A stretch of DNA of 23,246 nt from a virus. A program made the translations under genes and the position numbers. The notes beneath the pieces were generated by a model. It worked only from the letters and a program-made list of their open reading frames with translations, was not told the origin of the DNA and searched no databases. This document shows positions 1 through 23,246 of this stretch, piece by piece. The DNA lies in IMG/VR virus record IMGVR_UViG_3300042564_004206, positions 1-23,246 of that record; one strand, given 5' to 3'. Positions within the stretch are counted from its first letter, which is position 1. Every line of letters starts with the position of its first letter.

Positions 1-746
1 GCCGCGTTCTTGGTGTTCGTCGGCCAGTTGTACTCAGCCAGCACGGAATCCATCATTGCGCTGGCCTCGGGTGATCCGGGATGCGGCACCGCTGCCTGGG
101 CGGGCTCGGCCAGCAGTGCGGGAGCAGTTGGGCCGACTGCGTAGATGGCACCATGCTCCCAGTGTCCAGGAGCGCGCACTTGCTCCCATGCTTCTGTCGC
201 TGGGTTCCAGACCCAAGCTGTCTGCTCGGCCTGCTGGGACGCTCCCTTTGCGCCAACCTCCACGCGCAGCGATCCGTGATACCACTCGATCACATCCTTT
301 GCCTCTTGCGAGCAGCCGTGAAACACAGCCAGCGCGCAGTCCCGGATGCGGTCAACATCATCAACTGTGAAGGCGACAGGCTCGGCCTGCTGGGTGCTGG
401 TTGGCTGATGCTCGCAAGGAGCGCCGCACTTGGACGGATCTGGAAACTCGCAGATGCAGGGCATGGTCTTGGGCGCGGCCTGCTGGGTGCTGGCGAGGTC
501 AAGCCCGGCTTCAAACGCCTGACGCGCAATGTCAGCCACATGGGTCCGCTGGTATTCATCGCGGAGCGCCTCGGTGTCCAGCCATCTTGCGGACCAGTAA
601 TCGTCAAAGCTGTGCTCGGCGGCTTTGTCTTGGATGCTGGCTGCGCCAGCAGCAATGCCATCCTCGTAGACCTTCCTCAGCATGCCGTTAAACGTGGCGC
701 GCATCGTCCGGTAACCCATGCACTGCTCGTCCGTCAGCTGGCTCAT
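1..746 (-). CDS. Hypothetical phage protein with repeated QQAE linkers (3' end off the window)
   Basis: Reading from ATG at 746 to the left edge gives at least 248 codons without a stop; the C-terminus lies outside the window. The start overlaps the stop of the upstream gene as ATGA (743-746), a sign of translational coupling. The N-terminal ~85 residues look like a helical globular domain. After that come short segments joined by STQQAAPK, STQQAEPVAF and SQQAEQTAWVW linkers, so at least three units share a QQA(E/A) connector. A Cys-containing stretch, CICEFPDPSKCGAPC, lies between the first two linkers. Such Gln/Ala/Pro linkers are common in accessory proteins of Burkholderiales phages (compare Ead/Ea22-like proteins), but I do not recognise a family. 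The gene is real by its unbroken frame and coupling; its function is unknown. Confidence 0.75.
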   Translation of the reverse strand, partial: MSQLTDEQCMGYRTMRATFNGMLRKVYEDGIAAGAASIQDKAAEHSFDDYWSARWLDTEALRDEYQRTHVADIARQAFEAGLDLASTQQAAPKTMPCICEFPDPSKCGAPCEHQPTSTQQAEPVAFTVDDVDRIRDCALAVFHGCSQEAKDVIEWYHGSLRVEVGAKGASQQAEQTAWVWNPATEAWEQVRAPGHWEHGAIYAVGPTAPALLAEPAQAAVPHPGSPEASAMMDSVLAEYNWPTNTKNA

Positions 747-937
747 CGCAGCACCTCATCGACAGCGGTGCGGATTGCCTGCTCGTCCGAGAAGTCGACG
801 TCGAGCACGGCAGCCAGCAGTGTGCGCTTGTACTCGCGCAGCTCTGCGTCGCTCTTGGCGGTTGTGGCGGCCCAGTTGTTGCCGTGCTTAATGTCGTCGC
901 ACAGCTCATCTGATGCGAGCTTGAGATGGATATTCAT
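743..937 (-). CDS. Small acidic helical protein, unknown function (64 aa)
   Basis: ATG at 937 follows a clear ribosome site (TGAGGAACGC, GAGGA about 5 nt upstream). The product begins MNIHLKLASDELCDDI and is rich in Glu/Asp and predicted helix (EYKRTLLAAVLDVDFSDEQAI). No membrane segment or Cys pair is seen. It is the first gene after a 55-bp intergenic stretch that carries a dyad-rich regulatory site (960-985), and it is coupled by ATGA to the gene downstream. It sits late in the leftward early operon, after RusA. I do not recognise the family. Confidence 0.7.
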   Translation of the reverse strand: MNIHLKLASDELCDDIKHGNNWAATTAKSDAELREYKRTLLAAVLDVDFSDEQAIRTAVDEVLR

Positions 938-959
938 GCGTTCCTCACTGATTAATCAA

Positions 960-985
960 TGTGATCACTCGATCACACCAGTGAT
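960..985. promoter_or_regulatory. Dyad-rich operator candidate upstream of 743-937
   Basis: Two overlapping dyads are present. TGTGATC-ACTC-GATCACA occupies 960-977, and ATCAC-ACCA-GTGAT at 972-985 has the geometry of the phage-wide operator (ATCAC-N4-GTGAT). It lies between the stop at 993 and the ATG at 937 of leftward genes. Its centre differs from the usual AATG/AAGC, so it may be a variant site or a site for another regulator. No convincing -35/-10 pair is seen. Confidence 0.5.
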
Positions 986-992
986 GGTAGCA

Positions 993-1520
993 CTACTCGC
1001 CCTGTGTTTCTCGCTCGACTTCGATCGCTTTGAGGCCGTCCTTGGTCTGCTTGACGAGGTAGGCCAGGGCCACCCGGACTAGCTCGCCCTTCGTCCTGAT
1101 GTCCCAGGCCGACATCAGGTAGTCCACATGGGCGGTCCGCACTGGGACCATGTTCAGGTGGCCATACCCTGCCGCCTTCATCGCCGCAGTGCGCCGCTTG
1201 TGCGCTTCGACCCGGTCCTCTTTCGACGATCGCTTGAGCACAGCCAGGGATGGCGCGATCCTGGCGATCGTCTCAGCAGGCAGGTACTGCTCCAGCTCAA
1301 AGCGCACCCTCTCAGCTGCCACTTTTGCGAACTCAGCGACAGGCAGCTCCATTCTTGCGGCGCCGTCTGTCAATCTCCTGGCAGACCCCCCGGATGCGTG
1401 GAAAAGCGGCCCTTCACGCCCGAGTTGCGATTTCGGAGTGCGCTTCTGTGGTAACGCTGGAGTGGACACACTCTGGCGTGCCAACTTTTGAGCGATGTTC
1501 CTGCGTTGATTTTCAGTCAC
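993..1520 (-). CDS. Hypothetical protein, 175 aa
   Basis: I chose GTG at 1520 because GAGGAG lies 7 nt upstream; a TTG further up would overlap that site. The start overlaps the previous gene by 8 nt (stop TGA at 1513-1515). The N-terminal ~60 residues are basic and low in complexity. The middle (MELPVAEFAKVAAERVRFEL) is helical. The C-terminal part has an AAGYGHLNMVPVRTAHVDYL segment followed by a helical region (WDIRTKGELVRVALAYLV) that could be a ribbon-helix-helix-like or winged DNA-binding module, but I cannot name a family. An internal ATG at 1352 would give a 113-aa product without the basic tail, but it has no ribosome site. It lies between RusA and the left-edge genes, where lambdoid phages often carry late regulators; that role is speculation. 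Confidence 0.7.
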   Translation of the reverse strand: MTENQRRNIAQKLARQSVSTPALPQKRTPKSQLGREGPLFHASGGSARRLTDGAARMELPVAEFAKVAAERVRFELEQYLPAETIARIAPSLAVLKRSSKEDRVEAHKRRTAAMKAAGYGHLNMVPVRTAHVDYLMSAWDIRTKGELVRVALAYLVKQTKDGLKAIEVERETQGE

Positions 1521-1857
1521 GCATAAGCTCCTCAACGTAACTTTCTACAAGATCCAGACACCACAAAAACAGCAGCTCCTCGTCGACGCTGAACCTGCGC
1601 ATCGCTGAGTCACCGCCCAAACTGCGCTCCAGCAGCGCATACGCTTGAGGCTCATGCTCGGCGACGCGCTTCATTGCGACACCCAGCGCGACCATCTCTG
1701 CGCGCTCTTCTCCGGTGTCTCCATCCACAGCACGCGATCCGTGCTTCCACATGGGGTGCACGCCAGGGATGCCGCGCTCCAGTGTTCCCATCCTCGTGCG
1801 CAAAAAGTCGTGCACGATTTGCAGCGTCTGCTGCTGGTCAACGTTTAGCGGTTCCAT
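1513..1857 (-). CDS. Hypothetical protein, 114 aa, between RusA and the left-edge genes
   Basis: ATG at 1857 is taken as the start (MEPLNVDQQQTLQIVH); a GTG at 1869 would add four residues, and neither has a strong ribosome site. The protein is acidic and largely helical. Two long amphipathic segments (MVALGVAMKRVAEHEPQAY and SVDEELLFLWCLDLVESYV) frame a short loop, and no Cys pairs or membrane segments are seen. An operator-like site covers 1874-1889 just upstream, overlapping the RusA stop, so transcription into this gene could be controlled separately. Its place after the Holliday resolvase is where antiterminators or late activators are often found, but the sequence does not establish that. 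Confidence 0.7.
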   Translation of the reverse strand: MEPLNVDQQQTLQIVHDFLRTRMGTLERGIPGVHPMWKHGSRAVDGDTGEERAEMVALGVAMKRVAEHEPQAYALLERSLGGDSAMRRFSVDEELLFLWCLDLVESYVEELMRD

Positions 1858-1873
1858 TCCTGGCGTCACTTCT

Positions 1874-1889
1874 CTACATCATTGTGATA
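1874..1889 (-). promoter_or_regulatory. Operator/stoperator-like site over the RusA stop codon
   Basis: The minus strand reads TATCACAATGATGTAG, a match to TATCACAANNSTGATA in the left half and centre with a degenerate right half. It overlaps the last codons and TGA of the RusA gene (translated L-S-Q-stop). It reads in the direction of transcription. Confidence 0.6.
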
Positions 1890-2352
1890 GTCGCGGGAAG
1901 CGTGTCACCGTCAGCATCACGCATCCCTCCTTCGCTTCTGCCGCATCGAAGTCGTGCCACTGAAAAGTGGTGCGCTTGATGATCCGGTTTGAATCATCCG
2001 CCCAGAACTTCGCCCTGGTCAGCGCATCTTCAAGCACCTTGCAGACGTTCGTCTGGTCCCGTGCCCTGCGGTCCGGTGGCCACACCTGCAGCTCGATTGC
2101 GATCGGCTCATCGATTGTCGCGCCGGCGTAGCGGCTGGTCACGATACGACGCTTGATCTCCAGCTCATATGCCACAGCCTCGGGCCGCTTGTACGTCCTG
2201 CCCAGGCCCTGCCGGTTCGCATGGTTCCCGCTCAGGGGTGGATACGGCAGCATCAGCAGGGCCAGGACGGCTCCGGCCGGCTTCGGCAAGGGGCTGGTGT
2301 GGGTCTGGCCCTCCAGGCTGTCCTGGGGGCTCTGGTTGGTTTGCTTGGTCAC
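1879..2352 (-). CDS. rusA: RusA-family Holliday junction resolvase
   Basis: RusA endonucleases resolve Holliday junctions and branched replication intermediates as dimers. The family core is clear: LPYPPLSGN near residues 35-43, then WPPDRRARD (91-99), N102, K105, the LEDAL helix, and WADDSNRI with D119/D120. In E. coli RusA the acidic centre is D70, D72 and D91 with K76. Here D99, K105 and D119/D120 match, but the D72 position is Thr101. The start is GTG at 2352, overlapping the upstream TGA as GTGA. This gives 157 aa, about 35 longer than typical RusA, because of a Gln/Pro-rich N-terminal tail. Translation from the ATG at 2250 would give a family-length protein. It lies next to the candidate origin and helicase genes, fitting a role in finishing phage DNA. 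Confidence 0.88.
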   Translation of the reverse strand: MTKQTNQSPQDSLEGQTHTSPLPKPAGAVLALLMLPYPPLSGNHANRQGLGRTYKRPEAVAYELEIKRRIVTSRYAGATIDEPIAIELQVWPPDRRARDQTNVCKVLEDALTRAKFWADDSNRIIKRTTFQWHDFDAAEAKEGCVMLTVTRFPRLSQ

Positions 2353-2627
2353 TTGGCCACCACCTTCAGCGCCACCCCGCAGCACGGGCAGTAGACGCCG
2401 CCTGCGGCATCTGGCTTGGCTTGCGCCGGTGTGACCCCTCGGTCACGCCCCTCGGCCCGGTACTTGCGCCGGTATTCGGCGCGCTGCTCCCTGAATGCCT
2501 CGATGCCGCCAGCCTTCTCTACCTCGCGCTCGTACTTCTTGCGCTGCCGATCCTTAATGTGCGCCTTGATCTGCTCGGGGGTCATACCCTTCAGGCTCGT
2601 CTTCTGTCGCTCTCCATTTGAACCCAT
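2349..2627 (-). CDS. Basic protein with C-terminal CPCCG motif (92 aa)
   Basis: ATG at 2627 is chosen because AAGGAG lies 7 nt upstream. The first ~70 residues are highly charged and helical (IKAHIKDRQRKKYEREVEKA, REQRAEYRRKYRAEGRDRG), probably a basic coiled helix. The C-terminus carries VYCPCCGVALKVV, a half zinc-ribbon with one C-x2-C pair that could be completed in a dimer. Its stop overlaps the GTG start of RusA, so the two are translationally coupled. It is the first gene after the repeat-rich gene-free region, so its leader includes that region. A nucleic-acid-binding role is an inference from charge and motif only. Confidence 0.75.
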   Translation of the reverse strand: MGSNGERQKTSLKGMTPEQIKAHIKDRQRKKYEREVEKAGGIEAFREQRAEYRRKYRAEGRDRGVTPAQAKPDAAGGVYCPCCGVALKVVAK

Positions 2628-2750
2628 CTTCAACTCCTTGCTTGTGGAGTTGACGACTTTACAGTCACGACGTCATGGTCAAAAACCGACCACTGATCGC
2701 GCCGTGCGCCGCTCCGTCGCTCTGTGATGTTTCAGGCCCTGTTTTGTGAT

Positions 2751-2851
2751 GTTCATGTCGCATGACGCCCTCTAACCCCCCTGGACCCTAAAACCACCCT
2801 CAGACCCATAAAAATCAAAATCTGGGGGGAGTAGCGTCATGCGACATGAAC
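2751..2851. repeat. 18-bp perfect inverted repeat, arms 2751-2768 and 2834-2851
   Basis: The left arm GTTCATGTCGCATGACGC at 2751-2768 is the exact reverse complement of 2834-2851, with 65 bp between. Each arm joins the two modules (GTTCATGTC and GCATGACGC) that recur singly further right. The spacer contains C-rich and G-rich blocks (CCCCCC near 2777, GGGGGG near 2824). Confidence 0.9.
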
Positions 2852-2974
2852 TAGCTAAATAAATAACAGAAAGAGAGAGATAGAAGAGAGTTTTTTTCTT
2901 ATATATCAAGCACTTAAGTCACCCATTTCAGTTGTGATAAAGTCATGACGCCGAGTGTCAATATAACGACATGC

Positions 2975-3067
2975 TGACATGAACTTGCGCACCACTTTGG
3001 TGCGAATACTACTGACTAGCGTGTCAATCTCCAAGTTCATGTCACCTGCATGACGCCAGCGTCATGC
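2975..3067. repeat. Second dyad set of the candidate origin
   Basis: TGACATGAACTTG at 2975-2987 is the reverse complement of 3032-3044 (13 bp). It is followed by a near-continuous palindrome GCATGACGC-CA-GCGTCATGC at 3048-3067. The same two modules as in the 18-bp repeat are used, but with different spacing and order, as expected for binding sites rather than a duplication. Confidence 0.85.
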
Positions 3068-3099
3068 GAATATCACAAGACGCTGGCGCACCAAAAACA

Positions 3100-4593
3100 T
3101 CACACAACCAGCACCAACTCCGACTTCGGCCGGGTCAGCGCGACGTACAGCATTCGGTTGTACGTCTGCTCGGCCAGGACGCGGGCCGCATGCAGCTCCT
3201 GCTGGGTCTTGAATGCACCGCGGGTGGTGCTAGACAGGCCGATGTCGTGCAGATCGACCACGGTGACCCCATGCGTCGATCCCTGGGCCTTGTGGGCTGT
3301 GGTGGCCCAGACGCCACGCAGATCGACGATCTGGCGCAGCTCCTCCTGGCAGGCCTTGACTGCCTGCAGGTGGCGAACCTGCTCGCTGGTACGGTGCCCA
3401 GGCGCCACGCCCTCCAGCTCTTTGCGCAGCTTCCAGCACTCGCTCTTCAGGTCGAGCCACTCGGCCGGATCTCGGGCCACCTTCATCATCCGCTGGCTCC
3501 CGTCGTTCAGCAGCTGGCCGTCGCTGATCAGGATGTACTGCAGATCGGAGTGCTCGCATGTCTTCACCGAGCTGACATACACAGCGCTGATTCGATCACC
3601 CACGTTGTACACAACGCGCTCATCTTTTCCGATGCCCTCAACGAGCGGCTCAGAAAACACCATTTCCTCGCCCACAAACGGGATCTCTGAGCCGGTCAAC
3701 TCCCGGCGCACATCTCGGATGATCTCCAGAACGGTCTTGTTTCGGTACGCAACTGCGTAAGGCGTCAGTTCTGCATTCTCCTGAGCGCTCACGCCAGCTT
3801 CACCAGCCTTCGACCACACATGAGCTTGATACCGCAGCGCAGCCAGCAGGACGCGCGTCGAGACACGCATGCTCTTGCCTCCAGGCATCCATGCTTCATC
3901 CGTGCCTTCACGCACGACGTTCACTCCACAGAGATCGCCCTGGTCGTATCGCTCCAGCAGCTCCCTTGGGAGCGTCACTTCTGAGCGCTCGATGTTGTCG
4001 CGCACAACCTGCGCAAGCGCTGGCGCATCGCATTTGCCGCGTCCACGCATGACCTCCGTCAGACGCAAGATCTGGTGAGGCTCTGTAGTGAGCGCTGGCG
4101 ACACGCTACCGTCGCCCGACACCGGCGGCAGCTGCGCGTCATCGCCGACGAACAGGACCAGCCGCACCGCCTGCTTACGCGCATCGGCCAGGATCAGGTC
4201 GACCAGCTCCGGGTCGAGCATTGACGACTCGTCGACGATCAGCACCTGCAGGCCCTCAAACACCTCCAGCTCGCCGCCCCTGGCCGGGCGCCGCTTGAAG
4301 GACAGCTCGCCGCTGGCCGTGCGCTTCGGGGTCAGCCGCAGGGCCGAGTGACAGGTGGTGGCGCCCTCAATGCCGGCCTCCTTTAGCACGTTCACGGCCG
4401 CGTTGGTCGGCGCGATGGTCAGCGGGTAGATGCCCAGGCCCTCCAGCTGCGCGCGGACCTCGCCGATGCAGTAGCTCTTGCCGGTGCCGGCGTACCCAAT
4501 CAGCGCCAGGACGGTCGTGCCGCCGGGCACGGTGGCCGCCTCGACGATAGCCTTAATGGCCGCCTGCTGGGCTGGGACGATGATCTTTTCCAT
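3100..4593 (-). CDS. SF1B DNA helicase, Dda/RecD-like
   Basis: The protein (497 aa) is an ATP-driven DNA helicase of superfamily 1B, as used by phages in replication and recombination. Walker A is GYAGTGKS (33-40), Walker B is IVDESSMLD (119-127), and motif III is GDDAQLPPV (150-158). The C-terminal UvrD-like half has TTAHKAQGST and the closing NRMLYVALTRPKSELVLVV with the motif VI arginine. ATG at 4593 sits inside an operator half-site (ATATCACAATG); AAGGA lies 9 nt upstream and overlaps the end of the primase gene, which stops 12 nt away, so the two genes are one transcription unit. The gene ends beside the candidate origin. The family call is firm; loading by the upstream primase/helicase is inference. 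Confidence 0.93.
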   Translation of the reverse strand: MEKIIVPAQQAAIKAIVEAATVPGGTTVLALIGYAGTGKSYCIGEVRAQLEGLGIYPLTIAPTNAAVNVLKEAGIEGATTCHSALRLTPKRTASGELSFKRRPARGGELEVFEGLQVLIVDESSMLDPELVDLILADARKQAVRLVLFVGDDAQLPPVSGDGSVSPALTTEPHQILRLTEVMRGRGKCDAPALAQVVRDNIERSEVTLPRELLERYDQGDLCGVNVVREGTDEAWMPGGKSMRVSTRVLLAALRYQAHVWSKAGEAGVSAQENAELTPYAVAYRNKTVLEIIRDVRRELTGSEIPFVGEEMVFSEPLVEGIGKDERVVYNVGDRISAVYVSSVKTCEHSDLQYILISDGQLLNDGSQRMMKVARDPAEWLDLKSECWKLRKELEGVAPGHRTSEQVRHLQAVKACQEELRQIVDLRGVWATTAHKAQGSTHGVTVVDLHDIGLSSTTRGAFKTQQELHAARVLAEQTYNRMLYVALTRPKSELVLVV

Positions 4594-4600
4594 TGTGATA
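4585..4600 (-). promoter_or_regulatory. Operator half-site over the helicase start codon
   Basis: The minus strand reads TATCACAATGGAAAAG. The left half and AATG centre are perfect and the right half is lost to coding sequence. The ATG of the motif is the start codon of the helicase gene. Confidence 0.5.
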
Positions 4601-4605
4601 TTCCT

Positions 4606-7521
4606 TTAGTTGCTGCGCACACGGGTGGCAGTGATGATCGACTCGGTGATCTGCTCATACGAGTGGTCAGGGTGTCCGTCGATGTGGGCCACCAGGGTCT
4701 CCGGGTCCATCGTCGAGCTGTAGTGCTCGGCGTGCACGAAGGCTCGACTGCGAACGCTGGGACCGCGCACATCGATCTCGATGATCTCGCCCGAGTCGAT
4801 CAGCGACGACAGCGCATTGTTCAGGTCCAGCGGCTTGGCGGCGCGTGCTTGCCTGATGGACGAGATGATCATCGACTTCGGGAACCCGATGGCGCCACCG
4901 AAGGTTTGTGTCTTTCGCTTGACTCCATACGGCCGGCGCAGGAACTCCTTGATCTTGTTCATCAGCGCCTCGTGATCGGAGCCGCTCAGATTGGACGTCA
5001 GCACATCTTCCATCCGCAACATGCAGTGCTTGGCCAGACCGAACGCCCAGGTGATCGACGACGGGCCGATCTCCAGGCCGCGCTCGCTGTCGCGCGCTGC
5101 GATGTATTCCTCTGCCGTGTGGCTTGTGCACGCGTGCACCAGGGCCAGACGCTGCAGCAGGGCGCCGAAGCGGGTCCACAGATCAACCATCCCCTTGCGC
5201 TTGGCCACCTCGACTGCACCGTCGAGCCAGGGCTGCACGATGGACTCAGCGATGTGCATCGCTGGCGCCGTAAGCCTGACGGTGGGAGCGTGCTCCGGCG
5301 TGCGGCCAACCAGATTCCCAGTGCCCGGCACGATCGGCGCCGAGGAGTGCACGGCCGCCATCCAGTGCGTCAGTCCCACTGGCACACCAGCGCCAGCGTC
5401 GGAGTAGCGCAGGCCCAGCGAAGCCCGCGACTGGGCCGGGCTCTCGAGAAGCATCAGGCGATTCAAGAAGCCCGACGCCATGTCGGCCCCGTTGAGCGCC
5501 TCGTACAGCGTGTCGGCCGTGGTCGTTGCATACACGTTCAGGCACGGGTAGACGATCGCCCTGGCGGCCTTGGCCTTGGTGTCGCTGTACATCGTGCCGA
5601 CGTAGGTCTGCTCGGCCGCTCCAGTCAGCGCCAGCAGCTCTTTGATGATGCCGTGCTTCGGGCTGTTCTCACGCTTGGCCGACTGCAGCAGCAGGCCGAA
5701 CTCGTCGAGCTGCAGGAGCGTGCTCGGGTGCTCTGCAATGCGAGACACAATGGCCGGGCCCGATGCTGGGTCGCCGCCCTCCAGGTGCGCCAGATTGGCC
5801 GACGCCAGGGCCCGCCTGATGCATTTGCGGCCGTGCTCTTTGCCGGTGCCGGTTGCTGCGGTGGCCACGATGTAGAGATTGGTCCGCAGGCCCGTGCCAG
5901 TGCGGACCATGCGACCCAGCACGGTCGCAGCCAGGGCCAAGCTCGCCGCCAGGGCCAGCTCGCTCTGTGGCTCGGTCGGCTGGGTGGCCATCATCCAGTC
6001 GTATGCCGTGCGCAGCTGCAGCGGCATGTCGTCCAACACCTTCTGCGGGATCTTGACCGCACGCCCCAGCGGCTGGGCCTGCTCGGCTGCTCGGTTGGTG
6101 TTGCGCTCGATGGCGTCGACCGCGGCCGGCGGCAGCACGCTGGGCGCCACAGCCTGGGTGAACCACGTCGGCCGAGCTTCGGGAGGCAACTCGTGCTCGG
6201 GCAGCGGCGTCGGATCTGGCAGCGTCACACCCAGGGCCGCAGCCTGCCGCTTGGCCGTGCCAGCAATCAGCCGAGCGATGGCCGGGTCGGGCTCATGCAC
6301 GAGGTTGTAGGTCGTGTTGGTGCCGGAGTCATAGACAAACGGCTCGCCCCGCTGGGTCAGGCCAACGAAGGCGGCCCAGCTGCTGGACTCGCGGAACGGG
6401 GCTTGGCAGCGGACCTTCAGCCCAGGCTGCAGCGTGGCCGCCACCTGGGCCAGCGTCATCATGCCGTCGCGCGTCTCGATCGGCGTCGTCGGGCGCAGGC
6501 CGTCCTCGCGGAACTGCGCCACCCCGCCCTCCCCGTCGCGCTCCATCAACACCGGCCGGCCGGCTGCCGTGGTCACGGTGACCAGATCGTCCTCGTCTGG
6601 CAGCTCCAGATCCGCGCAGACGTCGTCGGTCGTGCCGCGGTGGATCTCGACAGTCTGCGGATGCACGATCAGCCCCGACCCGTGGTCGACCGTCGGCGCG
6701 CCGCAGAAGACCAGCCGCTCCAGGGCCAGGACGCTGTCGTCCAGCAGGCAGCGCCAGTCCTGGGCCACCGCCCTGGTCGGGTCGTCCTTCGCATACTTGT
6801 TGACCAGCCACGCCTTGCCGGTGGCCAGCGCCCTGGCGCGCACGGCCGCCTTCAGCTGGTCCCGGTCGACCGGGTGGTCGAGCCTGACGAATGTGTGCCC
6901 TGCCTTGCTGCCCGGCTTGCCGCCATATTCGGTGACCCGTGCAGAGCTGGACAGGGTCGACACCCTGGTGGCCGCGCTGATGCCTGGGATGACGTCGTCC
7001 AGCGCCCGCAGGAAGGCCTCGTGCGACAGGCTGGCGAAGGTGGCCGGCGTCTGCGCGTCGATGTCCCGGTCGATCAGCGCCCACCGCGATGGCCGCGCGT
7101 TGTGCTTCGTGCGGCAGACCGCGATGTTCGTCTGACCCAGCGGGTCGGTCAGAACGTGGATGCCGTCCAGCTCCTCGTCACTGATCGCGGCCGGGTCGGT
7201 CACACCCTGGATGGTCATCAGCGCGCCACGCATCAGGCCGCGCGAGACCAGCCTGAACTCGACGCCCACCGGCACGCCGAAGTGCCCCAGGATCAGTGCT
7301 GTGGTGTTGCGCTCGCTCGCGTACTGGATGACCTGGGCCAGCTCCTCGTGTGTGCGGCAGCGCACGGTGTAGGCCTCCCCGTCGACCAGCATCACGTTGC
7401 TGCTCTTCGTGCCGTCGGCGTGGATGCGCTTGCCCAGCGGCACATCGTCGGTGACGATCGTGATGCAGTAGTCGTCGGGCAGATCAGCCCCTGCTGGGGC
7501 TTGGTATTCGATGTCTTTCAT
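4606..7521 (-). CDS. Primase/replicative helicase, AEP-like N-part with DUF3987-type ATPase
   Basis: This 971-aa protein is the main replication protein. An N-terminal part has archaeo-eukaryotic-primase-like motifs: LIDRDID (149-155, metal-binding D-x-D) and SKAGHTFVRLD (205-215, an s-x-H-type motif). A middle linker (370-500) is rich in Pro/Ala. The C-terminal half is a RecA-fold helicase with Walker A AATGTGKEH (555-563; K561), Walker B LLQLDEFGLLL (D606, E607) and a final ~100-residue region that looks like a winged helix. Such phage primase-helicases make primers and unwind DNA at the origin. The start ATG at 7521 has AAGGGA 4 nt upstream. A promoter and operator precede it, directly against a terminator for the upstream genes. 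The helicase call is strong. The primase call rests on two motifs and spacing; the third acidic residue is not assigned. Confidence 0.88.
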   Translation of the reverse strand: MKDIEYQAPAGADLPDDYCITIVTDDVPLGKRIHADGTKSSNVMLVDGEAYTVRCRTHEELAQVIQYASERNTTALILGHFGVPVGVEFRLVSRGLMRGALMTIQGVTDPAAISDEELDGIHVLTDPLGQTNIAVCRTKHNARPSRWALIDRDIDAQTPATFASLSHEAFLRALDDVIPGISAATRVSTLSSSARVTEYGGKPGSKAGHTFVRLDHPVDRDQLKAAVRARALATGKAWLVNKYAKDDPTRAVAQDWRCLLDDSVLALERLVFCGAPTVDHGSGLIVHPQTVEIHRGTTDDVCADLELPDEDDLVTVTTAAGRPVLMERDGEGGVAQFREDGLRPTTPIETRDGMMTLAQVAATLQPGLKVRCQAPFRESSSWAAFVGLTQRGEPFVYDSGTNTTYNLVHEPDPAIARLIAGTAKRQAAALGVTLPDPTPLPEHELPPEARPTWFTQAVAPSVLPPAAVDAIERNTNRAAEQAQPLGRAVKIPQKVLDDMPLQLRTAYDWMMATQPTEPQSELALAASLALAATVLGRMVRTGTGLRTNLYIVATAATGTGKEHGRKCIRRALASANLAHLEGGDPASGPAIVSRIAEHPSTLLQLDEFGLLLQSAKRENSPKHGIIKELLALTGAAEQTYVGTMYSDTKAKAARAIVYPCLNVYATTTADTLYEALNGADMASGFLNRLMLLESPAQSRASLGLRYSDAGAGVPVGLTHWMAAVHSSAPIVPGTGNLVGRTPEHAPTVRLTAPAMHIAESIVQPWLDGAVEVAKRKGMVDLWTRFGALLQRLALVHACTSHTAEEYIAARDSERGLEIGPSSITWAFGLAKHCMLRMEDVLTSNLSGSDHEALMNKIKEFLRRPYGVKRKTQTFGGAIGFPKSMIISSIRQARAAKPLDLNNALSSLIDSGEIIEIDVRGPSVRSRAFVHAEHYSSTMDPETLVAHIDGHPDHSYEQITESIITATRVRSN

Positions 7522-7540
7522 GCGTCCCTTCTAGAATGAG

Positions 7541-7562
7541 AAAAGCCGGCTCGCGGCCGGCT
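7541..7562 (-). terminator. Rho-independent terminator upstream of the primase gene
   Basis: On the minus strand a 7-bp stem AGCCGGC/GCCGGCT with a 5-nt loop (plus positions 7544-7562) runs into TTTTCTC. It closes the small-gene transcript that ends with the gene at 7591-7935 and lies 23 nt before the primase ATG. Confidence 0.8.
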
Positions 7563-7564
7563 CT

Positions 7565-7594
7565 GATCTTACATCAGCATTGTGATACTGTCAC
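7565..7594 (-). promoter_or_regulatory. Operator-controlled leftward promoter for primase/helicase genes
   Basis: On the minus strand GTGACA and TAAGAT (plus positions 7566-7571) are 17 bp apart. The spacer carries a complete operator TATCACAATGCTGATG at 7572-7587. The expected start point falls inside the terminator hairpin, so this transcript would escape the terminator while read-through from upstream would not. Confidence 0.6.
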
Positions 7595-7935
7595 ACGAGA
7601 ATTGCCTTGCCGTCGTCGCCTGCCCTGACCGTGATCACTGTGGCGTCTACCCAGCAGATGAATTCAGACAGCTCGGTCACATCGAGCGGCGTCTTCCCGG
7701 CGGCGTCGCAGGCGAACATCCTCAGTGACTGCTCGCCATTGAATCCGACCACCAGGGCCATCCTCCCGTGAACCAGCACAAGTTCAGGCTTGACGCGATA
7801 CCGCTCCGGCGGGTAATTAAGCAGCGGCTCCTCGATGTCGCGCCAGGACGAGTCGCAGCGCTGCAGCTGCAAGGTCTTGCCTTCAGCCAGCGCCGCCACG
7901 AGCGGCAGGTAGCCGATTGCTTCGTGCTTATTCAT
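7591..7935 (-). CDS. Hypothetical phage protein with PERYRVKPE motif (114 aa)
   Basis: ATG at 7935 has AAGGAG 6 nt upstream. It overlaps the previous stop as TAATG. The first half (GKTLQLQRCDSSWRDIEEPL, then NYPPERYRVKPELVLVHG) matches a pattern common in small phage proteins, a Trp-containing strand pair followed by YR(V/I)KPE. The rest is mostly beta strand. I know of no experimental function for such proteins. It is the last gene before the terminator at 7541-7562, and its stop is 3 nt from an operator. The gene is surely real; the role is unknown. Confidence 0.82.
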   Translation of the reverse strand: MNKHEAIGYLPLVAALAEGKTLQLQRCDSSWRDIEEPLLNYPPERYRVKPELVLVHGRMALVVGFNGEQSLRMFACDAAGKTPLDVTELSEFICWVDATVITVRAGDDGKAILV

Positions 7936-8162
7936 TACTTGCTCCTTGAGATCTCAAAGTCACTACGAAAAGGACCGCGGGTCTTCGGGCCGCGGCCAAG
8001 GGGAGGTGTTGCGCGCTGGGCAAAGAATGGCGAGCGAAGCGGAGCGCGCCACATGCAGTTGGCACACATGACGCCACCGGCCAGCATGTCAGCCTCGACA
8101 CAATCGCGGCCGTTCAGCGCGCGGATGCTGCTGGTGGCAGCGTGCTCTGCGTGCGTCTTCAT
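7935..8162 (-). CDS. Small protein with CANC motif (75 aa)
   Basis: ATG at 8162 overlaps the preceding stop as ATGA, and its own stop TAA overlaps the next ATG. This tight coupling, rather than a ribosome site, supports the start. The sequence begins MKTHAEHAATSSIRALNGRD and carries MCANCMWRAP, a C-x2-C pair, then a basic Pro/Gly-rich tail. One CxxC pair in ~75 residues recalls small phage zinc-knuckle proteins, but no family is recognised. Confidence 0.65.
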   Translation of the reverse strand: MKTHAEHAATSSIRALNGRDCVEADMLAGGVMCANCMWRAPLRSPFFAQRATPPLGRGPKTRGPFRSDFEISRSK

Positions 8163-8290
8163 CGCATCGCGTCCAGAACGATGAACACGCCGAACACGAG
8201 TGGCAGGACCGGGTCGATCCCGACATGCCAGCACACCACCGCGATGCCGATAAGAATGAGGCCGCAACCGACGTCGCTCAGGATCTTCAT
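8159..8290 (-). CDS. Two-segment small membrane protein (43 aa)
   Basis: ATG at 8290 has GGAG 6 nt upstream. The peptide is almost wholly hydrophobic: LILIGIAVVCWHVGI, then PVLPLVFGVFIVLDAMR. That suggests a hairpin of two membrane segments. It is coupled by ATGA to the next gene. It opens the three-gene group that follows the inverted operator pair at 8302-8342. Small membrane proteins in early phage operons often act on host membrane targets or superinfection; nothing here shows which. Confidence 0.65.
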   Translation of the reverse strand: MKILSDVGCGLILIGIAVVCWHVGIDPVLPLVFGVFIVLDAMR

Positions 8291-8301
8291 CTCTTGCTCC
8301 A

Positions 8302-8342
8302 CATAAGCATTGTGATTCTCTGACTGTATCACAATGCTGATC
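8302..8342. promoter_or_regulatory. Inverted pair of operators
   Basis: AGCATTGTGAT at 8306-8316 and its exact complement at 8328-8338 are separated by 11 bp. Each arm is the core of one operator: minus AATCACAATGCTTATG (8302-8317) and plus TATCACAATGCTGATC (8327-8342). The pair fills the gap between the DUF2829 gene (stop at 8342) and the 43-aa membrane gene. It could be a dimer-of-dimers site or, in RNA, an 11-bp hairpin. Confidence 0.75.
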
Positions 8343-8701
8343 TATTCGGCGGCGATCCAGTCCTCGGCCACGATGCAGGAGCCGCGCAGGCTCGGGATTG
8401 GCACGCTGCGGTTGCTGGCGTAGACGATCTCGGCGAGATCGCGGTTCATTGCGATCGACGGGGCCAGCTCGGACCACCCCTTGCGGCGCACAGCGTGGCC
8501 TTGGCGCATCAGCTCCACCGCCAAAGCGAAGTGAAACACCTGACGGTCGAGCCGGTGGAAGTCGCGGAGGAAGATGTCTCGGTCGACGATGACCCGCACA
8601 CCACTCTGCCCGTACAGGCCCTGCGTCTCGATGCATACGTCACCTGGGCCGCCGTCATCGTCGGCATCGACGACCATCGTCGTGATGTACTCACTCCACA
8701 T
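8342..8701 (-). CDS. DUF2829-domain protein (Tad2-like anti-Thoeris candidate)
   Basis: Residues ~55-119 fit the DUF2829 pattern. A helix with FALAVELMRQG leads to VRRKGW (71-76), and the C-terminus ends in SCIVAEDW (108-115), the family's closing (L/V)AEDW signature. DUF2829 includes Tad2, which binds the cyclic ADP-ribose-type signal of Thoeris defence. Other family members have no known role. The first ~50 residues (with DADDDGGPGD and a VIVDRDIF strand) are an N-terminal addition not typical of short Tad2 proteins. The start ATG at 8701 overlaps the previous gene by 11 nt, and an inverted operator pair follows its stop. Domain membership is likely; anti-Thoeris activity is inference. Confidence 0.65.
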   Translation of the reverse strand: MWSEYITTMVVDADDDGGPGDVCIETQGLYGQSGVRVIVDRDIFLRDFHRLDRQVFHFALAVELMRQGHAVRRKGWSELAPSIAMNRDLAEIVYASNRSVPIPSLRGSCIVAEDWIAAE

Positions 8702-8909
8702 CGCCGGCCTCGACTGCGTCGTGATATGCGTCCTGAATCAGCCTGCGCGCGTTGAGCACCGCCTGGGCCACGAGTGGGTGGTCGATGTCTGGGTATGTGA
8801 TGCGGAAGAACTTCCCGCGCGCGCCGACGCTGCCGGTGATGGTCATCAGCTCGGCGTCATAGACGTCGTCGACCGTGACGGTCTTCAGCGTTGTGTTGCT
8901 ATTGCTCAT
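8691..8909 (-). CDS. Hypothetical protein, 72 aa
   Basis: ATG at 8909 overlaps the upstream stop as TGATG, and the ribosome site is weak, so coupling probably drives translation. The sequence has an N-terminal strand region (LKTVTVDDVYDAELMTITGS), a GKFFRITYPDIDHPLVAQAV segment and an acidic helical end. No motif is recognised. Its 3' end overlaps the start of the DUF2829 gene by 11 nt. Coupling and codon use support a real gene in the leftward early operon. Confidence 0.72.
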   Translation of the reverse strand: MSNSNTTLKTVTVDDVYDAELMTITGSVGARGKFFRITYPDIDHPLVAQAVLNARRLIQDAYHDAVEAGDVE

Positions 8910-9118
8910 CAGTGGAAACCCTTGATCTTGTTGAGCTGCATAGTGAGCTGCACCTCGGTTGTGCCAGCCTTGCGGACCATTGCCATCGCCTTGCTGCACT
9001 CCTTTTTGTAGGCCACTGCCGTCTGCTGCGACCAGCCCTGGAACTTCTCGATCGGCACCGTGGTGGCCAGTCGCTGGATCTCAGCCCGCAAGGCCGGCCG
9101 TCCGTCTTGTCCACTCAT
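8909..9118 (-). CDS. Hypothetical helical protein, 69 aa
   Basis: ATG at 9118 has TAGGAGG 9 nt upstream, a strong ribosome site. The product is basic and helical (PALRAEIQRLATTVPIEKF, then AYKKECSKAMAMVRKAG), without Cys pairs or membrane segments. An operator-like site at 9138-9153 lies just upstream, separating it from the Cro-like gene. It starts the chain of overlapping genes that runs to 8342. No family is recognised. Confidence 0.75.
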   Translation of the reverse strand: MSGQDGRPALRAEIQRLATTVPIEKFQGWSQQTAVAYKKECSKAMAMVRKAGTTEVQLTMQLNKIKGFH

Positions 9119-9137
9119 TTGGCTATGCCTCCTACCA

Positions 9138-9153
9138 AATAACGATTGTGATA
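9138..9153 (-). promoter_or_regulatory. Operator-like site between the Cro-like gene and the next gene
   Basis: The minus strand reads TATCACAATCGTTATT, with a perfect left half and degenerate right half. It lies in the 55-bp gap after the Cro-like gene and reads with transcription. No good -35 is seen, so it may act as a roadblock rather than a promoter operator. Confidence 0.55.
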
Positions 9154-9173
9154 TCAGCGGGCGATGACTACAT

Positions 9174-9371
9174 TCACTTCTGTGATGCCGGCTTGATCTT
9201 CTTGTCGACCTTCAGCTTGCCCTCAGACAGCTTCTCGATGCGGAGCTGCTGGAGTTCAGGGATCGAGCCTCGGCGGCGCCAGTTGCTCACTGCGGGCTGG
9301 CTGACATTGAGCAGGGAGGCGAGTCCGACCGTGTTGGTCTTGAAATGAGAGAGTGCCTTGTCGAGTGTCAT
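9174..9371 (-). CDS. Cro-like helix-turn-helix regulator (65 aa)
   Basis: ATG at 9371 has AAGGA 7 nt upstream. The protein is a small single-domain DNA-binding protein: TVGLASLLNVSQPAVSNWRR (14-33) is a typical helix-turn-helix, with the second helix SQPAVSNWRRRG as recognition helix, followed by IPELQQLRIEKLSEGKL and a Lys-rich tail. Size and layout match lambda-type Cro/YdaS-like proteins. It is the first gene of the leftward replication operon and diverges from the XRE repressor at 9437, the classical cI/cro arrangement. It probably competes with the repressor for the same operators to favour lytic growth. The HTH call is firm; which operator it prefers is unknown. Confidence 0.85.
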   Translation of the reverse strand: MTLDKALSHFKTNTVGLASLLNVSQPAVSNWRRRGSIPELQQLRIEKLSEGKLKVDKKIKPASQK

Positions 9372-9407
9372 GGAGTTGTCCTTGTTAGGTGCCAATGCGG
9401 CGCCAGC

Positions 9408-9426
9408 ATCATACATCATTGTTATA
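9408..9426 (-). promoter_or_regulatory. Operator and -10 of the leftward (cro-like) promoter
   Basis: Minus strand TATAACAATGATGTAT (9411-9426) is a variant operator overlapping a TATGAT -10 (9408-9413). The same operator/-10 geometry is seen in the rightward cassettes at 11246 and 11513. The -35 is poor. This is the divergent switch region (9372-9436). The rightward repressor gene's ribosome site GGAGG (9428-9432) begins just past it, so one bound protein could affect both genes. Confidence 0.6.
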
Positions 9427-9436
9427 CGGAGGTTAT

Positions 9437-9811
9437 ATGGTGAACCGTAAAAACGACTGGACCCCTGAGTCCGAGGAGATGTTCCAGGCCATGACCGTCG
9501 GCGAGCGTGTGCGCTGGCTGCTGGAAGTGCGCGGGCTCAAGCAGGTGGAGGCGGCAGCTCGCATGAATGCAACCCAGCCGATGCTGTCCAACATACTGAC
9601 GGACGCGTCGCGCAAGCCCAGCGCGCCCACCCTTCTGAAGATGGCCGAGGTGCTGGAGTGCAGCCCGAGCTGGATCTTGGACGGCCGCGGCAACCCGTTC
9701 GCCTGGGCAGTGGTCAGCGACGCGCGGGCCGCAGAGCTGCTGCAGATCTTCCGCCGACTGGCGCCTGCCCAGCAGGACGGCATGCTGGCGATGGCCAGGA
9801 CGCTGGGCTGA
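9437..9811 (+). CDS. XRE-family phage repressor without peptidase domain
   Basis: ATG at 9437 has GGAGG 4 nt upstream. The 124-aa protein has an XRE helix-turn-helix at about residues 23-82: GERVRWLLEVRGLKQVEAAA, ATQPMLSNILTD as recognition helix, then LLKMAEVLECSPSWILDGRG, the usual CI-type end of the domain. The C-terminal ~40 residues (VSDARAAELLQIFRRLAPAQ) are helical, perhaps for dimer formation. There is no S24 LexA-like peptidase, so RecA-triggered self-cleavage is not expected. It diverges from the Cro-like gene and heads the rightward operon. It is the best candidate for the protein that binds the ~22 TATCACAA-type sites, since no other CI-type protein is visible. Confidence 0.85.
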   Translation: MVNRKNDWTPESEEMFQAMTVGERVRWLLEVRGLKQVEAAARMNATQPMLSNILTDASRKPSAPTLLKMAEVLECSPSWILDGRGNPFAWAVVSDARAAELLQIFRRLAPAQQDGMLAMARTLG

Positions 9812-9825
9812 TCTCCACAAAGTTG

Positions 9826-9856
9826 TTGACGCCTGATATCACAAGCGTGATATAGT
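9826..9856 (+). promoter_or_regulatory. Promoter-operator cassette P1
   Basis: TTGACG (9826-9831) is followed by the operator TATCACAAGCGTGATA (9837-9852) and TATAGT (9851-9856), preceded by TG for an extended -10. The spacer is 19 bp to TATAGT or 17 bp to GATATA. It drives the NinX-like gene. From the operator through AGTCAAGCCAT it is identical to P2. Confidence 0.8.
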
Positions 9857-9897
9857 CAAGCCATTGCAACAGCGCTGCGGCGCAACGGGAGATGGCC

Positions 9898-10359
9898 ATG
9901 ATGATCAACACGAGCGACCTGATCAGGCGTCAACTTGACTGGGCGGTGGCAAAGGCGCTGGGCCACGAGACGAAGATCCGCAGCTGGAAGGACATCACCG
10001 ACACCATCGACCCAGTTGAGGATGCCGACATGATCGAGTTCCACAGGGCCAACAACACTGTCAGCGTTTCGTCTGCGCAGATCCCCGGCGGCGGCTGGTT
10101 CCCGACTCCGAAGTATTCGACCGACTGGGCGCATGGCGGGCCGATCATCGATCGGGAGATCCACAACCTGTTCAAGTGGAATCAGCTGGACCCGAGCGCG
10201 CCGGAGATGTGGTGCGGGGTGCACAACGTCAAGGACGACAGCGGAATTCTTGCCATCAACCGAGACGGTCCGACCCCACTGATAGCAGCCATGCGCTGCT
10301 TCGTCGCCAGCAAGCTGGGCGATGTGATCGATATGCCAGACGAGCTGGCCCAGGCATAA
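9898..10359 (+). CDS. DUF2591 (NinX-like) phage protein
   Basis: Three ATGs lie close together; 9898 is chosen because GGGAG sits 6 nt upstream (9901 is also possible, and 9892 abuts the site). The 153-aa protein has the family signature: LIRRQLDWAVAKALG at the N-terminus, YSTDWAHGGPIIDREI in the middle, and GPTPLIAAMRCFVASKLGD near the C-terminus. DUF2591 proteins occur in the nin regions of lambdoid phages and in many betaproteobacterial prophages; their function is not established. It is the first gene expressed from P1, directly after the repressor, where early host-interaction genes are found. Confidence 0.85.
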   Translation: MMINTSDLIRRQLDWAVAKALGHETKIRSWKDITDTIDPVEDADMIEFHRANNTVSVSSAQIPGGGWFPTPKYSTDWAHGGPIIDREIHNLFKWNQLDPSAPEMWCGVHNVKDDSGILAINRDGPTPLIAAMRCFVASKLGDVIDMPDELAQA

Positions 10360-10369
10360 GGAGACAGCC

Positions 10370-10687
10370 ATGAAGATCGCCGAGATCCGCCGCATCATCA
10401 ACTCAGCCAACTGGTCCCGCCTGGATCTGCATGGCGCCACCCGTGACGAGTTCATCAAGATGGACGTCGGCCAGCGCCTGTATCGCCATGTCGTGGCCCT
10501 GCGCGCCCTGGAGATCGCACCAAGGTTCGCCGACGACATCCGCGCCCGAGACAGCGCGGCCGAGGCCTGCCTCGCCATGATCGGCCGCTGGGAGGGGCTG
10601 CGAGCCATCAGCCCCGTGACGGTGGCTAACCATGAGGCGCGCACGCACGGGCCGCGGCTTGTGGTTGACAACACGAAATCTTGTTGA
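10370..10687 (+). CDS. Hypothetical protein, 105 aa
   Basis: ATG at 10370 follows AAGGAGACAGCC, a strong ribosome site, and lies 10 nt after the NinX-like gene, so both are read from P1. The protein is basic and helical (RRIINSANWSRLDLHGATRD, DVGQRLYRHVVALRALEIAP). No motif is recognised. Its TGA stop (10685-10687) lies inside the TTGACA -35 of cassette P2, so gene end and next promoter share bases. Confidence 0.75.
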   Translation: MKIAEIRRIINSANWSRLDLHGATRDEFIKMDVGQRLYRHVVALRALEIAPRFADDIRARDSAAEACLAMIGRWEGLRAISPVTVANHEARTHGPRLVVDNTKSC

Positions 10688-10714
10688 CAGCGAATATCAC
10701 AAGCGTGATATAGT
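10684..10714 (+). promoter_or_regulatory. Promoter-operator cassette P2
   Basis: TTGACA (10684-10689), operator TATCACAAGCGTGATA (10695-10710) and TATAGT (10709-10714) have the same spacing as P1. The perfect -35 makes it probably the strongest of the set. It drives the two genes at 10744-11236. Confidence 0.82.
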
Positions 10715-10743
10715 CAAGCCATCGCAACGCAACGGAGATCAGC

Positions 10744-11016
10744 ATGATCAAGACCATCACGAAGAACGCGCACCAACTTCGCAAGGGTGACATCGTCCTG
10801 TTTTATGGCGGCCGCTTTGAGGTGGTCACTGATCTGCGCGAGTCCAGCGGGCACCGCCCAGAAGGCTACTGGCCCGAGGCTGGTGTCGGCCCGTCGGATT
10901 GTGTGGTCTGCGAGGCAACCTGTTTGAGCGGCGAGGTGCGCGGTTACTTCCGCCCGGGCAGCTCTTGGACATTCCAGGGCAACCACCGCGCCACGTTCGC
11001 TGTTGTCGCGCAGTAA
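10744..11016 (+). CDS. Hypothetical beta-rich small protein, 90 aa
   Basis: ATG at 10744 follows ACGGAGATCAGC. The sequence reads HQLRKGDIVLFYGGRFEVV and later FRPGSSWTFQGNHRATFAVV, so it is probably a small beta barrel. It has two Cys in DCVVCEATC but no clear zinc motif. It is the first gene after cassette P2 and is followed 10 nt on by another small gene with a near-identical ribosome site (AAGGAGACCACC). No known family is recognised with confidence. Position suggests an early host-takeover or anti-defence gene; that is inference. Confidence 0.78.
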   Translation: MIKTITKNAHQLRKGDIVLFYGGRFEVVTDLRESSGHRPEGYWPEAGVGPSDCVVCEATCLSGEVRGYFRPGSSWTFQGNHRATFAVVAQ

Positions 11017-11026
11017 GGAGACCACC

Positions 11027-11236
11027 ATGATAATCAACCTCAAAGCTAAGTCCGTCTACGGTCAGATCAAGTTCTACCCTGCCGGGCCGTTCGCCCAGGC
11101 CGTGGCCGACACCGCTGGCACGAAGACCATCGAGCCGCGCATCCTCAAGATCTGGGCCGGCCAGGGCGCCAGCATCCTGATCGTCGATGGCGGCAGCACC
11201 GAGGCCCACGAGCTCCTGGCTGCGCACGGCATCTGA
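11027..11236 (+). CDS. Hypothetical protein, 69 aa
   Basis: ATG at 11027 is chosen for the AAGGAGACCACC directly upstream. The product begins MIINLKAKSVYGQIKFYPAG, a beta-strand start common in small phage proteins, followed by QAVADTAGTKTIEPRILKIW and a short helical end. The N-terminal YGxxKFYP pattern is one I associate with small phage proteins, without a known function. It is co-transcribed with the preceding gene from P2 and is followed by cassette P3 nine nucleotides after its stop. Confidence 0.75.
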   Translation: MIINLKAKSVYGQIKFYPAGPFAQAVADTAGTKTIEPRILKIWAGQGASILIVDGGSTEAHELLAAHGI

Positions 11237-11245
11237 AGAAAGTTG

Positions 11246-11276
11246 TTGACGATATGCATCACGCTTGTGATATGAT
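11246..11276 (+). promoter_or_regulatory. Promoter-operator cassette P3
   Basis: TTGACG (11246-11251), operator CATCACGCTTGTGATA (11257-11272) and TATGAT (11271-11276) use the same spacing as P1 and P2. Here the operator centre reads GCTT, so the asymmetric core is inverted relative to the promoter, unlike the others. The leader (GATGCAAGCTCTG) resembles that of P4. Confidence 0.8.
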
Positions 11277-11307
11277 GCAAGCTCTGCAATGCAAACAGGG
11301 GATCGAA

Positions 11308-11511
11308 ATGAACACCACAGTCTTCGCACTCACAGTCGCCACCAGTGACCACAATGGCCGCCTCGTCGCAAGCGTGATCGCGCACTTTGAGTTCAGCAAC
11401 GATGGCCGCAAGGCTGCAGAGCTGGCGATGAATGCGATCCCTGATGCCGGCCTCGTTGGCCCGGTCGGCAGCGCCAAGTACCCGCTTGGACACCAATACT
11501 TCGCCGAGTGA
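11308..11511 (+). CDS. Hypothetical protein, 67 aa
   Basis: ATG at 11308 has AGGGGATC upstream. The sequence (NTTVFALTVATSDHNGRLVA, then VIAHFEFSNDGRKAAELAMN) suggests two beta strands and a helix, ending near VGSAKYPLGHQYFAE. It is the only gene between cassettes P3 and P4, so each promoter here serves one gene or a pair. Its stop lies 2 nt before the TTGACA of P4. No family is recognised. Confidence 0.72.
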   Translation: MNTTVFALTVATSDHNGRLVASVIAHFEFSNDGRKAAELAMNAIPDAGLVGPVGSAKYPLGHQYFAE

Positions 11512-11512
11512 G

Positions 11513-11543
11513 TTGACACTGAGTATCACAATGGTGATATGAT
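11513..11543 (+). promoter_or_regulatory. Promoter-operator cassette P4
   Basis: TTGACA (11513-11518), operator TATCACAATGGTGATA (11524-11539) and TATGAT (11538-11543) form the fourth cassette with identical spacing. This operator is a full match to the consensus and differs from the intragenic site at 17334 only in the last two bases. Confidence 0.82.
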
Positions 11544-11574
11544 GCAATCTCTGAAACGAAATCAGGAGAGCAAG

Positions 11575-11769
11575 ATGAACGACAGCCAAAAAGAAGCCAT
11601 CGCCACAGCTGACGCGCACACCAGCAACGTCGGCCTGCCGACGTACAGTGAGCTGGTGGAGGCGCTGCGCAAGCTGCACAGCGAGGGTCAGATGTACATG
11701 GCTCGCCATCGCTTGGATCGCAGCGCGATGGCCGACGCTGCCGCCCTGCTCGCCCGCACCCCCAACTGA
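11575..11769 (+). CDS. Small helical protein with GLPTYSELVEAL motif (64 aa)
   Basis: ATG at 11575 follows CAGGAGAGCAAG. The sequence has NVGLPTYSELVEALRKLHSE, then MYMARHRLDRSAMADAAALL. It shares a pattern with the next gene product: LPTYS, an AL-x2-L helix, a YM pair and an A-x-ALL end. The two look like old tandem paralogues. No family or function is recognised. It is read from P4 together with 11784-12014. Confidence 0.72.
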   Translation: MNDSQKEAIATADAHTSNVGLPTYSELVEALRKLHSEGQMYMARHRLDRSAMADAAALLARTPN

Positions 11770-11783
11770 ACAAGGAGACCACC

Positions 11784-12014
11784 ATGCCAATGCACCCCGG
11801 AGAAGCCGTAAAACTCAGCCCGGCCACAGCCGCCAACATCAAGCTGCTGGATCAGGCCGCGCGCCTGGGTTCGCTGCCCACTTACTCGCAGCCGCTCGCC
11901 GCGCTGAACAATCTGGAGCTGGCCTGCAGTGGCGTCAGCTACATGGAGCGCGAGTACGCGGAGGAACTGAGCGGCGCGCGCGCTCTGCTTGAGAAGTTCG
12001 ATCAGGTGAGCTGA
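11784..12014 (+). CDS. Small helical protein, probable paralogue of the preceding gene (76 aa)
   Basis: ATG at 11784 follows AAGGAGACCACC, almost the same ribosome site as at 11027. The product contains RLGSLPTYSQPLAALNNLEL, then SYMEREYAEELSGARALLEK, aligned in order with LPTYS, AL-x2-L, YM and ALL of the upstream protein. The N-terminal ~25 residues are extra. Tandem diverged copies behind a repeated promoter cassette suggest the region grew by duplication. Confidence 0.75.
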   Translation: MPMHPGEAVKLSPATAANIKLLDQAARLGSLPTYSQPLAALNNLELACSGVSYMEREYAEELSGARALLEKFDQVS

Positions 12015-12016
12015 CC

Positions 12017-12139
12017 ATGAGCGCCCACAGCGACATGACGCGAGCGATGGCTGATGCCATCAACAGCAGGCGCCCCTACTCCGCCGTGATGTTCCACGCC
12101 TGCCACACCTACCGGCGCGGGCCGAGAGGTGGGTGGTGA
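12017..12139 (+). CDS. Possible 40-aa peptide
   Basis: ATG at 12017 begins 2 nt after the preceding stop. It has an AGGTGA about 9 nt upstream and runs to TGA at 12137. The peptide (MSAHSDMTRAMADAINSRRP...) is basic with one Cys and no recognised motif. It fills the gap between the P4 genes and the HNH-derived gene, and no other gene fits there. Shortness and the modest ribosome site keep confidence low. Confidence 0.4.
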   Translation: MSAHSDMTRAMADAINSRRPYSAVMFHACHTYRRGPRGGW

Positions 12140-12212
12140 CGGATCTGAAATGACCCCAGACCCCTGCGCCTGCTGGGCGCAGCAATCTGTGATCAACGAA
12201 GGAGAGACAAGA

Positions 12213-13091
12213 GTGACTATCAAGCAAGTGCACGGCCGCGAGATCTACACCCCGCAGCAGCTTCAGAAGATCCTGGCCTATGACCCGGAGACTGGCGCCA
12301 TCACGGTGCGCAAGACGGGCGCCAGCGCACGCGGCAAGACGGGCCGCAGCAGCAGCCGGGTCTCGGTCAATGGGACCGTCACGGCAGCCAGCACCATCGT
12401 CCACGCGCTGATGGTGGGCGAGTGGCCGGCGATGTCGCAGACCCGCTACGTCGATGGCGACGCCAACAATCTGGCCTGGGCCAACATCATCTATGTGGGC
12501 GGCGGCAAGACGGCCGAGGCGGCGGGCAATCGGCACGAGGTGTCTGCGCGGCGCCAGCTGCTGGAGATGTTCCGCGCAAACCCGACCGGGGTCTACGGCA
12601 TCCGCGACATCGCCAAGGCGCTGCCTGGGCTGCCCAAGGCAACAGTCAGCACCTGCCTGACCGCGCTGCGCCGATCGTGCGACATCCACATCGCGGCCCT
12701 GGACAGCGAGTTCTATGCGGCCAGCGGCCGCGCCGCTGCGCGCTTCACCTACGGCCCGGCGCCAGAGGGTTACGAGTCGGCCAACATTCGCCTGGACCTT
12801 GCTGCGGTGCAGGCTGCAGTGCAGGCGCTGATGAAGAAGCCGAGCTACTCAGCAAAGAAGAAGGCACTGGCACTGGCCCGCCTGGAGGCAGCCCCCAAGG
12901 TCACCCTGGCAGGCGCCGACGCGAGCACGACCGAGGACGAGGATGAGGAGTGGTTCAAGATCGCCAGCAGCAAGAGCCTGAAGCAAGCCAACGGCACGAT
13001 TGCCAACGTCATGCGCGACCGTGTGCCGGTGTCGATCTTCTCGATGGCCGCGATGGGTCGCCTTCCCTCTATCTCTGTATCACAATGCTGA
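12213..13091 (+). CDS. Degenerate HNH-derived DNA-binding protein with winged-helix region
   Basis: GTG at 12213 is chosen for the AAGGAG about 8-10 nt upstream; an ATG at 12150 would add 21 residues. The N-terminal ~95 residues follow phage HNH endonucleases: ILAYDPETGAITVRK, a VNG strand, VGEWP (68-72) and VDGDANNLAWANI (80-92). The catalytic parts are lost: the usual AHRLAW is AASTIVHAL, and the DH of the usual IDHINGD is replaced (TRYVDGD). Residues ~110-160 (RRQLLEMFRANPTGVYGIRD, LPKATVSTCLTALRR) look like a winged helix, followed by a Lys-rich linker and an acidic DEDEEW stretch near 250. I infer a domesticated DNA-binding regulator, not a nuclease. Its last codons overlap an operator and the next gene's start. 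Confidence 0.75.
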   Translation: MTIKQVHGREIYTPQQLQKILAYDPETGAITVRKTGASARGKTGRSSSRVSVNGTVTAASTIVHALMVGEWPAMSQTRYVDGDANNLAWANIIYVGGGKTAEAAGNRHEVSARRQLLEMFRANPTGVYGIRDIAKALPGLPKATVSTCLTALRRSCDIHIAALDSEFYAASGRAAARFTYGPAPEGYESANIRLDLAAVQAAVQALMKKPSYSAKKKALALARLEAAPKVTLAGADASTTEDEDEEWFKIASSKSLKQANGTIANVMRDRVPVSIFSMAAMGRLPSISVSQC

Positions 13092-13093
13092 AC
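13078..13093 (+). promoter_or_regulatory. Operator-like site over a stop/start junction
   Basis: TATCACAATGCTGAAC covers the last codons and TGA of the HNH-derived gene, and its ATG is the start codon of the next gene (13085). The left half and centre are perfect and the right half is partial. No -35 is seen. Confidence 0.55.
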
Positions 13094-13351
13094 GAACAAC
13101 GAATCAAGACCGCGACGAACGCGCTGCGCGATCTGTCTGAGCGCATCGACGCACTCACCCGCGAGATCGTCAACACGAACGCGCTGCTGGCCGATGTGTA
13201 TCGGGAGACCGGCACCGGCAACGTCGCCACGATGGCGTCGACTTACACCTACGAGGCCAGCACCGCACTGCTGCGCACCGCCGAACTGGTCGAGGCGCGC
13301 ACGAAAAAAAAATCACAACATCGCACCCCAGTAATCACAATGCTGATATAG
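13085..13351 (+). CDS. Hypothetical helical protein, 88 aa
   Basis: ATG at 13085 lies within the operator-like site and overlaps the upstream gene by 7 nt. No ribosome site precedes it, so translation probably depends on coupling. The protein is one long helix pair (LNEQRIKTATNALRDLSERI, DALTREIVNTNALLADVYRE) and a Thr/Ala-rich region. Near the 3' end a run of nine A encodes Lys residues and could allow slippage. The last residues, PVITMLI, are encoded by the P5 operator, so the gene ends inside the next control site. No family is recognised. Confidence 0.65.
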   Translation: MLNEQRIKTATNALRDLSERIDALTREIVNTNALLADVYRETGTGNVATMASTYTYEASTALLRTAELVEARTKKKSQHRTPVITMLI

Positions 13352-13352
13352 T
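13333..13352 (+). promoter_or_regulatory. Promoter/operator P5
   Basis: Operator AATCACAATGCTGATA (13333-13348) overlaps TATAGT (13347-13352) exactly as in P1-P4, but no -35 is recognisable at the right distance. A second half-site, AATCACAAC, lies at about 13312. It precedes the 27-aa membrane peptide and the genes after it. Confidence 0.65.
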
Positions 13353-13385
13353 GTGTGTCTCACAACGACAAACAAAGAGGAACGC

Positions 13386-13469
13386 ATGAAGCTGAACATT
13401 GACGACATCGTCGGCGTGGCCGCAGTCCTGATCGGGCTGGTGGCATGGCAGGGAGGCCTGCTGTGGTGA
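13386..13469 (+). CDS. 27-aa single-span membrane peptide
   Basis: ATG at 13386 follows AAAGAGGAACGC, a good ribosome site. The peptide MKLNIDDIVGVAAVLIGLVA continues to WQGGLLW. It has a short acidic head and one hydrophobic segment of about 17 residues, so it is probably a single membrane helix. It is the first gene after P5, and its stop overlaps the next start as GTGA. The coupling and strong ribosome site support a real mini-gene. Confidence 0.62.
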   Translation: MKLNIDDIVGVAAVLIGLVAWQGGLLW

Positions 13470-13891
13470 GCGCTGCTGATCAAAACATCACAATGCTGAA
13501 AGAGCTGCTCGACAAGTTGAGTGACGCGACTGCAGCAATGAACGCAGCGATGGCGCCGCACTCCGTGATCGTTGCCGGGCTGAGGGCGCAGGCAGAAACG
13601 CTGGCCAAGGAGATCATCGGCCCGATCAGCGAGGGCGAGAAGTCGATCAACGTGGCCGACGTATACACGGTCAGGGTGGCCAAGCCCGCGACGCGCGACG
13701 CGGACAGCGAAGCTATCAAGCAGGCCTGGGAGCGACTGCCTGCCGCCGTGCAGGAGTGTTTCAGGTTCGAAGCTGCGATCGACCTGCGTCGGCTGCGCAA
13801 GCTGAGTGATGCCGATGCCACCACCGCAGCCGCGCTGTACACCACCAGGGTTGGCGAGGCCAAGGTCAAGATCGAGGTGCGCAAGCCATGA
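13466..13891 (+). CDS. Hypothetical protein, 141 aa, upstream of the recombination genes
   Basis: GTG at 13466 overlaps the previous stop and has GGGAGG about 9 nt upstream. The alternative ATG at 13493 lies in an operator-like site and has no ribosome site. The N-terminal half is a helical region (LKELLDKLSDATAAMNAAMA, VIVAGLRAQAETLAKEIIGP). Next comes VADVYTVRVAKPATRDADSE and a helical stretch with AWERLPAAVQECFRFEAAID. The fold looks helical with a small sheet. Such proteins often precede phage recombinases as nuclease inhibitors or mediators, but I cannot assign this one. Confidence 0.75.
   Translation: MSAADQNITMLKELLDKLSDATAAMNAAMAPHSVIVAGLRAQAETLAKEIIGPISEGEKSINVADVYTVRVAKPATRDADSEAIKQAWERLPAAVQECFRFEAAIDLRRLRKLSDADATTAAALYTTRVGEAKVKIEVRKP
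13486..13501 (+). promoter_or_regulatory. Operator-like site at the 5' end of the 141-aa gene
   Basis: CATCACAATGCTGAAA lies over codons 7-12 of the gene starting at 13466, or over its start codon if ATG 13493 is used. In frame it encodes ITML, as also at 13333 and 23154. Confidence 0.5.
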
Positions 13892-14115
13892 CGTACAAGG
13901 CTAAGGTCTTCATCAGCAGCCGCCACATCGGCTGGCTGCGCAACATCGAGACACGCGGCGGCGCCAATGAATACGTCGTGGTCGCATCCGATGTGCGCGC
14001 CACCAAGTTCGAAGCCGAGACCGTCGGCATCGCAATGTCCAAGTTCGAAGGGCCCGACCGGCCCAGCTCTAAGGCGGCCATCCCTGCCGTCACTTTTCAA
14101 CTCGTAAAGGTCTGA
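13888..14115 (+). CDS. Hypothetical protein, 75 aa
   Basis: ATG at 13888 overlaps the previous stop as ATGA. The sequence has two likely beta hairpins: YKAKVFISSRHIGWLRNIET, then NEYVVVASDVRATKFEAETV, ending in VTFQLVKV. It lies directly before the RecA-like ATPase and within the same coupled run of genes. No family is recognised, though the position suggests a part in recombination or replication. Confidence 0.72.
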   Translation: MTYKAKVFISSRHIGWLRNIETRGGANEYVVVASDVRATKFEAETVGIAMSKFEGPDRPSSKAAIPAVTFQLVKV

Positions 14116-14120
14116 CCACA

Positions 14121-14873
14121 ATGGGTTTCAATCTTGCATCTATCACCCGCGGAGCCGTGCAGAAGCCGCCCCGCATCGTGCTGTACGCACCGCATGGCGT
14201 CGGCAAGACCACGTTCGGCGCCTGCGCACCGAGCCCCATCCTGCTGCCGTTCGAAGATGGTGTGGGCCGCCTGGACATCCCGACATTCCCGCTGATCAAG
14301 AGCTGGGCCGAGACGGTCGAGGCGCTGAATACGCTGATCACCGAGCAGCACGACTTCAAGACAGTCGTGGTTGACACACTCGACTGGTTCGAGCCGATGG
14401 TGTGGGCCGAGGCGTCGAGCCGCAATAGCTGGAAGGACATCGAGCAGCCGGGGTTCGGCAAGGGCTACATCGCAGCGGCCGACGTCTGGCGTGAGTTCCT
14501 GGAGGCGCTGAACGTCCTGCGCGACGAGCGTGGCATGCAGATCATCCTGCTGGCACACAGCGAGGTGAAGCGCTTCGATGACCCGACGACGGATGGCTAC
14601 GATCGCTACCAGATCAAACTGCAGAAGCGTGCCGCCGAGATCGTGCAGGAGTGGGGTGACGCTGTCCTGTTCGCTAACTTCAAGAGCTACACCACTCAGT
14701 CGGATGCTGGCTTCAACAAGAAGACCACCCGCGGGGTCGGCACTGGCGAGCGCGTGATGTACACCGAGGAGCGCCCGTCGCACTACGCTAAGAATCGCTA
14801 CCAGTTGCCGGCCGAGATCCCATTCTCATACGCCGACTTCGATGCGGCAATGAACCCGGCGGTGCAGGCATGA
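14121..14873 (+). CDS. RecA-like phage recombinase ATPase, Sak4-type
   Basis: The 250-aa protein is a P-loop ATPase of the RecA-fold phage group (Sak4/AAA_24). Walker A is APHGVGKTT (23-31) with K29, and Walker B is TVVVDTLDW with D85. LLAHSEVKRF follows, as expected for a sensor segment. Sak4 proteins bind single-stranded DNA and promote annealing, usually with a phage SSB. A DUF669 SSB-like gene lies 0.5 kb downstream, which supports this. The start ATG at 14121 has AAGG about 10 nt upstream. The stop overlaps the next start as ATGA. The family assignment is good; activity is by homology. Confidence 0.88.
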   Translation: MGFNLASITRGAVQKPPRIVLYAPHGVGKTTFGACAPSPILLPFEDGVGRLDIPTFPLIKSWAETVEALNTLITEQHDFKTVVVDTLDWFEPMVWAEASSRNSWKDIEQPGFGKGYIAAADVWREFLEALNVLRDERGMQIILLAHSEVKRFDDPTTDGYDRYQIKLQKRAAEIVQEWGDAVLFANFKSYTTQSDAGFNKKTTRGVGTGERVMYTEERPSHYAKNRYQLPAEIPFSYADFDAAMNPAVQA

Positions 14874-15322
14874 GCAGCGTTAGCATGGATGACATCAACG
14901 CGATGGTCCTGCGCGACCATGGTGTCTCGCTTGCCGAGGCGCTCGTGACTCGCCTTGTCGTGCAGTGCCACGGGGACGCGGCAAGGGCTGGCTGGTGGAC
15001 TGACATCAAGACCGGCGCCGATCTGCGCGACGCCGACGGCGACGGTGGTCGCCGCTTCAATGTCGCCGAGAAGTTGGCACTCATCCACAGTGAGGTCAGC
15101 GAGGCTCTTGAGGCAGACCGCAAGGGTCTGATGGACGACCACCTTCCGCACCGCAAGGGCATCGAGGTTGAGCTGGCAGATGCGATGATCCGCATCTGCG
15201 ACTTGGCCGGCGCACTCAGCCTGGATCTGGGCGGCGCAGTGGCGGAGAAGCTGGCCTACAACCGACTGCGCGCTGACCACAAGCTGCACAATCGCGCCGC
15301 TGCTGGCGGCAAGAAGTATTGA
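14870..15322 (+). CDS. MazG-like nucleotide pyrophosphohydrolase
   Basis: The 150-aa protein has the all-alpha NTP-PPase signature: LIHSEVSEALEADRKG with E75 and E78, then IEVELADAMIRICDL with E101 and D104, giving the metal-binding E-x2-E...E-x2-D set. These enzymes cut NTPs or dNTPs to monophosphates. In phages they may clean the nucleotide pool or lower alarmone-like signals. The N-terminal ~60 residues include a Gly/Asp-rich loop (DLRDADGDGGRRF). ATG at 14870 is coupled to the ATPase by ATGA. The stop TGA lies inside a TTGACA hexamer at 15319-15324. Confidence 0.88.
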   Translation: MSSVSMDDINAMVLRDHGVSLAEALVTRLVVQCHGDAARAGWWTDIKTGADLRDADGDGGRRFNVAEKLALIHSEVSEALEADRKGLMDDHLPHRKGIEVELADAMIRICDLAGALSLDLGGAVAEKLAYNRLRADHKLHNRAAAGGKKY

Positions 15323-15359
15323 CACACAAACCACACGAGGAAATATCACAATGGCTAAA
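15319..15359 (+). promoter_or_regulatory. Possible promoter and operator half-site before the DUF669 gene
   Basis: TTGACA (15319-15324) overlaps the MazG-like stop. AATATC lies 17 bp on, a weak -10. TATCACAATGGCTAAA (15344-15359) has a perfect operator left half and its ATG is the DUF669 start; GAGGA lies about 10 nt upstream of it. Confidence 0.5.
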
Positions 15360-16043
15360 ATTGGTTTCAATTCCGGCGCAGCCGCGAAGCGCGAGTTCGG
15401 CTGCATGCCTGCAGGCGAGTACCTTTTCATGATCGTGGACAGCGAGCTGAAGAACAGCACCCGCACCCAGGGCGCCGCCATGCTGGCGCTCAAGATGCAG
15501 TGCCTTGACGAAGGCTTCAAGGGCCGCTTGATGTTCGTGAATCTGAACATCCAGCACCCGAAGCCCGACGTCCAGCGCATCGCTGAGTCCGAGCTGCGCG
15601 AGATCTGCGAGGCGGTCGGCAAGGGTGGTCAAATGGTGGAGGACAGCACCGTGCTGCACAACACGCCCATGCTGGTCAAGATCCGCGTGAAGAAAGACCC
15701 CAACGGGCAGTACGAGGATTCGAACCAGCCCAGCTGGTACAAGCCTGCCAGCACCCCGCGCAGCGCGGCTGGCGCCCCTGGTGGCTTCCGCGCCCCTGTG
15801 GCTGGCGCGACTGCCCCTGGCGCTGCGGCTGGTGGCTTCCGCGCCCCTGTGGCCCAGGCTGCTGGCGCCGCTTCCGCCCCTTTCGCCCCGCCGGCGCAGG
15901 CTCAAGCGCAGGCAGGCCAGCAGCCCGCCTCACAGGATTCGACGACATCGATGACTGCATCCCCTTCTGACCAGCCTGTCGCGCAGCCCGCACAACAGCA
16001 GGCAGCTGGTTCGCCCCCTGCCTGGATGCGCCGCGCTGGCTGA
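15351..16043 (+). CDS. DUF669-family single-stranded-DNA-binding-like protein
   Basis: The N-terminal ~130 residues fit DUF669: FNSGAAAKREFGCMPAGEYL, then STRTQGAAMLALKMQCLDEG, GRLMFVNLNIQHPKPDVQRI and a late NTPMLVKIRVKKDPNGQYED. These proteins stand in for SSB beside phage recombinases. The C-terminal ~95 residues are disordered, rich in Ala, Pro, Gln and Gly, and contain GGFRAPVA twice. The end, PPAWMRRAG, is basic rather than the acidic tip of bacterial SSB. ATG at 15351 lies in an operator half-site. The protein probably coats DNA for the Sak4-like ATPase and the nuclease downstream. Confidence 0.85.
   Translation: MAKIGFNSGAAAKREFGCMPAGEYLFMIVDSELKNSTRTQGAAMLALKMQCLDEGFKGRLMFVNLNIQHPKPDVQRIAESELREICEAVGKGGQMVEDSTVLHNTPMLVKIRVKKDPNGQYEDSNQPSWYKPASTPRSAAGAPGGFRAPVAGATAPGAAAGGFRAPVAQAAGAASAPFAPPAQAQAQAGQQPASQDSTTSMTASPSDQPVAQPAQQQAAGSPPAWMRRAG
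15778..15853 (+). repeat. 25-bp direct repeat in the DUF669 gene tail
   Basis: The 25 bases at 15778-15802 are repeated exactly at 15829-15853, 51 bp apart and in frame, encoding GGFRAPVA twice. The tail probably grew by in-frame duplication. Confidence 0.85.
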
Positions 16044-16068
16044 TCGCTATCACACAGCGGGCTGCAAC

Positions 16069-16088
16069 AATCACAATGCTGATATGAT
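16069..16088 (+). promoter_or_regulatory. Promoter/operator P6
   Basis: AATCACAATGCTGATA (16069-16084) overlaps TATGAT (16083-16088) as in the other cassettes. A half-site TATCACACAGCG lies at 16049-16060. The -35 is not recognisable. It starts a transcript for 16125-16373 and perhaps the nuclease and helicase genes. Confidence 0.65.
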
Positions 16089-16124
16089 CGCGGCCCGCAC
16101 CAACCACCAACCAAGGAGATCCAC

Positions 16125-16373
16125 ATGACCACCGAAACCACCACCGCAAAGGCCCTGCCCCGCACCCGCGTCTATCGCGTCACCAGCCCCGACGGCACCA
16201 GCAAGGTCGTCGAGTCCACCACGCGCAATCGCGCCATCAGCTACGTCGCCAAGGATGGCTACAAGGCAGAGGTGATGTCGAGCGGCGATCTGCTGGAGGC
16301 GATGCGCGCTGGCGAAGAGCTGCACTCTGCAGTCGACGACCAGCAGGCCGAGGGCGGCGAAGCCCAGGCCTAA
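16125..16373 (+). CDS. Small phage protein, 82 aa
   Basis: ATG at 16125 follows AAGGAGATCCAC. The sequence RVYRVTSPDGTSKVVESTTR continues NRAISYVAKDGYKAEVMSSG, then a helix and an acidic Gln/Glu tail. The VYRV...VVE(S/A)TT...A...V pattern resembles small proteins I have seen near replication genes of Burkholderia and Pseudomonas phages, with no known function. It has its own operator-bearing promoter-like site and is followed by a hairpin. Confidence 0.78.
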   Translation: MTTETTTAKALPRTRVYRVTSPDGTSKVVESTTRNRAISYVAKDGYKAEVMSSGDLLEAMRAGEELHSAVDDQQAEGGEAQA

Positions 16374-16379
16374 GCTCAA

Positions 16380-16395
16380 GCCGCCTTCGGGCGGC
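16380..16395 (+). terminator. GC-rich UUCG hairpin, possible weak terminator
   Basis: GCCGCC-TTCG-GGCGGC is a 6-bp stem with a stable tetraloop 6 nt after the stop at 16373. No T-run follows, so it may be an attenuator, an RNA-stabilising hairpin or a Rho-dependent site. An AGTGGG/CCCACT pair follows at about 16403-16425. Confidence 0.5.
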
Positions 16396-16445
16396 CCAGC
16401 GCAGTGGGTCACGAGCTGGCCCACTCCATTGGATTGGAGACACAC

Positions 16446-17507
16446 ATGGCAGCACTCCCACCGCAGGCCCAGAACACCCTGGCCGGCAAGATCAGCGCGA
16501 GCATCGTCCGTCAGTACGAGACCGCGCAGGAAGACAGCAGGCGCCCGCACCTGGGCGCGTCCATCATCGGCCTCGAGTGCTCGCGCCAGATCTGGTACAG
16601 CTTCCGCTGGGCCAGGACGATGAAGCACGAAGGGCGCCTGCTCCGGCTGTTCGCGTCCGGTCATCTGGCCGAGCCGCGCTTCGCTTCCGATCTGCGCTCG
16701 ATCGGGTGCGAGGTCATTCAAGACATCGACGGAAAGCAGATCGGATTCAAGGCACTCGGCGGCCACTTCGCTGGCAGCACCGACGGCATGGGCCGCGGCT
16801 TTGAGTACGCGCCACGCGCCTGGGCCGTGCTGGAGTACAAGACGCACTCGGCGAAGTCCTTCTCAAATCTCAAGAAGGTCTTGGTCAAGGCCGCAAAGCC
16901 CGAGCACTACGCGCAGATGCAGGTCTACATGGCCAAGCTGGGCGTGGATCGCGCGCTGTACCTCGCAGTCAACAAGGACACCGACGAGCTACACGACGAG
17001 TGGATTCATCTCGACGCCGACTTCGCCGCGCGCACCGAGGACAAGGCAAAGCGCATCATCACCGCTAACGTCCCGCCTGCAGGCATCAGCGTCGACCCGT
17101 CGTGGTATCAGTGCAAGTACTGCGACTACCACGCTCTGTGCCACGGTGATGCAGTGCCCGAGGTGACATGCCGCAGCTGCGCGCACTCGACCCCGGTGAT
17201 CGACCGTGAAGGTGGCGTGTGGGCCTGCGACAAGTGGGGATGCGACATCCCTGGCGCCGACGCGCAGAAGGCGGCCTGCGGATCTCATCGGTACATCCCG
17301 ATCCTGCTGGCCAACTCTTCGACGCCCCATGACTATCACAATGGTGACGTCGTCTACCAGTCGAAGCACGACGGCAAGTTGTTCGCAAACGGTGAAGGCC
17401 CGGCCGCCTTCTCGTCTCAGGAGATCTTCACCGCCGGAAGCAAGGCGGCCCTGGGCGAGATGGCTGAGTACAAGGGCATGTTCCCTGGGTCGAAGGTGGT
17501 CGCATGA
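16446..17507 (+). CDS. PD-(D/E)XK Fe-S exonuclease, Cas4/RecB-like, with second Cys cluster
   Basis: ATG at 16446 has GGAGACACAC upstream. Over 353 aa the nuclease core shows STDG with D113, then VLEYKT with E130 and K132, and QMQVY (Q157, Y161). Four Cys fit the iron-sulfur layout of Cas4/AddB nucleases: C45 in IIGLECSRQIWYSF and C223, C226, C232 in CKYCDYHALC. A second cluster follows (C242, C245, C261, C266, C278), probably a zinc ribbon, which is not part of the Cas4 core. Beside a Sak4-like ATPase and a DUF669 protein it is likely the phage's DNA-end-resecting exonuclease, the lambda Exo counterpart. An operator-like site lies inside at 17334-17349. Confidence 0.88.
   Translation: MAALPPQAQNTLAGKISASIVRQYETAQEDSRRPHLGASIIGLECSRQIWYSFRWARTMKHEGRLLRLFASGHLAEPRFASDLRSIGCEVIQDIDGKQIGFKALGGHFAGSTDGMGRGFEYAPRAWAVLEYKTHSAKSFSNLKKVLVKAAKPEHYAQMQVYMAKLGVDRALYLAVNKDTDELHDEWIHLDADFAARTEDKAKRIITANVPPAGISVDPSWYQCKYCDYHALCHGDAVPEVTCRSCAHSTPVIDREGGVWACDKWGCDIPGADAQKAACGSHRYIPILLANSSTPHDYHNGDVVYQSKHDGKLFANGEGPAAFSSQEIFTAGSKAALGEMAEYKGMFPGSKVVA
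17334..17349 (+). promoter_or_regulatory. Intragenic operator in the nuclease gene
   Basis: TATCACAATGGTGACG matches the P4 operator in its first 14 bases. It is translated as DYHNGD, so it is also coding sequence. It has no promoter elements and reads with transcription, as a roadblock would. Confidence 0.55.
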
Positions 17508-17887
17508 AGCGCATGTCGAAGTGGTTGCATGCCATCCACTCGCACTGCGCAGCAACGAAGACCGAGGATAACCCGGACGGCGAGGGGTTCACGGTCGAGG
17601 AGGCGGTGGCCCGGTTCGGTGATCCGGTCAGCCGCAGCACGCCGCGAAACATCCTCCGGCTTGCTGCACTCGACGGTCACTTCCGCAGCGTGCGGATCAG
17701 GGTGCCGCTACCCAGCGTGCGCGGCCGATGGTTCAAGGCTAAGTACTTCGCGGTGGGGGAAACGCCACCGCTCAAGCGTGAGCCAGTCGCCCGCCGACAC
17801 AAGTCGCAATTCGACGGCATCAAGAAGGCCAGTTCGATCTTCGATCTGGCACAAAAAATAAACGAAGAGGAACGCAATGAAACTTAG
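17504..17887 (+). CDS. Hypothetical basic protein, 127 aa
   Basis: ATG at 17504 overlaps the nuclease stop as ATGA. The first half (GEGFTVEEAVARFGDPVSRS, then TPRNILRLAALDGHFRSVRI) reads like a helix-turn-helix or winged helix that could bind DNA. The second half is basic with a helical acidic end. It overlaps the SF2 helicase gene by 11 nt. It lies between the nuclease and helicase in a fully coupled run, so it is probably an accessory factor of that pair; no family is recognised. Confidence 0.75.
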   Translation: MKRMSKWLHAIHSHCAATKTEDNPDGEGFTVEEAVARFGDPVSRSTPRNILRLAALDGHFRSVRIRVPLPSVRGRWFKAKYFAVGETPPLKREPVARRHKSQFDGIKKASSIFDLAQKINEEERNET

Positions 17888-19517
17888 GTCGTACCAGCAG
17901 GAGGCAATCGACGGACTGTGGGCGTGGATGGCGAGCCATGATGGCGGCAATCCGATCATGGACTGCAGCGTCGGCGCAGGAAAGTCGGTGATGATCGCCG
18001 CTGTGGCGCAGCGTGCTAACGCAGAGTGGGCTGGCACGCGCGTGCTGGTCATCGTGCCGCAGAAAGAGCTGCTGCAGCAGAATGCCGAGAAGCTGCTGAG
18101 GGTCTGGCCCGATGTGGATCTCGGCATCGTGTCTGCCAGCGTCGGGCGCAAGGTGGTCGGACGTCAGGTGACATACGCCACGATTGGCTCGGTCTACAAG
18201 ATCGCACACCTGCTGGGCCGCATTGACATCATCATGGCGGACGAGTGCCACCTGATCGACTCCAAAGATCAGGGCATGTGGCGCGACTTCCTGCGTGACT
18301 TGAAGAAGTACAACCCGCACACCATCACTATTGGGTGGACGGGCACGAGCTTCCGCGGAAACGGTGTGTGGCTGACAGCTGGCGCAGAGCCACTGTTCCA
18401 CGCAATCGCTTCAGGCGTGCCGATGCGCCGCCTGCTGGACGAGGGCTTCCTGTGCCCGCTGGTAACGTCCGATGTGCAGACCCGCATCAAGACCGACAAC
18501 GTCGCGGTGGACGCTGGGCGCGGCGACTACAAGATCGCCGAGCTGGACGAGGCGTCGAACAAGTGGGAGCTGATCGATGCCGCCTGCGACGAGCTGATCG
18601 CCCACGCTACATCGCAGCGCCGCAAGTGCTGGATCGCCTTCTGCGTCACGGTCGACCACGCCACCAACGTGCGTGACTGCCTGCGTCAGAAAGGCATTGC
18701 GGCCGAGGTGCTGCACGGCCAGCTTGGCAAGAAGGAGCGCGAGAAGATCGTCGATGCATTCCGCCGCGGCGACTTCACCTGCCTCGTCAATGTGGCTGTG
18801 GCCACCACGGGCTTCGACGTCCCGGCCATCGATTGCATCGCGCTGATGCGGGCGACGAAATCACCTGTGTTATACGTTCAGATCGCCGGCCGCGGCATGC
18901 GCTTGGTTGGCCAGACCATCGGCGAGTCGATTGCTAACGGCAAGCCCGACTGCCTCTGGCTCGACTTCACCGACACCACCCTTAGCATGGGGCCGGTGGA
19001 CGAGATCAAGGGTCGCGTTCCGCTGCCGACGAAGGGCGGCCCGCCGCCTTTCAAGCTGTGCCCGAACTGCGGCAGCCAGAACGCGACAGCCACGCTGAAG
19101 TGCAGCAGCTGCGGTCACGAGTTCCCGCCGGCCGCGCGGATCAACCACGACGCGGAAGTCAAGGACGCGCCGATCATGTCGACCGGCAAGAAGCCGAAGC
19201 TGCGCCGCCACGACATTAGCTCTGTCGACTACCTGACCCACACGAAGGCTGGCTCTCCAGACTGCATGCGCGTCATCTACAAGTCGGGCCTGATCAGCGT
19301 GGTCACCGAGTACATCCACTTCGATCGCACCGGGCCGCGCCGCTTTGAGGCAGAGCACTGGTGGGCACAGCGAGCGCGCGAGGCGAACGACTGGATTCCA
19401 GCTACCACCGCAGCCGCCATCGTCATGGCCCAGCAGGGCGCGCTGCGCAAGGTGGTCGCCATCACGCTGACCGACGGCAAGTATCCAGAGATCGCAGATG
19501 TGGAGTATGCGGAATGA
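17877..19517 (+). CDS. SF2 DEAD/DEAH-box helicase (SSL2-like) with zinc ribbon
   Basis: The 546-aa protein is a superfamily 2 helicase as found in phage replication/recombination modules. It has a LRSYQQEAI start motif (3-11), Walker A SVGAGKS (31-37), DECH (122-125), motif III GWTGTS, and C-terminal motifs with VAVATTGFDVPAIDCI and QIAGRGMRL (the motif VI arginine finger). A zinc ribbon CPNCG...CSSCG follows near residue 400, then a C-terminal region of ~130 residues (RRFEAEHWWAQRA) often seen in this phage helicase group. It overlaps the preceding gene by 11 nt and the next by ATGA. It probably acts with the PD-(D/E)XK nuclease on branched DNA. Confidence 0.92.
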   Translation: MKLRSYQQEAIDGLWAWMASHDGGNPIMDCSVGAGKSVMIAAVAQRANAEWAGTRVLVIVPQKELLQQNAEKLLRVWPDVDLGIVSASVGRKVVGRQVTYATIGSVYKIAHLLGRIDIIMADECHLIDSKDQGMWRDFLRDLKKYNPHTITIGWTGTSFRGNGVWLTAGAEPLFHAIASGVPMRRLLDEGFLCPLVTSDVQTRIKTDNVAVDAGRGDYKIAELDEASNKWELIDAACDELIAHATSQRRKCWIAFCVTVDHATNVRDCLRQKGIAAEVLHGQLGKKEREKIVDAFRRGDFTCLVNVAVATTGFDVPAIDCIALMRATKSPVLYVQIAGRGMRLVGQTIGESIANGKPDCLWLDFTDTTLSMGPVDEIKGRVPLPTKGGPPPFKLCPNCGSQNATATLKCSSCGHEFPPAARINHDAEVKDAPIMSTGKKPKLRRHDISSVDYLTHTKAGSPDCMRVIYKSGLISVVTEYIHFDRTGPRRFEAEHWWAQRAREANDWIPATTAAAIVMAQQGALRKVVAITLTDGKYPEIADVEYAE

Positions 19518-19717
19518 AGCGAGCAACACTGATCGAGCTGGCGGCATACCACCGCAAGCAGGCCGAGATCTTCGACGCGGCATCGAGGTCTGGCTGCATG
19601 CAGTGCACGGAGTTCCGCATGGCCAGCAACAACTGCGAGCGCTGGGCCAGCACTGTGCCGGCTGAGAACGTGGCCACCGGCTGCGATGAGTTCAATTTCG
19701 ACCGGGTGCCTTTCTGA
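19514..19717 (+). CDS. Cys-rich small phage protein (67 aa)
   Basis: ATG at 19514 overlaps the helicase stop as ATGA. The sequence ends ATGCDEFNFDRVPF and has CMQCTEF and NNCERW, giving C-x2-C plus two more Cys, a probable small zinc finger. The closing GCDEF-x-(F/Y)D-x-(V/I)PF signature is one I know from short phage proteins of beta- and gammaproteobacteria; no function is established. Its stop overlaps the excisionase start (TGATG). Confidence 0.82.
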   Translation: MKRATLIELAAYHRKQAEIFDAASRSGCMQCTEFRMASNNCERWASTVPAENVATGCDEFNFDRVPF

Positions 19718-19893
19718 TGCGACGCATTGACACCAAAGAGATCGCCGCGAAGGCCGGCGTGTGCCGGCGTCACGCCACATCGCGCATCGTGACGCGCGCC
19801 GACTTCCCGAAGCCGGTCGTGAACCTGAGCCAGAAGAACCGGCTCTGGCGCGAGGATCAGGTTGATGCCTATCTGGCGAAGGGGCGGCGCTAG
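19717..19893 (+). CDS. AlpA/excisionase-like DNA-binding protein (58 aa)
   Basis: ATG at 19717 overlaps the previous stop by one base. The peptide MRRIDTKEIAAKAGVCRRHA, later FPKPVVNLSQKNRLWREDQV and DAYLAKGRR, is the MerR-type winged helix of AlpA/Xis proteins: a short helix-turn-helix, then FP.P...(R)LW...(V)D.(Y)L. Such proteins direct integrase towards excision. It lies at the end of the early rightward run and convergent to the integrase; the two stop codons share the tetranucleotide CTAG at 19890-19893. In lambda, xis and int are in tandem, so this opposed order is different. Alternative: an AlpA-type transcription activator. Confidence 0.75.
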   Translation: MRRIDTKEIAAKAGVCRRHATSRIVTRADFPKPVVNLSQKNRLWREDQVDAYLAKGRR

Positions 19894-20903
19894 AGGCGGG
19901 CCGCAATCTCCTCCGGTCGCTCCCGATAGTAGGTGTCCATCAGCACCTTCAGATCCCTGTGCCCGCTGATCCTGGCCAGGGTCATCACATCCACCTTGCG
20001 CGACATCAGAGTCAGGGCCTCGGCCCTGCTGTCGTGAAAGTGCAGCCCGTCGATCGCGGCGTGACTCAGTAGCTTGCGCCAGTTGGCGTCCAGCCTCGCG
20101 GCCGTCTGTGTGAACAGGCCTTGCCGCCCATCCTCCTTGGCGAACCCGGCCAGCTGGCCAAGCAGGCGCCCTGCCTGCTTCGTCACCGGCACATGCCGCG
20201 CGCCCACTATCGCCGCGGTCTTGTGCTGATCCAGGCGCACGACGCGAGACTGCAGGTTGACCGTCGCCAGGGTCAGGCCAATGATCTCGCTCGCCCGCAT
20301 TGCCGTGCGCAAACCCACCAGGAAGGCCCAGGCTGCCTCGCAGCCCTTGGTCCTGGGCCTCGCCCCTGTCTGGTAGCCGGCGAAGCGCAGCAGCCTCCTG
20401 ATCTCGCGCCAGCCTATGCGTCGCGTGCGCGGCAGGTTGTCGGTCGGATACCTGAAGCCCTTCCATGGGCCTGGGTTGTCGCACCACTTCCACTCGTCCC
20501 CCGCGATCGTCCACAGGTGGCGCAGGATCGTGGCCTCCCGCTTGACCGTGCCCGACGTCACCGACTGCAGCCGCTTGTCGCGCCACTCGGCCAGATCGGC
20601 TGTCGTGATTTCGTGCAGCACCTTGGCCGCCAGGGTCGGGTGCTCGCGCCGGATGTGGGCGAATCGCTTGGCTTCGAAGGCCTCGCCCCGCTTGGTGCTG
20701 GACACCTTGTCTTCGTAGTCGGCCATCGCTTGGTCGAGCGTCTTGGCCGGGTACTTGGCCAGCGTGCCGGCCAGGATCTGCGCCTCCAGTGCTGTGGCCC
20801 AGGATGTGGCCATTGCCTTGTTGGGGAATGTCTTGGCCTCTCGGTGCCCCTTCTTGAACACCTCGGCCCGCCAGCCAGCGCCGTGCTTTCGAATGCTTGC
20901 CAT
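19890..20903 (-). CDS. int: Tyrosine-recombinase integrase
   Basis: ATG at 20903 (MASIRKHGAGW) has AGGGA 9 nt upstream; a TTG at 20963 would add 20 poorly conserved residues. The 337-aa protein has an N-terminal arm-binding part (GWRAEVFKKGHREAKTFPNK), a SAM-like core-binding domain around 55-150, and the catalytic domain with R203 (TAMRASE), K228 (HKTA), H290 and R293 (HDSR), H315 (SGHRDL) and the nucleophile Y325 or Y326 (DTYYRER). It would recombine attP, 150 bp upstream of its start at a tRNA 3' end, with the host tRNA gene. The intergenic region contains a degenerate operator (20967-20982), so repressor may influence its expression. Confidence 0.93.
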   Translation of the reverse strand: MASIRKHGAGWRAEVFKKGHREAKTFPNKAMATSWATALEAQILAGTLAKYPAKTLDQAMADYEDKVSSTKRGEAFEAKRFAHIRREHPTLAAKVLHEITTADLAEWRDKRLQSVTSGTVKREATILRHLWTIAGDEWKWCDNPGPWKGFRYPTDNLPRTRRIGWREIRRLLRFAGYQTGARPRTKGCEAAWAFLVGLRTAMRASEIIGLTLATVNLQSRVVRLDQHKTAAIVGARHVPVTKQAGRLLGQLAGFAKEDGRQGLFTQTAARLDANWRKLLSHAAIDGLHFHDSRAEALTLMSRKVDVMTLARISGHRDLKVLMDTYYRERPEEIAARL

Positions 20904-20966
20904 CTGTCGTGATCCCTGTCGTGCGCTTGTCGTGACAGGGGTGGAGCTTATGGTGTCAAACAACGA

Positions 20967-20982
20967 TATAACAACGGTGTAG
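20967..20982 (+). promoter_or_regulatory. Degenerate operator upstream of integrase
   Basis: TATAACAACGGTGTAG matches 12 of 16 positions of TATCACAACGGTGATA. It lies 64 bp before the integrase start, near TATATC/TTATAT on the minus strand that could be its -10. The rest of 20904-21051 shows no gene; it may hold arm-type integrase sites, which I cannot identify by eye. Confidence 0.4.
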
Positions 20983-21051
20983 AATGGCGCCTCGCTCCCA
21001 TGATTTTCATGGGTAATGTGCGCCTTGAATCACTACCGTGTCGAACAATTC

Positions 21052-21076
21052 TGGTGCCCAGGACGGGACTCGAACC
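21052..21076 (-). other. Candidate attP: 3' end of a tRNA (Leu-like)
   Basis: The minus strand reads GGTTCGAGTCCCGTCC and ends TGGGCACCA, that is a T-loop, 3' acceptor strand, discriminator A and CCA. The acceptor CCTGGGC would pair with a 5' GCCCAGG, as in bacterial tRNA-Leu. The T-stem cannot be completed on the phage side (only two pairs form), so this is a fragment, not a gene. Such pieces restore the host tRNA after integration. It lies between the integrase and a gene on the other side that also looks phage-borne. Confidence 0.82.
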
Positions 21077-21137
21077 GTGTTGATTCATAAGGGGAAATCA
21101 GGCGCGTGTGTGATATTGTCGACGAAGGAGACAGGGA

Positions 21138-21503
21138 ATGCTAGCAGTGCAGACAGTGCGAATCGCCCAGGCTGTGATCAGCTATCTGGGCGAGGATGCC
21201 GAGGGTGCCGTCATCGTGATGAGCAAGAGCTACGGGCGCGAGATGGCGAAGGAGCTGTGCCAGGGTTTGGACGATGAGGGTGCCGAGCCCGAAGAGATCG
21301 CCGGCCTGCCTGTCATGTACAAGGACGACGTCGAGATCCCGACCCTGGTCGTGCACGATGGCCGGGCCTACGATCTGCTGCCTGACTGGGCGCACGAAGG
21401 GCGCGTGCTGAATGCGAAGCCGCGCATCCTGCTGCCGGCCGACATGGATGCCGTGCGTGACCTGGGCAAGATCGCCGCGATGAATCCACGCAAACTGATG
21501 TAG
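21138..21503 (+). CDS. Hypothetical protein between attP and the lysis cassette (121 aa)
   Basis: ATG at 21138 follows AAGGAGACAGGGA. The sequence has AVIVMSKSYGREMAKELCQG, an acidic stretch (DDEGAEPEEI), LPVMYKDDVEIPTLVVHDGR and YDLLPDWAHEGRVLNAKPRI. It looks like a small alpha/beta protein; no family is recognised. It stands alone on the plus strand. The GTGATATTGTC before it recalls the operator/-10 of P1 but lacks a left half and -35. A strong terminator follows. A lone gene with its own signals beside attP is typical of lysogenic-conversion genes (morons), but that is inference. Confidence 0.75.
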   Translation: MLAVQTVRIAQAVISYLGEDAEGAVIVMSKSYGREMAKELCQGLDDEGAEPEEIAGLPVMYKDDVEIPTLVVHDGRAYDLLPDWAHEGRVLNAKPRILLPADMDAVRDLGKIAAMNPRKLM

Positions 21504-21550
21504 GATGGCGACTCACACCGAAGGGTTGTGTTGCTACCGCTCTTTGAAAG

Positions 21551-21585
21551 AAGCCCCCAGAACCGCAAGGCCTGGGGGCTTTTCC
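21551..21585. terminator. Strong terminator between convergent genes
   Basis: A 10-bp stem AAGCCCCCAG/CTGGGGGCTT with an 11-nt loop is followed by TTTCCTTT on the plus strand. On the minus strand the stem is followed by CTTTC, a weaker U tract. It ends the gene at 21138-21503 and probably also the lysis transcript coming from the right. Confidence 0.88.
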
Positions 21586-21586
21586 T

Positions 21587-21883
21587 TTACAGCAGGCGCA
21601 TATGGTGGGCCTGCACTCCGGCCGCGAACACCAGACACGGCAGCGCAGTAAAGAGCCCGTCAGCCAGCGACACATCGCGCAGGGGCGGCAGGCCCACCCG
21701 GACGCGTGCTCGGTTGTCGAGCCACTGGTGCGCCTCACCAGTCGCGCCGGCCACCAGCCCGGCGACAGTCACGGCAGTGGCCAGCGGCGCGGCGCCAATC
21801 GCAAGCAGCGCCAGGGCCGCGCCGGCGGCGGCGAGCATCACCAGCAGGCCAGCCTTCATGTGCATCTTCCAGTCGTGTCTCAA
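21587..21883 (-). CDS. Membrane protein at the end of the lysis cassette (98 aa)
   Basis: TTG at 21883 has AAGGAG 7-8 nt upstream; the ATG at 21865 has no spaced ribosome site, so TTG is preferred. The protein has hydrophobic segments AGLLVMLAAAGAALALLAIG, APLATAVTVAGLVAGATG and, after a polar loop (EAHQWLDNRARVRVGLP), GLFTALPCLVFAAGV. The loop-then-membrane layout (K/GEA...D......D.....G) recalls small proteins next to Rz genes in other phages. It may help lysis or be a second holin/antiholin; no family is certain. It follows Rz1 by 32 nt. Confidence 0.72.
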   Translation of the reverse strand: MRHDWKMHMKAGLLVMLAAAGAALALLAIGAAPLATAVTVAGLVAGATGEAHQWLDNRARVRVGLPPLRDVSLADGLFTALPCLVFAAGVQAHHMRLL

Positions 21884-21915
21884 TTTCTTCTCCTTCGGTC
21901 GAGCGGATCAGCCGC

Positions 21916-22164
21916 TCACTGCGTCACCGCATCTCTAAGGCTGCGGTGCCTCTCGTAGCAGGCCTTCCACCCCGCCAGCGCCTCGACCCAGGCGCGGGCC
22001 AGATCCGCGTTGGTCGCTGGGTCGCGCGCCACCGGGGCCGGGCAAGACAAGGTCAGAGTGGCCGGTGGTGACGATGGCGGCAGCTGTCGCGGCGAGAGCA
22101 GCGCGCACCCCTGCAGGGATGTGATCGCCAGACCAATCGCCAGCCTCATCCAGTGCTGTTTCAA
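21916..22164 (-). CDS. Rz1-like outer-membrane spanin lipoprotein
   Basis: TTG at 22164 is chosen because AGGAGG lies 6 nt upstream; the ATG at 22149 would start within the signal peptide. MKQHWMRLAIGLAITSLQGC is a lipoprotein signal with lipobox LQGC (17-20). The mature part starts CALLSPRQLPPSSPPA, Pro-rich as in Rz1. The gene lies in a different frame of the Rz gene for most of its length and extends 19 nt past the Rz stop. Rz1 (o-spanin) joins with Rz to fuse inner and outer membranes in the last step of lysis. The mature protein of ~63 residues is somewhat long for the family. Confidence 0.85.
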   Translation of the reverse strand: MKQHWMRLAIGLAITSLQGCALLSPRQLPPSSPPATLTLSCPAPVARDPATNADLARAWVEALAGWKACYERHRSLRDAVTQ

Positions 22165-22390
22165 TTTGAACCTCCTGTACCTTGACCACTGCGGCCTGCT
22201 TCTGCTCCCATGCCGCATGCCTGCCGGCGACGACGTCAGCCCGCTGGCTGCGTTTCTTGTCGGCCACCAAGGCCTGGGTAGCTTGCTGCGCCTCGGCGCG
22301 CTCGTAGCGCGTTTTGGCGTAGCTCCATGTGGCAGCCACGACGAGTGCGGTCCAGGCCACAAACAGGGCCAGCTTCAGCTCGATAGACAT
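21935..22390 (-). CDS. Rz-like inner-membrane spanin
   Basis: ATG at 22390 has GGAGACAAAGCT upstream. The 151-aa protein has one N-terminal membrane segment (LALFVAWTALVVAATWSYA) followed by a periplasmic helical domain rich in Gln, Ala and Lys (RAEAQQATQALVADKKRSQR, AAWEQKQAAVVKVQEVQIET), the normal i-spanin plan. The C-terminal ~40 residues, where the frame overlaps Rz1, are Gly/Arg/Pro-rich. The start overlaps the lysozyme gene by 16 nt. Function in lysis with Rz1 is by family and position. Confidence 0.85.
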   Translation of the reverse strand: MSIELKLALFVAWTALVVAATWSYAKTRYERAEAQQATQALVADKKRSQRADVVAGRHAAWEQKQAAVVKVQEVQIETALDEAGDWSGDHIPAGVRAALAATAAAIVTTGHSDLVLPGPGGARPSDQRGSGPRLGRGAGGVEGLLREAPQP

Positions 22391-22944
22391 AGCTTTGTCT
22401 CCGCTCCCCGTCGATTGGCCAAGCCCTGCACGAAGTGGTGCACCTTGGCGCCGGTGGCCGGGTCGGTGGTGCTGGTGTAGCTCCACACGATCCGACCGTC
22501 GTCACCCTTGCTCAGTCGCTTGCAGCCGCGCTCCCAGTCGCCGCGGTTGAAGGCGGCCATAGCCCCGCTGCCGCACGTTGCCGGCGCACCCAGGTTCCAG
22601 GCGTGGCTGCTGGTGGCATCGAACACCTGCTGCGGTGGCAGGACTCTGAAGCAACGGGCCAGGGCTGTCTGTACCCGCTCCATCGCTGCGCCCTCCTCGG
22701 CATCGCACTTGGCCTTGCTCCAGCGCTGGCCGACCACGATGGGGGTGGTGGTGACATGCTTGGTCAGCCCGCGACACACGGTCGGCAGGCCGCCGGCCAG
22801 CTTGTCGGCGTAGACGACGAACTGCTCCTCGCCCTCCCAGGTGCCGACAAACACCATGAGCGGCGCGGCGCACAGCATCAGGCTGCCTGCAAGGTGCGGG
22901 AAGTACCGGGCGCGGCCCGGCGCCTTCTGCTGCGGCTGCTTCAT
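22375..22944 (-). CDS. Signal-anchor endolysin, GH24 lysozyme-like
   Basis: ATG at 22944 is coupled to the holin stop by ATGA. The 189-aa protein starts with a basic head and one weakly hydrophobic segment (LAGSLMLCAAPLMVFVGT, 18-35), a likely signal-anchor-release domain as in the R21 lysozyme. It continues WEGEEQFVVYADKLAGGLPT with E37, D47 and T55 in the order of the T4/R21 E-D-T catalytic triad (spacing two residues longer than in R21). TVCRGLTKHV and the helix SKAKCDAEEGAAMERVQTAL fit phage lysozymes. It cuts the peptidoglycan glycan strand. Cys residues in the catalytic part may form disulfides after release. Confidence 0.88.
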   Translation of the reverse strand: MKQPQQKAPGRARYFPHLAGSLMLCAAPLMVFVGTWEGEEQFVVYADKLAGGLPTVCRGLTKHVTTTPIVVGQRWSKAKCDAEEGAAMERVQTALARCFRVLPPQQVFDATSSHAWNLGAPATCGSGAMAAFNRGDWERGCKRLSKGDDGRIVWSYTSTTDPATGAKVHHFVQGLANRRGAETKLCLSS

Positions 22945-23174
22945 TTGGACTTCGTCTCGACGTCCTTCTGCGCCACGACGCGCGCGATGGCAGCGGCCAT
23001 CGCCACAGCCGCGGCTGCCTTTGCGAAGGTGCCGCTGGGCACATCGGGCGCCAGCATGGGCATGGCCGCCTCCAGGCCAGACAGCAGGCCAGACAGCAGG
23101 ATGAGCCGCATGCTCCAGGCCTTGTTCAAGATGGCGCGCCACTCAGGCGTCAGCTTCAGCATTGTGATATTCAC
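22941..23174 (-). CDS. Holin-like protein (77 aa)
   Basis: GTG at 23174 has AAGGA 6 nt upstream and overlaps the stop of the gene to the right (GTGA). A second start, ATG at 23162, lies inside an operator-like site; dual starts are known in holins. Two membrane segments fit: LILLSGLLSGLEAAMPMLA and FAKAAAAVAMAAAIARVVA, with basic ends (KAWSMR; QKDVETKSK). The W(S)(M/I)RLILLSGLLSG pattern is common in small holins of Burkholderiales phages (DUF7940-like). It directly precedes the endolysin. Confidence 0.82.
   Translation of the reverse strand: MNITMLKLTPEWRAILNKAWSMRLILLSGLLSGLEAAMPMLAPDVPSGTFAKAAAAVAMAAAIARVVAQKDVETKSK
23154..23169 (-). promoter_or_regulatory. Operator-like site over the holin start
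   Basis: Minus strand TATCACAATGCTGAAG covers codons 2-7 of the GTG-started holin, or its second start ATG. In frame it encodes ITML, as at 13333 and 13486. It extends the operator set into the late lysis genes. Confidence 0.55.
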
Positions 23175-23246
23175 TTGATGTCCTTTCCGTCCACGTCCTT
23201 GCCCTCACGGAGCCGGTCGATTTTCGTGCGCTGCAATTCGATGTGT
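23171..23246 (-). CDS. C-terminal end of a gene running off the right edge
   Basis: On the minus strand the frame ending at TGA 23171-23173 is open to the window edge and reads HIELQRTKIDRLREGKDVDG followed by KDIK. The end is highly charged and helical. Its stop overlaps the holin start (GTGA), so it belongs to the same transcript. It is too short to assign. Confidence 0.6.
   Translation of the reverse strand, partial: HIELQRTKIDRLREGKDVDGKDIK

Follow-up and report, generated by a model that had tools for sequence, protein, structure and literature searches.

Dispersed, transcription-oriented copies of a putative repressor operator in an uncultured temperate phage and its relatives

Switch genes and promoter–operator cassettes

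The window analysed here, the whole 23,246-nucleotide stretch of IMG/VR record IMGVR_UViG_3300042564_004206, comes from a phage whose sequence identifies it as a temperate tailed phage carrying a tyrosine integrase gene. A Cro-like gene, the first of the leftward arm, diverges from a CI-like gene (Table 1). Neither the whole window, searched at the nucleotide level, nor its CI protein has a match among named phages; the CI of a relative has only HTH-level matches there and matches the P22 C2 and 434 repressors. CI is a single-HTH protein of 114–123 aa close to P22 C2/434, with orthologues at about 20 loci (about 41–51% identity), and the divergent CI and Cro genes, both of P22/434 HTH families, are arranged as in a lambdoid switch. 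Pfam and PHROGs scans find no S24 peptidase domain in the 123-aa CI, setting it apart from lambdoid CI proteins with a C-terminal S24 autopeptidase (RecA-induced cleavage). Cro orthologues in relatives keep a TQP..SNW recognition segment, and a TQ..(I/L)SN segment is kept in both CI and Cro.

The preliminary description placed four promoter–operator cassettes, P1–P4, in this region, and all four stand where it put them, each with 5 nt between the upstream hexamer and the operator. As it also stated, P1 matches P2 exactly from the operator up to and including TAGTCAAGCCAT, and P3 and P4 share a leader, GATGCAA[GT]CTCTG. It did not record that TGA precedes the -10 (TGATATAGT or TGATATGAT), giving an extended -10 inside the operator. 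The P1–P4 operators are perfect or near-perfect dyads. P1–P4 are the only four matches in the window to TTGAC-N14..20-TA[TC]..T, and a dyad-based cassette test, which ignores the letters of the operator, finds 4 cassettes in the window versus 0 in 200 dinucleotide-preserving shuffles. The 19-bp spacing between hexamers, described as locked, holds for the four window cassettes and fails in relatives, where the -35-like hexamer is either poor or separated from the operator by 1–5 nt or more. A 19-bp spacing is beyond the usual sigma-70 range and counts against the explanation preferred below. A sigma-70 scan restricted to 16–18 bp spacers finds no promoter at P1–P4, whose promoter function is predicted from their sequence.

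The first gene behind P1 scores 64.3 bits against PF10765 (gathering score 22.6), which places it in the NinX family of P22; it has distant homologues in named phages (28–42%), and the earlier statement that each cassette drives one or two unknown genes does not hold for it. A comparable promoter–operator array was not seen in L005, a phage with NinX. Among the seven window cassette genes, only 11027–11236 has homologues in the relatives, where these c9 genes usually belong to another unit and stand first behind their own promoter–operator. For none of the window's own cassette genes did we find a host-interaction function. The array lies between the switch genes and the recombination genes, which makes it, as had been proposed, a reasonable positional analogue of the lambda ral/kil region.

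Table 1. Features of the window, ordered by position; promoter and operator roles are predicted from sequence.
Feature	Position	Strand	Remarks
Oriented half-site	1874..1889	-	RusA gene end
Oriented half-site	4585..4600	-	helicase start codon
Oriented half-site	7572..7587	-	just after gene 7591-7935, before GC-rich hairpin and T-run
Divergent half-site pair	8302..8342	8302 -, 8327 +	upstream of leftward gene
Weaker operator-like site	9138..9153	-	between cro and next leftward gene
Cro-like repressor, 65 aa	9174..9371	-	P22 Cro family; PF14549, E 4.1e-12
CI-like HTH repressor, 123 aa	9440..9811	+	PF01381, E 2.7e-9
Cassette P1	9826..9856	+	TTGACG 9826; 5 nt; operator TATCACAAGCGTGATA 9837-9852; TATAGT 9851, overlapping operator end
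P1 unit gene 1, 153 aa	9898..10359	+	NinX family; PF10765, E 1.5e-17
P1 unit gene 2, 105 aa	10370..10687	+	no family
Cassette P2	10684..10714	+	TTGACA 10684; operator 10695-10710; TATAGT 10709
P2 unit gene 1, 90 aa	10744..11016	+	weak phrog_10286 match, residues 4-39, E 7e-10
P2 unit gene 2, 69 aa	11027..11236	+	cluster c9, 15 members
Cassette P3	11246..11276	+	TTGACG 11246; operator CATCACGCTTGTGATA 11257-11272; TATGAT 11271
P3 unit gene, 67 aa	11308..11511	+	no family
Cassette P4	11513..11543	+	TTGACA 11513; operator TATCACAATGGTGATA 11524-11539; TATGAT 11538
P4 unit gene 1, 64 aa	11575..11769	+	no family
P4 unit gene 2, 76 aa	11784..12014	+	no family
Oriented half-site TATCACAATGCTGAAC	13078..13093	+	junction of genes 12213-13091 and 13085-13351
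Imperfect operator with extended -10, AATCACAATGCTGATATAGT	13333..13352	+	
c0, conserved gene	13463..13891	+	right edge of variable island; phrog_2480, E 1.4e-12; 25 members
Oriented half-site CATCACAATGCTGAAA	13486..13501	+	near c0 start
Sak4-like ATPase	14121..14873	+	first gene of conserved recombination block
Oriented half-site	15344..15359	+	DUF669 start codon
Imperfect operator with extended -10, AATCACAATGCTGATATGAT	16069..16088	+	between DUF669 and 16125-16373
Half-site	17334..17349	+	inside Cas4-like gene; exception to junction rule
Oriented half-site	23154..23169	-	start of right end's first leftward gene

Dispersed half-sites in the window and its relatives

The operator also lies outside the 9822–12014 array and is dispersed across the genome. 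Over its 23 kb the window has 13 copies of the operator half-site ATCACAATG, where 0.06 would be expected, and 12 of these copies are co-directional with transcription, the copy at 8327 being the only one that opposes it. Under a strict test 9 of 13 lie at gene boundaries, compared with 15.5% of random positions. Operator-like sites with up to three mismatches number 19 versus 3.1 expected, a count that none of 100 shuffles reaches. The copy at 13333..13352 is a probable fifth promoter, matching the operator–promoter that precedes c0 in relatives.

The same site recurs, together with orthologous CI and Cro genes, across a family of uncultured phages. Loci with Cro contain 93 exact TATCACA[AT]TG half-sites, 84 of them running along the divergent arms, versus an average of 0.2 for each permuted motif. 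In their second half these sites favor C, pyrimidine, A/T and A/T at positions 11, 12, 14 and 15, a pattern that fits a DNA dyad bound by a dimer. Counted over the related phages, which are not independent of one another, 128 of 138 sites are co-directional and 117 of 138 lie at gene boundaries (0.215 for random positions). A 57.9-kb relative, G001, carries 15 half-sites in addition to promoter operators; 14 of the 15 are co-directional, as scored on gene calls, and 14 lie at gene boundaries in a genome that is 85% coding. Full-cassette exact pattern scans of the viral and genome collections returned two and eleven scattered single matches, respectively, which we judge to be chance, and the Sak4 gene had no match when searched against genome contigs.

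About 90 modules in relatives have a palindromic operator overlapping the -10. A terminator precedes the promoter in 2 of 90, which rules out a terminator as a general insulator between units. The cassette leaders of relatives form two consecutive hairpins right after the expected transcription start, and both helices covary in an alignment of 16 leaders. The two-hairpin leader is absent from P2–P4 of the window; it is a feature of relatives and was rejected as part of the window cassettes. Rfam gave no credible match for it. In its predicted two-hairpin layout it may resemble the two-stem put leader RNA of HK022, which makes RNA polymerase terminator-resistant (PMC9378689), although the stems in the relatives are shorter.

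The variable island and unit turnover

Between CI and the c0–Sak4–DUF669 genes, relatives contain a variable island of roughly 1–6 promoter–operator modules per phage, each with 1–4 small genes whose content is mostly different. The idea of an expandable array is borne out by these variable units between fixed flanks; the block is not one fixed operon in distant relatives, which have only 1 of the 7 window cassette genes in common with it. One gain or loss between close relatives is exact: a unit of about 0.7 kb, consisting of a promoter and two genes, is present in L142, L138 and L124 and absent in L137, and a 22–44 nt repeat at its junction is the promoter–operator itself. Mosaic junctions fall within 20 bp of these promoter–operator sites in 24.6% of cases, versus 5.3% of random positions.

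It is possible, if doubtful, that each module is a socket at which crossovers between homologous copies insert, delete or exchange accessory units one at a time, each arriving unit being automatically under repression in the lysogen and switched on as soon as infection starts. Some 15 other indels that distinguish close relatives have their junctions outside the promoter–operator repeats, and gene starts with a module adjoin junctions only marginally more often (0.53) than those without (0.47). Recombination between promoter copies is unsupported as a general route, most unit turnover bypassing the promoter repeats. If true, the socket would amount to integrase-free cassette acquisition of small, possibly anti-host, genes.

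Proposed repressor control and comparison with known systems

We favor, at a probability of about 0.7, dispersed-operator immunity, in which a CI dimer, and probably Cro, would act on one dyad, blocking initiation at promoters and probably elongation at oriented, imperfect sites, with an array that takes up new gene units. A CI dimer of the lambda/P22 type, and probably Cro through the shared recognition segment, would bind the 16-bp dyad TATCAC-N4-GTGATA. At P1–P4, the -35 and the extended -10 flank a strong palindromic copy, and repressor bound to it would prevent initiation. Copies at gene junctions have a perfect upstream half, TATCACA[AT]TG, followed by a second half that is degenerate and close to CTGATA, and are probably weaker; as with L5 stoperators, protein bound there would most likely halt RNA polymerase during elongation, keeping both arms silent in the lysogen. 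Without repressor, whether lost or yet to be synthesised, the promoters would fire independently, each yielding the one or two small proteins of its unit. Accessory genes would be exchanged in the island that separates CI from the recombination genes, and any unit bringing its own promoter–operator would come under immediate control of the prophage repressor. A polarity-specific elongation block, as in the L5 class, is less expected because CI is not of the L5 monomer, non-dyad type.

A first alternative we consider rather unlikely: one repressor would control a few early promoters, as in the preliminary description, and the remaining half-sites would be weak operators or remnants that titrate it with no effect on elongation. 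Nothing about a symmetric dimer obviously confers polarity, the palindromic copies overlap the -10 in P1–P4 and in relatives, and the copies at 13333 and 16069 are also promoter-like. Most half-sites, however, lie at gene junctions and lack promoter hexamers, and titration does not require the orientation with transcription seen at 84/93 and 128/138 sites.

Control of the array by a single repressor, as first proposed, is plausible, and both CI and Cro qualify. CI is the likely operator binder; most relatives keep CI with the same sites, and CI shares the TQ..(I/L)SN segment. The site is found together with orthologues of both CI and Cro. Three relatives (L122, L124 and L138) retain the sites and Cro but have no recognisable CI gene, which means that the sites need not be preserved by CI, and Cro is found in more loci than CI. 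These points would favor Cro or a host regulator as the main binder, with sites that tune lytic expression instead of maintaining lysogeny; the phages with Cro alone may have lost CI recently by deletion, and we regard this alternative, too, as unlikely.

Some half-sites overlap start codons, which is also compatible with a translational role. Half-sites could then act in mRNA, in the manner of the Start-Associated Sequences known from Cluster K mycobacteriophages (PMC3203893), their resemblance to the operator being incidental. Several copies do lie between a ribosome-binding site and ATG, with the ATG inside the motif, and others just before AGGAG. The first half is nonetheless identical to half of the operator, the second retains a dyad bias, the 7572 copy is downstream of its gene, the ATG at 1874, 13333 and 16069 opens a frame of only two or three codons, and many copies in relatives are TATCACATTG, which lacks ATG; we consider this improbable. 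Recent duplication yielding four similar promoters without shared control would account for the pairwise likeness of P1/P2 and P3/P4, but is hardly credible given 0 of 200 shuffles and the same operator in relatives whose CI is about half identical and whose surrounding sequence differs.

A few unrelated phages have comparable dispersed systems, but the present family and its layout appear to be new. Lambda's two operator clusters sit at two promoters, and its early genes form a single long operon with N antitermination. The window shares with lambda the divergent CI/Cro switch and small accessory genes between the switch and recombination genes, and differs in that each small unit has its own operator–promoter. 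In the Streptomyces phage phiC31, a dimeric repressor acts on many conserved inverted repeats at several early promoters; many palindromic sites and several early promoters are common to both, but the phiC31 repressor is unrelated. The C1 repressor of phage P1 uses 22 dispersed operators of 17 bp (PMC8546580). Phage P1, a temperate phage of Gram-negative bacteria, likewise has many dispersed repressor sites; its operators are asymmetric, and Coi and Lxc are present.

Cluster A mycobacteriophages such as L5 and Bxb1 have 20–30 dispersed copies of a single repressor site, at promoters and in short intergenic spaces, mostly oriented with transcription and served genome-wide by one repressor, and lack the usual Cro-like switch; the 13–14 bp L5 sites have no dyad symmetry and are bound by a monomer with two DNA-binding domains, an HTH and a Stoperator domain (PMC6550527, PMC9283540). 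Here, too, copies of one putative repressor site are dispersed and oriented with transcription (13 half-sites plus P1–P4 in the 23-kb window, 15 plus promoter operators in G001), most of them in short intergenic spaces away from promoters. In contrast, they are 16-bp dyads, imperfect at junctions, and the proteins are a P22/434-type CI and Cro, not an HTH/Stoperator-domain monomer on a non-dyad site. Cluster O mycobacteriophages such as Corndog have more than 30 dyads of 17 bp, many between small genes, and recombination between two repeats has apparently removed a segment in some genomes; these repeats are mostly not promoter-linked, are symmetric and directionless, and occur in phages that are not obviously temperate (PMC4351075). 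Dyads between small genes and segment gain or loss at repeats are found here as well, whereas the window's dyads are promoter-linked and oriented and its phage is temperate.

Dispersed repressor sites matched to transcription have been described in actinobacterial phages (PMC6550527, PMC9283540), and dispersed asymmetric operators in phage P1 (PMC8546580). Here the pattern goes with an ordinary CI/Cro pair and dyad operators across dozens of uncultured phages, which suggests that silencing of the whole genome by a prophage repressor is a more general strategy with more than one origin. The finding also makes testable whether a symmetric dimer can impose a polar elongation block from a site of asymmetric quality. 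The operator promoter marks small accessory early genes, nearly all of them without a known family, which may merit screening for host-interaction or counter-defence activity. One repressor could in this way silence a whole genome together with any new unit that arrives with its own switch.

Genome layout and the P1–P4 promoter-operators

The 23,246-base IMG/VR virus record had no match among named phages in a nucleotide search. Gene calls and family searches identify it as a temperate, tailed phage. From the switch outward, the left arm encodes Cro, small proteins, a DUF3987-type primase-like protein, an AAA/PIF1-like helicase and RusA. The right arm encodes CI, the small-gene array, c0 (the right edge of a variable island), a Sak4-like ATPase, DUF669, a PD-(D/E)XK (Cas4-like) nuclease and a DEAD/ResIII helicase, followed by an integrase gene that converges on this arm.

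The four cassettes (P1–P4, 9822–12014) are laid out exactly as in the preliminary description: TTGAC(A/G), 5 nt, a 16-bp operator and an overlapping TAT(A/G)(G/A)T, with 19 bp between hexamers. The operator dyad reads TATCAC-N4-GTGATA, perfectly or nearly so. A search for TTGAC, a 6+4+6 dyad and TAxxxT at fixed spacing, ignoring operator letters, finds four cassettes in the window, whereas 200 shuffles give none. TGA precedes each −10, its TG falling within the operator, so each is a candidate extended −10 promoter. A standard sigma-70 scan rejects the 19-bp spacer, for which the extended −10 could compensate. An identical extended −10 follows two further sites, probably also promoters. The 5-nt hexamer-to-operator distance holds throughout the window but is 1–5 nt or undefined in relatives; the conserved unit is therefore the operator plus −10.

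Coordinates of features in the window and in loci of uncultured related phages (L-numbers)
Locus	Position	Feature
Window	9440–9811	CI gene
Window	11027–11236	c9 (protein cluster) gene
Window	13333; 16069	Sites, probably further promoters
Window	7540–7587, minus strand	Half-site, then directly GC-rich hairpin and T-run (site and terminator in tandem), at end of gene 7591–7935
L122; L124; L138	4854; 4641; 2016	cro; operators kept, no recognisable CI gene
L110; L142; L173; L175	3780–3866; 8363; 7829; 7857	Two-hairpin leaders (examples among others), between −10 and ribosome-binding site
L122; L143; L162; L172	4971–5128; 807; 2082; 7503	Longer conserved leader (about 155 nt; GCACGGAGTGAGTTGGGTAAGTCTTCTGGCCTCACGGCAC) before some first-unit genes
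L160; L112	6792–6850; 4660–4714	Terminator-like hairpin after CI; T-run merges into −35 of first cassette promoter
L153	6772–7488	Phosphoesterase-looking gene, opposite strand within island; half-site in its own orientation
L173		Homologue of the L153 gene, likewise with half-site
L029	3011–3237	Iteron-like region dense in direct and inverted repeats of TGCGACAGT; perhaps a replication origin of another phage

Operator sites across the genome and the family

The array proved to be part of a genome-wide, family-wide system, its operator sites not being limited to P1–P4. The window contains 13 copies of the half-site ATCACAATG, where 0.06 would be expected. In a set of 13 that excludes P4 and includes one ATCACATTG site, 12 are co-oriented with transcription and nine lie strictly at gene boundaries (15.5% of random positions); examples are the RusA gene end and the start codons of the helicase and DUF669 genes.

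Searching with the Cas4-like protein recovered two loci (L008/L009) enriched for the window's 9-mer, even though protein identity is only about one half, and their Sak4 gene gathered ~75 loci. Cro orthologues occur in about two dozen, duplicates of the same phage included, and CI orthologues (41–51% identical to the window CI) in about 20. Operator and half-site are common to the window and relatives. The loci used contain 93 exact TATCACA[AT]TG half-sites, against an average of 0.2 for permuted motifs, and 84 follow the divergent arms. Where relatives have gene calls, 128/138 sites are co-directional and 117/138 lie at gene boundaries (random positions: 21.5%). The genes of G001, a 57.9-kb record, fall into three direction blocks, and 14/15 half-sites there follow block direction. 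The second half keeps a base bias in relatives, indicating imperfect dyads rather than single-strand motifs.

Repressors and comparison with L5

Two classes of site are present: near-perfect dyads overlapping a promoter −10, and gene-junction dyads that are imperfect, their perfect half lying upstream. In distribution and orientation they match the operators and stoperators distinguished in mycobacteriophage L5 (PMC6550527, PMC9283540). Despite this similar behaviour, the system falls outside the L5 type in site symmetry and in repressor, here a P22 C2/434-like CI without a peptidase domain, plus a Cro. Both proteins keep a TQ..(I/L)SN segment, which most simply suggests that CI and Cro read the same site. 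The window CI has no S24 peptidase domain and its sole solved-structure match is an ICEBs1 Xre-family regulator; induction may therefore depend on an antirepressor or on some separate protease. L122, L124 and L138 are possibly natural CI deletions; their close relative L137 has CI at the corresponding place.

Leaders and the variable gene array

Most long leaders in relatives fold as two consecutive hairpins, a feature absent from the window P2–P4 leaders. The compensatory changes, 22 cells compared with 7 in shuffles (0/500 shuffles), support this structure without proving it, since the 16 leaders were chosen by eye as two-hairpin cases. In position these predicted hairpins resemble HK022 put RNA (PMC9378689). 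The longer leader of L143 and L162 has no Rfam match.

In relatives, the stretch from CI (or Cro) to Sak4 contains roughly 1–6 promoter-operator modules along with a variable set of small genes, families such as c9, c12, c13, c17 and c21 recurring in differing combinations. The c9 gene, the only window cassette gene common to relatives, takes second place in the P2 unit, whereas relatives usually have it first, behind its own operator-promoter. The cassette genes had been described as unknown, and nearly all tested products indeed lack a family; NinX in the window and one relative's HD-domain phosphohydrolase stand out as exceptions.

L138, L142 and L124 share a unit of about 0.7 kb, made up of a promoter and two genes, that L137 lacks. 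In L137 the two flanks overlap by 22–44 nt, and this overlap is the promoter-operator itself, as would be expected from unequal recombination between two module copies. A junction of this kind was seen once; those of about 15 other indels lie in different places and frequently show short homology at start regions. Mosaic junctions fall within 20 bp of sites 4–5 times as often as at random positions, but module-bearing gene starts are barely richer in them than other gene starts.

Judged from sequence, the most likely mechanism is that a CI/Cro-type repressor would silence the genome through dispersed operators, and that an accessory gene array would have been assembled from operator-promoter units.

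Follow-up and report, generated by a model that had tools for sequence, protein, structure and literature searches.

A phage relative of HNH homing endonucleases that has lost its catalytic Asp-His pair and may serve as a two-domain DNA-binding protein

I-HmuI, from a Bacillus phage, is an HNH homing endonuclease with a DNA-binding tail as its C-terminal part, and HNH chemistry as it is known needs an active-site Asp and His and is unavailable without them. A survey of Skunavirus phages names the catalytic residues of I-HmuI as D74, H75 and N96 (PMC12724721). That endonucleases can give rise to DNA-binding regulators is already known: one report discusses plant AP2, CapR and the dual role of I-TevI as endonuclease parts turned DNA binder or regulator, CapR of the PLE satellites being a repressor whose origin lies in the portion of T5orf172 homing endonucleases that binds DNA (PMC10448857). 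Fusions of a winged helix with an HNH domain appear in a further source as 6mA-dependent type IV restriction systems and active enzymes (PMC11037411). A phage regulator composed of a dead HNH domain and a winged helix is described in none of the titles and abstract openings of the literature searched.

Here we analyze P0001, a gene carried by a 23,246-base virus record (this whole stretch of DNA is the window hereafter; Table 1), and lean toward the reading that its product is a two-domain DNA-binding protein that does not cut. The original prediction had recognized in its N-terminal part the scaffold of a phage HNH nuclease, and this is borne out by the motifs YDPETG (at residue 23), VNG (52), GEWP (69) and GDANNLAWAN (82), by a PHROGs profile search in which phrog_99 (HNH endonuclease) matches residues 12-91 with E=3.5e-4, and by a fold match to I-HmuI. 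The Pfam HNH_3 profile stays below its cut-off (E=0.2), and tblastn with P0001 returned 10 phage records, the best at E=3e-4 and none spanning 80% of the query, of which six carry annotations as HNH or homing endonucleases or nucleases and four are labeled hypothetical proteins. A search from a three-row alignment yielded 79 further relatives in IMG/VR (62 once near-copies are removed), which together with five phage proteins make up a set of 84 aligned relatives, near-copies included.

Table 1. Positions in the window of P0001, its parts and the surrounding features.
Feature	Position	Strand	Basis or remark
P0001 gene, HNH-derived winged-helix protein	12213..13091	+	ORF calling; GTG start; 292 aa
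RBS AAGGAG of P0001	12199-12204		8 nt upstream of GTG
Degenerate I-HmuI-like HNH domain, residues 13-96	12249..12500	+	phrog_99 match; VIA-align to 1u3e
S60, replacing His of HRLAW	12390..12392	+	column is H in 72/84 relatives
R78-Y79, replacing catalytic Asp-His (D74-H75 of I-HmuI)	12444..12449	+	alignment of 84 relatives
Predicted winged-helix domain, residues 99-180	12507..12752	+	HTH_IclR sub-threshold; single-sequence model; fold matches
Acidic patch EDEDEE, residues 241-246	12933..12950	+	sequence
Lambda-like operators TATCAC-N4-GTGATA	9837-9852, 10695-10710, 11257-11272, 11524-11539		in promoter-like repeats
Nearest upstream operator-bearing promoter-like repeat	11510..11557	+	repeat family D1; TATCACAATGGTGATA at 11524-11539
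Nearest recognizable repressors, separate HTH genes	9174-9419; 9428-9811	−; +
Small gene, ATG at 13085 just before P0001 stop codon	13085-13348		phrog_17124, E=5.6e-4, weak
ATCACAATGCTGA site over P0001 stop codon and next-gene ATG (13085)	13079..13091	+
Asymmetric 13-mer ATCACAATGCTGA sites	1876, 7574, 8304, 8328, 8885, 13079, 13334, 13487, 16070, 17335, 23156

The active site is a different matter. Where the relatives carry HRLAW, P0001 reads STIVH, and R78-Y79 stands in place of the D-H pair, so that both His replacements that had been proposed are present. The R78 column holds Asp in 81 of the 84 relatives, missing in only three, the Y79 column His in 82, missing in only two, and the N91 column Asn in 83, a residue that P0001 retains. 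Counted along the alignment, R78-Y79 corresponds to D74-H75 of I-HmuI and N91 to N87; a PDB profile match to 1u3e (E=1.9e-5) served for this numbering only, since the profile itself contains 42 HNH relatives. The counterpart of I-HmuI N96 is T100 in a gap-free alignment and N106 when a six-residue insertion is allowed. Compared with 42 relatives, P0001 keeps YDPETG (Y23-G28), G36, G54, M67, G69, W71, P72, W89 and N91, while at positions 60 (H), 61 (R), 78 (D), 79 (H), 87 (N) and 93 (R) the residue conserved in the relatives is replaced. Because the Asp, the His and the His of HRLAW are each present in most of the 84 relatives yet replaced here, cutting by the known mechanism appears very unlikely, and the absence of the catalytic Asp-His residues lends support to the proposed loss of catalysis. 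P0001 could still be a nuclease if different residues did the cutting or if it had a second active site, given that N91 is kept, that H64 lies one helical turn past the lost His, and that one relative, L095, pairs a degenerate HNH_3 domain with an intact nuclease domain in a single protein. The D-H pair is however wholly gone, H7, H64, H108 and H159 are all the His residues that P0001 has, searches with Pfam, PHROGs and NCBIfam turned up no intact HNH elsewhere in the protein, and neither a second HNH nor an Endonuclease VII domain was detected; we give this reading very little credence.

Loss of the Asp-His pair is rare among the 84 relatives, where it is not intact in four (L095, YP; L100, YH; L101, DR; L150, EH), two of which carry the degenerate HNH beside another functional domain. 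In L095 (2782-3576), a dead HNH_3 domain (AMALAW, VYP) is followed by an Endonuclease VII domain that looks intact (E=2.9e-19), and L101 (1580-2533) has two tandem HNH_3 domains, with D-R standing for D-H in the first and an intact D-H in the second, an arrangement that suggests a duplication followed by loss of the active site in one copy. The L095 gene sits in a structural-looking gene region, and the same locus holds an HNH gene with intact D-H at 4378-5040. The situation of P0001 is therefore unusual but not unique: L095 and L101 likewise keep an HNH_3 scaffold without its catalytic residues beside a second domain, and differ in that another part of the protein holds an intact nuclease domain (Endonuclease VII or the second HNH_3), which P0001 lacks. 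Their architecture thus indicates that other phage proteins, too, have retained an HNH_3 scaffold after loss of its active site, with the second domain able to cut. In the tree P0001 joins L095 at 99/89; since no branches in the tree are longer than these two and the join was flagged as possibly false, we do not claim a shared loss of the active site.

Structure prediction, which had been suggested as a check, modeled the N-terminal domain confidently and with a fold that matches I-HmuI. The AlphaFold2 model was built with a 43-row alignment containing 42 HNH relatives, and the fold result depends on the sequence result, as the relatives supplied are HNH proteins. Over residues 11-90, ten-residue blocks have pLDDT values of 91-96, with one block at 77, and confidence is low at residues 172-194 and 229-292. 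Residues 13-96 align with I-HmuI (1u3e) over 78 residues with Z 7.5 and an rmsd of 2.6 in VIA-align, where a Z under 8 may reflect a common arrangement and the match agrees with the sequence evidence. A viral structure library returned 38 matches at E<=0.001, the named ones being mostly HNH or homing endonucleases and many being nameless. The I-HmuI-like HNH (HNH_3) fold of P0001 is recognizable both by sequence and in its predicted structure. P0001 has HNH ancestry, has lost the catalytic Asp-His and is encoded by an intact gene.

For the region that follows, a winged helix had been put forward, and here the topology is seen in a predicted model while sequence support is weak. The single-sequence model of residues 95-201, of low confidence (mean pLDDT 56.5), features three helices followed by a strand-wing-strand element (H5-28, H36-42, H48-61, E64-68, E82-86), and its nearest solved structures are winged helices, among them the Rpa2 winged helix, Z-alpha, the cullin WHB domain and Fur/MarR-type repressors, with VIA-align Z up to 8.3 and a Foldseek E of 0.04 at best. 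The IclR-type HTH profile (HTH_IclR, PF09339) matches residues 115-153 with E=0.0048 and 17.1 bits, under its curated Pfam cut-off of 22, and the winged-helix domain alone with E=7.2e-4 and 19.7 bits. On these grounds the predicted winged helix is supported, if weakly. The acidic tail of the original prediction reduces to an acidic stretch of six residues that is not the C-terminus, the next 46 residues being not notably acidic. Lys and Arg versus Asp and Glu number 10 versus 6 in the HNH part and 13 versus 10 in the middle part, a basic surplus that favors the binder reading, and residues 196-292 hold 13 K+R and 9 D+E in total.

The P0001 gene looks alive, with an intact frame, an RBS and neighbor-like codon usage. 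In frame the gene scores 0.53 bits per codon, the five other frames all being negative, and this value falls inside the range of 0.31-0.61 for 11 other window genes, whose own scores lean high because the codon model was trained on them. Taken separately, the two halves score 0.607 and 0.488 bits per codon, phage-typical in both cases, and there is therefore no compositional sign of decay. These observations bear on the main rival to the noncutting binder, namely that P0001 is a dying selfish gene, a dead homing-type endonuclease in the course of being lost, its frame open by chance and its product without function. Such a remnant would fit an orphan that is the most divergent row among the 42 relatives used for folding, retains 17 of 35 conserved positions (a figure that counts against the binder reading, as it fits drift as well as repurposing) and has an end branch of 2.36 versus a median of 0.88 in the tree; in the Skunavirus survey, moreover, 56 of 268 HNH genes are counted as incomplete (PMC12724721). 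It fits poorly with a full frame of 292 codons, a good RBS and codon usage like that of the neighbors in both halves, with a compact operon in which the P0001 stop overlaps the next start (13085-13091), and with the retention of scaffold residues while catalytic ones were lost. We regard it as unlikely, and as the alternative to be taken most seriously.

Close relatives of P0001 were found neither in IMG/VR nor in the GTDB species genomes, in scans that may omit the window's own record, and phage and plasmid records gave only distant HNH matches. Two DNA patterns designed for a Y-x-D-G variant had no match in IMG/VR, and a profile-type scan of GTDB genomes added one further HNH relative (L166), left out of the counts. 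For sister phages, 80 loci were kept from 349 stretches encoding a relative of the Cas4-like exonuclease; phmmer over ORFs of at least 40 aa in 86 loci detected no relative of the C-terminal half of P0001, for which phage and plasmid records likewise hold none, and, with the N-terminal half as query, retrieved nothing beyond the five known phage HNH records and a weak row, L030 (E=0.14). The neighbor gene at 13445 found nothing as bait for sister loci. Two regex rows for winged-helix ORFs across all loci were rejected, as they are not winged helices. A search of 11 genomes from the phylum to which a Flavobacteriales contig belongs did not find the P0001 gene, a result uninformative on bacterial spread. 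As no relative with both the HNH and the winged helix occurs in the collections searched, conservation of and selection on P0001 are not measurable.

P0001 lies within a rightward run of small early-type genes, and this placement is all that gene order shows with respect to the middle-gene role of the original prediction. Rightward small genes occupy 9389-12014, and the intervals upstream of them carry lambda-like operators, which precede the genes at 9892, 10744, 11308 and 11575. The first of these genes (9892-10359) encodes a relative of P22 NinX (PF10765, E=1.6e-17). The nearest upstream operator-bearing repeat would drive a gene run that includes P0001, its promoter reading having been made by eye and not returned by the promoter scan; no forward terminator was detected between the last operator-preceded gene (11575) and P0001, and the spacing suggests that P0001 belongs to the operon. 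The product of the overlapping small gene downstream is a possible partner of P0001, and beyond it come genes for phrog_2480, a Sak4-like protein, an SSB-like protein, a Cas4-like exonuclease and a helicase. This position upstream of a Sak4, SSB, Cas4-exonuclease and helicase block would also suit a winged-helix replication or recombination protein of the initiator or loader type, which would use the degenerate HNH as an extra DNA grip and be no transcription regulator. A match in the viral structure library, A0A2H4JB70, named putative replication protein (E=3.2e-4), points the same way, as does the archaeal Rpa2 domain bound to primase that ranks first among the winged-helix matches. Yet the phage already has genes elsewhere for a Dda-like helicase and a primase/DUF3987, winged-helix fold matches are silent on function, and A0A2H4JB70 is a database name only; we hold such a role to be distinctly improbable.

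Related to the lambda-like operators is an asymmetric 13-mer, ATCACAATGCTGA, with seven exact copies and 12 with up to two mismatches, where 0.58 are expected and the maximum in 50 random sequences was two. Read by eye, its strand agrees with the direction in which the genes around it run, 8328 being the one exception, and some sites lie over start codons (13085 and a gene near 23174), with weaker copies at the gene starts 4593 and 15351. The sites resemble the stoperators of phage L5 as these have been described (PMC9283540). P0001 might be a repressor or antirepressor of homing-endonuclease origin, its dead HNH and its winged helix jointly reading an asymmetric site, possibly ATCACAATGCTGA, in the manner of the two domains of an L5-type stoperator repressor; on the present analysis this specific version is a long shot. 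No second dispersed operator family attributable to P0001 was seen among the 20 largest of at least 60 repeat families, and the single dispersed family resembles lambda-type repressor operators and belongs more naturally to the HTH repressor genes.

With a kept scaffold and a predicted winged helix, a DNA-binding role is the simplest reading of P0001, and we infer both the binding and its regulatory use. In the noncutting model, P0001 would be a former HNH (homing-type) endonuclease of the I-HmuI type that lost its ability to cut, with the HNH fold retained as a scaffold for DNA binding and a winged helix following it on the C-terminal side, giving a two-domain, noncleaving DNA binder. Its gene would belong to an early-type operon of a temperate phage, and its binding to DNA may serve regulation, either of transcription or of the start of replication or recombination. 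Domestication as a regulator, as the original prediction had it, is plausible: catalytic loss and a second domain of DNA-binding type speak for it, the regulatory step itself is extrapolated, and the lack of a homologue with both domains counts against it.

Compared with I-HmuI, P0001 has in common the fold of the N-terminal domain and the N of the N-L-R turn, and differs in reading R78-Y79 for D74-H75 and in having a predicted winged helix where I-HmuI has its DNA-binding tail. With the 6mA-dependent fusion enzymes it shares a winged helix joined to an HNH domain; those are nucleases, whereas P0001 is without the catalytic pair (PMC11037411). The likeness to CapR is that of an endonuclease-derived DNA binder acting as regulator, and the difference is that CapR, from another nuclease class, keeps a zinc-finger DNA-binding domain, while P0001 keeps the nuclease domain itself, dead (PMC10448857). 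P0001 is so far one orphan gene; if the noncutting reading is true, it shows that an HNH scaffold can be reused, dead, as a DNA grip beside a winged helix, where the known cases, CapR and plant AP2, retain the part that binds DNA and discard the nuclease (PMC10448857).
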